A DNA stretch of 64,000 bases, taken from assembly GCA_025454875.1 (NCBI GenBank), contig JALONP010000018.1, forward strand, positions 1 to 64,000, given 5' to 3'. The first letter of the stretch is position 1. Every line of letters begins with the position of its first letter. The translations under genes were made by a program, and so were the position numbers. Below, piece after piece: positions 1-64,000 of this stretch. The stretch is from Bacteroidia bacterium (GTDB lineage Bacteria; Bacteroidota; Bacteroidia; UKL13-3). The notes beneath the pieces are model-generated. The model ran no database searches. It was not told where the DNA came from and worked only from the letters and a program-made list of their open reading frames with translations.

Positions 1-623
1 AAACACCGTTTTGCAAATCGCTAATATCAATTAATCCACTTGTGTTTGTGTAAGTAAACGACTTTACTTTTACACCCAATACATTGTAAATATCCATATG
101 CAATTCATTAGTTGATTGATAGGAGATTCCCAATTGGTTTTTCACTGGGTTTGGATAAAGTGCGATGTTCTTAGCTGAACTTGCTTCGTTTACCGAAGTT
201 ACCCATGCGGTGGCATTGAATGTTGCAGTATCTGCATTAGATGGATTTTTTTTACTTCTAACTACAGCAGTCAAACTTCCACTTCCGCTTACGCCATTAT
301 AATAGAAGTCGGCTTTCATAATTCCAACAGCACCTTTGTTTAATGAAAAATCAAATTGAGTTCCAACACCAACATTTACAATACAATTAGCAGGGTCACA
401 AAAATCAATAGTCCAACCGTTTTGCTTAGCAACTTCTAAGATGAACCAAGTAAATTGATTGTCTGTAGAGTCAGTTGTATTGTTGGTAATCACAACCGAA
501 ATATTTTTATCTGAACTGTTTGGAGCACCTCCATTGGCTACTTTTGGGTTCATGGTAACACCCTGAGAGAACCCAATTTGTGTTAAACTTGAAAGTGCAA
601 AAAGAAGTATCAGTTTTTTCATA
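1..623 (-). CDS. T9SS-sorted secreted protein, C-terminus beyond window edge
   Basis: This reading frame opens at the ATG at 623 and is still open at base 1, so at least 207 residues are visible and the C-terminus is missing. It begins with a signal peptide (MKKLILLFALSSLTQIGFSQ). A middle part of about 115 residues has no motif I recognise. From about residue 150 comes the start of a type A T9SS sorting domain: an ALYPNP motif, then a stretch of the type MDIYNVLGVKV. The family role is export through the outer membrane by type IX secretion followed by cleavage of this domain. The function of the mature protein is unknown. On the minus strand a TAAATTTG box at 654-661 fits a Bacteroidota -7 element about 30 bases before the start, but I find no matching -33 box. 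It is divergent from the gene at 785. Confidence 0.85.
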
Positions 624-716
624 TGATTCGAATTTAATAGCCTTTACACAAACAAATTTAAGGATGCAGGTTCTTAATATTTACTTTATGATAAAAGTCA
701 TTAACGACATTTGCTT

Positions 717-748
717 TTTGAATTTTGATGGTTTTTATCTTAAATCTG
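717..748 (+). promoter_or_regulatory. Bacteroidota-type promoter for the Omp28-like gene
   Basis: TTTG at 717-720, a 20-base spacer, and TAAATCTG at 741-748 match the Bacteroidota sigma-factor pattern TTTG-N19-21-TAnnTTTG with one mismatch. It lies 36 bases before the ATG at 785. Confidence 0.5.
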
Positions 749-784
749 CATTACGGATAAATGTATTTAACTACAACTAAACAT

Positions 785-2842
785 ATGAAAAAATCATTAC
801 TTACAATCTCGGCTTTCATCATAAGCCTTGGAGGTGCTTTTGCCCAGTATTATTTTATAAAAACTGTTGGTACAAGTGCTCCTTACACAATGAATCCTAC
901 CTCTGCAACGAGCATTATTGCTGGCAGCGGAACAGCTACGTCAGGAACATTATCTTCAGTTCAGCAGCTTCCATGGAGTTTCGATTTTTACGGAATAGAA
1001 GTTCAAGATTATAAAGTAAGTACAAGTGGTTACTTAACTTTTCAAACAACTACCAATACTGACAATAGTACAAATGTTGCTTTGCCTTCAGCGAGTGCAC
1101 CTAGTTTAGCCATTTTCGCTTTCTGGGACAATACCCGCTTGCAAACAATCACTCAAGGAACAACTACTTTTCCATCTGATATCCGTTCATGGACTTATGG
1201 AACTGCGCCAAACAGGGTGCATGTTGTTCAATGGCGTTTGGTTCAAACCAATGATAACTCATCTGCTATAAACGTTACTTATTACGCTATTCGCTTTTAT
1301 GAAGGAACATCAAACTTTGACATTGTATTAAACTATGGCTTCGGTACTTTTTCGGCAACTGTTGGCTGCCAAAATGCACTTGGTACTGTTGGGACTCAAG
1401 TTGCGGGTAGCCCTAACATGAACTTCGGAGGAGCTGATGGAGGCTACGACCCAACATTAAGTGATGTATACAGCTTCCGCACAGGTGTACAGCCAAATTT
1501 TGATGTGAAATTAACTAGCATTAAAACCAATTCGTATCTTGGTCTTAACCAACCAGAGCCAATTAGGTATACTTTCACCAATAATGGTGCTCAAAATGTT
1601 ACTTCTTTCAGAGCTAATTACAAGATTAATGGTGGTGAAACTGTTTCGCAAAATGTAACAGGTGTAAATGTTACTGGAAGTGGTATTGGTTCTTACGGTG
1701 GAATTCATCCAACTCCTTTTGTGCCTACTGTTAAAGGTGTAACTTCGATTAAGTTTTGGATAGATAATATTAATGGAGATGGCTTAGATGCCAACAACTT
1801 GGACGATACTTTAACCACTTCATTAAATGTTTTTAATGCTACAGTTAAACGTAAATCTTTGTATGAAGTATTTACGTCATCAACTTGCCCACCTTGCCGC
1901 CCTGGTAACGAAACATTGCAAGAGGTATTCCGCCAACGCATGGGTGGTTATACCGTAATTAAATATCAATACAATTTCCCTGGTGCTGGAGATCCATATT
2001 ATACTACTGAAGGTGCATCACGCGGCACCTACTATGGAGGAATATCAAGTGTGCCAAGTACATTTATTGATGGGGGTTGGGACGGAAATCCAAACGGAAT
2101 GACAACAACTATTTTCGATGAGTTCTACAATAGACCTACCGTAGTAGGCATCACAGGTTCACAATCTCGCAATGGAAATACATTCACCATGACTGCAAAA
2201 GTGAAACCTACTGATGCATTGCCTGGTAACTATAAAATTCATTTTGCTATATTAGAAAGGGTTACTATACGAAATATAAAAACCAATGGCGAACAAGAAT
2301 TTCATTGGGTTATGAAGAAAATGGTTCCAAATGCAAATGGTGCAGCAATTAGTTTTGCTTCTGATGCAGAACAAACCATTACACAATCATTCACATTCCC
2401 TGGCAATTACCGTTTGCCAAATGATGCACAACCTGCCAATATCATTAACTTAAGCACAGAACACTCTGTTGAGAATTTTAATGAGTTGTTGGGTGTTGTT
2501 TTCATTCAAAATGAAACAACCAAAGAGGTTGTTCAATCAGAGTGGACCGTTAACAATCCTTGGGATTACTATGCAAGTGTAAATGAACAAAAAATAGAGT
2601 CTTTAAACATCAGCATGTATCCAAACCCTGCATCACAATCAGTAACAATTAATACTGAAAAAATCACAAGCAATACAACTGTTAAAGTGATTGATATTGC
2701 AGGTAAAGTAGTTGCAGCCGTAGAAGCAGCTCCGGGTATGGAAACTGCTATTGATTGCGCAGCTTTATCAAATGGAATTTATTTGGTACAGTTTGAGGTA
2801 AATGGAACAACCGCTACCCAAAAATTGGTAATCAATAAATAA
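785..2842 (+). CDS. Secreted Omp28-related (thioredoxin-like) protein with T9SS sorting domain
   Basis: The protein has 685 residues. The ATG at 785 was chosen over an upstream non-ATG start because it begins a clean signal peptide (MKKSLLTISAFIISLGGAFA). The N-terminal 250 residues are beta-rich with no family I can name. A region from about residue 355 has STCPPCRPG, with a CPPC motif at 368-371, and SSVPSTFIDG with a likely cis-proline at about 424. This is the thioredoxin-like arrangement of Omp28-related proteins. Residues 611-685 (MYPNP through KLVINK) are a type A T9SS C-terminal domain, so the protein should be exported across the outer membrane. Thiol redox activity outside the cell is an inference from the CPPC motif. 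A good terminator follows. Confidence 0.85.
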   Translation: MKKSLLTISAFIISLGGAFAQYYFIKTVGTSAPYTMNPTSATSIIAGSGTATSGTLSSVQQLPWSFDFYGIEVQDYKVSTSGYLTFQTTTNTDNSTNVALPSASAPSLAIFAFWDNTRLQTITQGTTTFPSDIRSWTYGTAPNRVHVVQWRLVQTNDNSSAINVTYYAIRFYEGTSNFDIVLNYGFGTFSATVGCQNALGTVGTQVAGSPNMNFGGADGGYDPTLSDVYSFRTGVQPNFDVKLTSIKTNSYLGLNQPEPIRYTFTNNGAQNVTSFRANYKINGGETVSQNVTGVNVTGSGIGSYGGIHPTPFVPTVKGVTSIKFWIDNINGDGLDANNLDDTLTTSLNVFNATVKRKSLYEVFTSSTCPPCRPGNETLQEVFRQRMGGYTVIKYQYNFPGAGDPYYTTEGASRGTYYGGISSVPSTFIDGGWDGNPNGMTTTIFDEFYNRPTVVGITGSQSRNGNTFTMTAKVKPTDALPGNYKIHFAILERVTIRNIKTNGEQEFHWVMKKMVPNANGAAISFASDAEQTITQSFTFPGNYRLPNDAQPANIINLSTEHSVENFNELLGVVFIQNETTKEVVQSEWTVNNPWDYYASVNEQKIESLNISMYPNPASQSVTINTEKITSNTTVKVIDIAGKVVAAVEAAPGMETAIDCAALSNGIYLVQFEVNGTTATQKLVINK

Positions 2843-2867
2843 TCGAATTCATATTTCCATAAAAAAA

Positions 2868-2894
2868 ACCGTGGCGTGAGCCGCGGTTTTTTTT
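2868..2894. terminator. Bidirectional terminator between convergent genes
   Basis: An 8-base-pair stem (2868-2875 with 2880-2887, one G-U pair) closes a GTGA loop. It is flanked by an A-run at 2861-2868 and a T-run at 2887-2894, so it can serve both the Omp28-like gene and the convergent aminotransferase gene, whose stop codon lies within it. Confidence 0.85.
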
Positions 2895-4092
2895 ATGCCT
2901 GTTTTTCAACCTGCTCAAGCAATACATCACATGCTTCATGTAGTTGCGTTTCGGTTACGATGAGTGGTGGTGCAATTCGAAGTTTATGTGATGCAAACAA
3001 GAACCAATCTGTAAGTACGCCATTGGCAATACATGCATCAATAATCCGTTTGTTTTGGTCAAAGCTTTCAAATTCGAGTGCCAACATCAATCCTTTTCCT
3101 TCAACTGATTTAATGGCGCGGTGTTGTAGGCGTTCACGCAATAGCCTTTCTTTTGCAGCAACTTGTGCAATCCAATTATGTGACAGCAGTTCTTGAATTC
3201 CTGCTACGGCCGCTGCACATACAACAGGGTGTCCGCCAAAAGTGGTTATATGGCCTAAAATGGGCTGCTCTGCAAGTGTCATCATACGTTCATGTGATGA
3301 TACAAAGGCGCCAATGGGCATGCCTGCACCAAGGGCTTTTCCCAATAACAAAATATCTGGAACAATTCCACTGTGTTCAAAGGCAAACATTTTTCCAGTT
3401 CGGCCCATTCCCGTTTGAATCTCGTCAAAAATAAGCAATGCTCCATTTTGGGTGCATTGCGTGCGCAACGCTTGTAAAAAATGTTCGTCTGTTGGAATGT
3501 ACCCACTTTCGCCTCTTACTACTTCTATAACCACACAGGCCGTTTCATTATCTACCATGGATAAATCATCATGGTTGCCATTGCTCATAAAATGAACATT
3601 GGGCAACAAAGGTTCAAAGGGTTCTTTAAACATCCGTTCGCTGTTAAGGCTTAATGCGGCATGAGTACTTCCATGATAGGCCTGTTTGCACGCGATGATT
3701 TTAGAACGCCCTGTTACCCGTTTGGCAAGTTTAAGCGCCCCATCAGTGGCTTCAGCTCCTGAATTTACAAGGTATACGCAGTTAAGTGATGGGGGCAAAA
3801 GTGACGTAAGCAATGTGGCAAGCTGCACTTGTGGAGCTTGCACATACTCGCCATAAACCATCAAATGCATATAAGCATCTACCTGGTTTTTAATAGCCGC
3901 TTTCACTTTTTCATTTCCATGCCCAAGGCTGCTCACGCTAATACCAGAGATTAAATCGAGCCAACGTTCGCCTATTTCGTTATACAAATAAACACCCTCG
4001 GCTTTTGAGAACTCAAGCAATAGCGGAAACCTGGTGGTTTGTGCTTGGTGGTTTAAAAACAACTGTCGCTGGCTTAAATGCATGTCTGGCAA
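2893..4092 (-). CDS. Class III PLP-dependent aminotransferase (acetylornithine/ornithine type)
   Basis: This 399-residue protein has the full fold-type I class III pattern. It shows NSGAEATDGALKLAKRVTGR (cofactor phosphate region), QAYHGSTHAALS, the DEIQTGMGRTG motif with the PLP-pyridine Asp, and LGKALGAGMPIGAF with the Schiff-base Lys. The family moves an amino group between an omega-amino or 2-amino donor and a keto acid; the substrate cannot be read from sequence. It is distinct from the ornithine aminotransferase at 52 kb, and no arginine-biosynthesis genes lie beside it, so I do not name it argD. The start is either M1 or M4 (MHLSQRQ); M1 is kept. It shares a bidirectional terminator with the gene on its 3' side, and a long repeat-rich region lies upstream. 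Confidence 0.85.
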   Translation of the reverse strand: MPDMHLSQRQLFLNHQAQTTRFPLLLEFSKAEGVYLYNEIGERWLDLISGISVSSLGHGNEKVKAAIKNQVDAYMHLMVYGEYVQAPQVQLATLLTSLLPPSLNCVYLVNSGAEATDGALKLAKRVTGRSKIIACKQAYHGSTHAALSLNSERMFKEPFEPLLPNVHFMSNGNHDDLSMVDNETACVVIEVVRGESGYIPTDEHFLQALRTQCTQNGALLIFDEIQTGMGRTGKMFAFEHSGIVPDILLLGKALGAGMPIGAFVSSHERMMTLAEQPILGHITTFGGHPVVCAAAVAGIQELLSHNWIAQVAAKERLLRERLQHRAIKSVEGKGLMLALEFESFDQNKRIIDACIANGVLTDWFLFASHKLRIAPPLIVTETQLHEACDVLLEQVEKQA

Positions 4093-4161
4093 ATATGGTT
4101 ATTAAAATGTATATCCGCTACCTTAGCAGTAAAACGTATTCTTATCTTACCTCATCTATTC

Positions 4162-4217
4162 TTGGGGCTGGCCGCCCCAAACCCGCCTTACTTTTTCTCT
4201 GGGAAAGAAAAAGTAAG
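4162..4217. repeat. Two adjacent perfect hairpins
   Basis: TTGGGGC at 4162-4168 pairs with GCCCCAA at 4174-4180. CTTACTTTTTCT at 4187-4198 pairs perfectly with AGAAAAAGTAAG at 4206-4217 around a 7-base loop. A weaker AACCCA/TGGGTT pair follows at 4275-4300. From memory, sequences of this general kind recur between genes in Bacteroidota genomes; I cannot confirm copy number here. Confidence 0.7.
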
Positions 4218-4397
4218 CAAAAAGTTCATGCTACCGATGCTTTTGTTACAAACTACATCATTTATTTTCCCCGCAACCCAAGCCACTTCGTTCGTGGGTT
4301 AAAGGCCACCGCTAAAATAAACGCTTTGTTTGTTACACAAAACCATCTAAGGCAAAAGAAAGGGTTAGGGTTGTGTTTTTCGAGAGACAAAGTGCGG

Positions 4398-4415
4398 TTC
4401 CGATAGCTATCGGAA
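4398..4415. repeat. 18-bp perfect palindrome
   Basis: TTCCGATAGCTATCGGAA is perfectly self-complementary. A degenerate relative, with TCCCGGATAG facing TTATTGGGA, interrupts the tRNA-Pro fragment at 58551-58569, which suggests a dispersed palindromic unit. Confidence 0.75.
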
Positions 4416-4416
4416 T

Positions 4417-4499
4417 CCACCAATTTAGCGAAATCAACCCGAATTAGCCTGAGTGGCGTTGGGCATAGCGCAGAATGAGGGTTGATTTGGAATTGGTGG
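4417..4499. repeat. Long interrupted inverted repeat
   Basis: CCACCAATT (4417-4425) pairs with AATTGGTGG (4491-4499), and AAATCAACCC (4431-4440) pairs with GGGTTGATTT (4479-4488). This gives a 19-pair stem with a small internal loop and a 38-base apical region. It directly follows the palindrome at 4398-4415. It could be a structured RNA or a small non-autonomous repeat; the sequence does not decide. Confidence 0.65.
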
Positions 4500-4793
4500 T
4501 CTGCTTTTCGGTTCAATCAATGTTATATAAAAATAACCCATTTTCAAATTTTACATTGATAATAAGCGAATGAATGAAGCAGTTATTTGAGGTCTTAGTC
4601 ATTTCATTCGGTAGTACCTTTTGCAGAACCAAAAGGTAACAAATAGAACAGTTAAAGAACTTAAGGCTCCCTCTTTACCATTTCAATGTTACTGGTATTA
4701 TTGCGGATATTCATATTATTAAATAGCAAATTTTAATTGTACAGGTTTGGCTTAGTGGGCGCAGCAAGCTACCATGTAGCGCGGAGCACACGA

Positions 4794-4808
4794 CAGCGCT
4801 TTGCGCTG
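4794..4808. repeat. Short hairpin CAGCGC-TTT-GCGCTG
   Basis: A perfect 6-base-pair stem with a 3-base loop sits inside a locally GC-rich stretch (about 4754-4815). That stretch stands out from the AT-rich surroundings and resembles a repeat remnant. Confidence 0.5.
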
Positions 4809-4820
4809 GAAGCCCATCAA

Positions 4821-4854
4821 AAAAGCCGATAATCTTGGTAGGCTATCGGCTTTT
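4821..4854 (-). terminator. Rho-independent terminator of the DHS-like gene
   Basis: AAAAGCCGATA (4821-4831) pairs with TATCGGCTTTT (4844-4854), and on the minus strand the stem is followed by a U-run (4824-4819). It lies 22 bases beyond the stop codon at 4876. Confidence 0.8.
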
Positions 4855-4875
4855 GGTAGTATAAGTTTGGGCTGC

Positions 4876-5850
4876 TTACCAACCTAAAATCCAAGCAAAA
4901 ATGAGTGGTGCCACAATAGTTGCATCACTTTCAACAATGAATTTGGGCGTATGAATATCCAATTTACCCCATGTTATTTTTTCGTTAGGCACAGCGCCAG
5001 AGTAAGAACCATAAGAAGTTGTTGAGTCACTTATTTGGCAGAAATAACTCCAAAACGGAATGTTCTCCATTTCCATATCTTGGTACAACATGGGTACCAC
5101 ACAAATGGGGAAATCGCCTGCAATACCTCCACCAATTTGGAAAAAGCCAACACCTTTGCCGCTGCTGTTTTTTACGTACCAATCAGCTAACCAAGCCATG
5201 TATTCGATTCCGCTTTTCATGGTAGAAGCTTTGATGTCATTTTTAATTACATAACTGGCAAAAATATTTCCCATGGTACTGTCTTCCCACCCTGGAACTA
5301 CAATTGGGATGTTCTTTTGGGCAGCAGCGAGCATCCACGAATTTTTAGGGTCAATTTCGTAGTATTGTTCCAACTCACCACTTAGCAATATTTGATACAT
5401 GTACTCATGCGGAAAGTAACGTGTTCCAGCAGTATCTGCGTCTTTCCAAATTTTGTAAATATGTTTTTGTAACCTCCTAAATGCTTCTTCTTCAGGAATA
5501 CAAGTGTCGGTTACGCGGTTATAATGGTTTTCGAGTAAATCCCACTCATCTTGAGGCGAAAGATCGCGGTAGTTTGGTACGCGTTTATAATGGCTGTGTG
5601 CCACCAGATTCATAATATCTTCTTCTAGGTTGGCTCCTGTGCAGCTAATGATAGCAACTTTATCTTGCCTAATCATTTCGGCAAGCGATTTGCCCAACTC
5701 AGCGGTACTCATAGCACCAGCAAGCGTTACCATCATTTTGCCACCTTCTTGTAAATGGGTTTCATATCCTTTGGCCGCATCAACCAAAGCCGCTGCATTA
5801 AAGTGTTTATAATGGATTTCAATAAATTGTGAAATAGGTCCTTTGCTCAT
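4876..5850 (-). CDS. Deoxyhypusine-synthase-like protein
   Basis: This 324-residue protein belongs by eye to the deoxyhypusine synthase fold family. The C-terminal GAVPNEKITWGKL matches the eukaryotic active-site stretch around the catalytic lysine (WGK); here the lysine is about residue 296. Other family-like segments are LAGAMSTAELG, SCTGANLEEDI, IPIVVPGWEDSTMG and FFQIGGGIAGDFPI, which form the NAD-binding core. Eukaryotic enzymes transfer the butylamine of spermidine to eIF5A, which bacteria lack. Bacterial members may act on a free polyamine (homospermidine-type chemistry) or another acceptor, so the substrate is left open. It appears monocistronic, with its own terminator. A TATATTCG sequence at 5876-5883 (minus) may be its -7 box. 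Confidence 0.8.
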   Translation of the reverse strand: MSKGPISQFIEIHYKHFNAAALVDAAKGYETHLQEGGKMMVTLAGAMSTAELGKSLAEMIRQDKVAIISCTGANLEEDIMNLVAHSHYKRVPNYRDLSPQDEWDLLENHYNRVTDTCIPEEEAFRRLQKHIYKIWKDADTAGTRYFPHEYMYQILLSGELEQYYEIDPKNSWMLAAAQKNIPIVVPGWEDSTMGNIFASYVIKNDIKASTMKSGIEYMAWLADWYVKNSSGKGVGFFQIGGGIAGDFPICVVPMLYQDMEMENIPFWSYFCQISDSTTSYGSYSGAVPNEKITWGKLDIHTPKFIVESDATIVAPLIFAWILGW

Positions 5851-5918
5851 ATAAGTAGTGTGCTAATTTGGTGCGCGAATATAAGTTGAATAGGTTAATT
5901 TGAAGTAATGATTTTACC

Positions 5919-6119
5919 TCACTTCTTTTTTTGCTTCCGCTGTTCGTCCAATAGGGTTTTAAGCGAGTCGGTTTGTTTTTCGGTAGCTGGCCTTGGCTGC
6001 TCAACAGATTGCTCTTGATGCGTATTATCTGGCAGCGGTTTTGTTTTGCAACACACTACAACCAACAATAGCATACTAACGCACAACCACAAACGGTTTG
6101 TTTTGAATAAGTTGATCAT
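5919..6119 (-). CDS. Small lipoprotein, function unknown
   Basis: This is a 66-residue protein with an N-terminal lipoprotein signal: a basic start (MINLFKTNR), a hydrophobic core, and VVVCCKTK as the lipobox region with a cysteine at about residue 23-24. The rest is short, polar and charged, ending in KKK. The ATG at 6119 lies 44 bases inside the 3' end of the upstream gene, which suggests translational coupling. A later ATG at 6071 would leave no basic n-region, so the longer form is preferred. No function can be inferred. Confidence 0.55.
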   Translation of the reverse strand: MINLFKTNRLWLCVSMLLLVVVCCKTKPLPDNTHQEQSVEQPRPATEKQTDSLKTLLDEQRKQKKK

Positions 6120-7935
6120 TTTCGGTAATGGTTAAATAATAATTTCCAGTAGGCAATGCATCTGTTTGAAACGAAAAAGCACTCTTTCCGGCTTTTAACC
6201 GATCACGCAACAAGGGAGCTACCAATTTTCCATTCACATCGGTAATGCTAAAGAGTACCCAACTGCTTTGGGTTGCTTCAATCTCAAGGGTAATATAATT
6301 TTGGGCTGGGTTCGGGTAAATGGTTGCAGCAGTTTTTACTTGGTTTAACTGCTCCGTTTGCAATAATGGATCGTTGCTTTTGAGCTTGGCAATCCATGTT
6401 CGGTTTTGCCCATTTGCTGTTCCATACGAACCGTTAATCCAACAAATGCCTGTTTCGGCATATTGGGTTTGGTTTCCGGTATAATCTCCCCATCGGTCCA
6501 AGCTATCGCCCAGCAGGGCAATGCTTCCTTCGCCTGCTTTAACCAATACTGGATTTGAAACATTTCCAAAACGGTCTACATATACAGCCGAGGTTCCGGG
6601 GAACTGCAAAGGAGAAACATGTGAAAAGGTAATCAGCATACTGTTATCTCCTGATCCACCTCCCATATATGCGATTGATGGGTATCCAATATCCATGGTA
6701 TCATAGCTAATAATCTTTCCTTCAATTTGAGGATTGTTGCCCCAAACACCCCCAATCACTCCATAATAAACTGCGGGTGCAAAGTTTGCAGTGTCGATGG
6801 TATTTCCTACGTAATGAATATATCCATTTTCGTAACATGCCGATAATACGCGTGCATCATTGGTTTGGAGTTTTTTGCCGTTGGGCTGTATTGCATTTGG
6901 TTGCAATCCATAAGCTTTATTTGTGCGCAATACTGTTTGTTTTAAGGTTGCATTTCCAGAAGCCAAGGTATTGGTAATTTCATGTAAGAACACGGTGTCA
7001 TTTTGCAAATCACTTGGCCTTTGTGATAAGAACCACATATTGGGTCCGTATGTTGTTGAGCCACCTTTTACTGGGCACACACTCCAAATAGAACGGTTGT
7101 TGTATGTTATTTGGTCATACAATTGGGTACGTAACGAATCGCCTGCGTATCCACTTGCTTTAGAAACTTGCCAGATATATGAAGTGATAAATCCAGATTG
7201 CCAAGGTGTATTGTCACGCACACGGTTAACTGTAATAAATAAATCTTCGTCAGAAATAGAAATGATTGGATAATCACTCCATGAGCTATCACCTGTAATA
7301 TTACCTGGTATCTGGTAAAAATTCCAAGTGCCTATCGGATCATTCGTATCAGAAAATCCAACAATAATTCGAGTATCAGCACTTGTTGATCCTTGCAAAA
7401 AAACCACAATAAACCGATCTGATTTTGGGTCGTATATCACACGTGGGTCAAAGGTTCGGTTTAAAGATCCTAAAGCGTTGGCAAACGCAGCTAATGATCT
7501 TGAGCTAACCCTTATGGAGTCTGAAAAAAAGTTGAGGTTGGTGTTCACAACGCTAATGATCTTACCACCTTTACTTACGGCAATATCATTGTCGTTTGGT
7601 GTGCCTTGGGTAATGTTTCCATTAAAATTGGTAAGCAAAGTAGGCTCAGGAGCTTCTGTTTTTTGAAAACTGGTTGTACGGGGTTTTAAGACATGCTTTG
7701 CCCGGAGGTCATCCAATTGTTGTTTTTTTAATCGGGTATCACTTTGTGGTGCGGGTGCTGCAGGTTTCACCAAAACTAATTTGGGATCAAAATCTGTTTG
7801 GGTGTTTGATGCCACATCAATACGCGTAGGTTTTGAAAACGTATAATATTGTTGGCGGTAGGTAAAACCGTTTTGACTCATCGCAAATGATGAAACAAGC
7901 ACACAGGCAAAAGATAAAATCAAACGAATTTGCAT
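6076..7935 (-). CDS. Large secreted protein with T9SS sorting domain
   Basis: The protein has 619 residues from the ATG at 7935, chosen because it starts a clear signal peptide (MQIRLILSFACVLVSSFAMS). An upstream start at 8007 would add unrelated residues and overlap the EamA gene. The body has repeated segments such as NDIAVSKGGKIISVVNTNLN, FDPRVIYDPKSDRFIVVFL and DRWGDYTGNQTQY, reminiscent of beta-propeller or sialidase-like exported proteins, but I cannot assign a family. The last 80 residues (IYPNPAQNYITLE, then a YYLTI stretch) are a type A T9SS sorting domain. The small lipoprotein gene overlaps its 3' end. Confidence 0.8.
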   Translation of the reverse strand: MQIRLILSFACVLVSSFAMSQNGFTYRQQYYTFSKPTRIDVASNTQTDFDPKLVLVKPAAPAPQSDTRLKKQQLDDLRAKHVLKPRTTSFQKTEAPEPTLLTNFNGNITQGTPNDNDIAVSKGGKIISVVNTNLNFFSDSIRVSSRSLAAFANALGSLNRTFDPRVIYDPKSDRFIVVFLQGSTSADTRIIVGFSDTNDPIGTWNFYQIPGNITGDSSWSDYPIISISDEDLFITVNRVRDNTPWQSGFITSYIWQVSKASGYAGDSLRTQLYDQITYNNRSIWSVCPVKGGSTTYGPNMWFLSQRPSDLQNDTVFLHEITNTLASGNATLKQTVLRTNKAYGLQPNAIQPNGKKLQTNDARVLSACYENGYIHYVGNTIDTANFAPAVYYGVIGGVWGNNPQIEGKIISYDTMDIGYPSIAYMGGGSGDNSMLITFSHVSPLQFPGTSAVYVDRFGNVSNPVLVKAGEGSIALLGDSLDRWGDYTGNQTQYAETGICWINGSYGTANGQNRTWIAKLKSNDPLLQTEQLNQVKTAATIYPNPAQNYITLEIEATQSSWVLFSITDVNGKLVAPLLRDRLKAGKSAFSFQTDALPTGNYYLTITENDQLIQNKPFVVVR

Positions 7936-7970
7936 AACAGGAATGAATTGAAAAACGAATGTACGTAATT

Positions 7971-8852
7971 TCAATTTGCTGTGGAAACAAAGCGTTGTTT
8001 TGCCCATGGGTAGGTAAATACACTGAGCATGATAATAACGGTTCCAGCATAAAACCCTAACGACATGCGCTCGCTTTGACCAAATAATATTACTGAAAAC
8101 ACAATGCCATATACTGGCTCAAGGTTATTGGTTACAATCACCGTAAAAGGCGAAAAAAATTTTAAAATATGAATGCTCCAGGTAAAGGCCAATGTAGTGC
8201 ATACAATACTTAACACCAGTAACGCTAATAAATCACGTATATTTAATGCATGTATAAATGCATCTACCCCATCAGGTATTTTCATTAAGGTAAGAATGAT
8301 AAATGCACCCGCAAATTCGTACAAGGTAATGGTTGTAGCTTCGTGTTTGGCAATTAATTTACCATTGTAAACTCCAAAAATGGCTCCAGTAAGAGCCGCC
8401 AAAACGCCATACAATAAACCTTCAATGTATACCGATTCGAATTGAATGATAACAAGCAAGCCAACAAGCACCAGTAAGCCATATACCAAATCGATGAGGG
8501 CAAAAGGTTTGTTTAGCAGCAATGGCTGCAACAAACTTGCAAACAAGGTCATGGTTGCAAAACCAGAAAGCGCCATCGAAACATTGCTTACTTTAATTGC
8601 ATGGTAAAAAAAGAACCAGTGAAAACCTACAATTGCGCCCATTAAAAAAATAACGCCCAATTGGCTTATGCCAACAAATGGCTTAATTCTTTTACAACGC
8701 ATGTATGCGTACAAAGTAATACCTGAAATGAGCAAGCGGTACCAAACCAGATCTGTTGCTTCGAGTGAAATAAATTTACCTAAAATAGGAGTAAAACCCC
8801 AAAGTAATATAATGATGTGCAGTTGCAGGTATTGGTTGCGTGTAGGATTCAT
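7971..8852 (-). CDS. EamA/DMT-family membrane transporter
   Basis: This is a 293-residue hydrophobic protein with about ten predicted membrane segments in two similar halves, as in EamA (drug/metabolite transporter) proteins. The first half starts LHIIILLWGFTPILGKFISL, and the second has FAGAFIILTLMKIP and NNLEPVYGIVFSVILFGQ, the usual NLEPV-type motif near the end. It acts in the inner membrane; the substrate is unknown. It is directly downstream of the lptF/G-like gene with no intergenic space (8852/8853) and is probably the last gene of the ubiE operon. Confidence 0.85.
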   Translation of the reverse strand: MNPTRNQYLQLHIIILLWGFTPILGKFISLEATDLVWYRLLISGITLYAYMRCKRIKPFVGISQLGVIFLMGAIVGFHWFFFYHAIKVSNVSMALSGFATMTLFASLLQPLLLNKPFALIDLVYGLLVLVGLLVIIQFESVYIEGLLYGVLAALTGAIFGVYNGKLIAKHEATTITLYEFAGAFIILTLMKIPDGVDAFIHALNIRDLLALLVLSIVCTTLAFTWSIHILKFFSPFTVIVTNNLEPVYGIVFSVILFGQSERMSLGFYAGTVIIMLSVFTYPWAKQRFVSTAN

Positions 8853-9932
8853 TTATTTAGGCGATTGATAAGCAACATAAATGCCGATTCCTAAAAAGAT
8901 GATATTGGGCAGCCATACAGCAATTGCGGGTGGAAGTACGTTGGTGATACCAAATGTGTTAAATACTTGGGTGGAAAGCAGCAATGCAAAGGTAATGAAC
9001 GTACCTATACCCAAATGCAATCCGGTTCCACCTCTTGATTTTCGAGACGAAACCCCAACGGCCAATAAGGTGAGCACAAAAAAACTGAATGGCGAAGCAG
9101 TTCGCTTGTACAGTTCAACATAATACGAACTCAAATGTGCCGAACCTTTTTCGCGCTCTTTTCTAATGTACTCATTTAATTCTGGGTTTGTCATTGACGA
9201 AATGTATTTCGTTTTCACAATAAATTCATCTGGTTTTATAGGCAAAACAGTATCTTTAATCATACCACTTACAAGGGTTTCTTTACCATTAACAAAAAGG
9301 CGTTGCCTGTAATTTTCAAGCGACCACATTTGTTTTTCTTTATTCCATTTGAGTTTACTTGCAAAAAGACGTTCCGTAAGTTTATTGCCTTCAATGCGCT
9401 CCATTGAAAGGTTGTAACCAATACTGTCTAAGTAGTTAAAAGATTCAATATGCAACATGGTGCCGGGCGAAATTTGAACCCTGATATTGTCTGTTGCAGT
9501 TACCTTTTTTTCGTTTATCCAACGTTCCTCAAATACAAACTTATGTTTATCGCTATTGGGAATGATTTGAGTGTTGAGGATGATGAATATTAAGGCTAAA
9601 AATGCAGTAGCAATAAAATAAGGACGTAAAAATCTGCGGTAGTTCATACCACTGTTGAGCATTGCAATTATCTCGGTATTTTGTGCTAGTTTAGAGTTGA
9701 AAAAAATGCATGCTAAAAAAACAAAAATGGAACCGAACATTCCAAAAAACCAAGGCAAGAAATAAATATAATAGTCGAAGATGATTGCGCTGAGTGGGGG
9801 TTTATTGCGAATGAAATCGTCAATTTTTTCAGAGATATCAATAAAAATAGCAATCAACGAAAACAACCCGAGTGCAAACACAAACGTGAGCAAAAAGCGT
9901 TTAATGATATACCAATCGAGTAATTTAAGCAT
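8853..9932 (-). CDS. LptF/LptG-family permease
   Basis: This 359-residue protein starts LLDWYIIKRFLLTFVFALGL, as LptF/LptG proteins do. It has three membrane segments at the N-terminus, a periplasmic beta-rich domain (about residues 120-260) and three membrane segments at the end. With LptB, the family forms the inner-membrane ABC transporter that extracts lipopolysaccharide from the membrane. Bacteroidota usually carry two such genes; only one is in this window, so I do not choose between lptF and lptG. It starts 2 bases after the stop of tgt. Confidence 0.85.
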   Translation of the reverse strand: MLKLLDWYIIKRFLLTFVFALGLFSLIAIFIDISEKIDDFIRNKPPLSAIIFDYYIYFLPWFFGMFGSIFVFLACIFFNSKLAQNTEIIAMLNSGMNYRRFLRPYFIATAFLALIFIILNTQIIPNSDKHKFVFEERWINEKKVTATDNIRVQISPGTMLHIESFNYLDSIGYNLSMERIEGNKLTERLFASKLKWNKEKQMWSLENYRQRLFVNGKETLVSGMIKDTVLPIKPDEFIVKTKYISSMTNPELNEYIRKEREKGSAHLSSYYVELYKRTASPFSFFVLTLLAVGVSSRKSRGGTGLHLGIGTFITFALLLSTQVFNTFGITNVLPPAIAVWLPNIIFLGIGIYVAYQSPK

Positions 9933-9934
9933 AC

Positions 9935-11053
9935 TTAAAGTCGGTTTGTAATTATGGGTAAAATACCCTTTTTCCAGCTGGTAAATGTTCCTGCAATAAT
10001 TTGTTTACGCGCTTCTTTTACCAACCATACATAAAAACTTAAGTTTTGTTTGCTGGCAATATGCATGCCTAACCACTCTTGGGTATGCATTAGATGGCGC
10101 AAGTATGCTTTTGAGTATTCGGGTGTGAACAAATCATCAATGGCCGAATAATCTTGTTTCCACTTTTCGTTTTTAATATTGATAACGCCTTTGCTCGTAA
10201 ATATATGCCCATGCCTTGCATTGCGGGTTGGCATTACGCAATCAAACATATCAATACCCAAGCTAATGCATTCCAAAATGTTTTCAGGGGTTCCTACTCC
10301 CATTAAGTAGCGGGGTTTATTTGCTGGTAAAATGCCACATACCAGCGCAGTCATTTCATACATGTCATCATGGGGCTCGCCTACAGATAGCCCACCAATA
10401 GCGTTGCCTTCACGGTCTTGATCAGCTATAAACTTGGCAGATTCAATTCGTAAATCTTTGTATACACTTCCTTGCACAATTGGAAACAATGTTTGTTCAA
10501 TTCCGTATTCTGGTTGTGTTTGATCAAATTGATTGATGCACCGTTTTAACCAACGGTGGGTGAGCTGCATTGATTGTTTTGCATATGCATAATCGCAAGG
10601 GTAGGGTGTGCACTCATCAAAAGCCATCACAATATCAGCCCCAATGGTACGCTGAATATCCATAACACGTTCGGGGGTAAACACATGTTTGGAACCATCA
10701 ATATGTGATTGAAAAGTGACTCCTTCTTCCGAAATTTTTCGCATATCACCCAATGAAAAAACTTGGTATCCCCCGCTATCAGTAAGCATCGGTTTTTTCC
10801 AATTCATAAATTGGTGAACACCACCGGCCCCTTTAATCACCTCAAGTCCTGGACGCAGATAAACATGGTACGTATTGGCTAAAATAATTTGCGCCTGAAT
10901 ATCCTTTTCAAGATTGGGTTGTGTAATGCCCTTCACCGTTGCTTGTGTGCCTACCGGCATAAAAATAGGCGTTTCAATTGGGCCTCTTCCAGTATGCACT
11001 GTCCCTGCACGTGCGGCACTTTCAGTATCTGTTTGGTGTAAGGTAAAGTTCAT
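9935..11053 (-). CDS. tgt: tRNA-guanine transglycosylase
   Basis: This 372-residue protein swaps guanine-34 of certain tRNAs for a queuosine precursor. It has MPVGTQATVKGIT, the DSGGYQVFSLG motif with the active-site Asp, the GGLSVGEP loop and MFDCVMPTRNARHG with the nucleophilic Asp. The classical CxCxxC zinc ligands before the AYLRHL helix are absent: the stretch reads AIDDLFTPEYSKAYLRHL. From memory other Bacteroidota Tgt proteins share this lack. The start overlaps the porT-like stop by one base. The later queuosine gene queA is also in the window at 27.7 kb. Confidence 0.93.
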   Translation of the reverse strand: MNFTLHQTDTESAARAGTVHTGRGPIETPIFMPVGTQATVKGITQPNLEKDIQAQIILANTYHVYLRPGLEVIKGAGGVHQFMNWKKPMLTDSGGYQVFSLGDMRKISEEGVTFQSHIDGSKHVFTPERVMDIQRTIGADIVMAFDECTPYPCDYAYAKQSMQLTHRWLKRCINQFDQTQPEYGIEQTLFPIVQGSVYKDLRIESAKFIADQDREGNAIGGLSVGEPHDDMYEMTALVCGILPANKPRYLMGVGTPENILECISLGIDMFDCVMPTRNARHGHIFTSKGVINIKNEKWKQDYSAIDDLFTPEYSKAYLRHLMHTQEWLGMHIASKQNLSFYVWLVKEARKQIIAGTFTSWKKGILPIITNRL

Positions 11054-11745
11054 TATTCAAAGTGAAGGGAGATAACCACCATTTGCGGATTAACTCGGTT
11101 AAGAGCAGAGGTATAAATATAACCATCACGGTGCAATGCGTCATTGAGCGTATTGCAAAATTTGATTTCTGGCGAGAATTTAAAGTAAGGGAAATAAATA
11201 TCAAGACCAGCTCCTGCTTCGTATCCATAGGTAAATGGAACCAATGATACCAACGGACTTTGCAAACTCCTGTTTTGGCCTACCGTAGAAGCTAAGTCGT
11301 AACTTGCGCGGGCCCCTCCAATTACATAAACCCTTACATTGTTCCTTCGGGCCGATTTGTATTTAAGCAACAACGAACCATCACAATAAGCCGATTCAAT
11401 TTTGATGATTTTGGAACTGCCATTAAACGTGTAATTCAAGTTGCGTTGCACAAACGAAATTTGAGGCAGCATCAACCGTAGATCCCAATAATCACCTAAC
11501 CTTAAATTGGTGAGTGCGCCTAGGCCAATTCCAGGAAAAGAAGATTGCCTTACATTGCGTATGGTATCATTGGCAATAGAAGCAGGGTTGGTTTGCGCCT
11601 GCAAAGATGCGTTGTTAACTGTTAACGAAAATCCAAAATGGATTCGTTTGTTGTCGTATTGTTCTAGGTTTGGTTGTGCTTGAGCTGCCCAAGTTACCAA
11701 TACCCATACGAACATAATTATTTGGTGGCGGTGTATAAACTGCAA
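11053..11745 (-). CDS. porT: PorT-like outer-membrane protein
   Basis: The protein has 230 residues with a signal peptide ending AAQAQ and alternating beta-strand segments typical of a small outer-membrane barrel (HFGFSLTVNN, RLMLPQISFVQ, YKSARRNNVRVYVIGGA, YGYEAGAGLDIYFPYFKFSPEI). The sequence and its position directly after ubiE fit the PorT/SprT family, an accessory membrane component of type IX secretion. The start at 11745 overlaps the end of ubiE by 28 bases; a later ATG at 11715 would leave only a minimal signal peptide. The name is an assignment by resemblance and context. Confidence 0.7.
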   Translation of the reverse strand: MQFIHRHQIIMFVWVLVTWAAQAQPNLEQYDNKRIHFGFSLTVNNASLQAQTNPASIANDTIRNVRQSSFPGIGLGALTNLRLGDYWDLRLMLPQISFVQRNLNYTFNGSSKIIKIESAYCDGSLLLKYKSARRNNVRVYVIGGARASYDLASTVGQNRSLQSPLVSLVPFTYGYEAGAGLDIYFPYFKFSPEIKFCNTLNDALHRDGYIYTSALNRVNPQMVVISLHFE

Positions 11746-12443
11746 ATGCCAAAAGTTAAAGGTTGTACATTAGCTTGGGTAAAGCCCGAACGGTTTACGT
11801 AAGCCAAAAATTGTGATCCTTCCGGAAAATGTTTTACCGATTCGGGTAAATAGGTATATGCTTCTTTGTTTTTACTAATGAGCCCGCCCCATAAAGGTAA
11901 AATGTATTTAAAATAAAATAAATACAATTGTTTGGTTGGGAATGATTGGGGTGTTGAGAACTCAAGCACGGCAATGCGTCCGCCTGGTTTTAATACTCGG
12001 TACATTTCGTCCAATCCTTTTTGTAAGTTTTCAAAATTACGTACCCCAAACGCAACTGTTACAGCATCAAATGTATGTGATTCAAAAGGCAAGGCTTCAG
12101 AGTCTGCTCGTAACAACTCTATCCGTGGATCCAAGTTTTGCTTGGAAATTTTGGTGCGTCCAACCGATAACATCAATTCCGAAATATCCACTCCCGTTAT
12201 CTTGGTTGGGTTAAGTGCTAAAGCGGCAATGGCTAAGTCGGCAGTACCTGTTGCTACATCAAGTATGTATTTGGGTTGCGTTGAGGCCAACGATTGAATG
12301 GCTTTTTTGCGCCATCCCTTATCAATGCCTAGAGAAAGCAACCTGTTTAACAAATCGTAACGTGGTGCAATGCTATCGAACATTTGTTCAACCTGCTCTT
12401 TTTTGCCTGTTTCTAATTCTTGGTTTGGTTTGACAATTTTCAT
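11718..12443 (-). CDS. ubiE: Demethylmenaquinone methyltransferase
   Basis: This is a 241-residue SAM-dependent methyltransferase. It has FDSIAPRYDLLNRLLSLGID, motif I VLDVATGTADLAI-like (here ILDVATGTADLAIAAL), GVDISELMLSVGR, AVTVAFGVRNFENLQKG and RVLKPGGRIAVLEFS. The family methylates demethylmenaquinone to menaquinone, the usual respiratory quinone of this phylum. The ATG at 12443 was preferred to an upstream start at 12482 because the residues before it do not fit the family. A minus-strand TATTTTTG box lies at 12457-12464, only 13 bases before the ATG. It is the likely first gene of a run with porT-like, tgt, lptF/G and EamA. Confidence 0.93.
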   Translation of the reverse strand: MKIVKPNQELETGKKEQVEQMFDSIAPRYDLLNRLLSLGIDKGWRKKAIQSLASTQPKYILDVATGTADLAIAALALNPTKITGVDISELMLSVGRTKISKQNLDPRIELLRADSEALPFESHTFDAVTVAFGVRNFENLQKGLDEMYRVLKPGGRIAVLEFSTPQSFPTKQLYLFYFKYILPLWGGLISKNKEAYTYLPESVKHFPEGSQFLAYVNRSGFTQANVQPLTFGICSLYTATK

Positions 12444-12509
12444 GTATACGTGGGTGCAAAAATAAACGAATATCGCTAACACACGCTATTTTCATTTACT
12501 TTGCAAGCA

Positions 12510-13076
12510 ATGCAAAAAATGACCTTGATTTTGATAGGGTTGCTCTGTGTGCAATTGAGTTGTCTAGAAGATAAAGATGCACCGTGCAGAAATGCAATTA
12601 TTGCTGATAGCATCTTGTTACCTAACAATATTGCGTACAGCAATACAGATACCTTATTGTTTACAACTGCAAACAACAATGATTCAATTTGGCTGCTTAC
12701 CAAACAAAATAATCTAACAGCGGTATTGGTTAGGGGCAATACCCCAAACAACCCCGACTGCCTCAATGATTATATCGCCTACACAGAGCGGTATATTGTA
12801 CTGCGTGACTCGGTCCTCAATATTGAACTTACTGTTTCGGCAAGCCGATACACCGACAGCACGCGAATAACGGTAGCAAACAACCAATTGCAAATTGGGG
12901 TAAATGCAATCGGACAACGTGATTCTACATATTCCGATTCACTTATGCTCGGTAATCAAATGTATTATAAAGTGAACCGTTTTGTGAGCGAGGGGGGCAC
13001 ACTTTTTTATGTGAACAGCACCCAAGGATTGTTGCAATTTGAGTGGCAGCAACAAGTATATTTTTTAAGAGAGTAA
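12510..13076 (+). CDS. Lipoprotein of unknown function
   Basis: The protein has 188 residues starting at the ATG at 12510. The signal peptide and lipobox are MTLILIGLLCVQLSC, with the lipidated cysteine at about residue 18. The mature part is beta-rich and threonine/asparagine-rich without a motif I recognise. A TTACTTTG sequence at 12496-12503, 6 bases before the ATG, resembles a -7 promoter box. It is divergent from ubiE and only 2 bases ahead of engB. Confidence 0.7.
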   Translation: MQKMTLILIGLLCVQLSCLEDKDAPCRNAIIADSILLPNNIAYSNTDTLLFTTANNNDSIWLLTKQNNLTAVLVRGNTPNNPDCLNDYIAYTERYIVLRDSVLNIELTVSASRYTDSTRITVANNQLQIGVNAIGQRDSTYSDSLMLGNQMYYKVNRFVSEGGTLFYVNSTQGLLQFEWQQQVYFLRE

Positions 13077-13078
13077 AC

Positions 13079-13690
13079 ATGGAAGTTAAAAAAGCTGTAT
13101 TTGTAAAAAGTGCTGAAAAGCATGAAGACTGCCCCAAGCCTGATAAACCTGAATATGCATTTATTGGTCGCTCCAATGTTGGTAAATCGTCATTAATCAA
13201 TATGCTGGTTAATAAGCCTGACTTGGCGCGTGTATCGGCCAATCCTGGCAAAACCATCACCATTAACCATTACCTTATTAACGATGCATGGTACTTGGTT
13301 GATTTACCCGGTTATGGTTATGCACGGAGGTCAAAAACAATGCGCCAACAATGGGAGCAATCGCTCGAGTTATACCTTAAAGAACGGCATAATTTACAAG
13401 CTATTTTTGTACTTGTGGATTCTCGCATAGACCCACAGCCGAGCGACTTAGAGTTTATTAACTTTTTAGGAAATCTCGAAGTGCCATTTGCAATCGTGTT
13501 TACCAAAATAGATAAGCTGAACCAAAGCATGCGTGCTAAAAACATGCAAGCATTTACCCAAAAGGTACTTGAACATTGGGAAGAGTTGCCTCCTGTTTTT
13601 CAAACGTCAGCAACTGAAAAACGTGGACGCCTTCAGCTTTTAAAATTTGTTGCCGATGTGAATAGTAGGTTTGTGAAACCTACCTTTTAA
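13079..13690 (+). CDS. engB: Ribosome-biogenesis GTPase EngB/YihA
   Basis: This is a 203-residue TRAFAC GTPase. It has G1 GRSNVGKSS (residues 30-38), the PGKT switch, G3 DLPGYGYA, G4 TKID and a SATEKRG G5-like segment. The family acts in assembly of the large ribosomal subunit. The ATG at 13079 follows the lipoprotein stop by 2 bases; an in-frame upstream start would overlap that gene and add residues not found in the family. Its stop codon abuts the stop of the convergent hemW with no base between them. Confidence 0.93.
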   Translation: MEVKKAVFVKSAEKHEDCPKPDKPEYAFIGRSNVGKSSLINMLVNKPDLARVSANPGKTITINHYLINDAWYLVDLPGYGYARRSKTMRQQWEQSLELYLKERHNLQAIFVLVDSRIDPQPSDLEFINFLGNLEVPFAIVFTKIDKLNQSMRAKNMQAFTQKVLEHWEELPPVFQTSATEKRGRLQLLKFVADVNSRFVKPTF

Positions 13691-14812
13691 CTAAGCAAAT
13701 AAAGCAGCGGCAATGCCATCTGCTCTAAATTTACCCGCACGGGTTAATCGGTAGTGGTTATCAATTTGTACTATTTGTTCATGTTCCAAAAACACCTTAA
13801 TGGCTTGGTCCAAAAGTTGCAGTTTTGCTTTTCCAAACTGCGTGTCAACCAACCTGCGATCGATGCCCCACATGGTGCGCAAGGCAGTCATTACATATTC
13901 GTTGTATTGATTGTCTATAGTTAATACTTCAATTTCAAAATGAGGCTTCATGGCTTCAATACCTTGAATATATTTGTTATTATTGGCAATATTCCAACTG
14001 CGCGTATTAAGGTTGTACGAATGAGCGGATGGGCCTATTCCCAAGTAAGGTTTGTGGCGCCAATAGTTGGTATTGTGTACTGCATACTTTTGGTGTTTGG
14101 CAAAATTGGAGATTTCATACTGTTCAAATCCTGCAGGCTCTAAACAATCGAGTAATTGTAAAAATTGTGCTTCTGCTTGTTCTTCATTCAAAGCAGGTTG
14201 TTGCTTTGTTTGAATGGTATATGCCAATGCTGTTTTAGGCTCTACGGTTAGGCAATAGGCCGACAAGTGTTGAATGCCTAACTCAATTACCTTTTGCAGG
14301 TTAGCTTCCCATTTAGAATTGGTAAGCGAGGGTGAGCCATAAATTAAATCAATAGTTAGGTTTGAAAAACCAGCGTCTTGTGCATCCGCAATGCAACGTA
14401 TTGCTTGGCTTGCGGTATGAGCCCTGTTCATCCATCGCAATTCTTCTTCAAAAAAAGATTGAACACCAACACTCAAACGGTTAATTGGTAATTGGTTTAA
14501 AGTAGATAAGGTAAATGGAGTTAAGTCATCAGGGTTAGCCTCGAGTGTAATTTCTGCGTTGGCAGTTACGTTAAAATGTTTGTAAATGGTATTAAACAAT
14601 GTTTCAAGTTGAAGCGGAGTTAATAAAGAAGGAGTGCCACCACCAAAATAAATTGATTCGAGAGGCTCCTTCAGATAATCTGCTCTGAGTGTTAGTTCTG
14701 TTACAAGGGCACTGACCAGTTGTGGTTGCAATTGTAACGAAGTGCTAAAATGAAAATTGCAATAATGGCAAGCGTGCTTGCAAAATGGAATATGAATATA
14801 CAATCCTGCCAT
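13691..14812 (-). CDS. hemW: HemW-type radical SAM protein
   Basis: This 373-residue protein has the radical SAM signature C-x3-C-x2-C as CKHACHYCNF at residues 11-20, then YFGGGTPSLL, LEANPDD, RLSVGVQSF and DLIYGSP. This is the pattern of the HemN/HemW family. HemW members handle heme and lack coproporphyrinogen oxidase activity; the length and absence of the extended HemN N-terminus favour HemW. A minus-strand TACTTTTG box at 14852-14859 lies 39 bases upstream. It is convergent with engB and divergent from the Omp85 gene. Confidence 0.88.
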   Translation of the reverse strand: MAGLYIHIPFCKHACHYCNFHFSTSLQLQPQLVSALVTELTLRADYLKEPLESIYFGGGTPSLLTPLQLETLFNTIYKHFNVTANAEITLEANPDDLTPFTLSTLNQLPINRLSVGVQSFFEEELRWMNRAHTASQAIRCIADAQDAGFSNLTIDLIYGSPSLTNSKWEANLQKVIELGIQHLSAYCLTVEPKTALAYTIQTKQQPALNEEQAEAQFLQLLDCLEPAGFEQYEISNFAKHQKYAVHNTNYWRHKPYLGIGPSAHSYNLNTRSWNIANNNKYIQGIEAMKPHFEIEVLTIDNQYNEYVMTALRTMWGIDRRLVDTQFGKAKLQLLDQAIKVFLEHEQIVQIDNHYRLTRAGKFRADGIAAALFA

Positions 14813-14848
14813 TTTAGATTATGGGTAAATAGTAATTACTTTGAATGC

Positions 14849-16630
14849 GTGCAAAAGTATGTTAATTTATGGGTATTCATGGCTGTAATGGTAAGCGCTT
14901 GGGCGCAAGGGCCATTTTACTTAAATATACGTTTTGAGCCATTTGATAAAAAGGTAAATGCAATAACTTACCCTAAAATGGTTATAGACTCAATAGCCTT
15001 AAATAATACCATTAAGGACGTACTGCAATCATGCAACTCACTTGCATATTTAAATGCACAAATTGCCCAAGCAGAATGGTCGGGTGATTCACTTTTGGTA
15101 TTGATTCAGTTAGGGCAACCTTATGCCTGGGTTAAGTTGCGCAAGGGCAATGTGCCACTTGATATTTTATCAGCTGCAGGTTACCGCGAACAACAGTTTT
15201 CAGGGCAACCATTTGACCCAGCACAATTCACACGCAAAATGGAGCGCATGTTGGTTTTCCTAGAAAACAATGGTTACCCATTTGCAAGCATTAAGCTTGA
15301 TAGCATCGAATTGGATGGGGCTGGAATTTCAGCTGCGTTAAACCTCGATCCTAATCGGTATATTGTTTTTGATACGCTGGATATTAGGGGAGACGCAAAT
15401 ATTAAAAAGTGGTATTTGCAAAAATATTTGGGTGTAAAACCAGGTAACAGTTACAGTGAAAATACATACAAGTTAATGAACAGTCGTCTGAGTCAGTTAC
15501 CTTATATCAAAAGCAATGCGCCTGCTGCAATGTATTTTTACAGTTCAAAGGTGATGCCCGTATTCGATTTACAAAACCGCAAGGCAAGCAGTGTTGATGG
15601 AATTATAGGTTTTGCTCCCAATACACAAACAGGCAGCAACGCTGGGAGGTTACTGATTACCGGAGAGGCCAATTTGCATTTGCAAAACATAGCAGGAACG
15701 GGGAAAAGTGTGGATTTAAATTACCGCAGTTTTTTGGGTAACTCACAAGAGTTGAAACTCAAGTTTGTGTTTCCTTACTTGTTTAGGTCGAGTTTGGCAT
15801 TTGATTATGATTTGAATTTGATTAAACAAGACACTTCATTTTTGGATGTGACCAACCGCATTGGTTTGCAATACCGGTTTGCTGGAACCGATCATGTTAA
15901 AGTTTTTTACAGCATTCAAACCACTACCTTAATCAGCATTGACACAACAACAATTAAGCTCACCGGGAGGCTTCCAGAGGCAGCAGATATTCGCAATAGC
16001 AGCTATGGAATTGGGTATAAATTTACCCGACTTGATTATTACCTCAATCCGCGAAAAGGATTCTCAACCGAACTGCTTGCGGGAGCAGGTATCAAACAAA
16101 TTCAACGCAATCCAACCATTGAGCAATTGGCCATTTTACAACCCGATGGCTCAACCAAGAGTGTTTACGATACCTTACAATTGCGCTATATTCAATACCG
16201 ACTCGAGGGTTCTTTTGATGGGTATATCCCATTGTTTAAAAGAGCAGTTCTACGCACACAAGCAATGGGCGGTCATATAGCTTCAGAAAATTTATTTGTA
16301 AATGAGTTGTTCAGAATTGGTGGAATACGCAGTTTGAAAGGTTTTGATGAGCAAGCTATTTTTACCAGTACCTATGCAATAGCCAATATTGAATGCCGAT
16401 ACCTTATTCAACAAAATTCAAATGTGCTCTTATTTTGGAATGGGGCATATTATCGTAATATTGTCCGCTCTCCTGTGGTAAGTGATCGTCCGTTCGGTTT
16501 TGGTGCTGGAGCCAATATTGAAACAGGGTCGGGTGTATTCTCTTTGTTTTATGCATTGGGAACGCAACAAGGCAATGCCATAGAGTGGGCGAGGGCAAAG
16601 GTACATTTCGGGTTTATAAACTATTTTTAA
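14849..16630 (+). CDS. Omp85-family outer-membrane protein (BamA/TamA-like)
   Basis: The protein has 593 residues from a GTG at 14849. This start gives a signal peptide (residues 1-20, ending SAWAQ), whereas an upstream ATG at 14750 lies inside hemW and adds a nonsense leader. Residues 20-230 hold POTRA-like material (YIVFDTLDIRGDANIKKWYL, YLGVKPGNSYSENTY). The rest is a 16-strand-type barrel with YYLNPRKGFSTEL and FRIGGIRSLKGFDEQ. The latter is the position of the conserved RGF motif of Omp85 proteins, here KGF. It ends in FINYF with a terminal phenylalanine. The likely role is insertion or export of outer-membrane proteins; no cargo gene is adjacent. The next gene starts within its stop codon (TAATG). 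Confidence 0.8.
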   Translation: MQKYVNLWVFMAVMVSAWAQGPFYLNIRFEPFDKKVNAITYPKMVIDSIALNNTIKDVLQSCNSLAYLNAQIAQAEWSGDSLLVLIQLGQPYAWVKLRKGNVPLDILSAAGYREQQFSGQPFDPAQFTRKMERMLVFLENNGYPFASIKLDSIELDGAGISAALNLDPNRYIVFDTLDIRGDANIKKWYLQKYLGVKPGNSYSENTYKLMNSRLSQLPYIKSNAPAAMYFYSSKVMPVFDLQNRKASSVDGIIGFAPNTQTGSNAGRLLITGEANLHLQNIAGTGKSVDLNYRSFLGNSQELKLKFVFPYLFRSSLAFDYDLNLIKQDTSFLDVTNRIGLQYRFAGTDHVKVFYSIQTTTLISIDTTTIKLTGRLPEAADIRNSSYGIGYKFTRLDYYLNPRKGFSTELLAGAGIKQIQRNPTIEQLAILQPDGSTKSVYDTLQLRYIQYRLEGSFDGYIPLFKRAVLRTQAMGGHIASENLFVNELFRIGGIRSLKGFDEQAIFTSTYAIANIECRYLIQQNSNVLLFWNGAYYRNIVRSPVVSDRPFGFGAGANIETGSGVFSLFYALGTQQGNAIEWARAKVHFGFINYF

Positions 16631-17604
16631 TGCACGTAATAAAAGGATTGTTTTTAGTATGGTTCAGCTTCCTAGCAATTGTTGGGTTTGCACAATCTAC
16701 TCTTACCACACCTTCATCTACCGATACATTCGCATTTGAAACTGATACCAATCAAGTTGATTCGCTTGCGTTAAGCGCTCAAAATACACCAACCTATAAC
16801 CGCAAAACATTTGCCTTGCTTGATAGCATTTCAAACGATACACTGAGGCGCATGCTTGTTAAGCCATACCAATTTTTGGTAAATGATTATTTTCAAAAAC
16901 CGGTGTTTCGTAAAAATTTACCAACGGTTAAAGAAGTAAAGTTCCGGCAAAAGGCAAATCAACCATGGAAGTTTTGGGTCGTTGTTTTTATCATTTCATA
17001 CATTGCCTTTGTACGCATTATGAATCCGAATAACTTTAGGGTTTTTATGCTTTCGGTTTTTAACCTTAAACTTAGCGATAAAATTTGGGAGGACCAACGT
17101 TCTTTTTTTGGCTTCGTGATTTTGCAGTTGTTTGCCATCTACCTATTTATCGCATCATTGTTTATTAACGACTTGCTCGAAAGCAGGAATATATTGTGGG
17201 TAGGTAATTACTTTATCCAGTTTGTGGTTGTATTTGCCATTCTCACATTGGTGTACTCATTTAAGTTTTTGACGCATATTGTTTTGGGCAGTATTCTACA
17301 GTTACAAAAGTTAGGAATAGGGTTTATTTCCAATACCATCTCAGTCAATAATTTTTTGGCGTTGGTTATTTTTCCGCTTATTGTATTTACACTTTACCAC
17401 CAAAATCAGTTGTGGAGTTCAGTGCTTGCACAAGCTGTAATTGCCGTATTTGGTATCAGTATATTTTATAGAGTGGTGCGTATCACCTTGTTAAGCAATC
17501 GTTTCTTTAGCTTTCCTAAAATTTATTTATTTATCTATCTTTGCGCGCTCGAAATATTGCCTTGGTTCATTATCATTCAATTTATTAACAACGCTCAATT
17601 TTGA
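16630..17604 (+). CDS. DUF4271 membrane protein
   Basis: The protein has 324 residues. The ATG at 16630 overlaps the stop of the previous gene by one base and starts a signal or anchor segment (MHVIKGLFLVWFSFLAIVGF). A polar region of about 100 residues precedes six or so membrane helices (WVVVFIISYIAFVRIM, FFGFVILQLFAIYLFIASLF, FVVVFAILTLVYSFKFL). Membrane-protein length, composition and the neighbouring hemD-like gene fit the uncharacterised DUF4271 family of Bacteroidota. The biochemical function is unknown. Its 3' end overlaps the next start by 4 bases, which implies translational coupling. Confidence 0.75.
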   Translation: MHVIKGLFLVWFSFLAIVGFAQSTLTTPSSTDTFAFETDTNQVDSLALSAQNTPTYNRKTFALLDSISNDTLRRMLVKPYQFLVNDYFQKPVFRKNLPTVKEVKFRQKANQPWKFWVVVFIISYIAFVRIMNPNNFRVFMLSVFNLKLSDKIWEDQRSFFGFVILQLFAIYLFIASLFINDLLESRNILWVGNYFIQFVVVFAILTLVYSFKFLTHIVLGSILQLQKLGIGFISNTISVNNFLALVIFPLIVFTLYHQNQLWSSVLAQAVIAVFGISIFYRVVRITLLSNRFFSFPKIYLFIYLCALEILPWFIIIQFINNAQF

Positions 17605-18362
17605 AAAGCCCGAAGATAAAAAGTATTCTGATATCACAACCGAAGCCTGAGGGGGATAAATCACCTTACTTTGATCTTGCAAAAAAGCACAACCTCAAGG
17701 TCGATTTTCGTCCGTTCATTACTGTTTCACCTATTCATTACAAAGAGTTTAAATCTCAAAAAATCAATATAGCAGATTTCACCGCTATCATTTTAAACTC
17801 GCGCAATTCAGTAGATCATTTTTTTAGGTTATGTGGTGAACTAAAAATTGAAATGCCACCCGAAACCAAGTATTTCTGTGTGAACGATAGTATTGCAAAC
17901 TATTTGTCTAAATACATTCAAGTTCGTAAACGCAAAGTGTTTACGGGAAAGGCAACAGAAGTTGAATTATTGAACGTAATTAAAAACCATCCAACGGAGA
18001 AGTTTTTATTCCCTTGCAGTGATTGGCGTAAACCTGATATTGAAAAGTTCATGAAGAAGAACAAGTTTCAATTTAAGGAAGCCTTGATTTATAAAATTGT
18101 TTCATCTGATTTGTCAGACCTTACACACGTAAATTATGATATTATCGTGTTTTTTAGTCCGGCCGATATCCGTTCGCTTTTTGAAAACTTCCCTAAGTTC
18201 AAGCAGAATGAAACATTGATTGCCTCGTTTGGTGCTACCACATCCAAAGCAATTGTTGATGCAAAGTTAAAGGTGAATATCGCGGCACCATCAGTTGAAT
18301 ACCCATCTATGAGCATGGCACTTGACAAGTTTATTGAGGCACGCAACAAAGAAAAAAAGTAA
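17601..18362 (+). CDS. hemD: Uroporphyrinogen-III synthase-like protein
   Basis: This 253-residue protein resembles HemD: SILISQPKPEGDKSPYFDLA at the start, AIILNSRNSVDHFF in domain 1, CVNDSIANYL, FPCSDWRKPDIEKF, and IIVFFSPADIRSLF and SFGATTSKAI in domain 2. The family cyclises hydroxymethylbilane to uroporphyrinogen III in heme synthesis. HemD proteins diverge strongly, so function is inferred from pattern and not from a catalytic residue. The start is a TTG at 17601 overlapping the TGA of the DUF4271 gene; no in-frame ATG lies near the N-terminus. It precedes the T9SS cluster by 114 bases. Confidence 0.75.
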   Translation: MKSPKIKSILISQPKPEGDKSPYFDLAKKHNLKVDFRPFITVSPIHYKEFKSQKINIADFTAIILNSRNSVDHFFRLCGELKIEMPPETKYFCVNDSIANYLSKYIQVRKRKVFTGKATEVELLNVIKNHPTEKFLFPCSDWRKPDIEKFMKKNKFQFKEALIYKIVSSDLSDLTHVNYDIIVFFSPADIRSLFENFPKFKQNETLIASFGATTSKAIVDAKLKVNIAAPSVEYPSMSMALDKFIEARNKEKK

Positions 18363-18476
18363 CACATTTCTTTTTCTCAATTCATTTCAATACTTTAGTA
18401 GTTGGTTTGTTTTACTAAGTAAACAAATTGTTATTGGATTATTACAAAAACTATTGTTTATTGTACCCTGAATTGA

Positions 18477-19448
18477 ATGAAAAAATTAATACTCACTATC
18501 GTTAGCATTGGTTTGGGCAAGTTGGCTGTAATGGCGCAACAAGACCCTCAGTATACCCAGTTTTTTTTAAACAAATTGGCTTATAATCCAGCTTATGCTG
18601 GTACTGAAGAAAAAATTTGTGGTACTTTGTTTTACCGCTCTCAATGGTTAGGCTTCGCGGGTGGCGATGCAGGAGGAGTTCCTACCACATTCGGATTAAA
18701 TGTGCATTCCAATATCGGTTCCAAATTTGGCTTGGGTCTTCATATTGCGAATGATGAACAAGGTTTTGAACGTAATTTAAATGCAATGTTGAATGCCTCT
18801 TATCGATACACTTTCCAAAATTCAAGTGTACTGTCTTTTGGTGTGGCTGGAGGCTTTATGCAAAAGAACCTCGCAGGTGATAAATTGAAAGCCAGAGACG
18901 GAGGTGATCCATTAATTCCGAATGCTTCTGTTACTGGAATTGGATTAGATTTAAACGCTGGCTTGTATTACATGATGCCAAACTTATGGCGTTTTCAAAA
19001 TGTATATGCAGGGTTATCTGCAACGCATTTAAACCAAAGCAACATCAGATATGATTTTGTAGGTGGTGGTACTGATAATCCACTGAAACTTCACTACTAC
19101 TTTGTAACAGGTGCTTCATATGAATTAACACCTGCATTGGCCATTGAGCCAAATATTTTGGTTAAAACAGATGTTGCCAAAACAACAATTGATGTGAACG
19201 CCATGGTTATGTTTAATAATAAGATTAGAGGTGGTCTTACTTACCGGAGTAGCGATGCTGTGTCGATATTGGTAGGATATAAGTTTTTACCTGAGCTCAT
19301 GGTTGGGTACTCGTACGATTTTACAACCAGTAACATCATTACCTACAGTAGCGGTTCCCACGAAATTGTGTTGCGTTACTGCTTTGCACCTAAGTTTACA
19401 CCAAAAGAAACGCCAACTGTTCCTCGTTTAACACCTCGATTCTTATAA
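18477..19448 (+). CDS. porP: PorP/SprF-family T9SS outer-membrane protein
   Basis: The protein has 323 residues with a signal peptide (MKKLILTIVSIGLGKLAVMA), then the family-typical QQDPQYTQFFLNKLAYNPAYAGT and FYRSQWLGFAGG. A series of beta strands follows (LTYRSSDAVSILVGYKFL, YSYDFTTSNIITYSSGSHEI) and a proline/threonine-rich tail. PorP/SprF proteins are outer-membrane partners of type IX secretion; SprF family members serve particular cargo such as SprB. Direct linkage to gldKLMN favours the core PorP role. A 112-base gap holding a promoter separates it from gldK. Confidence 0.85.
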   Translation: MKKLILTIVSIGLGKLAVMAQQDPQYTQFFLNKLAYNPAYAGTEEKICGTLFYRSQWLGFAGGDAGGVPTTFGLNVHSNIGSKFGLGLHIANDEQGFERNLNAMLNASYRYTFQNSSVLSFGVAGGFMQKNLAGDKLKARDGGDPLIPNASVTGIGLDLNAGLYYMMPNLWRFQNVYAGLSATHLNQSNIRYDFVGGGTDNPLKLHYYFVTGASYELTPALAIEPNILVKTDVAKTTIDVNAMVMFNNKIRGGLTYRSSDAVSILVGYKFLPELMVGYSYDFTTSNIITYSSGSHEIVLRYCFAPKFTPKETPTVPRLTPRFL

Positions 19449-19500
19449 TACGAATTGGGCTAGGGCGTTCGTTAAACCATGTAAGTATTGTAAAAAATGC

Positions 19501-19530
19501 TTGTGTAGTATAAATAATTTCATAAGTTTG
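19501..19530 (+). promoter_or_regulatory. Promoter of the gldKLMN operon
   Basis: TTG at 19501-19503, a 19-base spacer, and a perfect TAAGTTTG at 19523-19530 match the Bacteroidota promoter consensus. The gldK ATG is 30 bases downstream. Confidence 0.65.
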
Positions 19531-19560
19531 CATTGCTTAATCTAAGTATACTATATCAAA

Positions 19561-20847
19561 ATGAAAAACTTTCGTTTGTTATTAATCCTGTTTTCTGCAA
19601 GTATTTTAGCTTCTTGCGGGTCTGGCGACAGGGGTGAATTGATCGGTTCGCAAGGGCGTCCGGTATGGTTCCATCCGCAGCCATTTGGTACAGTGTATGT
19701 ACCTACAGGCTCTATTCATATTGGAGGCAATGAGCAAGACGTGCCAATGGCAATGATTACGCCTAACAAGCAAGTATCTGTTGTTGCATTCTACATGGAT
19801 GAGACAGAAATTACCAATAACGAGTACCGTCAATTTGTAGAAGCAGTATTGGATTCTATGTTCAGGGAGCGTTTGGGTGAAGAAAATCCAGACGATTACT
19901 GGTATTCAAATGATGAAACTGGTGAGCACATGATTAATTACATCACCAAAATTCGTCCTGAAGACTTTGAGCAAAACGAAGCAATCAAAGAATTGTACTA
20001 TAACCAAGAGGAGACCTATTACCGCACCAAACAAATTGATGTTCGTAAAATTATTTATAAGTACGAAAAAATCGATTTGCGCGCTGCAGCCCGTTTACAC
20101 CGCGAACCAGGCCATAAAACAAGCCGCGCATCTTACCGCTCATATGTAGAAGAGGCTATTTACCCAGATACCTTGGTGTTTATGCGTGATTACACTTACT
20201 CATACAACGAGCCAATGACACAGGTTTATTTCTGGCATCCAAAATACGATGACTATCCTGTAGTTGGGGTAAATTGGAACCAAGCTCGTGCATTTTGTGT
20301 ATGGCGTACCAATTATTTAAATTCTTTTTACAACGAAATGGAAGAACCAACAGTTACCGATTTTCGTTTGCCAACAGAGTATGAGTGGGAATACGCAGCT
20401 CGTGGAGGTAGAGACTTAAACATGTATCCTTGGGGTGGCCCTTATGTTAAAAATGCAAAAGGCTGCTCTTTGGCAAACTACAAACCAATGCGCGGTGATT
20501 ATGGACAAGACGGTGGTTTGTATCCAGTTCGCGTTTCTTCTTATTTCCCTAACGATTTTGGTTTATACGATATGTCGGGAAACGTTGCCGAATGGACCAT
20601 CAGTGCATACGAGACCTCGACCAATCAATTTGCTTCTGATTTGAATCCTGATTACCAATATGACGCCAAAAAGGATGATCCAGAAACATTGAAACGTAAA
20701 ACCATACGTGGTGGATCTTGGAAAGATATTGCACACTTTATTAATTGCGGTACACGTACGTATGAGTACCAAGATAGTGCAAACTCATACACAGGCTTCC
20801 GTTGCGTAATGTCATTCGTAGGTCGCTCAAGCAGAGATAAACAATAA
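19561..20847 (+). CDS. gldK: T9SS/gliding lipoprotein GldK (PorK)
   Basis: This 428-residue lipoprotein has the signal and lipobox SASILASC, with the lipidated Cys at residue 19, and a formylglycine-generating-enzyme-like domain. Segments include MDETEITNNEYRQFVEA, VVGVNWNQARAFCVWR, RLPTEYEWEYAARGG, YPWGGPYVKNAKG, GLYDMSGNVAEWT and TIRGGSWKD. A family-typical insert of about 120 residues (90-210) splits the domain. GldK and GldN form rings at the periplasmic face of the outer membrane and couple the GldLM motor to the translocon. It is the first gene of the operon with gldL, gldM and gldN. Confidence 0.95.
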   Translation: MKNFRLLLILFSASILASCGSGDRGELIGSQGRPVWFHPQPFGTVYVPTGSIHIGGNEQDVPMAMITPNKQVSVVAFYMDETEITNNEYRQFVEAVLDSMFRERLGEENPDDYWYSNDETGEHMINYITKIRPEDFEQNEAIKELYYNQEETYYRTKQIDVRKIIYKYEKIDLRAAARLHREPGHKTSRASYRSYVEEAIYPDTLVFMRDYTYSYNEPMTQVYFWHPKYDDYPVVGVNWNQARAFCVWRTNYLNSFYNEMEEPTVTDFRLPTEYEWEYAARGGRDLNMYPWGGPYVKNAKGCSLANYKPMRGDYGQDGGLYPVRVSSYFPNDFGLYDMSGNVAEWTISAYETSTNQFASDLNPDYQYDAKKDDPETLKRKTIRGGSWKDIAHFINCGTRTYEYQDSANSYTGFRCVMSFVGRSSRDKQ

Positions 20848-20892
20848 ACTAACTATATCAATTTAACTATTTAAACAACTAATCGATTCACA

Positions 20893-21696
20893 ATGAAACA
20901 GAGTATTTTCGAAAGCAAAAGCTTTAAAAACTTCATGGCTAAGGTTTATGGTATTGGAGCAGCAGTAGTAATTTTAGGTGCGCTCTTTAAGATTAAACAC
21001 TGGCCGGGTGCTGACCCAATGTTGATTTTGGGTATGGGTACTGAGGTTATTATCTTCGTTATTTCTGCTTTTGAACCACCTCACAAAGAATACGATTGGT
21101 CGTTGGTGTATCCTGAATTTGCAGGAATTGACTCTGACCCAAAAAAATCAAACAAATTGCAAGGAACCGTTTCTCAGCAATTGGACAAAATGCTTGAGGA
21201 AGCTAAGGTAGGTCCAGAGTTAATTGGCAGTTTGGGAACAGGCTTAAAATCGTTGAGCGAAAATGTAAATAATTTAAAAGATTTGTCATCAGCAGCAGTA
21301 GCAACAGATGAATACGCTAAGAACGTAACTGTAGCTTCTCAATCGGTATCTGGCTTAAACAGTGCTTATGGCAAAGCTATGGAAGCTATGTCGGGCATGG
21401 TGAGTGCGTCAGAAGGTTCTAAAGAGTACGGTGTACAAATTGAAAAAATGACTAAGAACTTGGCTTCATTGAATTCAGTTTATGAACTTGAAATTGCTGA
21501 ATCAAACAACCACTTAAAATCAATTAACGAGTTTGTAGGCAACTTGTCACGTGTGGTAAATAGCCTTGCTGATTCACAAAAAGAAGCTGATCAATTTAAA
21601 AATGAAATCGGCAAATTGTCAAACAACCTTACTGCTTTAAATAATGTATATGGCAATATGTTGGCTGCAATGAATGTAAACCGTTCAAGCAACTAA
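20893..21696 (+). CDS. gldL: T9SS/gliding motor protein GldL (PorL)
   Basis: The protein has 267 residues with two membrane helices near the N-terminus (IGAAVVILGALFKI and LILGMGTEVIIFVISAF) and a cytoplasmic helical region of about 190 residues. Glu51 sits inside the second helix and Glu61 near its end. Their spacing matches the two conserved glutamates of GldL (49 and 59 in the gliding model species), of which the membrane one is needed for proton-driven motor action. It works with GldM as the inner-membrane rotary motor powering type IX secretion and gliding. The gaps to gldK and gldM are 45 and 55 bases. Confidence 0.95.
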   Translation: MKQSIFESKSFKNFMAKVYGIGAAVVILGALFKIKHWPGADPMLILGMGTEVIIFVISAFEPPHKEYDWSLVYPEFAGIDSDPKKSNKLQGTVSQQLDKMLEEAKVGPELIGSLGTGLKSLSENVNNLKDLSSAAVATDEYAKNVTVASQSVSGLNSAYGKAMEAMSGMVSASEGSKEYGVQIEKMTKNLASLNSVYELEIAESNNHLKSINEFVGNLSRVVNSLADSQKEADQFKNEIGKLSNNLTALNNVYGNMLAAMNVNRSSN

Positions 21697-21751
21697 TTTT
21701 TACCAACCACATTATTATTTGTATAATCATTAAACATAAAGGAATTAAACA

Positions 21752-23305
21752 ATGGCAGGAGGAAATATAAGTCCAAGGCAAAAGATGATTAACATGATGT
21801 ACCTCGTGTTAACAGCCATGCTTGCTTTGAACGTGTCGGCCGAAATCTTAAAAGCATTTCACATGGTTGAAGTGAGTATGGATAAGGCTGGAGTGAATAT
21901 TGACGAAAAAAACAAAAACACCTTAAAGGCAATTGCTACATACAACCAACAAAATCCAGGAGATGCAATTGGAACAGATATATACAAGAAATCGGTTGAG
22001 GCATCTAAAATTGCTGATGATGCTGTAAAGTATGTAACTGATCTTAAAAACCTACTCATTGAGCAAGCTGAAGGTCGCAAAGATGGAGACGCAAATGCTG
22101 AATTAACTAAAGCTGACAATATCGAATTGCATGCCAACTATCTTATTGTAAAAGATGGTGGTGCCAATGGTGAGGCTTTGAAAAAGAAAATCAACGAAAC
22201 CCGTGACAAATTAATCGCGTTGTTGCCTAAAGAAAAGCAAACATTGGTAAAAAGTGATTTGACTACAGAAACTGAAAAGGGTTCAACACAAACATGGCAA
22301 TCAGAAATGTTTGAGCACACACCTTTGGCCGCGGTAGTTGCATTGTTGTCAAAAACTGTAAACGATATCAAAAACACAGAGGCACAAGTGCTTGATATCT
22401 TGAAGGCTGGTTTAACAGATGATGTGGTAATTGTTGAGAATTTTGAGGCGAAAGTTATTCCTAACAATGGTACTTATATCACTATTGGAAGCGAGTACTC
22501 GGCTGATATCTTCTTAGCGGCATCTACACGCCAAGAAGCTGATATTAAAGTTGGTGGATCAACAGTTAAAGTTGAAAATGGTGTTGGTAAATACACAGTA
22601 AGTCCATCACGCGAAGGCGAGATTGAATACAGTGGGGTTATTACCACTAAACGCTCGAATGGTAAAGTTGAAACCTATCCATTCAAATCAAGTTTCACCG
22701 CGTTAAAACCACTTGCGGTAATCTCAGCAACCAAAATGAACGTGGTATACATCGGATTGGAAAATCCAATATCGGTATCCGTTCCAGGATACTCAGCTAA
22801 CCAAATTCAGGTTACTTGTTCATCGGGAGGTCGTTTGAAACCTGCGGGCCAAGCTGGTACATACAACCTTACGGTTGATGGTTCCTCACGTGAAATCGAA
22901 GTATCAGCATCTGTTAAAGACGCAAAAGGAACCACAAAGAAAATGGGTATTCAAAAGTACCGTGTACGCAATATTCCTAAGCCAACGCCAATGTTGGGTT
23001 CTATCGAACAAAGTGGACCCGTATCGGCTGGAGAGTTAAAAGCAGCACAATTTGTATTTACCGTATTAAAAGATTTTGCTTTCGAAGGTGTGAAGTTCAC
23101 CCCATTTGAATATTATATTGTTTACCAGCCTAAAAAGGGAGATGGTAGAGCAGAAAAGGGTAGTGGTAGTGCCATTACACCAGCTATCAAACAAATTTTA
23201 AATAACGCTAAAAAAGGAGATCGAATCACCTTAGCACAAATTAAAGCTAATGGACCTGCGGGTGCTGTAATGATTCCAACTTCGCTTTCTTTAGAGGTAA
23301 AATAA
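21752..23305 (+). CDS. gldM: T9SS/gliding motor protein GldM (PorM)
   Basis: The 517-residue protein starts MAGGNISPRQKMINMMYLVL with one membrane helix (MYLVLTAMLALNV) followed by a large periplasmic part of several beta domains (about 230-517). Arg9, just before the helix, is the residue known in the family to face the GldL membrane glutamate. GldM spans the periplasm as a dimer inside the GldL pentamer and transmits motion to the GldKN rings. It lies in the operon between gldL and gldN. Confidence 0.95.
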   Translation: MAGGNISPRQKMINMMYLVLTAMLALNVSAEILKAFHMVEVSMDKAGVNIDEKNKNTLKAIATYNQQNPGDAIGTDIYKKSVEASKIADDAVKYVTDLKNLLIEQAEGRKDGDANAELTKADNIELHANYLIVKDGGANGEALKKKINETRDKLIALLPKEKQTLVKSDLTTETEKGSTQTWQSEMFEHTPLAAVVALLSKTVNDIKNTEAQVLDILKAGLTDDVVIVENFEAKVIPNNGTYITIGSEYSADIFLAASTRQEADIKVGGSTVKVENGVGKYTVSPSREGEIEYSGVITTKRSNGKVETYPFKSSFTALKPLAVISATKMNVVYIGLENPISVSVPGYSANQIQVTCSSGGRLKPAGQAGTYNLTVDGSSREIEVSASVKDAKGTTKKMGIQKYRVRNIPKPTPMLGSIEQSGPVSAGELKAAQFVFTVLKDFAFEGVKFTPFEYYIVYQPKKGDGRAEKGSGSAITPAIKQILNNAKKGDRITLAQIKANGPAGAVMIPTSLSLEVK

Positions 23306-23324
23306 TTCACCAGATTTAACGAAC

Positions 23325-24170
23325 ATGAAAAAGTTAATCTTCCTTTTAGTCACTGTATCTAGCTTGAGTCTTTCATTTGCTCAAGGTGTGTATGATGATT
23401 TCATTTACACGCGTCAGGCTGTGCAAGAGCGTAAGGTTGTGCCTTGGCCATATTTGCGTGAAGCAGATGTGTTTTGGGCAAAAAGGATTACCCGTATTAT
23501 CGATATTCGGGAAAAACAAAACCAGTGTATGAACTGGCCTAAAAATCCTTTGAGCTTAATTATCTACAGCAAAATTTTGGATGGTACACTCACTCCTTAC
23601 AAGGATGATTCGTTAACATCTGTTTATGAAATTGCAGAATTTGCTGGCAGGGGATCGGATACCAGTATTGTTGAAGTTCCAATTGACCCAGAAGATCCAA
23701 CCATTACTAGAACAGATACGATTCCGAACATTTTCTCTCCAGAAAATATCAAAAAGTACCGTGTTGTAGAGGATTGGATTTTTGACAAGAAAGAATCGAG
23801 AATGTATGTTCGCATCATTGCAATTGCACCTCAATTTAATCCCAAAGTAGCGGGAATCGAGTTGGGTGAGCAAGATTTGTGTGTGCTAAAATACCACCGC
23901 GATGCAACAGATGCAGACAAAGCCGATTTGCGCGAAATCTTTATTAATATGGAAGTATTTAACCGATCAAATGATGCCGCTAGGGTTACTTTTGATGATT
24001 GGTTTGAACAACGTTTGTTTAGCAGCTACATCATTAAAGAAGCCAACCAATATGATAACCGTATTAAAGATTACGAAGAATTCAAAGATAACAAAGTTGC
24101 TGCGATGCTTGAATCGGAGCGTATCAAAAACGATTTGTTCGAGAAAGAACACGATTTGTGGGAGTATTAA
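23325..24170 (+). CDS. gldN: T9SS/gliding protein GldN (PorN)
   Basis: The protein has 281 residues with a signal peptide (MKKLIFLLVTVSSLSLSFA) and family-typical stretches: YTRQAVQERKVVPWPYLREA, DVFWAKRITRIIDIREKQN, RVVEDWIFDKKESRMYVRI and the C-terminal EKEHDLWEY. It partners GldK in the periplasmic ring complex of type IX secretion. It is the last gene of the operon, 19 bases after gldM, and is followed by a strong terminator. Confidence 0.95.
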   Translation: MKKLIFLLVTVSSLSLSFAQGVYDDFIYTRQAVQERKVVPWPYLREADVFWAKRITRIIDIREKQNQCMNWPKNPLSLIIYSKILDGTLTPYKDDSLTSVYEIAEFAGRGSDTSIVEVPIDPEDPTITRTDTIPNIFSPENIKKYRVVEDWIFDKKESRMYVRIIAIAPQFNPKVAGIELGEQDLCVLKYHRDATDADKADLREIFINMEVFNRSNDAARVTFDDWFEQRLFSSYIIKEANQYDNRIKDYEEFKDNKVAAMLESERIKNDLFEKEHDLWEY

Positions 24171-24192
24171 TCACCCGCTTTCTTATAAAGAG

Positions 24193-24220
24193 ACACCGAA
24201 TCAATTCGGTGTTTTTTTTT
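24193..24220 (+). terminator. Terminator of the gldKLMN operon
   Basis: ACACCGAA (24193-24200) pairs perfectly with TTCGGTGT (24205-24212) around TCAA, followed by a run of nine T. I see nothing else in the 249 bases between gldN and the next gene. Confidence 0.92.
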
Positions 24221-24419
24221 GCCATAACAGCAGCGCTTATTTCAATCCTTATTGTGTGCGGATTGATGCTTTCAGCCTATCACTTCTCATAAATAATAAT
24301 TAAGGTGAAAATGACCTGAATGTGCAATAGGTAATTGGATTATCTGCGTGCGCTGAAGGAGGATGTAGTTTTCGAGAAGCGAAATACCATTGGTTTAAGC
24401 CAACCTGTATTGTTAACAC

Positions 24420-25343
24420 TTATTTTAACTCAAATGAAGTAGTACCAATGCGCAAGCCATCAGCATACAATTCAACCTTGTAGGTTCCTTTTACATATGC
24501 AGAACCTTTTTGCCAGTACATGCTTACGTTTTGGGCCTCTTGCGTAAATTCAATCGTTTTTTTAGCAGAATACAAGGTTTCTTGACCTTCAAATTGAAAC
24601 ATACCCGAACCAGCAGATTCGTTGTATAATGTGCTTCCTTCGGGGCCAATAATGCGCAAGAAAATATCTTTCGGACCTTTATCGGCTACATAATTTTCTT
24701 CAACCCTAAATTCTACTTTCACCTTTTCGGTTTGTGTAGCCCTATTGGTTTCTTTTTCTTTCCCGTTGCTCCTGCTTTTAATTCCTGTAACCACCAATTG
24801 TGAAGTGTTGAGTTTGGCTCCAATAGCTACTTTATTGTTAAGCCTCACATTTTCCATGGTGAGGTTTTCATTTTTCCGTTTTTCAGCGTCAACACTACCT
24901 TTAAGATTTTGGTTTTCTTGGTTTAGCTTTCCAATCTGGGTGTTTAAGGAATCAATTTGGTTAATGTATTTGCGTTTATAATAACGCAGCTGGTCTATTT
25001 CTTCAATGGCTTTATTGAGCTCTTGGCGTGTAAGTCGGCCTTGGCGCAACAGTACTTGTATCCTTTGGGCATACTCTTGTAGTGAATCACTTTTCTCTTT
25101 TAAAAAGGCATCTAATTGAGCGTTTTTGCCTTTATATGAATCAAGTTCGAGGGTAGTTTCACCTAAAACCTTTTCCAATTCGGCACGTACAGAGTCGGTA
25201 CGAAATAGGGTTTCTTCTGTAACCACTAATTTTTTATCAGTAGTGAAGTAATTGTAAATGAAGATTCCATTTAAGGCTACCAAAATAAGAATGGTAATGA
25301 TATAATAGATGCGGCCTGAATTCCTCTTTTGTGGTTGTTCCAT
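24420..25343 (-). CDS. Single-pass membrane protein with long coiled coil
   Basis: The protein has about 307 residues, function unknown. A short basic N-terminus is followed by one membrane helix (IYYIITILILVALNGIFIYN). Residues 45-175 form a heptad-rich coiled coil (EKVLGETTLELDSYKGKN through ENVRLNNKV), and the last 100 residues are beta-rich (VEFRVEENYVADKGPKDIFL, YKVELYADGLRIGTTSFELK) like an immunoglobulin-type domain. The domain order predicts a periplasmic protein anchored in the inner membrane. The ATG at 25343 is preferred to the one at 25349 because a perfect TATTTTTG box sits at 25351-25358 (minus), leaving no room for transcription before 25349. It is divergent from rfbC. Confidence 0.75.
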   Translation of the reverse strand: MEQPQKRNSGRIYYIITILILVALNGIFIYNYFTTDKKLVVTEETLFRTDSVRAELEKVLGETTLELDSYKGKNAQLDAFLKEKSDSLQEYAQRIQVLLRQGRLTRQELNKAIEEIDQLRYYKRKYINQIDSLNTQIGKLNQENQNLKGSVDAEKRKNENLTMENVRLNNKVAIGAKLNTSQLVVTGIKSRSNGKEKETNRATQTEKVKVEFRVEENYVADKGPKDIFLRIIGPEGSTLYNESAGSGMFQFEGQETLYSAKKTIEFTQEAQNVSMYWQKGSAYVKGTYKVELYADGLRIGTTSFELK

Positions 25344-25350
25344 ACGCATG

Positions 25351-25358
25351 CAAAAATA
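25351..25358 (-). promoter_or_regulatory. -7 box directly before the coiled-coil gene
   Basis: TATTTTTG on the minus strand is a perfect TAnnTTTG and lies 7 bases before the ATG at 25343. No -33 TTG is visible at the usual distance. If used, the mRNA would be leaderless or nearly so. Confidence 0.4.
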
Positions 25359-25435
25359 ACCTTATTTTTAAATTCGCCTTGAGCAAAATCATAAATACGT
25401 ATTAATTCGTAGGGCGTATGGGAACTAAAATTTAA

Positions 25436-25443
25436 TAGATTTG
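25436..25443 (+). promoter_or_regulatory. -7 box before rfbC
   Basis: TAGATTTG is a perfect TAnnTTTG 19 bases before the GTG of rfbC. No clear -33 partner is seen. Confidence 0.4.
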
Positions 25444-25462
25444 CCCTATACCAAAATTTGCT

Positions 25463-26005
25463 GTGAAAATACATACACTCCATATCGAAGGCTTGTTGGT
25501 GATTGAGCCAACTATTTTTACCGATAGCCGCGGGTATTTTTTTGAATCTTTTAGCGAGAAATGGTTTAGCAGCCGAGGATTGGATTATGCTTTTGTTCAA
25601 GATAATCAGTCTTTATCCCAAAAAGGAACAGTTAGGGGGCTGCATTTTCAAGCACCACCCCATGCTCAAGGCAAATTGGTAAGGGTTGTACAGGGAGCGG
25701 TGCTCGATGTTGCTCTAGATATTCGTAAGGGCTCACCAACATATGGGCAATATTTTGCAATTGAACTTACTGCTCAAAACCATACCCAATTTTGGGTACC
25801 TCCAGGGTTTGCTCATGGTTTTTCAACTTTAGAAGACAATACAATTTTTCAATACAAATGCACCAATTATTACAATAAAGCGTCTGAAGGCGGGGTATTG
25901 TGGTGTGATCCAGAACTTGGAATCAATTGGCAAGTTAATGTTCCAATTGTATCTGATAAAGACAAAGTATTGCCCACACTTGCTCAACTCGAAACACCTT
26001 TTTAG
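25463..26005 (+). CDS. rfbC: dTDP-4-dehydrorhamnose 3,5-epimerase
   Basis: This is a 180-residue cupin-fold enzyme starting at a GTG. It has the family motifs DSRGYFFESF, QDNQSLSQKGTVRGLHFQ (with the catalytic His), GKLVRVVQGAVLDVALDIRKGSPTYG and the QFWVPPGFAHGF loop. It epimerises dTDP-4-keto-6-deoxyglucose at C3 and C5 on the way to dTDP-rhamnose or a related sugar. The partner genes rfbA, rfbB and rfbD are not in the window, so it is an isolated member of the pathway. The tryptophan dioxygenase gene follows after 3 bases. Confidence 0.93.
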   Translation: MKIHTLHIEGLLVIEPTIFTDSRGYFFESFSEKWFSSRGLDYAFVQDNQSLSQKGTVRGLHFQAPPHAQGKLVRVVQGAVLDVALDIRKGSPTYGQYFAIELTAQNHTQFWVPPGFAHGFSTLEDNTIFQYKCTNYYNKASEGGVLWCDPELGINWQVNVPIVSDKDKVLPTLAQLETPF

Positions 26006-26008
26006 CTT

Positions 26009-26953
26009 ATGAATACACCCGATAATGAAGTAATCCACTTACTCGAGCGCCTGCAAACAAAATACAATGCTTCAGGACAAGATCTAAAAGCTTATCTCGA
26101 GGGACTGTTGCATGCAGAATACCTGAACTATTGGGATTATGTTGAGGTTGATACTTTGTTAACCTTGCAAAAGCCCAGGACGGCAATCAAGGATGAATTG
26201 ATATTTATTATTTACCATCAAATAACGGAGTTGTACTTTAAACTTACCTTGCATGAGATGGAACAAATTGCGCAGCAAAAGGAGCAGATGACTGCGGCAT
26301 TTATGGTAGCCAGGCTCAACCGCATGAATGCGTATTTCAGAAACCTTACTTTATCCTTTGAAATCATGATTCAAGGAATGGAGAAAGAGCAGTTTTTGCA
26401 GTTTCGCATGAGTTTGTTACCAGCAAGTGGCTTTCAAAGTGCGCAATACCGAATGATTGAAATTTGCGCAACATCTTTTTACAATTTGGTAGATAAGGAA
26501 CACCGCGATAAGGTTAAGCCATCGGATGGGTTCGAGAAACAATACGAATATATTTATTGGAAGGCTGGTGCAACAGAATTGGCTACTGGTAAAAAAACGC
26601 TTACGCTAACTCAGTTTGAAGACCGCTATTCAGATCGGTTTAAACGTTTGGCACAACAATATGCAACCACTAATTTATGGGTAGTATATCATGCATTACC
26701 TGAAGCAGAAAAGGGCCAACCGGAACTTATTGCAGCAATGCGCAGTTTTGATGAACATGTAAACATTCATTGGCCGCTGGTTCATTATAAATCAGCCGCG
26801 AGGTATTTGCAGCGCAATCCGGAAGATATTGCTGCTACCGGTGGAACCAATTGGCAAAAGTATTTGCCACCTCGTTTTCAAAAGCGCATTTTTTATCCTG
26901 AGCTGTGGTCAGAAGAGGAAAAAGAAAACTGGGGAAGAGCCGCTTTTATGTAA
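26009..26953 (+). CDS. Tryptophan 2,3-dioxygenase
   Basis: This 314-residue heme protein opens the indole ring of tryptophan to N-formylkynurenine. The family signatures are IYHQITELYFKLTLHEM (active-site His70), FRMSLLPASGFQSAQYRMIE, and a C-terminal INWPLVHYKSAARYL segment that should carry the heme-ligand histidine. GGTNWQKYLPPRFQKRIFYP corresponds to the GTGGSSG..YL region of better-known members but is altered. The assignment to the family is firm; activity on tryptophan is likely but depends on this divergent C-terminal part. It is probably co-transcribed with rfbC and overlaps convergent ispD by 8 bases. No other kynurenine-pathway gene is nearby. Confidence 0.85.
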   Translation: MNTPDNEVIHLLERLQTKYNASGQDLKAYLEGLLHAEYLNYWDYVEVDTLLTLQKPRTAIKDELIFIIYHQITELYFKLTLHEMEQIAQQKEQMTAAFMVARLNRMNAYFRNLTLSFEIMIQGMEKEQFLQFRMSLLPASGFQSAQYRMIEICATSFYNLVDKEHRDKVKPSDGFEKQYEYIYWKAGATELATGKKTLTLTQFEDRYSDRFKRLAQQYATTNLWVVYHALPEAEKGQPELIAAMRSFDEHVNIHWPLVHYKSAARYLQRNPEDIAATGGTNWQKYLPPRFQKRIFYPELWSEEEKENWGRAAFM

Positions 26954-27611
26954 TTTGCTGAATGAGTAATGCGGCAATTGCCAAATCTTCAGGTGTTGTG
27001 ATTTTGATGTTTCGGTAATCACCTTCGATTAAATGAATGGGGGTGCCAGTATATTCGAGCACAGATGCATCATCAGTAAAATCGCCTTGTTGGGTTTGCG
27101 CGTAAGCTTGTTTGATTATATTGCTTTGAAAGGTTTGGGGTGTTTGCACCATTCGGTAAAGCGCCCTGTCAACCATCTGTGAATGCGCTCCATTCACTTT
27201 GCGCAATGAGTCTTTACAGGCAACTGTTGTGATGGCATTTCCCTTCCGTTTTGCAGTTTCAAATGATTGGTTAATTACCGATGCGCTGATGCAAGGCCGC
27301 ACACCATCATGGATGGCAACCAAACAGTTTTCAGGAACCATTGATAGCCCGTTTGAAACAGAATGAAATCGTGAGTTACCACCAGCTATTACGGTGTGCG
27401 GAATGGTAAATTGGTGTTCTTCGCATAAATGGTCCCATGTATGCAATTGGTTTTGCGGCAACACAACAATTAAAGAACAGTTGCAAGCTGCAAATGCACG
27501 TAACGTATGCATTAATACGGGTTGGTGTCCAAGGAGTAAAAATTGTTTAGGGATATCACTACCCATTCGGGTACCCGAACCACCAGCTACAATAACAGCA
27601 AATTGTTCCAT
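26946..27611 (-). CDS. ispD: 2-C-methyl-D-erythritol 4-phosphate cytidylyltransferase
   Basis: The 221-residue enzyme makes CDP-methylerythritol in the MEP isoprenoid pathway. It has the nucleotide-binding VIVAGGSGTRMGSDIPKQF at the N-terminus, VAIHDGVRPCIS, and TPQTF followed by FTDDASVLE, all family hallmarks. The ATG at 27611 stands at the expected N-terminus, but the bases just before it are the U-tract of a terminator-type hairpin (27618-27640). An alternative TTG at 27644 would put the hairpin inside the reading frame and add 11 residues. It is downstream of queA and convergent with the tryptophan dioxygenase gene. Confidence 0.92.
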   Translation of the reverse strand: MEQFAVIVAGGSGTRMGSDIPKQFLLLGHQPVLMHTLRAFAACNCSLIVVLPQNQLHTWDHLCEEHQFTIPHTVIAGGNSRFHSVSNGLSMVPENCLVAIHDGVRPCISASVINQSFETAKRKGNAITTVACKDSLRKVNGAHSQMVDRALYRMVQTPQTFQSNIIKQAYAQTQQGDFTDDASVLEYTGTPIHLIEGDYRNIKITTPEDLAIAALLIQQIT

Positions 27612-27640
27612 AAAAAAAGAGTTGCTTATTGGGCAACTCT
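27611..27640 (-). terminator. Terminator-like hairpin between queA and ispD
   Basis: AGAGTTGC (27618-27625) pairs with GCAACTCT (27633-27640). On the minus strand a run of seven U follows and ends at the ispD ATG. It could stop queA transcription or act as a structured leader controlling ispD. Confidence 0.7.
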
Positions 27641-27661
27641 TCAAATATATTCAATTACATT

Positions 27662-28708
27662 TTACAAAATGAGCAAGGCATCACCGTAGGTCAAGAAGCG
27701 GTATTTCTTTTTTAGTGCTTCTTGATAGGCTTCCATTAACAAATCATATCCTGCAAAAGCTGCACTCAGCATCATTAAGGTAGATTCGGCAGGGTGAAAA
27801 TTGGTAATCATTGCGTTTGCAATGCGGAAGTCGTATTCTGGGAAAATAAATTTATCTGTCCAACCGCTGGTTGTATTTAACCTGTTTGTTGAAGAAACAG
27901 ATGATTCAATAGCACGCATTACAGAAGAACCTACTGCTACAACTCGTTTTTTCTCATCAAGGGCTCTGTTCACCAACGAACCTGCGGCAGCAGGGATGTG
28001 GTAGTATTCAGAATCCATTTTGTGTTTGGTTAAATCTTCTACTTCTACTGCCCTAAAGGCGCCCAAACCATTGTGCAAGGTAATATTAGCGAATTCAACA
28101 CCTTTAATTTCTAAGCGCATCATTAACTCTTTGGTAAAGTGTAAACCTGCAGCAGGTGGAGAAACTGCTCCAATGTTTTGGGCAAAGATGGTTTGAAAAC
28201 GTTCGCGGTCGTTCTTTTCAACCGCACGTCCCATGTATTTAGGAATAGGCATTTCACCTAATTTGTCAATTAGCTTCCAAAGTTCCTCATCAGGGCCATC
28301 AAATAAGAATCGAATGGTACGACCGCGAGAGGTTGTATTATCCACTACTTCAGCCACCAAGGTGTCATCGCCAAAATAAAGTTTGTTACCAACCCTAATT
28401 TTACGCGCAGGGTCTACGAGTACGTCCCACAGCTTCATTTCTTTATTCAACTCACGAAGCAAAAACACTTCAATTTTAGCACCTGTTTTTTCCTTACTTC
28501 CGTATAATCTCGCTGGGAATACTTTTGTATCGTTATTGATGAATACATCACGGTCATCAAAATATTCAAGAATATCGCTAAACTTTTTATGTTCAATTTT
28601 TCCAGTTGCCTTGTGTACCACCATCATTTTGCTATCGTGGCGCACATCTGCAGGATGTTTTGCAATGAGGTTTTCGTTGAAGTTGAACTTGAATTGAGAT
28701 AATTTCAT
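27662..28708 (-). CDS. queA: S-adenosylmethionine:tRNA ribosyltransferase-isomerase
   Basis: The 348-residue enzyme transfers the ribosyl part of SAM to 7-aminomethyl-7-deazaguanine in tRNA, making epoxyqueuosine. It has [20 protein letters not shown] at the start, [52 protein letters not shown] and the closing YGDALLIL. The ATG at 28708 matches the usual N-terminus; an upstream in-frame start at 28801 adds an unrelated leader that runs over the promoter. Tgt, which acts earlier in the pathway, is encoded at 10 kb. Confidence 0.95.
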
Positions 28709-28798
28709 ACGTAATAACGTTTGTTTTACTTTGTTTTTGGCCGCAAAATCAGGAGTATACAATACACCTAAGATAGGCCTATTAAAAAAAATGGAATG

Positions 28799-28828
28799 CA
28801 AAAGTAGGATTTAATCGCAAATAACCAA
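28799..28828 (-). promoter_or_regulatory. Promoter of queA
   Basis: On the minus strand TTG (28828-28826), a 19-base spacer and a perfect TACTTTTG (28806-28799) match the Bacteroidota consensus. The box is 90 bases before the queA ATG and just past the terminator of the upstream gene. Confidence 0.6.
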
Positions 28829-28838
28829 CGCCACAAAC

Positions 28839-28874
28839 AAAAAGGGCTGAACATTTTGATGTTCAGCCCTTTTT
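28839..28874. terminator. Strong terminator after the OmpA-like/TPR lipoprotein gene
   Basis: A perfect 15-pair stem (28839-28853 with 28860-28874) has A and T runs at its two ends and a 6-base loop. On the minus strand it ends the gene at 28895. Confidence 0.93.
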
Positions 28875-28894
28875 GAGCAAAATCTAAGTTTGTA

Positions 28895-30643
28895 TTAGCG
28901 AATAGCGCCTTGGAATGCAGGGTTGCTCCAGAACTTAATGAACTCAACATCTTCCTTAGCCATGTTGCGCACTTCAGGGTTTAACTGAATGGCACGGGTT
29001 AAGTTGGTTGTAAGTGCATCTTGATTGGTTAGGCGAGCGCCAATAATTGCGCGCAAGTAGTAGCAATTCCAAGTTAATTCTTCTGGTTTCATATTGTCAA
29101 TTGTGGTGCGGGCTGCATCTGGATTTCCATTTAACAATTGAGCCAATGCCAAGTTAAAGTCTTTTTTACCTGAATTGCTGATCATGCTCACCGCATCAGC
29201 ATAGTTGCCTTTTTTAATTGCCATTACACCAAGACCATAATTTGCATTACCACCTTTGGTAGCAGCAGCTTTAAAAAGCTCTTCAGCTTTAGCGTAGTTA
29301 CCAGCAGTTAAATATGCGTTACCAAGGTTGGTTAAAATACCAGCATTTTCTGGAGCCAATTCGTTTGCTTTGTTAAGGTTGGCAATACCCTCACCAACTT
29401 TATTTTGGCTTACTTGTACAGCACCTAAATCGTTGTAACCTCTCCAATCTTGTGGGAATTTAGCTACAAAAGTAGTGTAAATAGCAGCCTTGGTATTTAA
29501 GTCAGTTGTAATTGCAGCAAGATGCAACAACTCTGATTCGTTCAAGCTATCTCTTTTTTCAATCAATGCTACCAATTGCGAATCAGTTTTCAGCGGTTTT
29601 TGACCGGTTACTACTAATTCAGATCTACGCAATTTAGGAAGCAAGGTTTCTTTGGTGTCTTTCCAAAATTTAGGATAGCTTGTTTTGATATTTTTTTCTT
29701 TGTCTTCATCAGCCATGCTTTTGTTGCGGATGATGCTTAATACACCATCTTTATCTGCATGTGTTGAAGCAGCAACTGCAGCTTCATAACCTGCCCAATC
29801 TTCAGAAAGGGTATAACCCATTTTAAAGTTTTGGTCATTTACCTCAGAGAATCCTAATTTTTTCAATTCTTTTTTGAAGTATGAGAATGATGACTCTGAA
29901 CGGCCTTTTGCAAGCTTATCATTACGTGATAAGTCACCATCAGGTGAAGCGTATGCGTTCAAAGAAATTGATTTTACAGCCCAATTTTTATCAGATTTTA
30001 AAACTGATTTTAATGAATCAATCTGTTTTTTATTGTCAAACAGGTTTTTCATTTTGTAAGTAGCGTTAAATTTATCCACATTAATAGGGAAGTAAATATT
30101 CACCATTTTATTTTCAGGAGCTGATCCATAATTATCTGCATCAAAAACCATTGCACCTGAACCCGTTTGCACGAGTAAGGCAGTTGTATTGGTTCCTTCT
30201 GCAAGCACTTTGGTGCCTTTAACACCAGGAACTTCTTTATATTCGTTGCCTGTTTTTACGGCAAAGTTTGGATACAAAGTAGCACGCTTAAGGTCAGGAT
30301 TGTAAGCAATTTTAGTTGTGTATGACACTTTTCCACCTGTTTTAGAGTTCACAGTTGCATCTGTTCCTGTTGCTTTCTCGCCACCAATCGTCATGGTTTT
30401 AAGTGCCACTTCGCCTTTACTTGTTTTAAGGTAAGGTTGGAATTGGATATTGGCTTTTGAGTTAATCGATTTAGCCGGAACGTTGCCAGTAATGGTAATA
30501 GAAATACTATCACCCTTCACTTCCAGTGGGTTAGGAGTTACAGTGTAGTTGTTATTCATCATATTTGTTTTTACACCACACCCGCTTATTAAAACGGTGG
30601 CCGCAAACATGCCTGAATAAAAAATGTGTCCGATATTTTTCAT
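28895..30643 (-). CDS. Lipoprotein with OmpA-like and TPR regions
   Basis: The protein has 582 residues with signal and lipobox VLISGC (lipidated Cys at about 22). Residues 30-170 are beta-rich (VTPNPLEVKGDSISITITG). Residues 185-290 resemble an OmpA-like peptidoglycan-binding fold: VNIYFPINVDKFNATYK, a helix, then SLNAYASPDGDLSRNDKLAK and GRSESSFSYFKKEL, as in the usual pattern of asparagine, LS and RA. The C-terminal 200 residues carry TPR helices (DLGAVQVSQNKVGEGIANL, NLGNAYLTAGNYAKAEELF). The likely role is linking an envelope complex to the cell wall. It resembles TPR-OmpA proteins of T9SS in layout only. It is monocistronic with a strong terminator. Confidence 0.7.
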   Translation of the reverse strand: MKNIGHIFYSGMFAATVLISGCGVKTNMMNNNYTVTPNPLEVKGDSISITITGNVPAKSINSKANIQFQPYLKTSKGEVALKTMTIGGEKATGTDATVNSKTGGKVSYTTKIAYNPDLKRATLYPNFAVKTGNEYKEVPGVKGTKVLAEGTNTTALLVQTGSGAMVFDADNYGSAPENKMVNIYFPINVDKFNATYKMKNLFDNKKQIDSLKSVLKSDKNWAVKSISLNAYASPDGDLSRNDKLAKGRSESSFSYFKKELKKLGFSEVNDQNFKMGYTLSEDWAGYEAAVAASTHADKDGVLSIIRNKSMADEDKEKNIKTSYPKFWKDTKETLLPKLRRSELVVTGQKPLKTDSQLVALIEKRDSLNESELLHLAAITTDLNTKAAIYTTFVAKFPQDWRGYNDLGAVQVSQNKVGEGIANLNKANELAPENAGILTNLGNAYLTAGNYAKAEELFKAAATKGGNANYGLGVMAIKKGNYADAVSMISNSGKKDFNLALAQLLNGNPDAARTTIDNMKPEELTWNCYYLRAIIGARLTNQDALTTNLTRAIQLNPEVRNMAKEDVEFIKFWSNPAFQGAIR

Positions 30644-30719
30644 ATTTATTTAGTTTTGCTGTGCAATTATACTGCTAATTTCTCTAACCACACGGTAACA
30701 CATATAAATTTTATAAACA

Positions 30720-30932
30720 TTGTATTTAATCAAAATTCAGGGCAAAGCCAAGATTCCGGATTATGCCCAACTGCGAGACGACAATTTTACACTGATTGCC
30801 TATTTTAGAACGGATAGGCCAGAGCGGGCGCTAGAAAAATGTGGCTTAGCGGAGCAAACAGATTATATTTTGGGCGTATTAAAAGACATGCCATTTGGCA
30901 AAATGCAAGCAATCGAATTACCAAAAAAATGA
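30720..30932 (+). CDS. Small 70-residue protein coupled to ftsE
   Basis: This is a soluble, well-mixed 70-residue protein ([49 protein letters not shown]). The start is a TTG at 30720 because there is no in-frame ATG near the N-terminus. Its TGA stop overlaps the ftsE ATG in an ATGA arrangement, the pattern of translational coupling. The balanced composition and the coupling argue that it is a real gene. I cannot name a family; a role with FtsE is only suggested by position. Confidence 0.65.
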   Translation: MYLIKIQGKAKIPDYAQLRDDNFTLIAYFRTDRPERALEKCGLAEQTDYILGVLKDMPFGKMQAIELPKK

Positions 30933-31618
30933 GTATAGAAACAGTTATCTCGTTAACACATGTGTCTATTTTTCAAGGACACAATTTGATTTTGTCAGAT
31001 GTGAATATTTCCATAGGCAAAGGTGAATTTGTATACCTGATAGGTCAAACTGGAAGCGGAAAATCAAGTTTGCTTAAAACCTTGTATGGCGAATTACCAT
31101 TGGAAAAGGGGGAAGGCTCAATTGCCGAAATCAATTTGCAAGGTTTAAAACCTGCACAAGTTCCTTATTTAAGAAGGAAGTTGGGAATCGTTTTCCAGGA
31201 TTTTCAATTGTTAACTGACCGAACCGTGTATAAAAATTTGGAGTTTGTTCTTAAAGCCACTGGCTGGAAAAATGAATCAGATATGAAAGCCCGTATTCAA
31301 GAAGTTTTGGAGTTAGTTAATCTGCAAACCAAAGATTTTAAAATGCCTCATGAATTGAGTGGAGGGGAACAACAGCGCGTGGTAATTGCGAGGGCTTTGC
31401 TGAACCATCCAGAGATTATTTTGGCTGACGAACCCACAGGTAATTTGGATCCGAAGGTAAGTGACGATATCATGAATTTGCTTATTGAAATCAGTAAAAA
31501 AGGAACAGCAGTGTTAATGGCAACTCATGATTACCGCATTATACAAAAGTTTACTGGGCGTATATTAAGATGTGAGAAGGGGCATATTGAAGAGACAACA
31601 ACCCTCGGTCATTTTTAG
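30929..31618 (+). CDS. ftsE: FtsE-like ABC-transporter ATP-binding protein
   Basis: The 229-residue ATPase has Walker [14 protein letters not shown]-loop [16 protein letters not shown], signature LSGGEQQR, Walker [14 protein letters not shown] and the switch His in ATHDYR. The VYKNL and TGNLDP forms are typical of FtsE, which with FtsX controls cell-wall hydrolases at division. The FtsX permease gene is not adjacent, so the name relies on sequence type. The ATG at 30929 lies in the ATGA overlap. The 3' end overlaps the convergent glycosyltransferase gene by 4 bases. Confidence 0.82.
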
Positions 31619-32727
31619 AGCCATTTTAACAAGGGGCTTGCATCGTCACCGAAATTGTGTAACAACATTTTTTGCCTTTCTTCTATTTGTGTTTGGGTAA
31701 ATGGTATTTTCCAAATTTCTTCCAATTGGGCTACCATTTGAGTAGCGTCTTCTGCAACAGTGCAAACCTGCTCCAGTCCTGTATGTTCAACCATGGGCTT
31801 ATTAACCAAAACGTGCCTTCCTTGAAACAACACGTTTAACAATTTGAGCTTGATTCCGGTATTTTGAAAAGTAGGCAATACATTTACATGCGCTTCTGAG
31901 ATTAATTTGCTTATTTGTTCGGTGCTTAATTTGTCAAGCAGTGTGATGTGTCGGTGCTCAGCTACTTTTTGTCGCAGTTGTTTCGAAGGTTTATCGCCCA
32001 CAATGGTAAGTGGAATATTGGTTCTACTGAATACTTGATCTACTAAAAATCGTGCTGATTCATCGTTTTCGCCAACACTCAATTTACCGTGGTATAAGGC
32101 AAAATTACCTTTCCCAGGAGTTGCAGTAATCGCTCTGTTTCCATGAAAAGCTGGGAGGTATTGTACTTTTTTATAACGAGATTTCAGGGATTGCTCATCA
32201 CCATGTGAAATTGCCAAAATGGAAGTAGCACTTTTAAGAACAGGTTCGAATTGAAGCAGCCGTTGAGACTCTTTTGAAAAAAAATATTTTTTAAAAAAGT
32301 TTTGCTCTACCGCTTCAAGTCGTTCATAATATTCATGTTCGACATTGTGGGTGCGAACAAGTTTGGTCCGGTTTTTAAGTGCAGGATGGTCTAGAAAATA
32401 ACAGGTATGCAATCCTTCAAATAAAATGGGATGAGAATCGGTGAGTAGGTTTTCAAGTAACTGCGGAGCATTGCGTGTGTTTACGATATAGGGTAGGTTC
32501 CCAATAAAGGGATTAACAAAATTTCTACGTTGGTAGTAATAAACCTTTTGGCAATAAGCATTGAGTTCGGTGGCAGGTTTTCTTCCGTATTCAAATGCAT
32601 GTAAAATAACCCGAACACCCGCTTTGTGCAATGCTCTAATTTTATAAAAAACATCTATTACACCGCCATAATTTGGCGGAAATGGATTGTCAAAAGAAAC
32701 AACATGCAGGTATTTACTTTTTAGCAT
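31615..32727 (-). CDS. Glycosyltransferase, family 1/4 type
   Basis: This 370-residue GT-B-type protein has an N-terminal FPPNYGGVIDVFYKIRALHK (donor/acceptor glycine loop), a central RTHNVEHEYYERLEAVE, FALYHGKLSVGENDESARFL and a C-terminal INVLPTFQNTGIKLKLL-like region (here VNVLPTFQNTGIKLKLLNVL) where the sugar-nucleotide site lies. It probably adds a sugar to a surface glycan; donor and acceptor are unknown. It is the last gene of a minus-strand chain and overlaps the upstream glycosyltransferase gene by 14 bases. Confidence 0.8.
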   Translation of the reverse strand: MLKSKYLHVVSFDNPFPPNYGGVIDVFYKIRALHKAGVRVILHAFEYGRKPATELNAYCQKVYYYQRRNFVNPFIGNLPYIVNTRNAPQLLENLLTDSHPILFEGLHTCYFLDHPALKNRTKLVRTHNVEHEYYERLEAVEQNFFKKYFFSKESQRLLQFEPVLKSATSILAISHGDEQSLKSRYKKVQYLPAFHGNRAITATPGKGNFALYHGKLSVGENDESARFLVDQVFSRTNIPLTIVGDKPSKQLRQKVAEHRHITLLDKLSTEQISKLISEAHVNVLPTFQNTGIKLKLLNVLFQGRHVLVNKPMVEHTGLEQVCTVAEDATQMVAQLEEIWKIPFTQTQIEERQKMLLHNFGDDASPLLKWL

Positions 32728-33808
32728 TTCGGTATAAGGTCACAAGTTTTTCTTCTTCAATGTCCCAACAAAATTGTTGCTTAGCTTGTTGGCAATTTTG
32801 TTGCAAAATGCGGTAACGATTTGAGTCTTGCAATAGGTCATTTATCGTATTTGCAATTTCGTTTACATTACAATTGCAAAATACGGCAACTTCATGCTGT
32901 AGGTTTAAGTATTCGTACTCTGGAAAAGGGGAGCATATTTGTGGTACTTCAGCCTGAATATAATCAAAAAATTTATTGGCAAGCGAATAATAGTAACTTA
33001 AGCCTTGAGGTTCCATTACGTTAAAGCCAATGTTAGCTTTAGCGGTGATATGCTTTAGTTGATCAGGTTCAACATACCCCAAGAAGGTAATTTTGTGTTG
33101 CAATGCTAAATCGTAGGCCATGTTTCGCAATTGGCCGCTTAAATCACCCTCTCCCGCAATTAAAAGTTGCGCATCAATTTGTGCCATGGCCCTAATTAAA
33201 AACTCAAGTCCTCTGCCCTTATTTAAAGCTCCTTGGTAAAGGATGGTTTTTTGTTCTTTCTTTTGTTTCACCACATGTCCATACCGATAGGGTAAACTTC
33301 TGATAACCTTAAATGGTTTGTGGTACATGTTTGCGAATAGCGTAGCTAAACTATGGTTAACTGTGTAGGTAATATTTGCCTGAGGGATAAACCAAAGTCC
33401 AACTTGTTTCCATATTTTTTGAATAAGTGGACGGTTCACCACTTCGGGAACTTCTTCAAAATATTCGTGAGCATCAAATGCAAGCATTTTGCTTTTAATT
33501 TTTGCAGCAAGGGTGCAAGCTACCAATGTGTCAAGGTCAACTGCAGAAATGATGTGAACCTTTTGAAACAACAAAAAAAACAGCAATCGAATATTGTATT
33601 CTAGGTAAAACAATTTGCCTTTTTGAAAAAAACAGGAAAGGCGTTTTTGTTGAAACAATTGATCTGTTAACGGTTGTGCATTGTGTTTTTTACGGCCAAT
33701 CAACAATACATCAAAACCTGCATTTACCAACGAAGTACAAATTCGAATCATGCGTTGGTCGTAAGTAAGTTCGTTGGTTACTGTAAAAATGATTCGTTGT
33801 TGTTCCAC
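32714..33808 (-). CDS. Glycosyltransferase, GT4 type
   Basis: The 364-residue protein starts at a GTG (33808), giving RIIFTVTNELTYDQRMIRI, a common start in this glycosyltransferase group. Other features are AVDLDTLVAC, FDAHEYFEEVPEV, TILYQGALNKGRGLEFLI and FNVMEPQGLSYYYSLANKFF, the place of the EPxG-type donor-binding motif. It is a probable cytoplasmic enzyme of envelope-glycan assembly. Its start overlaps the end of recQ by 31 bases and its end overlaps the next glycosyltransferase, so the genes are likely coupled. Confidence 0.82.
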   Translation of the reverse strand: MEQQRIIFTVTNELTYDQRMIRICTSLVNAGFDVLLIGRKKHNAQPLTDQLFQQKRLSCFFQKGKLFYLEYNIRLLFFLLFQKVHIISAVDLDTLVACTLAAKIKSKMLAFDAHEYFEEVPEVVNRPLIQKIWKQVGLWFIPQANITYTVNHSLATLFANMYHKPFKVIRSLPYRYGHVVKQKKEQKTILYQGALNKGRGLEFLIRAMAQIDAQLLIAGEGDLSGQLRNMAYDLALQHKITFLGYVEPDQLKHITAKANIGFNVMEPQGLSYYYSLANKFFDYIQAEVPQICSPFPEYEYLNLQHEVAVFCNCNVNEIANTINDLLQDSNRYRILQQNCQQAKQQFCWDIEEEKLVTLYRNAKK

Positions 33809-35703
33809 TCCAGCAATTGGTTTTTGTTGTACCGCAATTTATCGTTATCCATCATATACCGTATCACTTGAAGTAAGTTTTCTTCGTTAAGGGTTGAAAA
33901 TTGGGCTACTAAATCTTGTAGCGATAAGGGTTTGGTTTGCAAAAGTAAAGTGATCTGCTTTTGTAGGTCTTCTAATTGATGGGCCGATAATGCTGCTTTT
34001 TTTTGTGCAATACATATATCGCAAATGCCACATGAGCGAGCCGTTGTTTCGTTAAAGTAAGCTACTAAATGTTGGCTGCGGCAATGATGTTGGTTGGCCG
34101 CGTATGCTAAAATTGCATCCAATTTTTGTTGCGCATTTTTTTTTCTGAATGCCAATTGTGCAATATCAAAACGAATGTATTTTGCATCAACGCGGTCGTG
34201 TAAAAAGGTAAGTTGAGGTTTGTCTTTTTGTTTAAGGTACTCAAGTATCCCAAGTTGATCAAGTTTGGTAAGGAATTTTTGAATAGTAGCTAGAGGCAAA
34301 TTGCTTCTTTGTGCAAGTGTTTCTTCATGAATGGTTGTGTACTGGTCAAAGACCCCTCCGTAACTCCGCAACAATAATTTTATGATTGCATCAAATTGTG
34401 GATGTTCTACTTGAAATTTATACAACGTACCTGCCCCAATTGAAAAACGTATTTGTGAAGGCTCGTAAAAAGACTCGTTAAGGTGAATGAGTTCGTTTTG
34501 CGCAAGTATCACCAGTGATGGGTAAACTAGTTGTGGCGTTAAATTAAATGTTTTGGTAAACGCGGCAATATCAAAGTCGTAACTCATACTGGTATTGGCG
34601 CCCACTGGAAGTTGGTAAAAATTGCAAAGTGATTGGTACACTTTCCGTAAAAAAGGTTCTGGCGGAAATTGAGTCTCTAGTTTTTGTAACGCTGCCCTTT
34701 TATCAGCTTCGTGGTATAAAAGCACAGCATAAGCTTTTTGCTCATCGCGCCCTGCTCTTCCTGCTTCTTGGTAATAAGCTTCTAGCGAATCCGGAATTTC
34801 TTGATGCACCACAATTCGAACGTCTGGTTTATCAATTCCCATCCCAAATGCATTTGTACAAACCATCACCCTTGCTTTGTTTTCAATCCAATCTGTTTGT
34901 TTTTGATTGCGTTGTTCGCTTGTTAATCCCGCATGATAGTAATCGGCTATGATTCCATTTTGCCTCAACATGTTGGCGATTTCTACTGTTTTTTTTCTAT
35001 TGCGCACATAAACAAGTCCACTGCCGTTCACCTTTTTAAAGATGTGAACCATTCGCTGGTTTTTATCTTCGAGTTCATTTACCACATAAGCAAGATTGGA
35101 ACGGGTAAAACTTTTTTGAAACAGATTGGGTTTTTTAAATAGCAGTTGTTGTTGTATATCTTTTGCAACTTCCGCTGTTGCAGAGGCTGTAAGTGCTAAG
35201 ATAGGAGCATTGTTCATCCATTCACGTGCTTCTGCAATGCGTAAATATTCTGGTCTAAAATCATATCCCCACTGTGAAATGCAATGAGCTTCATCTACCG
35301 CAAGTAAGTTAATATTCATTTGCTGTAAGCGAATTTGAACAACTTCGCTTAATAACCTTTCGGGCGATAAGTATAAAAACTTGTAGTCACCGTGAATGCA
35401 GTTATCCAATGTGAAATTGATTTGTTGGTAATGCATTCCTGAATAAATAGCTGCTGCTTTGATATTGCGTTTTTGCAGGTTTTGAACCTGGTCTTTCATG
35501 AGGGCTATCAATGGCGAAACAACAATGCATATACCCGGTTTGACCAAAGCAGGTACTTGAAAGCAAATGGATTTACCACCACCAGTTGGAAGCAAAGCCA
35601 ATGTATCATTTCCTTGCAGTACCGATTCGATAATTTCGGATTGAAGGGGCCTAAATTCACTGTATCCCCAATATGATTTTAAAATATCGGAAGGTGATAA
35701 CAT
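33778..35703 (-). CDS. recQ: RecQ-family ATP-dependent DNA helicase
   Basis: The 641-residue helicase has TLALLPTGGGKSICFQVPAL (motif I), SPLIALMKDQVQ (Ia), AVDEAHCISQWGYDFRPEY (II and the aromatic loop), ALTASAT (III), ATNAFGMGIDKPDVR-type motif V (here CTNAFGMGIDKPDVRIVVH) and QEAGRAGRDEQ (VI). A RecQ zinc site follows, with cysteines in HHCRSQ and SCGICDIC. The ending is short and I see no full HRDC domain. It unwinds DNA in repair and recombination. Its ATG overlaps the stop of the lolD-like gene by one base. Confidence 0.92.
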   Translation of the reverse strand: MLSPSDILKSYWGYSEFRPLQSEIIESVLQGNDTLALLPTGGGKSICFQVPALVKPGICIVVSPLIALMKDQVQNLQKRNIKAAAIYSGMHYQQINFTLDNCIHGDYKFLYLSPERLLSEVVQIRLQQMNINLLAVDEAHCISQWGYDFRPEYLRIAEAREWMNNAPILALTASATAEVAKDIQQQLLFKKPNLFQKSFTRSNLAYVVNELEDKNQRMVHIFKKVNGSGLVYVRNRKKTVEIANMLRQNGIIADYYHAGLTSEQRNQKQTDWIENKARVMVCTNAFGMGIDKPDVRIVVHQEIPDSLEAYYQEAGRAGRDEQKAYAVLLYHEADKRAALQKLETQFPPEPFLRKVYQSLCNFYQLPVGANTSMSYDFDIAAFTKTFNLTPQLVYPSLVILAQNELIHLNESFYEPSQIRFSIGAGTLYKFQVEHPQFDAIIKLLLRSYGGVFDQYTTIHEETLAQRSNLPLATIQKFLTKLDQLGILEYLKQKDKPQLTFLHDRVDAKYIRFDIAQLAFRKKNAQQKLDAILAYAANQHHCRSQHLVAYFNETTARSCGICDICIAQKKAALSAHQLEDLQKQITLLLQTKPLSLQDLVAQFSTLNEENLLQVIRYMMDNDKLRYNKNQLLEWNNNESFLQ

Positions 35704-36359
35704 TACGTTCCAAGTATTATTCCATCACGAATGGTTAACTTTCGGTCAGCACTGTTTGCGAGATCATCATTATGTGTAACCAATACAAATGTTTGGTTGA
35801 GTTCGGCACGTAAAGTAAAAAACAGCTTGTGAAGTTCCTGGGCATTTGCCGAGTCAAGGTTTCCACTGGGTTCGTCAGCAAGTACAATTGCGGGCTTGTT
35901 AATTAAAGCACGTGCAACTGCTATACGTTGTTGTTCTCCGCCCGAGAGTTCAGAAGGTTTGTGGTGCGACCGATTTTCAACGTTCAAGTACCCCAACAAC
36001 TGTTTGGCATACGCTTCAACTTGTTTGGAGGTATTGCCCCCAATCCAAGCAGGCATACAAATATTTTCCAAAGCAGTGAATTCGGGAAGCAGCTGATGAA
36101 ACTGAAAAATAAATCCAATATGCTTGTTGCGAAAAGCAGCAAGTTTTTTTCCTGACAATTTGGTTGTATCCGTACCTGCAATCAAAATGCTACCATTGTC
36201 AGGCTTGTCCAAGGTACCCATAAGTTGCAATAGAGTTGTTTTACCTGCGCCACTTGCTCCAACAATGGATACAATCTCAGCCGGCTGTACTTGCAGGTTA
36301 ATATTTTTGAGTACCTGCAGGTGATTGTATGATTTACTTACTTGTTCAACAGCAATCAT
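35703..36359 (-). CDS. lolD: LolD-like ABC-transporter ATP-binding protein
   Basis: The 218-residue ATPase has Walker A GASGAGKTTLLQLMGTLDKP, Q-loop FQFHQLLPEFTALENI, signature LSGGEQQR, Walker B VLADEPSGNLD and switch VTHNDDLA. The FHQLLPEFTALEN form is characteristic of LolD, the ATPase that drives release of lipoproteins from the inner membrane. The permease genes lolC and lolE are not adjacent. It is followed directly by recQ and preceded by the GT39-type gene at 9 bases. Confidence 0.85.
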   Translation of the reverse strand: MIAVEQVSKSYNHLQVLKNINLQVQPAEIVSIVGASGAGKTTLLQLMGTLDKPDNGSILIAGTDTTKLSGKKLAAFRNKHIGFIFQFHQLLPEFTALENICMPAWIGGNTSKQVEAYAKQLLGYLNVENRSHHKPSELSGGEQQRIAVARALINKPAIVLADEPSGNLDSANAQELHKLFFTLRAELNQTFVLVTHNDDLANSADRKLTIRDGIILGT

Positions 36360-36368
36360 GTATTCGAG

Positions 36369-37814
36369 CTATTTGGTTTTGGTTATTCGGTACAAATAAC
36401 AATCATTATCTGTAAAAATTGTATCTACCTCAAAAAGTTGCTGTAAATCGTGGCTTCTGGCTTGTTTTGGGCATATTACCCAGTTACCAACTTGTAAATT
36501 GGGGTGGTTCGGTTTTACGATTCGGCTTAACATTCCTTTCGTTTCAAATTGTTTTTGGTAAAAGTTAAGTCTGAAATCGAAGTCCATATTCACGATGTAC
36601 AAAGTGTCTTTTTGTGGCATGTGATTATAGGCCATTTGCCATGTGTTTTTCAAGTTGGTTTGAATGGGTTTTTGCAATTGAAGAATAACCTGGATAATGG
36701 TAATAATGCATACGGTAATCCCAATCAGTTTAGATGCTTTTGGCTGTTCTTGTGAAAGTGAAGCAAGTATCCAACCGATGCATGCGGCTATCCAAGGGTA
36801 TAATGGGGCATCATACCAAAAAGGCTTGGTAGCTGATAGGCCAAGTAATCCTGCGATGCTTACCAAGTAACAAATAGTAGCCTTTAAGATGGGTGGCATT
36901 GCATTTTTTTTAGCAAATAAATACAATACAATCAAAGGAATAGTTAACCATGACCAAGGAACAAACCTTGATTTAACAAGTTCGATTAGGTAGTACCAAA
37001 AAGATTTTGGCACTGGGTCTAAAAATTCTTGTTGTGTAATTCGCCCCATTATTTCGTAATGGATAACCGTAGCTAAGTAATTCGGAGTAGTATGGTTACG
37101 GTAAAAATAGTAACCGCCTATTACAGCTATAAAGAAGAACACTCCCAAAATAAATCCCTTTGTACGGATAACGCGCTTAAATTGCTTGCTCCAAATAAAC
37201 CAAAGCACAATGCCAGGCACGGCAAGTAAGCCTGCAGGCCCTTTAGTAAAACAAGCCAGTGTAAGTGCAATAAAACCAGCAAATGCATAATACGAGTGAC
37301 GGGTTTGGTGTTGGCTTGCAATGTAAAAACACGCTCCATAGAGGGTAATCCAAAAGGCGAGGATTGCATCAGTATCGGCAGTTGTGGCAATGTGTTCGCC
37401 AAGGTATCCATTGGCGGTGAGTAGAATAATTGGTGCAAATATGGCTTTCCATTGGTTGCGGAAATGGTGAAATCCTAATACAAACAACAATATTGCGGTT
37501 GCCAATGCAGCTAGAGCGGAAGGCAATCGCACAGCGAATTCTGTGAATCCGAACATTCGGATGGAAGCGGCCATGCACCAAAGTGCAAAAGGAGGTTTGG
37601 TATTGTATAAATCGGGCTCTCCAAGAAAATAGGTCTGAATCCATTCGTTTCGCTTGAGCATATCATAGGCAGTAATGGCGTAAGACGACTCGTCCCACAT
37701 ATGCATTTGGTTAGCGCCTAGGTTGTAAAATAAAGTGCAAAAGGCTACAATTGTCAGCATCAACAAGGCTGCTGCAGTATTTTGGGGAACGTATTGTTGC
37801 GATCGAAATTTCAC
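36369..37814 (-). CDS. GT39/ArnT-type membrane glycosyltransferase
   Basis: This 481-residue integral membrane protein has about 11-12 helices. Its first periplasmic loop is MHMWDESSYAITAYDMLKR, with the acidic pair needed by this fold, followed by YNTKPPFALWCMAASIRMFG, typical of ArnT/PMT-type transferases that use a polyprenyl-phosphate sugar. The C-terminal 100 residues form a soluble domain. The start is a GTG at 37814. The acceptor (lipid A, protein or glycan) cannot be told. It heads a minus chain with lolD, recQ and two glycosyltransferases. Confidence 0.82.
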   Translation of the reverse strand: MKFRSQQYVPQNTAAALLMLTIVAFCTLFYNLGANQMHMWDESSYAITAYDMLKRNEWIQTYFLGEPDLYNTKPPFALWCMAASIRMFGFTEFAVRLPSALAALATAILLFVLGFHHFRNQWKAIFAPIILLTANGYLGEHIATTADTDAILAFWITLYGACFYIASQHQTRHSYYAFAGFIALTLACFTKGPAGLLAVPGIVLWFIWSKQFKRVIRTKGFILGVFFFIAVIGGYYFYRNHTTPNYLATVIHYEIMGRITQQEFLDPVPKSFWYYLIELVKSRFVPWSWLTIPLIVLYLFAKKNAMPPILKATICYLVSIAGLLGLSATKPFWYDAPLYPWIAACIGWILASLSQEQPKASKLIGITVCIITIIQVILQLQKPIQTNLKNTWQMAYNHMPQKDTLYIVNMDFDFRLNFYQKQFETKGMLSRIVKPNHPNLQVGNWVICPKQARSHDLQQLFEVDTIFTDNDCYLYRITKTK

Positions 37815-37911
37815 TCAGGCAATGTTACCGAAAAAAGAACAGAGGCTGATAAAATTTATGTATTTCCGATTCTGGTTTTAAATCCTATTTTCGCACGCAA
37901 AATTTCATCAA

Positions 37912-39132
37912 ATGAATATACACGAGTATCAAGCTAAATCCATTTTAAAATCGTTTGGCGTAGCCGTTCAAGAAGGTATCGTTGCTACAACACCCGATGA
38001 AGCGCATAAAGCAGCATTAGCCTTAAAAGAGCAATTTGGAAGTGATTTTGTGGTGGTAAAAGCGCAAATACATGCAGGTGGTAGGGGAAAAGGAACCATA
38101 GAAGGTAAAGACCAACGTGGTGTAGCAGTAGCTAAAAATGCTGATAAAGCAAAAGAAATTGCAAGCAATATATTGGGTGGCACTTTGGTTACCATTCAAA
38201 CAGGACCTAAAGGTAAATTGGTAAGCAAGGTACTAGTTGCGCAAGATGTTTATTATCCTGGAGCAAGTGAGCCTAAAGAGTATTATATGAGTGTAATGCT
38301 TGATCGTTCACAATCAAAAAACATCATTGTTTATTCTACAGAAGGCGGAATGGATATTGAGCATGTTGCAGAGCATACTCCGCATTTAATTCACAAAGAA
38401 ACTATTGATCCGAGAGTTGGTTTACAACCTTTTCAAGCGCGTAAAATTGCCTTTAATTTGGGTTGCGAAGGTGAGGCATTTAAGCAAATGGTAAAGTTTG
38501 TAACTGCATTGTACACAGCATATGATCGTTCAGATTCAGCTATGTTTGAAATCAATCCGGTTTTGAAAACTTCGGATCAAAAAATTATTGCGGTAGATGG
38601 CAAGGTGAGCATAGATGACAATGCACTTTACCGTCATGCAGATTACGAAGCAATGCGTGACGTTGCAGAAGAAGATCCAACAGAGGTAGAAGCAAGTAAA
38701 CACAACCTCAATTTTGTAAAGCTAGATGGTAATGTTGGTTGCATGGTAAATGGTGCTGGATTGGCAATGGCCACAATGGATATTATCAAACTTTCGGGAG
38801 GAGATCCTGCCAACTTTTTGGATGTTGGAGGAAGCGCAAACGCAACAACAGTAGAAGCTGGGTTCCGCATTATTTTGCAAGACCCAAATGTAAAAGCGAT
38901 TTTGATTAATATTTTTGGAGGTATTGTACGTTGTGATCGCGTTGCTCAAGGTGTTGTAGACGCTTACAACTCAATTGGTAATATTCCCGTTCCAATTATA
39001 GTGCGCCTGCAAGGTACCAATGCAGAACAAGCCAAGAAATTAATTGACGAAAGCGGCTTAAAAGTATATTCAGCGATTGTGTTGAAAGAAGCAGCAGAAC
39101 TTGTGCAAAAGGCTGTAGACGGAAAATTGTAA
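37912..39132 (+). CDS. sucC: Succinyl-CoA synthetase beta subunit
   Basis: The 406-residue protein starts MNIHEYQAKSILKSFGVAVQ, the hallmark ATP-grasp N-terminus. It has VVKAQIHAGGRGKG, EINPVLKTSDQKIIAVDGKV, DVGGSANATTVEAGF and NIFGGIVRCDRVAQGV. With the alpha subunit it makes succinate and ATP or GTP from succinyl-CoA in the citric acid cycle. The alpha subunit gene sucD is not adjacent. A TATTTTCG at 37886-37893 may be the -7 box. A clear terminator follows. Confidence 0.95.
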   Translation: MNIHEYQAKSILKSFGVAVQEGIVATTPDEAHKAALALKEQFGSDFVVVKAQIHAGGRGKGTIEGKDQRGVAVAKNADKAKEIASNILGGTLVTIQTGPKGKLVSKVLVAQDVYYPGASEPKEYYMSVMLDRSQSKNIIVYSTEGGMDIEHVAEHTPHLIHKETIDPRVGLQPFQARKIAFNLGCEGEAFKQMVKFVTALYTAYDRSDSAMFEINPVLKTSDQKIIAVDGKVSIDDNALYRHADYEAMRDVAEEDPTEVEASKHNLNFVKLDGNVGCMVNGAGLAMATMDIIKLSGGDPANFLDVGGSANATTVEAGFRIILQDPNVKAILINIFGGIVRCDRVAQGVVDAYNSIGNIPVPIIVRLQGTNAEQAKKLIDESGLKVYSAIVLKEAAELVQKAVDGKL

Positions 39133-39152
39133 TACGTATTGAAACATCATTC

Positions 39153-39180
39153 AAAGCCTCACTTTGGTGGGGCTTTTTTT
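39153..39180 (+). terminator. Terminator of sucC
   Basis: AAAGCCTCAC (39153-39162) pairs with GTGGGGCTTT (39167-39176), one G-U pair, with a TTTG loop and seven T at 39174-39180. It touches the stop codon of convergent dtd. Confidence 0.9.
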
Positions 39181-39631
39181 ATTCCTTGTTTTTCGAATCA
39201 ATCCAAATGGTTACTGGTCCATCGTTGGTTAGTTGCACTTGCATACTTGCGCCAAAAACTCCCGTGGATACAGGCCTGTTGAGTTGGGAGGTTATTAGTT
39301 GAATGAATTGCTCATATAACGGAATTGCGGTTTCTGGCTTTGCTGCGCGGATATAGGAAGGTCTATTTCCTTTAATGGTAGAGGCAAATAGGGTAAACTG
39401 ACTTACCACTAAAATATCAGCACTAGCATCTTTTACAGAAATATTCATCACTCCTTCAGCGTCATTCATTATTCGCAGGTTTATTATTTTAGAACTCAGC
39501 CATGTGATATCATCCATATTGTCGGCAGGCTCAATGCCAACCAATACAACAATGCCCTTTTGGATGCTTGAATACGGTTTACCATCGATAGTAACACTTG
39601 CGTGGGTTACCCTTTGAATTAAAGCTCTCAT
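39179..39631 (-). CDS. dtd: D-aminoacyl-tRNA deacylase
   Basis: The 150-residue enzyme frees D-amino acids wrongly attached to tRNA. It has MRALIQRVTHASVTIDG at the start, the SQFTLFA motif, and NDGPVTIWID near the end, where the Gly-Pro pair forms the chiral filter. It is the last gene of the minus operon and its start touches the rsgA stop by one base. Confidence 0.95.
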   Translation of the reverse strand: MRALIQRVTHASVTIDGKPYSSIQKGIVVLVGIEPADNMDDITWLSSKIINLRIMNDAEGVMNISVKDASADILVVSQFTLFASTIKGNRPSYIRAAKPETAIPLYEQFIQLITSQLNRPVSTGVFGASMQVQLTNDGPVTIWIDSKNKE

Positions 39632-40566
39632 TAGGCAAATAGGTCTTCGTTGTGTAAAATGTTTAGGTAATTGTTGTACCGATCTAGGCTAATTTCTCCT
39701 TTATGCACTGCTTCGAGCACTGCACATCCAGGTTCTTTTTCATGAATACAGTTGTTAAATTTACATTTACCAATTAAGGCTTTCATTTCGCGGAAATAAT
39801 GAGAAACCAATGCAGGTTCAAAATCTACTACACCTAACTCTTTAATACCGGGCGTATCAATAATGTATCCACCAAATGATAATGGAAACATTTCGGCAAA
39901 CGTTGTGGTGTGTTTGCCTTTGTTTGAATAGGTTGAAATGCTTCCTGTTTTCAAGTCTAGGCTGGGTTCAATGGCATTAAGCAAAGCAGATTTGCCAACA
40001 CCTGAGTGGCCACTAATCAAACTTGTTTTGTTTGCCAATTGCTTTTTTAAATCACCGATTCCGATGCCAGTTTGTGCTGAGCACAATATTGTAGAGTAGC
40101 CTAACTGGGAGTATAAATCCATTAAGTCGTAAGTGTAGGTTTGCAAGTTGGTATCATGTAAATCCGCTTTATTAATAACCAATACTGCGGGAATGTGATA
40201 AGCCTCGGCTGTGGCCAAAAAACGATCAATAAAGCCAAGTGAAGTTTGCGGTTGCACGAATGAAACAACCAAAATCGCTTGGTCAATATTTGATGCCAGT
40301 ATATGTGTTTGCTTAGAAAGATTACTGGCTTTGCGAATGATGTAGTTTTTGCGTGGGTGAATATGTGTAATTACGGCACTTTGGTTATCAGTTTCAAGTT
40401 GCATGGATACTTCATCACCAACAGCAATTGGGTTGGTATGTTTAATACCTTCTAACCTAAATTTACCTTTAATGCGTGCTTGGATGATTGAGCCATCGAG
40501 TAAACGCACAGCATACCAACTACCTGTTGATTTAACAACAATACCGCTATTTACTTCCAAATCCAT
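39631..40566 (-). CDS. rsgA: Small-ribosomal-subunit biogenesis GTPase RsgA
   Basis: This 311-residue circularly permuted GTPase has an N-terminal OB fold (VVKSTGSWYAVRL), then G4 INKAD, G1 GHSGVGKSALLN and G3 DTPGIKE in the permuted order. A zinc knuckle follows (CKFNNCIHEKEPGC, C-x4-C-x-H-x5-C). The family acts in late 30S assembly. The ATG at 40566 was chosen over a TTG at 40605 because the extra residues do not fit. It overlaps the 3' end of crcB by 16 bases. Confidence 0.94.
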   Translation of the reverse strand: MDLEVNSGIVVKSTGSWYAVRLLDGSIIQARIKGKFRLEGIKHTNPIAVGDEVSMQLETDNQSAVITHIHPRKNYIIRKASNLSKQTHILASNIDQAILVVSFVQPQTSLGFIDRFLATAEAYHIPAVLVINKADLHDTNLQTYTYDLMDLYSQLGYSTILCSAQTGIGIGDLKKQLANKTSLISGHSGVGKSALLNAIEPSLDLKTGSISTYSNKGKHTTTFAEMFPLSFGGYIIDTPGIKELGVVDFEPALVSHYFREMKALIGKCKFNNCIHEKEPGCAVLEAVHKGEISLDRYNNYLNILHNEDLFA

Positions 40567-40928
40567 TGAGCCGAATAATTGCCAAGCCAAGCTGCAGCCA
40601 AACAACTTACATTGCTGAACACTACATATGAAAGGGCTCTTGTGATGAGGCCTTGTTCAAAAAGGTAAACACTTTCCATTGTGAAACTTGAAAAGGTGGT
40701 GAAACCACCAAGTATTCCAGTAATTAAAAATGCGCTAATAGCAACTGCATTGGAAAGGGTTTGGAGGTATGCAAATGTGATACCGATGCATAAACAACCC
40801 GCAGAATTAATTAAGAAGGTATGGATTGGAAAAGCGGCATGGTAATCAGGCTTTAGCCATATGCCCGCAGTATAACGAAGTACTGCACCTATTGCTCCTC
40901 CTAAAGCTACGTAAAGTAAATTTTTCAC
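40551..40928 (-). CDS. crcB: Fluoride exporter CrcB/Fluc
   Basis: This 125-residue membrane protein has four helices, with KNLLYVALGGAIGAVLRY at the start, FLINSAGCLCIGITFAYL and GILGGFTTFSSFTMESVYL, the channel-lining stretch of Fluc. It forms dimers that export fluoride. The GTG at 40928 gives the standard N-terminus; a TTG at 40949 is the alternative. It lies between the DUF429 gene and rsgA in the minus operon, without a visible fluoride riboswitch. Confidence 0.92.
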   Translation of the reverse strand: MKNLLYVALGGAIGAVLRYTAGIWLKPDYHAAFPIHTFLINSAGCLCIGITFAYLQTLSNAVAISAFLITGILGGFTTFSSFTMESVYLFEQGLITRALSYVVFSNVSCLAAAWLGNYSAQWIWK

Positions 40929-40945
40929 GCAACTAAGATACACAA

Positions 40946-41527
40946 TCAAATGAAAATATGGCCTTCGTCATCACCAAAGGTAAGGTGTTGGTCATGTGCC
41001 ATTCGGTAACAACTTATCCAAGCAATAAGAGCGTCTACATGATGCCAGGTAGGTAATTGAGCATGGTTAACTTTGGCAGGAAATACTTCAAGCAATGTAT
41101 TAATAAATGGCTCTAGGTTCGAAGTTTCTTTTTTATGGTAATACTTTTGTAGGTTGAACTGTGCGACAAATGCGGCTGGATACGTTTCAAATAAGGGAAG
41201 TTGGAATTTAGCACATTCATCTTTAAGTCTAATCGCTCTGGCTGTAAGTCCACCTATAAACATGGGTGACATTGCCTTAAGCGTTGAATCAACCGAACGG
41301 TAAAAGTAGTCTGTTTTTTGATTTACATTTAAATACACACCTGGAATGGATAGCGGTGCGTCAATGGTTGCAAATTCAGGTTTCGCTCCTTTGAGCACAG
41401 AGAGCAACATTGCGTCAGCATCTTGTTTTTTAGCAGACGCGACCAAATCGAGTGGTTTTTCATTATTACCAATGCAAATAACAGTTGTGCCTGCTGTCTT
41501 GCTCCCAAAATCAATTCCTGCCCACAT
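40946..41527 (-). CDS. DUF429-type protein (RNase H-like fold)
   Basis: The 193-residue protein starts MWAGIDFGSKTAGTTVICI, an acidic first strand typical of the ribonuclease H-like fold. FATIDAPLSIP, LTARAIRLKDECAKF, LFETYPAAF and HHVDALIAWISCY match the DUF429 pattern. Conserved acids (Asp6, Asp in TIDAPL, Glu in FETYP, Asp in VDAL) would suit a metal-dependent nuclease, but no activity is established as far as I know. It lies 4 bases after the DUF2256 gene and 17 before crcB in the operon. Confidence 0.75.
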   Translation of the reverse strand: MWAGIDFGSKTAGTTVICIGNNEKPLDLVASAKKQDADAMLLSVLKGAKPEFATIDAPLSIPGVYLNVNQKTDYFYRSVDSTLKAMSPMFIGGLTARAIRLKDECAKFQLPLFETYPAAFVAQFNLQKYYHKKETSNLEPFINTLLEVFPAKVNHAQLPTWHHVDALIAWISCYRMAHDQHLTFGDDEGHIFI

Positions 41528-41531
41528 ATAG

Positions 41532-41690
41532 TTATTTAATCATCATTAGTTTATTGCGGTTTGAACGACAACGGTCGCTGCAATGTGTTACTTGTTCCCA
41601 GTTGCGTTCCCATTTTTTACGCCACGTAAATGGTTTATTGCAGGTTGCGCATATTTTACTTGGTAAATGTTCTTTGCGTACACCTCTCAT
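41532..41690 (-). CDS. DUF2256 small zinc-ribbon protein
   Basis: This is a 52-residue protein with the pattern [19 protein letters not shown] then [12 protein letters not shown]: two Cys pairs (CATC and CSDRC) that can bind one zinc, around a basic and tryptophan-rich core. This is the DUF2256 pattern. The family has no known function but, to my knowledge, is often found next to photolyase/cryptochrome genes, as here. The ATG at 41690 overlaps the TGA stop of the TIGR03643 gene (ATGA), so the two are probably made together. Confidence 0.88.
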
Positions 41691-41965
41691 TTGTTTCGTT
41701 TGCTAATTGCATTATTTGAAATAATGCGTTGCCTACTGCATTTAAACCGATTGATTTCAACATTGCGTTTTTGCAAGTGTTTTTGCGATACACCTTGGTT
41801 TACTCGTTTGCGCCAAAGTCTCCAACTTGAGGGTTTAAGTTCCCTTCTCATTAATTGAATCACCTCAGCCTCGGTTATGCCGAATTGATGGTGAATGGCC
41901 TCAAAAGGAGTACGATCCTCCCACGCCATTTCGATAATTCGATCAATCTGTGCTTCACTGAACAT
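41687..41965 (-). CDS. TIGR03643/DUF2805 family protein
   Basis: The protein has 92 residues from the ATG at 41965. [20 protein letters not shown] and [20 protein letters not shown] form a helix-turn-helix-like unit, followed by [18 protein letters not shown], the conserved basic part of the family. The last 35 residues are basic and low in structure. The fold suggests nucleic-acid binding, but the function is unknown. It is the first gene of the operon with DUF2256, DUF429, crcB, rsgA and dtd, and is divergent from the photolyase gene, whose ATG is 46 bases away. Confidence 0.85.
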
Positions 41966-42010
41966 ATCAGTTAAACACTTCGTGAAATTGATTGTTTTAA
42001 AATGTGAAAG

Positions 42011-43549
42011 ATGAGAAGGAAGCCCATTAATATTGTTTGGTTTAAGCGCGACTTGAGGCTTACAGATCACCAACCCTTGCTGGAGTGCATACAGCAACCT
42101 TTGCCTACTCTGTTATTGTATTGTTTTGAACCCGAACTAATGCATGCCCCAGATTCGGATGTAAGGCATTTGCGATTTGTATGGGAAAGTTTGATTGATC
42201 TTCAAGGTGCAATGCCATCAAAAGAAGCAATCAACATTGTGTATGCAAACGCTATGGATGCATTTCAGTATGTAAACCAACACTATCATATTCAAAACCT
42301 GTTTTCACATCAAGAAACAGGTAACCACCTAAGTTACCAACGTGATTTAACTGTTGCTAAATTCTGTAAGGAAAATGGCATTGTTTGGAAAGAGTTTCAG
42401 TCGAATGGAGTTATACGCAGATTGTCTAAACGGAGCGAATGGAATGCATTATGGCATCAAACCATGTTAACTCCAATTTTACCTATCAACCTAAGTGCAT
42501 TGCAACCAATGATCATCGATTGGCCCAAAGCCTGGCATCAAAACAAATTACCTGAGGCCATCAAACAATCCAATGGTGAATTCCAAATTGGAGGCGAAAG
42601 CAATGCCCACAAACTTTTGCATTCATTTATCGAACAACGCTCCGTGAACTATTTAAAGCATATTTCGAAGCCACTTCAGAGTAGAACAGGATGCAGCAGG
42701 TTATCGCCTTATCTTGCTTTCGGCAACCTGAGTATTCGACAAGTATTTCAAGCAACCACCTCAGCTATCCAAAGGGGGCATCACAAAAGGCAACTTACGG
42801 TTTTTGCCATGCGTTTGCATTGGCATTGCCATTTTATCCAGAAGTTTGAGAGTGAGTGTAGAATGGAGTTTGAAAACCTTAACCGAGCATTTAATGGAGT
42901 AAGAAATGAGTACAATCAGACGTTTTATGACGCATGGGCAAATGGACAAACCGGGTATCCGCTTATTGATGCCTGCATGCAGTGTTTAGCCCAAACGGGT
43001 TATATTAATTTTAGAATGCGGGCTATGCTCGTGAGTTTTTTAACACATAATTTATGGCAACACTGGAAAACGGGAGTACATCATTTAGCACGTTATTTTT
43101 TAGATTATGAGCCAGGCATTCATTATCCTCAATTTCAAATGCAGGCTGGCACAATGGGTGTGCATACGATTCGAACATATAATCCTGTAAAACAATCAAA
43201 AGATCACGATCCAGAGGGAGTTTTTGTAAAGAAATGGATACCTTCATTACAAAGGGTACCGGTCGAATTTATTCATGAACCTTGGTTAATGCCTATTGAG
43301 GTTCAAAAAGCATGTGGTTGCATCATTGGATTGGATTACCCATTGCCTATTATACCTCTTAACACTTCTTCAAGGGAGGCTAATGCAGCATTGTGGAATA
43401 TCAAGAAAACAGATGAGGCAAAACATGAAGGTGCTACCATTTTGGCAAAACACTCAAGTCGTAAAACAACTGAAGAGCGCAGCTTTAGCAAAAGAAAATC
43501 GAAAATTACAGTTAAAAATAGTGTAGATTTAAACTATAAATTGTTTTAA
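42011..43549 (+). CDS. Photolyase/cryptochrome-family flavoprotein, atypical
   Basis: The 512-residue protein begins INIVWFKRDLRLTDHQPLLE, the antenna-domain start of the family. The FAD domain has TGCSRLSPYLAFGNLSIRQV and GYPLIDACMQCLAQTGYINF. The segment where Escherichia coli photolyase has GGWQW (with the FAD-proximal Trp382) reads HYPQFQMQAG here, so that Trp is replaced. It continues RTYNPVKQSKDHDPEGVFVK, the usual end of the core, then about 90 residues of basic tail. Family members repair UV dimers in light or act as photoreceptors; which applies is open. It is divergent from the TIGR03643/DUF2256 pair, and ppx follows after 10 bases. Confidence 0.85.
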   Translation: MRRKPINIVWFKRDLRLTDHQPLLECIQQPLPTLLLYCFEPELMHAPDSDVRHLRFVWESLIDLQGAMPSKEAINIVYANAMDAFQYVNQHYHIQNLFSHQETGNHLSYQRDLTVAKFCKENGIVWKEFQSNGVIRRLSKRSEWNALWHQTMLTPILPINLSALQPMIIDWPKAWHQNKLPEAIKQSNGEFQIGGESNAHKLLHSFIEQRSVNYLKHISKPLQSRTGCSRLSPYLAFGNLSIRQVFQATTSAIQRGHHKRQLTVFAMRLHWHCHFIQKFESECRMEFENLNRAFNGVRNEYNQTFYDAWANGQTGYPLIDACMQCLAQTGYINFRMRAMLVSFLTHNLWQHWKTGVHHLARYFLDYEPGIHYPQFQMQAGTMGVHTIRTYNPVKQSKDHDPEGVFVKKWIPSLQRVPVEFIHEPWLMPIEVQKACGCIIGLDYPLPIIPLNTSSREANAALWNIKKTDEAKHEGATILAKHSSRKTTEERSFSKRKSKITVKNSVDLNYKLF

Positions 43550-43559
43550 GAGGCGATTC

Positions 43560-44474
43560 ATGAAAGCCATACTCGATTTGGGTACTAACACGTTTCATTT
43601 GCTAATAGCAAGCTTAGATGGGCATGCCATTGTTATACAAGAACGCCTGCAAATACCAGTTAAAATTGGGCAAGGAGGGTTGGCGGATGGGTTTATTCAA
43701 CCTGAGGCGTTTGAACGGGGAATACAGGCCTTGACTCAATTTAGAAAGGTGCTTGATGCTTATGGATTTGGGGTTGTAACAGCCTATGGAACCTCTGCTA
43801 TTCGCGATGCACAGAATGGAAGCAATTTTGTGGAGGAGGCATTTAACCGTTGCCGCATTCGGATTGAAGCCATAACTGGCGAACAAGAAGCAGACCTCAT
43901 TTATTTAGGTGTTTCCAAATCGTTTGATTTGCCAACTGAACCAGTATGCGTAATGGATATTGGTGGTGGTAGTGTTGAGTTTTGTATTGGTGTTGGAGCA
44001 CAAGTATTATGGAAAAAAAGTTACCCTGTAGGAGCTGCTCGACTCATTCACCAATTTCCGCTATTACAGCAATTCCCAATTCCATCACATGCTGAACACG
44101 CATTAATGGAATATCTTCTTGGTATATTATCAGATTTAAAAGAAGCATTATCGAGATATCCCTCAACCATTTTGGTTGGTTCAGCAGGGTCTTTCGAAAC
44201 ATTAGTTGATGTTCTCAGGTTGGATTTAAACGAACAATTATTACCGTTAAGTGAGGCTGCCACTGAAGTTTCGCTTGAAGCTTTTAACAGGTTTCACCAA
44301 ACTATCATTTCATTACCAATGCAAGGCAGGGCTGCTTTAAAGGGGATGGTTGACTTTAGGGTTGAAATGATTGGGGTTGCAAGCATCTTAATGCAAACTG
44401 TTGTAAAAGCGTTTCAATTTAAGCGGATTATTGCTTCACAATATGCTTTAAAGGAAGGGATGTTGTTCGCGTAG
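43560..44474 (+). CDS. Ppx/GppA-family phosphatase
   Basis: The 304-residue ASKHA-fold protein has MKAILDLGTNTFHLLIASLD (first phosphate loop), AYGTSAIRDAQNGSNF, ITGEQEADLIYLGV and VMDIGGGSVEFCIG (second loop). The family splits polyphosphate or ppGpp-type pentaphosphates. At this length it lacks the C-terminal HD-type domain of long exopolyphosphatases. It lies 10 bases after the photolyase gene and overlaps convergent maf by 27 bases. Confidence 0.88.
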   Translation: MKAILDLGTNTFHLLIASLDGHAIVIQERLQIPVKIGQGGLADGFIQPEAFERGIQALTQFRKVLDAYGFGVVTAYGTSAIRDAQNGSNFVEEAFNRCRIRIEAITGEQEADLIYLGVSKSFDLPTEPVCVMDIGGGSVEFCIGVGAQVLWKKSYPVGAARLIHQFPLLQQFPIPSHAEHALMEYLLGILSDLKEALSRYPSTILVGSAGSFETLVDVLRLDLNEQLLPLSEAATEVSLEAFNRFHQTIISLPMQGRAALKGMVDFRVEMIGVASILMQTVVKAFQFKRIIASQYALKEGMLFA

Positions 44475-45026
44475 TTTTTTGAGCTTATCGTAAATGGCAT
44501 GCACTGGTAGTCCCATTACATTGTAAAAACAACCATTAATTCTTTCTACAGCTACATATCCAAACCAATCTTGAATACCATAACTACCCGCACGGTCATA
44601 AGGTTTGTATGTATCTATATAATGGTAAATTTCATCATTGCTAAGTGGTTTAACATGCACCTCAGTAGCTTCATAAAATGATTCAAGGGTAGATGCTGTA
44701 CGTAAACAAATGCCAGTAAACACGATATGTTTGGTGCCGGTTATTTCCTTTAGCATTTGGAATGCTTCTGCTCTGTTGGCAGGCTTGTTGAGTACATGGT
44801 CATTTACCCAAACAATGGTATCCGCAGTTAGCAATACCTCCGACTCCTTTAATACTTCAGGATATGCAAGTGCTTTTTTTTCGGCTAAATAAACGGCAAT
44901 TTCATTTTGGATAAGGTCAGCAGGAAATGATTCATCAACTTCATATGTGTAAACCCGATATGGGACTTCAATACCTTGAATAAGCGCTTGCCTTCTTGGC
45001 GATTTAGATGCAAGAATAATTTCCAT
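44448..45026 (-). CDS. maf: Maf-family nucleoside triphosphate pyrophosphatase
   Basis: The 192-residue enzyme has the signature IILASKSPRRQALI at the N-terminus, then VLLTADTIVWVNDHVLNKP with the catalytic Asp, FTGICLRT, and YDRAGSYGIQDWFGYVAVER. It hydrolyses non-canonical nucleotides (dTTP/UTP type) and helps keep them out of nucleic acids. Its start overlaps the stop of the dehydrogenase gene by one base. Confidence 0.93.
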   Translation of the reverse strand: MEIILASKSPRRQALIQGIEVPYRVYTYEVDESFPADLIQNEIAVYLAEKKALAYPEVLKESEVLLTADTIVWVNDHVLNKPANRAEAFQMLKEITGTKHIVFTGICLRTASTLESFYEATEVHVKPLSNDEIYHYIDTYKPYDRAGSYGIQDWFGYVAVERINGCFYNVMGLPVHAIYDKLKKLREQHPFL

Positions 45027-46096
45027 TATAACGTTAGTTGGAATTGTTGAGCAAGTTGTTGTAAATCATTTGCCACCATTGGATTAAGTTCAACCCCATT
45101 AACCTGTCGTTCTGTTTCCATTAGGTATTCAGGTTCTCCTGGAATAATCACTGGATGATTGGAGTCGATTGGTGTTGCTTTTTTAAAGCGTTCAATCCAC
45201 TGGTCGATATGCTTCGTAAATTCAGTGACAGGTCTAAAAGCATCTACACGCATGGCTCCTACAAAATGGCCAATTCCTTTTCCAGGTAAGTTAGGTAATG
45301 GATCTAAGAATGAAACAAATGGTGGAACCCAAGGGCCATAATTTGCCCCGCTCAATACACCGCAAAACAAATCAACTGCGGCACTTAACCCAAAACCTTT
45401 ATGGCCGGCTTGTGTATCTCCGCTACCTAAAGGTAATAGCACACCTCCATCTTTGAGTGCATTCGGATCTTGTGTATCATTCCCATCCTTGTCTTTTATC
45501 CAACCTTTGGGAATGGATTTATGCTGTCGTTGTGCAATTTCGAGTTTCCCATTGGCAGCTGTTGAGGTAGCCATATCAATCACAATGGGATTGTATTTCC
45601 CGGCAGGAAACGCATAACAAATGGGGTTGGTTCCAAGCATGCGCTCTTTTGATAAAGTAGGAGCTACCAGCGGGCTTGCGTTTGTCATAGCAATGCCAAT
45701 CATGTTGTGTTTAGTGGCTTGTAGCGCGTGGTATGCTGCAATTCCGAAATGATTTGAATGTTGTATTGCCACCCATCCTGTTCCAACCTGCTCAGCTTTG
45801 GCAATGGCTATTTCCATTGCTTTGGGAGCAATGGCTAATCCCAAACCATTGTCAGCATCAATGGTTGCAGTTGAAGGTGTTTCATGAATAACAGACCATT
45901 TCGGGTTCATATTGGCACGTCCTGAGTTGTGCAATCGAACATAACCACTCAATCGAGCAACACCATGCGAATCAATCCCACGCATATCGGCACTTACAAG
46001 CACATCGGCACATAAACTTGCATCTGATTCCGACATTCCACAATGCGAAAATACGTTTCGGGTAAAATCAAGTAATTGTTGTTTTGTAAAAACCAT
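45026..46096 (-). CDS. Malate/L-lactate/ureidoglycolate-type dehydrogenase (Ldh2 family)
   Basis: This 356-residue NAD(P)-dependent dehydrogenase has the family's non-Rossmann fold. Markers are DMRGIDSHGVARLSGYVRL, VAIQHSNHFGIAAYHAL (with the catalytic His), TNASPLVAPTLSKERMLGTN, IVIDMATSTAANGK and GHKGFGLSAAVDLF. Substrates across the family include malate, lactate, sulfolactate and ureidoglycolate, so the exact one is unknown. A LutA-like lactate-utilisation protein lies two genes upstream, but this enzyme class is distinct from LutABC. Confidence 0.88.
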   Translation of the reverse strand: MVFTKQQLLDFTRNVFSHCGMSESDASLCADVLVSADMRGIDSHGVARLSGYVRLHNSGRANMNPKWSVIHETPSTATIDADNGLGLAIAPKAMEIAIAKAEQVGTGWVAIQHSNHFGIAAYHALQATKHNMIGIAMTNASPLVAPTLSKERMLGTNPICYAFPAGKYNPIVIDMATSTAANGKLEIAQRQHKSIPKGWIKDKDGNDTQDPNALKDGGVLLPLGSGDTQAGHKGFGLSAAVDLFCGVLSGANYGPWVPPFVSFLDPLPNLPGKGIGHFVGAMRVDAFRPVTEFTKHIDQWIERFKKATPIDSNHPVIIPGEPEYLMETERQVNGVELNPMVANDLQQLAQQFQLTL

Positions 46097-46103
46097 GCTT
46101 CAA

Positions 46104-47006
46104 TTATTTGGTATCTAATATTAAGGGGGTATTGCCTTTACCCATTACCACTACTTTTGCATTAGGTGATTTGGCAAGCTCAAGCGTTGCTTTAATGTTC
46201 TCGTACTGTAATTGTTTGTCAGAAAGACCACTGCTGATAATCCGCTGGTAATCGGCAATTCCCTGCGCCTCCACTCGTTTACGTTCAGCTTCTTGTTTTT
46301 CTTTTTGCAAAACAAATTGCATTTTTTGTGCTTCTTGTTCAGCATTGATTTTAGATTCAATACTTGCTTTTACCGAAGGTGGTAAAGTGATATTGCGCAC
46401 AAGCAATTGTTCGAGTAGCAATCCACGTGTTTTAAAATCTTTTTCGATACTGCTAAAGATACGTGTTTGGAACTCATCTCTTTTGCTCGAGTACAAAGCT
46501 ACTGCATCATAGTATACCGCATTGTCTCTAATTTTGGTGCGGGTTAATGGGCGCACAATTTTATCCGTGTAATCGGCTCCCGTTTCTCTTAGTAACCTTG
46601 GTGCTTCGCTTGGAACCAAACGGTATAGTACTGTTAAATCAATGGTTACTTCAAGTCCATCTGCAGTGAGCACTCTAATTGCATCATCGCCTTGTTGGTT
46701 GCCTTCATCGTGAATTCCGCTCATGGTGTAATTTTGAGTCTTGATGTCTAGTCTTTTTATATCTACAATTGGGTTTACAAAATTTAATCCACTGGTTAAT
46801 ACATCGTCTTCTACTTTGCCAAAAAGTACTTTTACCCCAACTTGTCCTGCATCAATTTGTTTGAAGCATGAAGTTGAAATGCCAATGATGATTAACAAAA
46901 CGGCTAAAGCTCTAAGTGCGGGTAATGCCTTTTGTGCTGCTTGTATTTTTGTTAGCACGGTTGTGGTAACAATGAGGAATAAAATTCCGATAACGATTAG
47001 AAACAT
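46104..47006 (-). CDS. SPFH/prohibitin-family membrane protein
   Basis: The 300-residue protein has a membrane anchor at the N-terminus (two hydrophobic stretches, 1-20 and 30-48). The SPFH domain includes IDAGQVGVKVLFGKVEDDVL, LTADGLEVTIDLTVLYRLVP, ALYSSKRDEFQTRIFSSIEK and LEQLLVRNITLPPSVKASIE. A charged coiled-coil tail (QEAQKMQFVLQKEKQEAERK) and a C-terminal VVMGKGNTPLILD follow. Such proteins make large rings at the inner membrane and affect membrane-protein quality control. It lies 7 bases before the dehydrogenase gene. Confidence 0.88.
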   Translation of the reverse strand: MFLIVIGILFLIVTTTVLTKIQAAQKALPALRALAVLLIIIGISTSCFKQIDAGQVGVKVLFGKVEDDVLTSGLNFVNPIVDIKRLDIKTQNYTMSGIHDEGNQQGDDAIRVLTADGLEVTIDLTVLYRLVPSEAPRLLRETGADYTDKIVRPLTRTKIRDNAVYYDAVALYSSKRDEFQTRIFSSIEKDFKTRGLLLEQLLVRNITLPPSVKASIESKINAEQEAQKMQFVLQKEKQEAERKRVEAQGIADYQRIISSGLSDKQLQYENIKATLELAKSPNAKVVVMGKGNTPLILDTK

Positions 47007-47032
47007 GGTTTATAAATTTTAAAGTATGTCCA

Positions 47033-47752
47033 TCACAATCCTTGTGCAAGCACATCTGCGATATGCAATGTTTTAAGCGAAAGGTTTTTCTTTTTGATAA
47101 CGCTGTCGAGTTGCAATAAGCAAGAGTAATCGGATGAAATAACATACTCAGCTCCGGTTGCCAAAATGTTTTCTATTTTTTGCTCAGCCATGCTTACAGA
47201 AATTGCCTCATTCTTAACCGCAAACGTTCCTCCAAATCCGCAGCAAGTTTCGCAATCAGCCATTTCAACCAACTCTAGCCCTTTTACATTTTTTAACAAT
47301 TCACGAGGTTGTGTTTTAATTCTACATTCGCGCAATGCGCTACACGAATCATGGTAAGTGGCTTTAGCGAAAAATACACTTCCAAGGTCAGCTACTTTTA
47401 GTACATCTACCAAGAACTCACTTAGTTCAAACGCCTTTTTTTGTACTTGTTTAAACTTGTTATGGTATGATGAGTTTTGAAACAATAAATCGTATGAGTT
47501 GCGCATCATCCCAACACAAGAAGCAGCCGGGCAAATTAAATTGCGGTTCGGGTCAAACTCTCTTAAAAACTTTTCGGCAACCTCACGGGATTCGTTCCAA
47601 TAGCCTGCATTAAATGCAGCCTGCCCACAACATGTTTGCTCCACATTGTAATTCACATGGCATCCTGCTTTTTCCAAAACGGTAATCATGTTAAAGGCAA
47701 TTTCTGGCTTTAACTGATCGATAAAACAGGGAATAAACAAGTCAACTTTCAT
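47033..47752 (-). CDS. LutA-like (Fe-S) oxidoreductase with two CCG domains
   Basis: The 239-residue protein starts KVDLFIPCFIDQLKPEIAFN. It has the first CCG motif in EQTCCGQAAFNAGYW with CPAASCVGMM, and the second in HDSCSALRE, DCETCCGFGGTFAVKN and SDYSCLLQL. These cysteine clusters are the heterodisulfide-reductase/LutA pattern. LutA normally works with LutB and LutC to oxidise L-lactate to pyruvate; neither partner is in this window. Its start overlaps the stop of the MFS gene by one base, so transport and redox steps may be linked. Confidence 0.85.
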   Translation of the reverse strand: MKVDLFIPCFIDQLKPEIAFNMITVLEKAGCHVNYNVEQTCCGQAAFNAGYWNESREVAEKFLREFDPNRNLICPAASCVGMMRNSYDLLFQNSSYHNKFKQVQKKAFELSEFLVDVLKVADLGSVFFAKATYHDSCSALRECRIKTQPRELLKNVKGLELVEMADCETCCGFGGTFAVKNEAISVSMAEQKIENILATGAEYVISSDYSCLLQLDSVIKKKNLSLKTLHIADVLAQGL

Positions 47753-49161
47753 TATGGATGCAATGTCTTAAAGTTTCGTATTCGCGCAATAAAAAACAAT
47801 CCTATGATAAAATACAAGGCAAGTGCTACAATTGATGCACGCATGTTGCCAGTGAGCTGTAGCAAAAAGCCATAACTAAATGTGCCCAATACAATTGCCA
47901 ACTTTTCACAAACATCAAAAAAACTAAAATAGGATGCATGGTTGGGTGTATTATCAGGAATGATTTTAGCGTAGGTAGATCTGAACATACTTTGAATACC
48001 ACCCATTACAAAACCCACTACAAGCGCTAATAAATAAAACTGCATTGCAGTAGTAATGGTGTAGGCATAGGCGCATATGCCAATCCAAACGGCAATCATG
48101 ATAATGAGCGTGTAAATATTTCCAATCTTTTCAGATACACGTGCAAAAATCCAAGCGCCTCCAATGGCAATTAATTGAATAATTAATACGGTTACAATTA
48201 ACTGAGCCGTTTTTAAATGCAATTCCTGTGAGCCAAAAATGGTTGCAACATACATTACCGTTTGTAAGCCCATGCTGGTAAAAAAGAACCCGAGCAAGTA
48301 ACGTTGAATATGGCTATGCTCATTGTTGTTTCGGATTTCATGGAGTACTTTTTTAAGTTCGGCAAAACCTTTAGCCAATGGGTTCTTCAGCGGTTCAAGT
48401 ATTTTTTTACTTTCCGGTAAATAGGCAAATGGAATTTGTGCCCAACCTGCCCACCAAATACCAACCGAAACAAATGCCAAGCGACTGGCAATACCCTCAT
48501 AGTAACTTTTACTTTCGGCAAATGCATTGCTTTCTGTTAACGATGGTTGTTGCTGCATGAGTTCTTGAGCGTACTGTTGTACTGGGAAAAACCATTCAGG
48601 TTTCATAATCACAATCAGCTCGATAATTAACAACAAAACACTTCCAATATAGCCCATTGAAAAACCGCGTGCGCTTATTCGGTCAAAGCGGTCTTCAGTG
48701 GCAATTTCTGGTAAAAAGGCATTATAGTATACGATGCTTCCGCCAAAGCCCACCAGTGCAATTACAAAAAGTGAGAGCCCTAAGTAAAGTGTGTCGGCAG
48801 TAAAAAAATACATTAATGCACAAGACAATGCTCCAGTGTAGCAAAATAATTTTAAGAAACTTTTTTTATTGCCTCTGGCATCGGCAATACCCGATAACAA
48901 TGGCGTGAGCACTGTTACAAGTAAGAAACCCAATGAAAGAGCATATGAATACAAGGCACTCGTTAACATTTCAATACCCATAAAATGGATATAATAGGGT
49001 CCTCCAACATCGCTGCCAAACGAGATAGCAGCTTGCTTACTCATGGCCTCGTAGTATGGGGGGAAAATTGCCGTAGCAATGCTTAACGAAAACACAGAGT
49101 TGGCCCAATCATACATGGTCCATGCCCTTATTATTTTTGGATTGTTGAGTGTAGTGCTCAT
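47752..49161 (-). CDS. UMF1/Atg22-type MFS transporter
   Basis: This 469-residue protein has about 12 membrane helices. It begins RAWTMYDWANSVFSLSIATA, the hallmark start of the UMF1 group, followed by TPLLSGIADARGNKKSFLKL (the MFS loop motif) and GGIQSMFRSTYAKIIPDNTP. Atg22 in yeast exports amino acids from the vacuole; the substrate here is unknown. A TAATTTG sequence on the minus strand at 49169-49175 lies 7 bases before the ATG. It heads the run with lutA-like, SPFH, dehydrogenase and maf. Confidence 0.85.
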   Translation of the reverse strand: MSTTLNNPKIIRAWTMYDWANSVFSLSIATAIFPPYYEAMSKQAAISFGSDVGGPYYIHFMGIEMLTSALYSYALSLGFLLVTVLTPLLSGIADARGNKKSFLKLFCYTGALSCALMYFFTADTLYLGLSLFVIALVGFGGSIVYYNAFLPEIATEDRFDRISARGFSMGYIGSVLLLIIELIVIMKPEWFFPVQQYAQELMQQQPSLTESNAFAESKSYYEGIASRLAFVSVGIWWAGWAQIPFAYLPESKKILEPLKNPLAKGFAELKKVLHEIRNNNEHSHIQRYLLGFFFTSMGLQTVMYVATIFGSQELHLKTAQLIVTVLIIQLIAIGGAWIFARVSEKIGNIYTLIIMIAVWIGICAYAYTITTAMQFYLLALVVGFVMGGIQSMFRSTYAKIIPDNTPNHASYFSFFDVCEKLAIVLGTFSYGFLLQLTGNMRASIVALALYFIIGLFFIARIRNFKTLHP

Positions 49162-49292
49162 GGTTGTGCAAATTAGACTAAAACAGCAATTGGAAAACTC
49201 ATGTGCTTAAATGGTGGAAAAGTTAAAGATGCATTAAAAAGCAATTAATATCGATATATGTTCTATGCCATTCTTTTTTTGCATATTGCTGC

Positions 49293-50423
49293 ATGCTCAG
49301 TTTTTGGGAACAACACTATTTTACCAAGTACGATTTCATCATCATAGGCGCGGGAATTACAGGTCTTTCAACTGCTTGTGCGGTTAAGGAAAAAAATCCA
49401 AGGGCAAGAGTGCTTGTATTGGAACGTGGGCTATTGCCAACAGGTGCAAGTACTAAGAACGCTGGCTTCGCATGCATCGGGTCATTTACCGAAAAAAGAA
49501 GCGATTTGAATACTATGGGTGAAGCTGCATTTTTGCAGTTGGTATCAAATCGGATTGAGGGTTTATACATGCTTCGAAAAAGGTTGGGTGATGATAATAT
49601 CGATTATATTCAACATGGAGGTTTTGAATTGTTACTTGCTAACCAGCAAATTGACTTGTCGGAGTTAGAAGCGATGAACAAGCTGTTAGAACCACTTTTT
49701 AAAGGAACAGTTTTTTATGAGAAACCAGAATGGGTTGCACATTTCGGTTTCGATTCTAGAATGGTGAAGGACATATTGTTTAATCCATTTGAGGCGCAGT
49801 TGGATACGGGAAAAATGATGCAAACACTTTTACGTTATGCGGGCATTTTGCAAGTAACAGTCCTTACTGGAGCAAACGTATTATCAGTAACAGAATTGCC
49901 AACTGGGGTTGATGTGGAAGCAACCTCGGCACAGGGGCAAACATTGTATTTTAAAGCAGATCAGGTTGCGCATTGCACCAATGCATTTGCAACGGATTTG
50001 GTAAAAGGTGAAACAATCACACCTGGCAGGGGGCAAGTTATTTGTACATCTCCTATACCAAACTTGCCCATGAAGGGGGTATTTAGTTTTGATGAAGGTT
50101 ACTACTATTTTCGAAATATACATAACCGGATTATTTTTGGTGGAGGCCGTAATCTTGATTTTGAACAAGAAACCACAACCGCTTTTGGCTCTAATGAAAC
50201 CATTTTAAAACAATTGGAGTTTTATTTAGCCGAAATGATTCTACCCAATACCAACTTCACAATCGAATACCAATGGTCGGGTATCATGGCATTTGGCCCA
50301 ACGAAATTACCTATTGTTAAACGCCTCACAGAGCGCCAGGTAATTGGTGCTAGGCTTAATGGAATGGGTGTAGCATTGGGAAGTAAAATTGCCGACCAAC
50401 TTAGCCATTTATTATTGGGTTAG
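49293..50423 (+). CDS. DAO-type FAD-dependent oxidoreductase
   Basis: The 376-residue protein has the FAD dinucleotide motif DFIIIGAGITGLSTACAVKE at about residue 15 and an Asp/Glu-type second site (VLVLERGLLPTGASTKNAG, where the GAS and KNAG forms are typical of D-amino acid/glycine oxidase relatives). GRGQVICTSPIPNLP, YYYFRNIHNRIIFGGGR and YQWSGIMAFG follow. It should oxidise an amino or imino substrate. Its neighbours point to amino-acid breakdown, but the substrate is unknown. The permease gene follows 95 bases later. Confidence 0.85.
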   Translation: MLSFWEQHYFTKYDFIIIGAGITGLSTACAVKEKNPRARVLVLERGLLPTGASTKNAGFACIGSFTEKRSDLNTMGEAAFLQLVSNRIEGLYMLRKRLGDDNIDYIQHGGFELLLANQQIDLSELEAMNKLLEPLFKGTVFYEKPEWVAHFGFDSRMVKDILFNPFEAQLDTGKMMQTLLRYAGILQVTVLTGANVLSVTELPTGVDVEATSAQGQTLYFKADQVAHCTNAFATDLVKGETITPGRGQVICTSPIPNLPMKGVFSFDEGYYYFRNIHNRIIFGGGRNLDFEQETTTAFGSNETILKQLEFYLAEMILPNTNFTIEYQWSGIMAFGPTKLPIVKRLTERQVIGARLNGMGVALGSKIADQLSHLLLG

Positions 50424-50518
50424 GTTTTTAACATGAACAGTTTCATTTGATAATTTAGGTTGAGACTTGCGTTTTGATAAAAATAAGTATCTTACACTCC
50501 ATAAAATAGTGATGTACC

Positions 50519-52012
50519 ATGAGTTTATTCCGCAAAAAAAATTTAGCAGACATATTAGCACATGCAAATGATGAAGAAAAAGGATTGAAGCGTACCTTGG
50601 GCGCAGGTAACTTGGTTGCCTTGGGTATAGGAGCCATTATTGGAGCGGGCCTTTTTGTGCGCACGGCAGCAGCTGCAGGTCAAGCAGCTGGTCCTGCAGT
50701 AACCATCTCGTTCATAATTGCAGCAATTGGCTGTGCCTTTGCAGGACTTTGTTATGCAGAGTTTGCCGCTATGATTCCTATTGCCGGAAGTGCCTATGCA
50801 TATAGTTACGTAACCATGGGTGAGTTAATTGCATGGATAATTGGTTGGGCTTTGATAATGGAGTATGCTTTGGGTGCAGCCACCGTTAGCATTGCTTGGA
50901 GCGAGTATTTAAACCAGTTGTTAAATGGGGCAATTCCATATGAATGGTGTCATTCGCCATTTGAAAGTTATACAGATTCATTAGGGGTGTTTCACCAAGG
51001 TATTATTAATGCGCCCGCATTAATCATTTTACTTTTGCTTACCTTATTATTGATTAAGGGAACACAGGAGTCGGCAATGGTTAATGCAATCATTGTATTT
51101 ATCAAGGTTGCCATTGTGGTATTGTTTATTGCGTTGGGTTGGCAGTACATTAGGCCAGAAAACCATACGCCTTATTTGATTCCAGACGGAACAGCCCCAG
51201 TACTTGACAATGCAGGTAAAGTGATTGCCGATTATTCGGGTTGGAACAAACACGGTTGGGGAGGTGTGTTAGGAGGAGCGGCCATTGTATTTTTCGCTTT
51301 TATTGGTTTTGATGCTGTAAGCACTGCAGCACAAGAAGCTAAGAATCCCAAACGTGACATGCCAATTGGTATTTTGGGCTCGTTGGTTGTTTGTACGATT
51401 TTATACATTTTGTTCGGACATGTATTAACTGGTGTCGCAAATTGGCAAGAGTTTGTTGATCCTGAGAAAGGAAGGGAAGCTTCAGTGGCGTATGCAATTT
51501 CGACTTACATGGTTGATTACAGTTGGCTTGCCACAGCCGTTACAGTAGCAATTTTAGCAGGATTTAGTTCTGTTATTTTGGTAATGTTGATGGGGCAAAG
51601 CCGCGTTTTTTATTCAATGAGCAATGATGGGCTCATCCCCAAGGCTTTTGGAGAGTTGCATCCTAAGTTTAAAACTCCTTACAAAGCCAATTGGATTTTG
51701 TTTGTTTTTGTTGGGTTGTTTGCTGCATTTGTGCCAGGTCATGTTGCAGGCGATTTAACTAGCTTTGGGACATTGTTCGCGTTTGTGTTGGTGAGTATTG
51801 GGGTTTGGATTTTGAGGGTTAAATCTCCCGAGTTGGAGAGGCCATTTCGCACACCGTTTGCGCCAGTGGTTGCGGTTTTAGGTGCCGCAATTTGTACGCT
51901 CATGATTTTTGGGTTGGATAGTCATACGCTCACAGTAGCATTCGGTTGGATGGCAATAGGTATTCTAATTTATGTTTTGTACAGTAAAAAGCATAGTAAG
52001 CTTGGTAAATAA
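50519..52012 (+). CDS. APC-superfamily amino-acid permease
   Basis: The 497-residue protein has 12-14 membrane helices. LKRTLGAGNLVALGIGAIIG and AGLFVRTAAAAGQAAGPAVT are the unwound first helix with the GAIIGAG substrate loop. GYSYVTMGELIAWIIGWALI-type and FFAFIGFDAVSTAAQEAKNP follow. The KRTLG start and the length suit the cationic amino-acid transporter branch, but composition alone does not fix the substrate. Ornithine aminotransferase lies directly downstream, so arginine, lysine or ornithine uptake is a fair inference. Confidence 0.88.
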   Translation: MSLFRKKNLADILAHANDEEKGLKRTLGAGNLVALGIGAIIGAGLFVRTAAAAGQAAGPAVTISFIIAAIGCAFAGLCYAEFAAMIPIAGSAYAYSYVTMGELIAWIIGWALIMEYALGAATVSIAWSEYLNQLLNGAIPYEWCHSPFESYTDSLGVFHQGIINAPALIILLLLTLLLIKGTQESAMVNAIIVFIKVAIVVLFIALGWQYIRPENHTPYLIPDGTAPVLDNAGKVIADYSGWNKHGWGGVLGGAAIVFFAFIGFDAVSTAAQEAKNPKRDMPIGILGSLVVCTILYILFGHVLTGVANWQEFVDPEKGREASVAYAISTYMVDYSWLATAVTVAILAGFSSVILVMLMGQSRVFYSMSNDGLIPKAFGELHPKFKTPYKANWILFVFVGLFAAFVPGHVAGDLTSFGTLFAFVLVSIGVWILRVKSPELERPFRTPFAPVVAVLGAAICTLMIFGLDSHTLTVAFGWMAIGILIYVLYSKKHSKLGK

Positions 52013-52082
52013 TTAGTTGAATTGGCCCTTAAACCAGTTGTTTAAGCGCGCTACCTTGTATGCAGAACACCCATAATTTGTG

Positions 52083-52090
52083 TACATTTG
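52083..52090 (+). promoter_or_regulatory. -7 box 4 bases before the rocD ATG
   Basis: TACATTTG is a perfect TAnnTTTG. It lies 4 bases before the ATG at 52095 and no -33 box stands at the right distance. If real, the message would be nearly leaderless. Confidence 0.4.
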
Positions 52091-52094
52091 CCAG

Positions 52095-53342
52095 ATGAAA
52101 ATGGCAACACAACACAACACGACTGAGCATTATATTGAGTTAGAAGAAAAATTTGGAGCGCACAATTACCATCCTCTTCCTGTAGTAATAGCTAAAGGCA
52201 AGGGCATATTTGTTTGGGATGTTGAAGGCAAGCAGTACTTCGATTTTTTATCAGCTTACAGTGCGGTTAATCAAGGACATTGTCATCCGCGTATTATTGA
52301 TGCACTCACAAAGCAAGCGCAACAAATTACCTTAACTAGCAGGGCATTTCACAATAACTTATTAGGATCCTACGAACAATTTATCACAACGTATTTTGGT
52401 TTTGATAAAGTGCTGCCTATGAACACTGGAGTTGAGGGTGGTGAAACAGCAATCAAACTCGCCCGTAAATGGGGATACCTTAAAAAAGGAATACCAGCAA
52501 ATGAGGCGAAGATTGTGTTTGTAGAAGGGAATTTTTGGGGACGAACATTGGCTGCTATTTCATCATCAACTGATCCAAGCAGTACAAATGGATTTGGTCC
52601 GTTTATGCCAGGTTACAAACTGGTTCCTTACAACAACCTGCAAGCTTTGGAAGAGGCATTTCAAGATCCTACTGTGGCTGGTTTTATGTTTGAGCCAATT
52701 CAAGGCGAAGCAGGCGTAGTAGTTCCTGATGAGGGTTACTTAAAAGGAGTTCGTGAATTGTGTACCGCACATCATGTGTTAATGATTGCAGATGAGGTTC
52801 AAACTGGGTTGGGGCGCACTGGAAAACGGTTGGCTTGTGATCATGAAATGGTGAAGCCTGATATTTTAGTGCTCGGCAAAGCCTTATCTGGCGGTGTACT
52901 TCCTGTATCGGCTGTGTTATGCAACGATGAAATTATGTTATGTATCAAACCGGGTGAACACGGATCTACTTTTGGTGGTAATCCTCTGGCATGTGCAGTG
53001 GCCATGGAGGCGTTAAAGGTACTAACAGAAGAATCGCTTGCGGAAAATGCAGAAAAAATGGGTGTTTTGTTCCGAAACAGAATGAGCGCATTAATGGAAC
53101 AAACTTCCCTCATCACAGCAGTTAGAGGGAAGGGGTTACTGAATGCAATTGTAATTAAACCTTTTGGTGAAGGTAAAACTGCTTATGATGTTTGTTTGTT
53201 ACTTAAAGAGAATGGACTTTTAGCAAAACAAACTCACGGTGATATCATACGCTTTGCACCACCGTTGGTGATAACACAAACACAAATGGACCAAGCTTGC
53301 AGCATCATCGAACAAACAATACGTAGTATTCAATTAACATAA
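52095..53342 (+). CDS. rocD: Ornithine--oxo-acid aminotransferase
   Basis: The 415-residue protein converts ornithine and 2-oxoglutarate to glutamate-5-semialdehyde and glutamate. It shows [20 protein letters not shown] and [20 protein letters not shown], strong markers of ornithine aminotransferase. Others are [64 protein letters not shown] with the PLP Lys, and [11 protein letters not shown]. The ATG at 52095 is preferred to a TTG at 52080; the next ATG at 52101 is a third option. The aldehyde dehydrogenase that follows is a plausible next step. Confidence 0.94.
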
Positions 53343-53376
53343 GTGCTTTGCTCATTAGGATAAGTGATTCAACAAA

Positions 53377-54741
53377 ATGACCGAATTTATTTCGATTAAC
53401 CCTTACACCTTTACTGAACGAAAGCGTTTTGAGCCAATAACAGATTTGGCCTTAAACGAAGCAATTGCAAATGCCGAAACCACGCAACAAAGTTGGCGTA
53501 ACAAAACCATTGCCGAGCGTGCATCTTGTGTGGTAAATTTGGGTAAATTAATAGAACAACACCATGAACGCTTGGCAACTTTGGCTAGCTTGGAAATGGG
53601 TAAAACACTGGCTGAAGCCAAGCTGGAGGTGCTTAAATGCAAAACGGCTTGTGACTATTACGCAACCGAAACTGCGTCAATTTTGGAACCGCAATTGGTG
53701 AAACACACCGATGGACGCACCGTTCATATCTCCCACGAGCCATTAGGTGTGGTGCTGGGTATTTTTCCTTGGAACTTTCCATATTGGCAAATTGTTAGGA
53801 GTGCTATTCCAATCACGATGGCAGGGAATACAATGCTGGTAAAGCCAGCACCCAATACGCCCGAATGTGCACTCGCGTTGCAAGCCCTGTTTGATGAAGC
53901 AGGATTAGGTCATGCCATTCAAACGGTATTTGCTTCCCAGCAACAAGTTTCCCAAATATTGGCCGATTCGCGTATCGCAGCTTGTACGTTAACAGGTAGC
54001 GAAAGGGCTGGGTCTGCCGTTGCTGCGCAAGCTGGTAAGCATATCAAAAAATCAGTTCTTGAATTGGGTGGTAGTGATCCATTTATTGTGCTCGAAGATG
54101 CAGATTTACCATTGGTGCTTCAGCATGCTGTTTCGGCAAGGTTCCAAAACAATGGGCAAAGTTGCATTGCGGCCAAACGGTATATTGTTCATGCTACAAT
54201 TGCCAATCAATTTATTCATTTGCTAACCGAGGCACTAAAAAAATTAAAGGCGGGCGATCCACTCGATATTGAAACACAATTGGGGCCATTGGCTCGTATT
54301 GATTTGAAACAAAAACTCGAAGAGCAAGTAAATGAAACAATTCAACTTGGTGCAACTTTATTGTACCAAGGAGAAATGCTTAAAGATGTGCCCTGTTATT
54401 ATCCACCAACTATTTTATCCAATGTTTCGAAGCAATCACCAGCATATCAAGAAGAGTTGTTTGGCCCAGTATTGTCACTTTTTGTGGTTGATTCTGATGA
54501 AGCAGCCATTGCACTGGCTAACGACTCGGTTTATGGTTTAGGAGCCAGTGTTTGGACAACCAATAACCAAAGAGGGCAGTCTATTGCAAAGGCGTTGCAA
54601 GCAGGTCAGGTTTTTGTTAATGCAGTAACACGCTCGCATACGGCATTTCCATTTGGTGGTGTAAAAAAATCAGGTTATGGTCGTGAATTGGGGCCTGAGG
54701 GGTTGAAAGAGTTTTGTTATGTAAAAACAATTTGGAGCTAA
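53377..54741 (+). CDS. Aldehyde dehydrogenase, succinate-semialdehyde type
   Basis: The 454-residue NAD(P)-dependent enzyme has [66 protein letters not shown] (catalytic Glu), [11 protein letters not shown] (catalytic Cys) and [11 protein letters not shown]. The length and SCIAAKR form place it with the short succinate-semialdehyde-dehydrogenase-like branch. Its place 34 bases after rocD suggests it may handle a semialdehyde from amino-acid breakdown. It is shorter than the usual glutamate-semialdehyde (RocA) enzymes, so the match is not certain. Confidence 0.88.
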
Positions 54742-54747
54742 ATAATT

Positions 54748-54778
54748 GGCTATTTAACAAAACAAATAGCTTTATTTT
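54748..54778 (+). terminator. Probable terminator after the aldehyde dehydrogenase gene
   Basis: GCTATTT (54749-54755) pairs with AAATAGC (54764-54770) around an 8-base loop, followed by TTTATTTT. The stem is AT-rich and thus weak. Confidence 0.45.
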
Positions 54779-54821
54779 AAAATAAACATATATATTGCAC
54801 GATATAAGCTATTTGCTAATC

Positions 54822-55199
54822 ATGCGTGCTAAACTACAACTTTTGATTATTGACGATGAACACATTAACCGTGAGTTGTTAAGTGCCTACTTAAAAGATA
54901 CCTATACCTTGTTTTTTGCCTCAAAACTTAGTGAGGCCGAAGCGCTTATCAATACCAAAACTTTCAGTGCAATTATTACAGACATCAGGTTGGGTAACCA
55001 ATTTGACGGCATGCACTTGTTGTCGTTTATTAAATCATCAGCACATAACAGTAAAACGCCCGTGATTGCATATACAGCCTCTGATAATAGCATCAACGAT
55101 AAAAGTTATGTGGAAGAGGGATTTGATGGATACATTTCGAAACCATCACACAGAGCTCAGGTTCAACAAGTATTATCGAAGTTGGTACACTCAAACTAA
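54822..55199 (+). CDS. Single-domain response regulator
   Basis: The 125-residue receiver domain has LLIIDDEHINRELLSAYL (acidic pocket), the phosphorylation Asp in IITDIRLGNQFDG, VIAYTAS with the switch Thr, and GYISKPS with the conserved Lys-Pro. There is no output domain, so it acts through protein contact, like CheY or Spo0F-type proteins. No histidine kinase gene is near. The ATG at 54822 was chosen over a TTG at 54795. It converges with the next gene and overlaps it by 9 bases. Confidence 0.88.
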   Translation: MRAKLQLLIIDDEHINRELLSAYLKDTYTLFFASKLSEAEALINTKTFSAIITDIRLGNQFDGMHLLSFIKSSAHNSKTPVIAYTASDNSINDKSYVEEGFDGYISKPSHRAQVQQVLSKLVHSN

Positions 55200-55538
55200 G
55201 TCCCAAGGGTATTTGCCAAACCACAAATTCAAGTAAAAACAAAACAGAATGGCGATTGCAAACGTGAAGGCCAAAAGCACTCCTAAAAACCGACCAGCGG
55301 CATTTTTACCAGCATTCAAATAACGCTTGGTTAACTTTTCACTCCAATCATCTATCCATAAAAAACAAGGGTATAGTACAATCACCATAATACCCATGCC
55401 TAGTAAAGTAGCTTTTGGCGCTGAAGTAATGTGCTTATGAAGCAACAAAAAGTTGGTGATGCGATCTGTAATTAAATTAACGGTTAAGATTGAAATGATG
55501 AACACAAGTGTATTCACCCATTTTTTATAAGAAAACAT
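55191..55538 (-). CDS. Small membrane protein downstream of the double-AAA ATPase
   Basis: The 115-residue protein has three hydrophobic helices (WVNTLVFIISILTVNLI, LLGMGIMVIVLYPCFLWI and FLGVLLAFTFAIAILFCFYL) joined by short basic loops. I recognise no family. It starts 2 bases after the AAA ATPase stop, so the two are likely in one operon, and it may anchor that ATPase or its target at the inner membrane. This is inference from position. Confidence 0.65.
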   Translation of the reverse strand: MFSYKKWVNTLVFIISILTVNLITDRITNFLLLHKHITSAPKATLLGMGIMVIVLYPCFLWIDDWSEKLTKRYLNAGKNAAGRFLGVLLAFTFAIAILFCFYLNLWFGKYPWDLV

Positions 55539-55540
55539 GC

Positions 55541-58162
55541 TTAGTTATTGTTGTTTTGTTTAAAGCCAATCGATTTGGTTTCAGGAGTGGCATTATAATC
55601 AATGACAAATTCTTCTACATCTTCTAATTTTAATTCATGTATCATTTCAGTGGTACGCACACTCGCATCAAGTTTGGCCAAACGAAGGTGTTGGTTTTTG
55701 ATCGATTCTTCAATTACTTTTCGCACGTTTCGAGCGTTGCCAAAATATTTGTTTCGGGTTGCCGATAAAAATTCAAGGTACGCTTTGAGGTGGGCCGCTG
55801 CTTTTTCATCGGCCTTAATGCTGTTGCCAGCGAGCATCTTCACCGCTATATCAAAAAGTTGCGCTGATTGATAGTCATCAAAGTGGTAGGTCCTGTCGAA
55901 TCGGGAGTGCAAGCCAGGGTTAGACTCAAGGAAACGTTTCATGTTTTCGGTATAACCTGCAACAATAACTACAAACTCTCCTCTGTTATCTTCCATCCGT
56001 TTCAGAATGGTTTCAATTGCTTCTTTCCCAAAGTCGTTTTCACCACCTTCACTTAAGGCATAGGCTTCATCAATAAAGAGTACTCCGCCCATTGCTTTGT
56101 TTAATAGCTCGTTGGTTTTAATAGCTGTTTGTCCAACATATCCTCCAACTAAATCTTGGCGTTCACACTCTACTAAATTACCTCGTTCCAAGATGCCTAA
56201 GGCTTTGTAAATTTGAGCCAATAACCGTGCAACTGTTGTTTTTCCTGTTCCCGGATTACCAGTAAATACAGCATGTAAAGAAAAGCTTTGGCGAATATCT
56301 TTGCCAATCTCTTTGTAAAAACGAACCAACTTCACCAATTCATCTATTTCGGTTTTAATTGATTCGAGCCCAATCATGCCATGCAAGGTATTTAAGGCTG
56401 ATCTTAGCAATTCTTCGTCAATCGGAATGTCTGCAATACTGCGTGCATTCGGGTTAAATATTTTTTGAATATCAATCGCAGTAATGGTTGAAAGCTCGTC
56501 TTTGTTTAGGTCTACAGGGTTGGCATGTTGCATAATGCGTAAGCCCATATTCATTTTGCTTTCATCGATAAGGGTATTCACATACCGCGCATTGCCAAAG
56601 GTTTTATCACGTTCACGGTATGACTCTACCAACTTTTTGTAAAGCAATTCTTTGGCTTCAGGGTTAAATACAATCGAACGTTTATCGGCAGTGTATTCTG
56701 CTATGCGCATTAGATCTTGCGGGGTATAATCAGGAAAATCATAATGCATGGTAAACCTAGAACGCAGACCTGGATTTGATTCCAAGAAATTTTTCATTTC
56801 ATCAGGATAGCCTGCAACAATGATGGCTAAATCACCATCACCATCACTCATTTCTTTCAATAAAATTTCGATTGCCTCTTTCCCAAAATCTTTTGAGTCG
56901 TCATTTTTACGTGCTAAAGCATAGGCTTCATCAATAAACAAAATTCCGCCTCGTGCCTTTTTAATGGCTTCTTTTGTTTTTGGTGCAGTTTGTCCGATGT
57001 ATTCCGCAACCAAATCAGATCGGTCAGCTTCAACAACATGACCTTTTGAAAGCAAGCCTAGTTCATGGTAGATTTTACCCAACATTTTTGCCACTGTCGT
57101 TTTGCCAGTTCCGGGGTTGCCTGTGAATACCGCATGCAGGTTGATTTTGTCTGTATCATCAAACCCTTTTTCTTTACGCAGTTTTAAAAAATTTAGGTAG
57201 GTGGTGTATTCCTTTACCTTCATTTTGATAGAGTCGAGGCCAATTAACTCATCAAGCTCTTTTAAAATGGTTTCATAGTTTTGTTCGGCCGCAGGTTTAT
57301 TGCTCCTTTCTGCTAATTTGTTTTTCGGTTTTGGTTGCACTTTAAGTGCATCTTTTTCTTCAATAAAAAGGTCACCTACTTCAAAAGGTACTGAAGCAAT
57401 AATTTGATCCATAAAAACAATATCGACAGAGTAAATATCATTACCCCAAGTACCCTTTTGGTCAGCACCCCACCCAATGCTGCATTCAAATCCATTTTCT
57501 GCAGTGTTTACTGGAAACAATTTATCAATGCTGCCTTTAAGTTGTCCACTATGGGTTCTAAAATTGAAAAAGAGTTCACAATTCCAATTTTCTCTTCTTT
57601 TCACCAAGTTTTCAGCTTGAATTTCAACCCATACATAACGAGTTTCTTTGCTGTTAAAAGCAGCCATGTACTTCCGTTCTTTTTTGGGAACATTCGCATC
57701 AGGCCCTTCATAAAGTTTAATGGTTTGTGTGGTAAAGTATGGATTTACTGTTTCGCTCACTATTCCTTGGTCTTCTATGTAAAATACCTTTTCGCAAACA
57801 AACACATTGTCAATCCATGCCTCCCAACGGTAAATACCTTGTTTCCAATATGACCCAGGTGTTTTTACGCCCCAGCCTTCCCGAACAAAAACAATGTTTT
57901 CGTCTTTTTTGATGGTTCGATCTGCGACCAAGCTGCATATTTCAGCACCGTCAATATGGTTTACGCATTTTACATTGATGCGCAGTTCCCAATCTTGTTC
58001 ATCAAATAGTTTGTTGAAGAACGAAAGCTCACAATAAATAAAGGTGCATTCTGATTCGTCATAAACCAGCCGGTATTTTTTTTCATTATTGGCGAGCCAT
58101 TCAGTAGAGCCAAATACTTTGAGGTCTCTGAATTTGTAGTTGGTGGGTTTTTCTTTAGCCAT
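55541..58162 (-). CDS. Double CbbX-type AAA+ ATPase with duplicated N-terminal domain
   Basis: This 873-residue protein has two full AAA modules of the CbxX/CfxQ (SpoVK) type. Module 1 has Walker A GNPGTGKTTVAKML at about 348 and Walker B GGILFIDEAYAL. Module 2 has Walker A GNPGTGKTTVARLL at about 635 and Walker B GGVLFIDEAYAL. Both have the EYIGQTA / GYVGQTA pore loop and an arginine-rich end (NPGLRSRF, NPGLHSRF). Residues 30-275 hold two similar domains, each ending GWG..., W..., Y, then VF and D (EGWGVKTPGSYWKQGIYRWE and IGWGADQKGTWGNDIYSVDI). CbbX proteins remodel other proteins; this one's client is unknown. The small membrane protein follows. Confidence 0.85.
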   Translation of the reverse strand: MAKEKPTNYKFRDLKVFGSTEWLANNEKKYRLVYDESECTFIYCELSFFNKLFDEQDWELRINVKCVNHIDGAEICSLVADRTIKKDENIVFVREGWGVKTPGSYWKQGIYRWEAWIDNVFVCEKVFYIEDQGIVSETVNPYFTTQTIKLYEGPDANVPKKERKYMAAFNSKETRYVWVEIQAENLVKRRENWNCELFFNFRTHSGQLKGSIDKLFPVNTAENGFECSIGWGADQKGTWGNDIYSVDIVFMDQIIASVPFEVGDLFIEEKDALKVQPKPKNKLAERSNKPAAEQNYETILKELDELIGLDSIKMKVKEYTTYLNFLKLRKEKGFDDTDKINLHAVFTGNPGTGKTTVAKMLGKIYHELGLLSKGHVVEADRSDLVAEYIGQTAPKTKEAIKKARGGILFIDEAYALARKNDDSKDFGKEAIEILLKEMSDGDGDLAIIVAGYPDEMKNFLESNPGLRSRFTMHYDFPDYTPQDLMRIAEYTADKRSIVFNPEAKELLYKKLVESYRERDKTFGNARYVNTLIDESKMNMGLRIMQHANPVDLNKDELSTITAIDIQKIFNPNARSIADIPIDEELLRSALNTLHGMIGLESIKTEIDELVKLVRFYKEIGKDIRQSFSLHAVFTGNPGTGKTTVARLLAQIYKALGILERGNLVECERQDLVGGYVGQTAIKTNELLNKAMGGVLFIDEAYALSEGGENDFGKEAIETILKRMEDNRGEFVVIVAGYTENMKRFLESNPGLHSRFDRTYHFDDYQSAQLFDIAVKMLAGNSIKADEKAAAHLKAYLEFLSATRNKYFGNARNVRKVIEESIKNQHLRLAKLDASVRTTEMIHELKLEDVEEFVIDYNATPETKSIGFKQNNNN

Positions 58163-58394
58163 GGCCTTAACTATTAAATGTGGTGCTTGTGTCGGACGCT
58201 AAGTTTTAGATTAGATTCCGCAAAAGAAATAAGGTTGAGTCAGCCAAGTGTAAAATTCATGTTGTCAGAAAAATACATTATTAACAACAATTGGTTTGGG
58301 TGACCTATTTTTATGTTTTTGAAAAAAAGGGGAGGTGCGGCTTGTGTTTTTGAGATTGATGGTTACATTTGCAGTCCTTTAAAGAAATTGCTAC
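58163..58394. other. Intergenic region upstream of the tRNA pair
   Basis: Apart from the tRNA promoter near its right end I see no gene or strong structure here. Confidence 0.6.
58342..58371 (+). promoter_or_regulatory. Promoter of the tRNA genes
   Basis: TTG at 58342-58344, a 19-base spacer, and a perfect TACATTTG at 58364-58371 match the consensus. The tRNA-Ser 5' end is 24 bases further on. Confidence 0.65.
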
Positions 58395-58484
58395 GGTGAG
58401 ATGGGTGAGAGGCTGAAACCACCGGTTTGCTAAACCGACATACGCTGTATAAGTGTATCGAGGGTTCGAATCCCTCTCTCACCG
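58395..58484 (+). tRNA. tRNA-Ser (anticodon GCT)
   Basis: The 90-base cloverleaf has acceptor arms GGTGAGA (58395-58401) and TCTCACC (58477-58483) with discriminator G. The anticodon loop TTGCTAA is closed by GGT and ACC stems, there is a long variable arm of the serine type, and the T loop is GTTCGAATC. The CCA end is not encoded. It reads AGC/AGU codons. Confidence 0.95.
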
Positions 58485-58536
58485 CAACCGGAGTATAAAA
58501 CAACTGCTTTAGCAACAGGTGTTCATATTCGAAAAT

Positions 58537-58583
58537 CGGGGTGTAGCGTATCCCGGATAGTTATTGGGATGGTATCTCGCCAC
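58537..58583 (+). pseudogene. Broken 5' fragment of tRNA-Pro interrupted by a palindrome
   Basis: CGGGGTGTAGCGTA (58537-58550) and TGGTATCTCGCCAC (58570-58583) repeat the first 30 or so bases of the intact tRNA-Pro at 58605, with one mismatch. Between them sits TCCCGGATAGTTATTGGGA (58551-58569), an imperfect palindrome in place of 3 bases. The rest of the tRNA is absent, so this copy cannot fold as a tRNA. Confidence 0.8.
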
Positions 58584-58604
58584 TGATAATTAAACAAACG
58601 CCAT

Positions 58605-58678
58605 CGGGGTGTAGCGTAGCCTGGTATCGCGCCACATTTGGGATGTGGAGGTCGTAGGTTCGAATCCTGCCACCCCGA
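58605..58678 (+). tRNA. tRNA-Pro (anticodon TGG)
   Basis: The acceptor arms are CGGGGTG (58605-58611) and CACCCCG (58671-58677), with discriminator A. The anticodon stem CCACA/TGTGG encloses TTTGGGA with anticodon TGG, and the T loop is GTTCGAATC. CCA is not encoded. It should read all CCN codons by wobble. It is probably transcribed with tRNA-Ser from the promoter at 58342. Confidence 0.95.
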
Positions 58679-58679
58679 C

Positions 58680-58713
58680 AAAAAAAGCCTAAAGTTAACT
58701 TTAGGCTTTTTTT
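58680..58713. terminator. Perfect 34-bp palindromic terminator
   Basis: A-run, AGCCTAAAGTT, then its exact complement and a T-run form a fully symmetric palindrome 2 bases after tRNA-Pro. It can end both the tRNA transcript and the convergent metF transcript. Confidence 0.92.
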
Positions 58714-58763
58714 ATGCTCGAAAACGTTTGTTACAATCAGCAAGGTAAGCGTGTGCCTTACAG

Positions 58764-59717
58764 TTAAAATACTTTTGACGCAATCGCTTTGGTAGCTTCG
58801 CTAAGACCCATAGTATAATAATGCAATACAGGTATTTTAGCTTGTTTTAATTCAATCGATTGTTGGATAGCCCATTCAATTCCAACTTGTTTAACGGCTT
58901 TATCATCTTTGCATTTTTCAACTTCGTTCACCAACGCTTCTGGAATATCAATATGAAAGATTTTAGGTAAAATGGTGAGTTGCTTTTTGGTTGTTAAAGG
59001 TTTGATGCCTGGAATAATTGGAACATTGATGCCTTGGTCTTTACATTTTTTCTCAAATTCAAAAAACTTTTCATTGTTAAAAAACATTTGAGTTACAATA
59101 TAATCGGCACCATTATCAATTTTTTGTTTTAACCAACGCATATCGCTTGCCATGTTGGGAGCTTCGAAGTGTTTTTCGGGGTATCCGCTTACACCTATAC
59201 AAAAATTAGATGCTGTTGCGTTACTTATTTCTTCATCGAGGTATACACCACTGTTCATGTTTTTTACTTGTTGCAATAGCTCAATTGAGGTTTTGTTTCC
59301 ATCAGGTTCTGGAGTAAAATGAGGTTCGTTTTTGATACTATCACCGCGCAATACCAATACGTTATCGATGCCTAAAAAGTTCAAATCTATCAGTGCGTTT
59401 TCAGTTTCTTCTTTGCTAAATCCTCCGCATATTAAATGAGGAACGGTATCAATTTTATACCGATTCATCAAAGCGGCACAAATGGCAACCGTGCCGGGGC
59501 GTTTGCGTGTGAACACTTTATCAAATCCTCCATCTTTGCGCTTTCGCAATACAAACTCTTCGCGGTGATATGTAACGTCAATAAATGCAGGTTTAAATTC
59601 CATTAACGGATCAATTCCATTAAAAATAGATTGGATGTCTTTGCCTTTTAAAGGGGGAAGAATTTCGATTGAAAATAAGGTGGAACTCGCTTGTTGAATA
59701 TGTTCTATAACTTTCAT
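58764..59717 (-). CDS. metF: 5,10-Methylenetetrahydrofolate reductase
   Basis: The 317-residue flavoprotein reduces methylene-THF to methyl-THF for methionine synthesis. It has FSIEILPPLKGKDIQSIF at the start, FIDVTYHREEF (with the Thr-Tyr-His site), VPHLICGGFSKEE, NVLVLRGD, FCIGVSGYPEKHFEAPNMAS and GADYIVTQMFFNNEKFFEF. There is a good promoter just upstream (59753-59782) and no SAM riboswitch. Confidence 0.95.
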   Translation of the reverse strand: MKVIEHIQQASSTLFSIEILPPLKGKDIQSIFNGIDPLMEFKPAFIDVTYHREEFVLRKRKDGGFDKVFTRKRPGTVAICAALMNRYKIDTVPHLICGGFSKEETENALIDLNFLGIDNVLVLRGDSIKNEPHFTPEPDGNKTSIELLQQVKNMNSGVYLDEEISNATASNFCIGVSGYPEKHFEAPNMASDMRWLKQKIDNGADYIVTQMFFNNEKFFEFEKKCKDQGINVPIIPGIKPLTTKKQLTILPKIFHIDIPEALVNEVEKCKDDKAVKQVGIEWAIQQSIELKQAKIPVLHYYTMGLSEATKAIASKVF

Positions 59718-59752
59718 TGTATCCTAGGTGCTTCGTTAATGTATACAGCACA

Positions 59753-59782
59753 CAAAGCTAATTGTTTGACCAATATAACAAA
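59753..59782 (-). promoter_or_regulatory. Promoter of metF
   Basis: On the minus strand TTTG (59782-59779), an 18-base spacer and a perfect TAGCTTTG (59760-59753) match the consensus within one base of spacing. The box is 35 bases before the ATG. Confidence 0.5.
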
Positions 59783-59789
59783 GTCCCTT

Positions 59790-60650
59790 TTAAAAGTGAC
59801 TTGCGATTCCGATATGGATATTGAACATATCGGTTCGTGACGACTTGGTATTATACTGGATGCTGTTGTTGGTTCGGTCAAATGTTACAGATTCGATATC
59901 GATGTATTGGGCTTGACCTCCATTAACCCACGATAGTTTGAGTTCAAGTGTTAAAGTATATCCAATTCTAACACCAGTGCCATATGCGTAATTGGTTAAA
60001 AAATTACCTTTTAGCGTCTTGGCAGTGCGGTCTGTTTCGGGTTCTACTCCAGTTGTGCCGAGGGGCGTTTGTGTGATTTCGATGGAATGTGAAGCATTAA
60101 AAATTCGGAGCCCTGCACCACCTTCAACAAAAACACGAAATGGTTTAGGGAAAAATTCCAATCGTGAAGCTCCACCAAAGGCATACATTCTATTTCTAAC
60201 CTTTGATGCGATTTCTGTTTCGTAGTACAAATCTTTTGTATTGTAAACGTCAGAAGTGCCATCTTGGTGAATAAACTGAAAATACCCTCCTACATATACA
60301 TTGAACCATCGTTTATTCCAATCAGCTATGGTTCTAGCTTTGGCTAGGTTTGCCATTACCTGAATATCAAAACCGAAGCCCGGGAGTTGGTTAATTCTGT
60401 CAGCAAACTCTTTTTGCGGCACCATTATAACCACTCCTGCACTTACAAGTCCTGCTCTGGAAGTACGGTTTAAACGAATTGAATCATTGTATAAAGTATC
60501 TGGTTTTAATTTAAGCGAGTCTGCAGCAGTTGTTTTAACAGTGCCAACTCTGGGGTTTTTAGGTAAACTTGTTGATGGTTGTTGTCCAAATGCGCTAATT
60601 TCAATAAGCAACACAAAGCGAAGGATGATACAGATGGAAATGACTCTCAT
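59790..60650 (-). CDS. Outer-membrane beta-barrel protein, unknown function
   Basis: The 286-residue protein has a signal peptide (ending LIEISAFGQ) and a 60-residue polar region. A barrel of eight or more strands follows (RAGLVSAGVVIMVP, WFNVYVGGYFQFIHQDG, FRVFVEGGAGLRIFN, YGTGVRIGYTLTLELKLSWV), ending with a terminal phenylalanine as in outer-membrane proteins. The family cannot be named by eye. It is divergent from secA. Confidence 0.7.
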   Translation of the reverse strand: MRVISICIILRFVLLIEISAFGQQPSTSLPKNPRVGTVKTTAADSLKLKPDTLYNDSIRLNRTSRAGLVSAGVVIMVPQKEFADRINQLPGFGFDIQVMANLAKARTIADWNKRWFNVYVGGYFQFIHQDGTSDVYNTKDLYYETEIASKVRNRMYAFGGASRLEFFPKPFRVFVEGGAGLRIFNASHSIEITQTPLGTTGVEPETDRTAKTLKGNFLTNYAYGTGVRIGYTLTLELKLSWVNGGQAQYIDIESVTFDRTNNSIQYNTKSSRTDMFNIHIGIASHF

Positions 60651-60795
60651 TCAGCTGCAATATAATTCGGTGTAAGTAAATATTATGCCAAAAAGTCGCC
60701 TTCTGTAAAGTGGCTTCATTTATGAGTAGGCAAAACAGGCAAATTGTATTACATTTACCGCCCTTATTTAAGAAGGATTATACCTACAAAGCAAC

Positions 60796-63700
60796 ATGAT
60801 TAATTCGATTTTTAGCGCAGTTACCAAATTGTTCGGAAGCAAGTCAGAGCGCGACTTAAAAACCATTACACCATATATTCCACTTATACAGGCAGCCTAC
60901 GAAACCTTGCGCCCTCTTTCTGATGATGAACTTAGAAGCCAAACTGCTCGTTTAAAATCACGAATTCAAGACTATTTATCAGATATTGATACAGAGATTG
61001 ATTCCTTAAAAAGCCAAGCGAGTAATTGGGAAGGCGACTTAGACGAAAAGCAACAAATTTTTAAACAAATAGATAAGCTTGAAAAGGACCGCAATGTGGA
61101 GCTTGAAAAAGTACTGCTCGAATTGTTGCCTGAAGCTTTTGCTGTAGTTAAAGAAACGGCTAGAAGGTTATCGGAAAATGGCTCATTAACCGTACATGCT
61201 ACCGAAATGGATAAGCAACTTGCTACCAATTCCCGCATCCGCAAACCCGTTCGTATTGAAGGCGACAAAGCAATTTGGTCCAATTCATGGGAAGCTGCTG
61301 GAAGCATGGTAACCTGGAATATGGTACATTACGATGTACAATTAATAGGTGGGATTGTATTGCACCAAGGTAAAATTTCGGAAATGGCAACTGGTGAGGG
61401 CAAAACATTGGTATCTACATTGCCTGCTTACCTCAACGCACTGGCTGGTAGAGGGGTTCATGTTGTAACGGTAAATGATTATTTAGCACGAAGAGATTGC
61501 GAATGGAATGGACCTTTGTTTGAATTCCATGGTTTGAAAGTAGATTGTTTGGATTACCACCAGCCCAATTCACCTCAAAGACGCAACGCGTATTTGGCGG
61601 ATATTACTTATGGAACCAATAATGAATTTGGTTTTGACTACCTGCGTGATAATATGAGCAGAGACGTAAGTGAGTTGGTTCAACGCAAACACCATTTTGC
61701 AATGGTTGATGAGGTGGATTCTGTATTGATTGATGATGCACGTACTCCATTGATTATTTCAGGTCCAATACCCAAAGGCGATGACCAACAGTTTCAACAG
61801 TTAAAACCACGTATTGAAAAGTTGGTTAATACCCAGCGTACATTCGCCAATAACGCATTGGTTGAAGCTAAAAAGTTGATTGAGTCAGGCAATGAGAAAG
61901 ATGGTGGATTTAAGTTGTTGCAAGCTTACCGAGGTTTGCCTAAAAACAAAGCACTTATCAAATATTTAAGTGAAACTGGTGTTCGCCAAGTATTGCAAAA
62001 AACAGAGAACTACTATTTGCAAGATCAACAAAAGGAAATGCATAAGGTAGATGCTGATTTGTATTTTGTGATAGACGAAAAAATTAATTCTGTTGACCTA
62101 ACTGAAAAAGGTGTGGAACTCATTACCAATTCTGGAGAAGATCCTCACTTTTTTATTATTCCAGATGTAGGAACTGAGATAGCTGAAATTGAAAAATCAA
62201 CTTTGTCTGACGAGGAAAAATTACAACGAAAAGAACAGTTGATGCTTGACTTTTCGGTTAAGTCGGAACGTATTCATACGGTAAATCAATTGCTCAAAGC
62301 ATACTGTATGTTTGAACGTGATGTAGAATACATTATCCAAGAGGGCAAAGTAAAAATTGTGGATGAGCAAACGGGTCGTGTGCTCGAGGGACGAAGGTAC
62401 AGTGATGGATTGCATCAGGCGATTGAGTCGAAAGAAAACGTAAAGGTAGAAGCTGCAACACAAACCTACGCTACCATTACCCTTCAAAACTATTTTAGAA
62501 TGTACCACAAACTTTGCGGAATGACGGGTACAGCGGAAACAGAAGCAGGTGAGTTTTGGGAAATATACAAATTGGATGTAGTGGTTATTCCTACCAACCG
62601 TGCCATTTCACGTAAGGATGAGAATGATATCATTTACAAAACAAAGCGCGAAAAGTACAATGCTGTTATTGATGAAATTGTTAAGTTAACCGAGGCAGGG
62701 CGACCTGTATTGGTTGGAACTACTTCAGTAGAAGTATCAGAATTGTTAAGCAGGATGCTCACTTTGCGTAAAATCAAACACAATGTATTAAATGCCAAAC
62801 AACACCAACGTGAGGCTGATATTGTAGCAGAAGCAGGTCAAGCAGGAACTGTTACCATAGCAACAAATATGGCAGGCCGTGGAACAGATATTAAGCTTGG
62901 TGTTGGGGTAAAAGAAGCTGGAGGTCTTGCTATTATCGGTACCGAACGACATGAATCGAGGCGTGTGGACAGGCAGCTTCGGGGACGTGCGGGTAGGCAA
63001 GGAGATCCTGGATCATCACGCTTTTTCGTATCGCTTGAAGATGATTTGATGCGTTTGTTTGGAAGCGAACGCATTGCATCAATTATGGATCGTTTGGGTA
63101 TGAAAGAAGGCGAAAATATTGAGCATTCATTAATCACCAAAAACATTGAACGGGCGCAACGAAAAGTAGAACAAAACAACTTTGGAACACGCAAACGTTT
63201 GCTTGAGTATGATGATGTGATGAATGCCCAACGTGAAGTAATTTACGGAAAACGTAGAAACGCTTTGTACGGTGATAAACTGGAGTTGGATATTCAAACC
63301 ATGATTGCGGATGTATGTGCTGAGCTAGTTGAACAATACCAGGATGATAAAAACTACGCTGAGTTTAAGATGGAATTGATTCGTTTGTTTGCACATGAAA
63401 CGCAAATAACGGAAGAGGCATTTTTAGGAAGCAAAGCCAATGCGTTGGTTGATCAGTTGTTTTCAGAATTGCTTAACCATTACGACCACAAACGCAAGCA
63501 TTTGGCTGAACAAGCTTGGCCGGTTATTAAAGACTTGTTTGAAAACAGAGGATCGCAAATAGAGTTTGTAGGTGTGCCATTTACTGATGGTGTAAAAGGA
63601 ATGCAAATTGGCGTACCATTAAAAAAGGCATATGAAAGCAAAGGATTGGAAGTTGCACATACGTTTGAGCGCATGGCTACTTTGTTCATTATTGATGACG

Positions 63701-64000
63701 AATGGAAAGAGCATTTGCGTGAAATGGATGATTTAAAACAATCGTCACAAAATGCAGCATTGGAGCAAAAAGACCCATTGCTTATTTACAAGTTGGAATC
63801 GTTTAATTTATTCAAGGCAATGGTGTGCAGAATGAACCGTGATGTGCTGCCAATGTTGTTTAAAGGATACATCCCTCAACAAAGCAACCAAGCTATTCAG
63901 GAGGCGCGTGCACCTAAACCTCAGCCACAACCTAAATTGCAAACGAGTAGAACCGATGATTTATCGCCAGCTCAAAAGGCAATGGCTTTAGCGGCAGCAG
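60796..64000 (+). CDS. secA: Preprotein translocase ATPase SecA, 3' end beyond window
   Basis: At least 1068 residues are present and the frame is open at the window end. The ATP site is ATGEGKT at about 198-204, followed by [17 protein letters not shown] (DEAD box region) and [12 protein letters not shown] at about 690. Residues of roughly 335-420 ([11 protein letters not shown] through [11 protein letters not shown]) form an insert after the first nucleotide-binding half that is typical of Bacteroidota SecA. It drives export through SecYEG, the first step for all signal-peptide proteins in this window, including T9SS cargo. The last part seen is proline/glutamine-rich linker. Confidence 0.95.

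Follow-up and report, generated by a model that had tools for sequence, protein, structure and literature searches.

A probable orphan IS1595-type MITE with a covarying hairpin cargo in a Bacteroidia genome

We studied a window of 64,000 nucleotides, i.e., the whole stretch of DNA that was analysed, from the draft genome of a Bacteroidia bacterium (G000; 2.98 Mb in 37 contigs). Its palindrome-dense positions 4107-4714 are very probably a non-autonomous element (MITE) with ends of the IS1595-family type. As a MITE, this element is ordinary, while its cargo is unusual: one hairpin architecture recurs in eight families with greatly diverged sequence and nearly pure Watson-Crick pairing. The largest hairpin of the cargo, M1, is likely to be conserved at the level of DNA. 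As far as our searches go, the hairpin cargo is new and its carrier, an orphan IS1595-type MITE, is of a known kind.

Extent, modules and setting of the element

First, we located all palindromic features that the first-pass annotation had named for positions 4093-4875, namely two perfect hairpins, an 18-bp perfect palindrome, an interrupted stem of 19 pairs, a GC-rich short hairpin and a terminator. All of them are found in the sequence (Table 1). Two more structures were identified beyond these, i.e., a 9-pair hairpin close to the right end and M1, which is imperfect and the largest of the block.

Table 1. Coordinates of the element, its modules and its flanks within the window.
Feature	Position	Strand	Remark
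Target duplication TTATTAAA, left	4099..4106	.	
Element (very probable MITE), 608 bp, non-coding, IS1595-type ends	4107..4714	+ (ATGTATATCC end drawn at left)	sharp ends in the alignment of copies
Left terminal inverted repeat ATGTATATCCGCTACCTTAGCAGTAA	4107..4132	+	20/26 to the element's other end
G+C-rich hairpin, 7 pairs	4162..4180	.	G024 counterparts: GGGGTTGCCACCCC and similar
H1 hairpin, 12 pairs	4187..4217	.	loop/strand complementarity lost in G000
M1, long imperfect hairpin	4223..4356	+	model match, covariation
18-bp palindrome TTCCGATAGCTATCGGAA	4398..4415	.	module in some copies only
M2 hairpin, 9 + 10 pairs (4417-4425/4491-4499 and 4431-4440/4479-4488)	4417..4499	.	interrupted 19-pair stem; covariation, 7/24 pairs changed on both sides
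Optional segment	4513..4614	.	missing in L012, L014, L015, L016, L018, L024, L025
Hairpin TACCTTTTG...CAAAAGGTA, 9 pairs	4615..4638	.	
Right terminal inverted repeat ATGAATATCCGCAATAATACCAGTAA	4689..4714	-	found by end-pattern search
Target duplication TTATTAAA, right	4716..4723	.	one A separates the octamer from the element
GC-rich short hairpin CAGCGC-TTT-GCGCTG, 6 pairs	4794..4808		
Terminator, 11-pair hairpin	4821..4854	-	host sequence outside the element, single-copy stretch

The block had also been claimed to be unlike any other gap of the window. We scored 783-bp windows stepped through the 64 kb by the summed arm length of their perfect stems (arm of at least 7, loop of at most 12). 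The claim holds, since only 1 of 633 such windows, the block's own, reaches the score of 48. For 300 Markov shuffles of the block, the respective mean and maximum are 6.5 and 33. Folded as single-stranded DNA, the element yields a z-score of -6.7 (20 shuffles, none of them equally stable).

Searching the genome with positions 4050-4900 as query returned 30 matching stretches. G000 has about 20 element copies, the ends of which coincide at 4107 and 4714. Several copies are placed at contig ends, as is usual for repeats in a draft assembly. The query 4730-4860, in contrast, matches only itself. The proviso of the first-pass annotation that each unit might occur only once in the genome therefore applies to this latter stretch but not to the element. 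The coordinates given for the block extend beyond the element; 4715-4875 is non-repeated and ends in a terminator that, given its position and strand, is presumably that of the deoxyhypusine-synthase-like gene.

The copies differ by whole modules, i.e., the 18-bp palindrome and the segment of ~100 bp are either present or missing, and one copy (L110) has only ~215 bp between the same two ends. Based on the alignment of the copies, the window's M1 is without 7 bp (GCTTACC) that follow the inner stem elsewhere. Most copies show no ORF of at least 100 aa across the M1 hairpin; the longest ORFs of the window element (133, 84 and 74 aa) mutually overlap. At one contig end (C6) of G000, two copies are arranged head-to-tail with the right end of one ~20 bp from the next left end (L027). 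A repeat within the repeat is observed for five copies of the related genome G024 (L067, L068, L072, L081, L097), where the H1 region holds an insert AACTCGTTGTTGTTTAT...GATTGCTGCGCAGT.

The window copy is flanked by minus-strand genes for a deoxyhypusine-synthase-like protein (PF01916; 4876-5850) and a class-III aminotransferase (PF00202). Relative to the aminotransferase ATG at 4083, the element ends 23 bp upstream. Within 4084-4106, the insertion point is 15 bp from this start codon and beside CATATTTG, which is also found ahead of the orthologous aminotransferase gene of a genome from the same genus (G001). The insertion may have split this promoter. G001 shows the same two genes with synteny kept but a different gap, which is filled by a 197-aa ORF such that the comparison provides no clean empty site.

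Element ends and their IS1595 partner

Next, we evaluated the ends of the element, which are imperfect inverted repeats of ~26 bp, and their flanks. In 13 of 17 hand-curated elements from four genomes, at least 7/8 positions agree between the two flanking octamers, while the other four (L011, L016, L018, L079) are without clear duplication (below 7/8). As a background, 20,000 mismatched flank pairings show on average 0.94 matching positions with a maximum of 5. Restricted to G000, 7/10 elements have a duplication (control maximum 4). The test was redone on these 17 hand-chosen elements because automated end pairing had produced many spurious pairs. Besides 8 bp, some copies are also compatible with a duplication of 9 or 10 bp; 8-bp target duplications are given as usual for the IS1595 family (PMC8101967).

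Allowing for at most 3 mismatches, the end pattern has 13 hits in G000, 8 in G001, 8 in G024, which is from a different genus, and none in G010, and its reversed version, used as a control, has no hit in any of these four genomes. A 15-base end motif is present in 40 viral contigs, which are probably for the most part chance matches.

A putative partner for these ends is encoded by the congener G001. Its 301-aa IS protein matches the IS1595-family model NF033547 with 199.9 bits and PF12762 with 74.9 bits, and its zinc ribbon (PF12760) scores slightly under the cut-off. Both MITE ends agree with the right end of this IS at 23/26 positions. Reading the window on both strands, only 2 out of 127,948 26-mers agree that well; the right MITE end also agrees with the left IS end at 19/26. 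Seven of the eight end-pattern hits in G001 are at whole or broken IS copies, and the eighth (L098) is without a transposase match alongside. Within G012, a 46%-identical transposase is found inside an element (L154) whose ends are related and whose flanking octamers match perfectly. On a single contig of G001 (C1), we observe five IS1595-family transposase copies that are 99-100% identical to the query (L153, L166, L172, L174, L176); such near-identical copies indicate recent activity of the IS in this genome.

G000 itself has no IS1595-family transposase match, neither with the protein query nor with NF033547, such that its MITE copies are orphans. NF033547 matches 18 times in G001, where the model search finds no M1 hairpin, and has no match in eight relatives with the M1 hairpin (G024, G083, G032, G002, G085, G086, G010, G021). 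None of the genomes searched was found to combine the MITE with its transposase.

The view of the first-pass annotation that the block is a composite of dispersed, MITE-like units is supported by multiple copies, inverted-repeat ends, target duplications, a congeneric IS with matching ends, and the gain and loss of modules. We suggest that an IS1595-family transposase copied the element around the genome in trans, where insertion took place at A+T-rich intergenic sites and duplicated 8 bp of the target. The mobilising transposase would since have been lost from detection in G000, leaving the copies as orphans. The dense palindromes would be cargo, i.e., a hairpin cassette (G+C hairpin, H1, M1, M2) related to dispersed units of other Bacteroidota families.

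The hairpin cargo and the level of its conservation

To describe the spread of the cargo, we refer to a model of the M1 hairpin, which matches 10 of the 64 genomes of the family; the order-level search covers the same 64 genomes. For the class, M1 relatives are found in 15/395 genomes from 8 families, where at most 8 candidates per genome were scored and copy numbers outside the family are thus lower bounds. Between two copies from outside the family, the shared stretch amounts to ~170 to 470 bp and comprises H1 and M1 with a variable flank, and no IS1595-type ends are seen in the sequence shown around these copies. Two loci hold clustered M1 copies, of which one (L285) is a segmental duplication and the other (L286) an array; among the ORF starts shown, no transposase-bearing parent was recognised beside them. 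The array (L286:3395-5565, genome G277) comprises at least 5 intergenic M1-type units within ~2.2 kb amid triplet runs of TACTACTAC and TATTATTAT.

The exact window motif GCCCC...TTACTTTTTCT has no occurrence in the genome contig collection or in the viral contigs. Two hairpin queries against plasmid and phage collections match Persicobacter and Aureibacter plasmids only (19-25% coverage), with no match in the phage collection. Neither the element nor the hairpin has an Rfam family match, and no description of the hairpin cargo was found in the literature by title or abstract.

The covariation that the first-pass annotation had proposed to look for is found in both M1 and M2 (Table 1). For M1, we aligned 34 sequences (from G000, G024, G010 and locus L152) without using structure information, and 18/31 pairs are changed on both sides. 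In total, 152 cells show such two-sided changes compared to 55.8 in shuffled controls, and sliding the partner leaves no more than 12. For loci that had not entered the model built from this alignment, 29/31 pairs are changed on both sides, based on a model-fitted alignment that includes 5 antisense rows. The bases at the M1 foot are conserved.

We also compared the G-U usage at variable pairs with that of SRP RNA from the same bacterial family. The SRP control (alignment A5; 25/29 hits, i.e., without L269, L282, L283 and L284) has G-U in 75/411 paired cells (18%). M1 shows G-U in only 2/615 cells of alignment A1, which leaves out 4 of the 24 G024-type copies due to loop insertions (L068, L069 and two in L078), and in 9/1182 cells of alignment A4 (43 rows, i.e., 54 minus 5 antisense rows and 6 duplicates). 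Mispairs in M1 are mainly CT (29), AC (27) and CC (13), such that GT (9) is no commoner than the others; the excess of A-C over G-T is a weak hint at RNA from the opposite strand. M2 (window 4415-4500, alignment A3) has G-U in 18/119 variable paired cells, mostly from two columns. This is near the RNA control and M2 could therefore still be RNA-like.

Strong covariation of the arms together with near-absent G-U argues for conservation at the DNA level or repair by template switching, and against an RNA fold of M1. The M1 hairpin would be kept as DNA either because a protein reads the DNA hairpin or because template-switch correction keeps the arms alike, and we put most weight on DNA-level conservation via one of these two routes.

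Relatives of H1 provide further information about the architecture. Their 6-nt loop reads CTTGA[T/A/C], and a respective [A/T/G]TCAAG follows a few bases past H1. A hairpin is present in the expected stretch of 52/56 copies, and 40 of these 52 show at least 6 complementary bases. The variable base is complementary in all 40 distinct units (T-A 25, A-T 11, C-G 4), although the scan did not demand complementarity at this position; since the copies are related, these are not 40 independent events. For G000 copies including the window's, the complement is lost, i.e., the loop reads CTGTGAA, CTGGGAA or CTAGGAA, with no more than 4 bases paired. H1 with its complement is also found at 23 places in 6 records of Persicobacter and Aureibacter plasmids, with a long hairpin next in the four units that were inspected, and in one viral contig. 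Five pattern scans of viral contigs gave 1, 1, 0, 0 and 0 contigs, where the matched and the mismatched loop/hexamer pair both gave 0, such that these scans carry no information about pairing. On the Aureibacter tunicatorum plasmid pAT6 (L297, ~2501-2670), a CTTGAT/ATCAAG hairpin unit separates cas5d from cas7d within a type I-D CRISPR operon.

Based on this architecture, we tentatively propose that the cargo belongs to an unnamed family of Bacteroidota DNA hairpins with a pseudoknot-like single-stranded shape, which may spread by itself as well as within IS1595-type MITEs and may be read by a DNA-acting protein. As part of the same tentative proposal, its layout would be H1, with a stem of 10-12 bp and the loop CTTGA[T/A/C], followed by a linker rich in A, the loop-complementary hexamer and a long hairpin.

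Alternatively, the hairpins could be functionless, with replication template switching between the arms keeping them complementary (quasipalindrome correction). We regard this as possible, since template switching is known for hairpins (as described in PMC8794818) and accounts for paired changes that are of Watson-Crick type only; it does not readily explain the constant order of H1, linker and loop complement across several families or the conserved bases at the M1 foot. Another alternative is a structured regulatory RNA encoded by the element, with the hairpins conserved as RNA; a structured RNA had already been an option of the first-pass annotation. The strong covariation, the pseudoknot topology of loop and strand in relatives, the A-rich linker and the G-U pairs in M2 are in its favour, but M1 nearly lacks the G-U pairs of a real hairpin RNA from the same family, Rfam provides no match and the loop complement is lost in G000, such that we consider it unlikely and do not retain it for M1. 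It is similarly improbable that the hairpins are bidirectional transcription terminators, which would render insertions milder: pairing required on both strands would indeed bar G-U as well, and 43 of the 50 examined copies are flanked by two ORFs, namely 15 by convergent, 4 by divergent and 24 by co-directional genes, but avoidance of promoters predicts an equal orientation bias, the M1 arms are not followed by a T-run, the loop complement is superfluous for termination, and the window copy is upstream of a gene and between co-directional genes. As a whole, the earlier interpretation of the block is thus partly supported.

Relation to known systems

M1 can be related to a wider question, as it provides a testable case of telling conservation of a hairpin at the RNA level from that at the DNA level by G-U usage. 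It also cautions against taking covariation by itself as proof of an RNA. If a protein reads the hairpins, they represent a widespread DNA element of the phylum that is so far nameless. If template switching maintains them, they are a large natural example of this process.

In Pistol-type ribozymes, a hairpin loop pairs with a later strand that is followed by a second hairpin. This topology resembles the order of H1, complement and M1; the first stem is longer here, there is no Rfam match and G-U is almost absent from M1.

With the IS1595 family (ISXO2-like DDE transposase, NF033547/PF12762) and its MITEs, the element shares 8-bp duplications as well as inverted repeats that are almost the same as in a same-genus IS. 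Its interior is different: instead of a deleted IS, it consists of a hairpin cassette that also occurs elsewhere in the class. Like MITEs in general, it is non-coding and intergenic, while its 608 bp are long compared to the 70-300 bp stated for bacterial MITEs (PMC3733652). The same source describes the REP/RAYT and TIR/TIRYT systems, which also feature dispersed extragenic palindromes and whose hairpins, as here, may be read as single-stranded DNA. The first-pass annotation had considered units of the REP kind, too, but the shared unit is ~170 bp or more compared to the 20-40 bp given there for REPs, and no Y1 transposase is seen beside the copies with inspected flanks. Finally, BrickBuilt of Porphyromonas gingivalis is from the same phylum and likewise a MITE with repeated material inside (PMC4596501). 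Going by its description there, it is set apart by a minisatellite interior, whereas the cargo of the element studied here consists of covarying hairpins.
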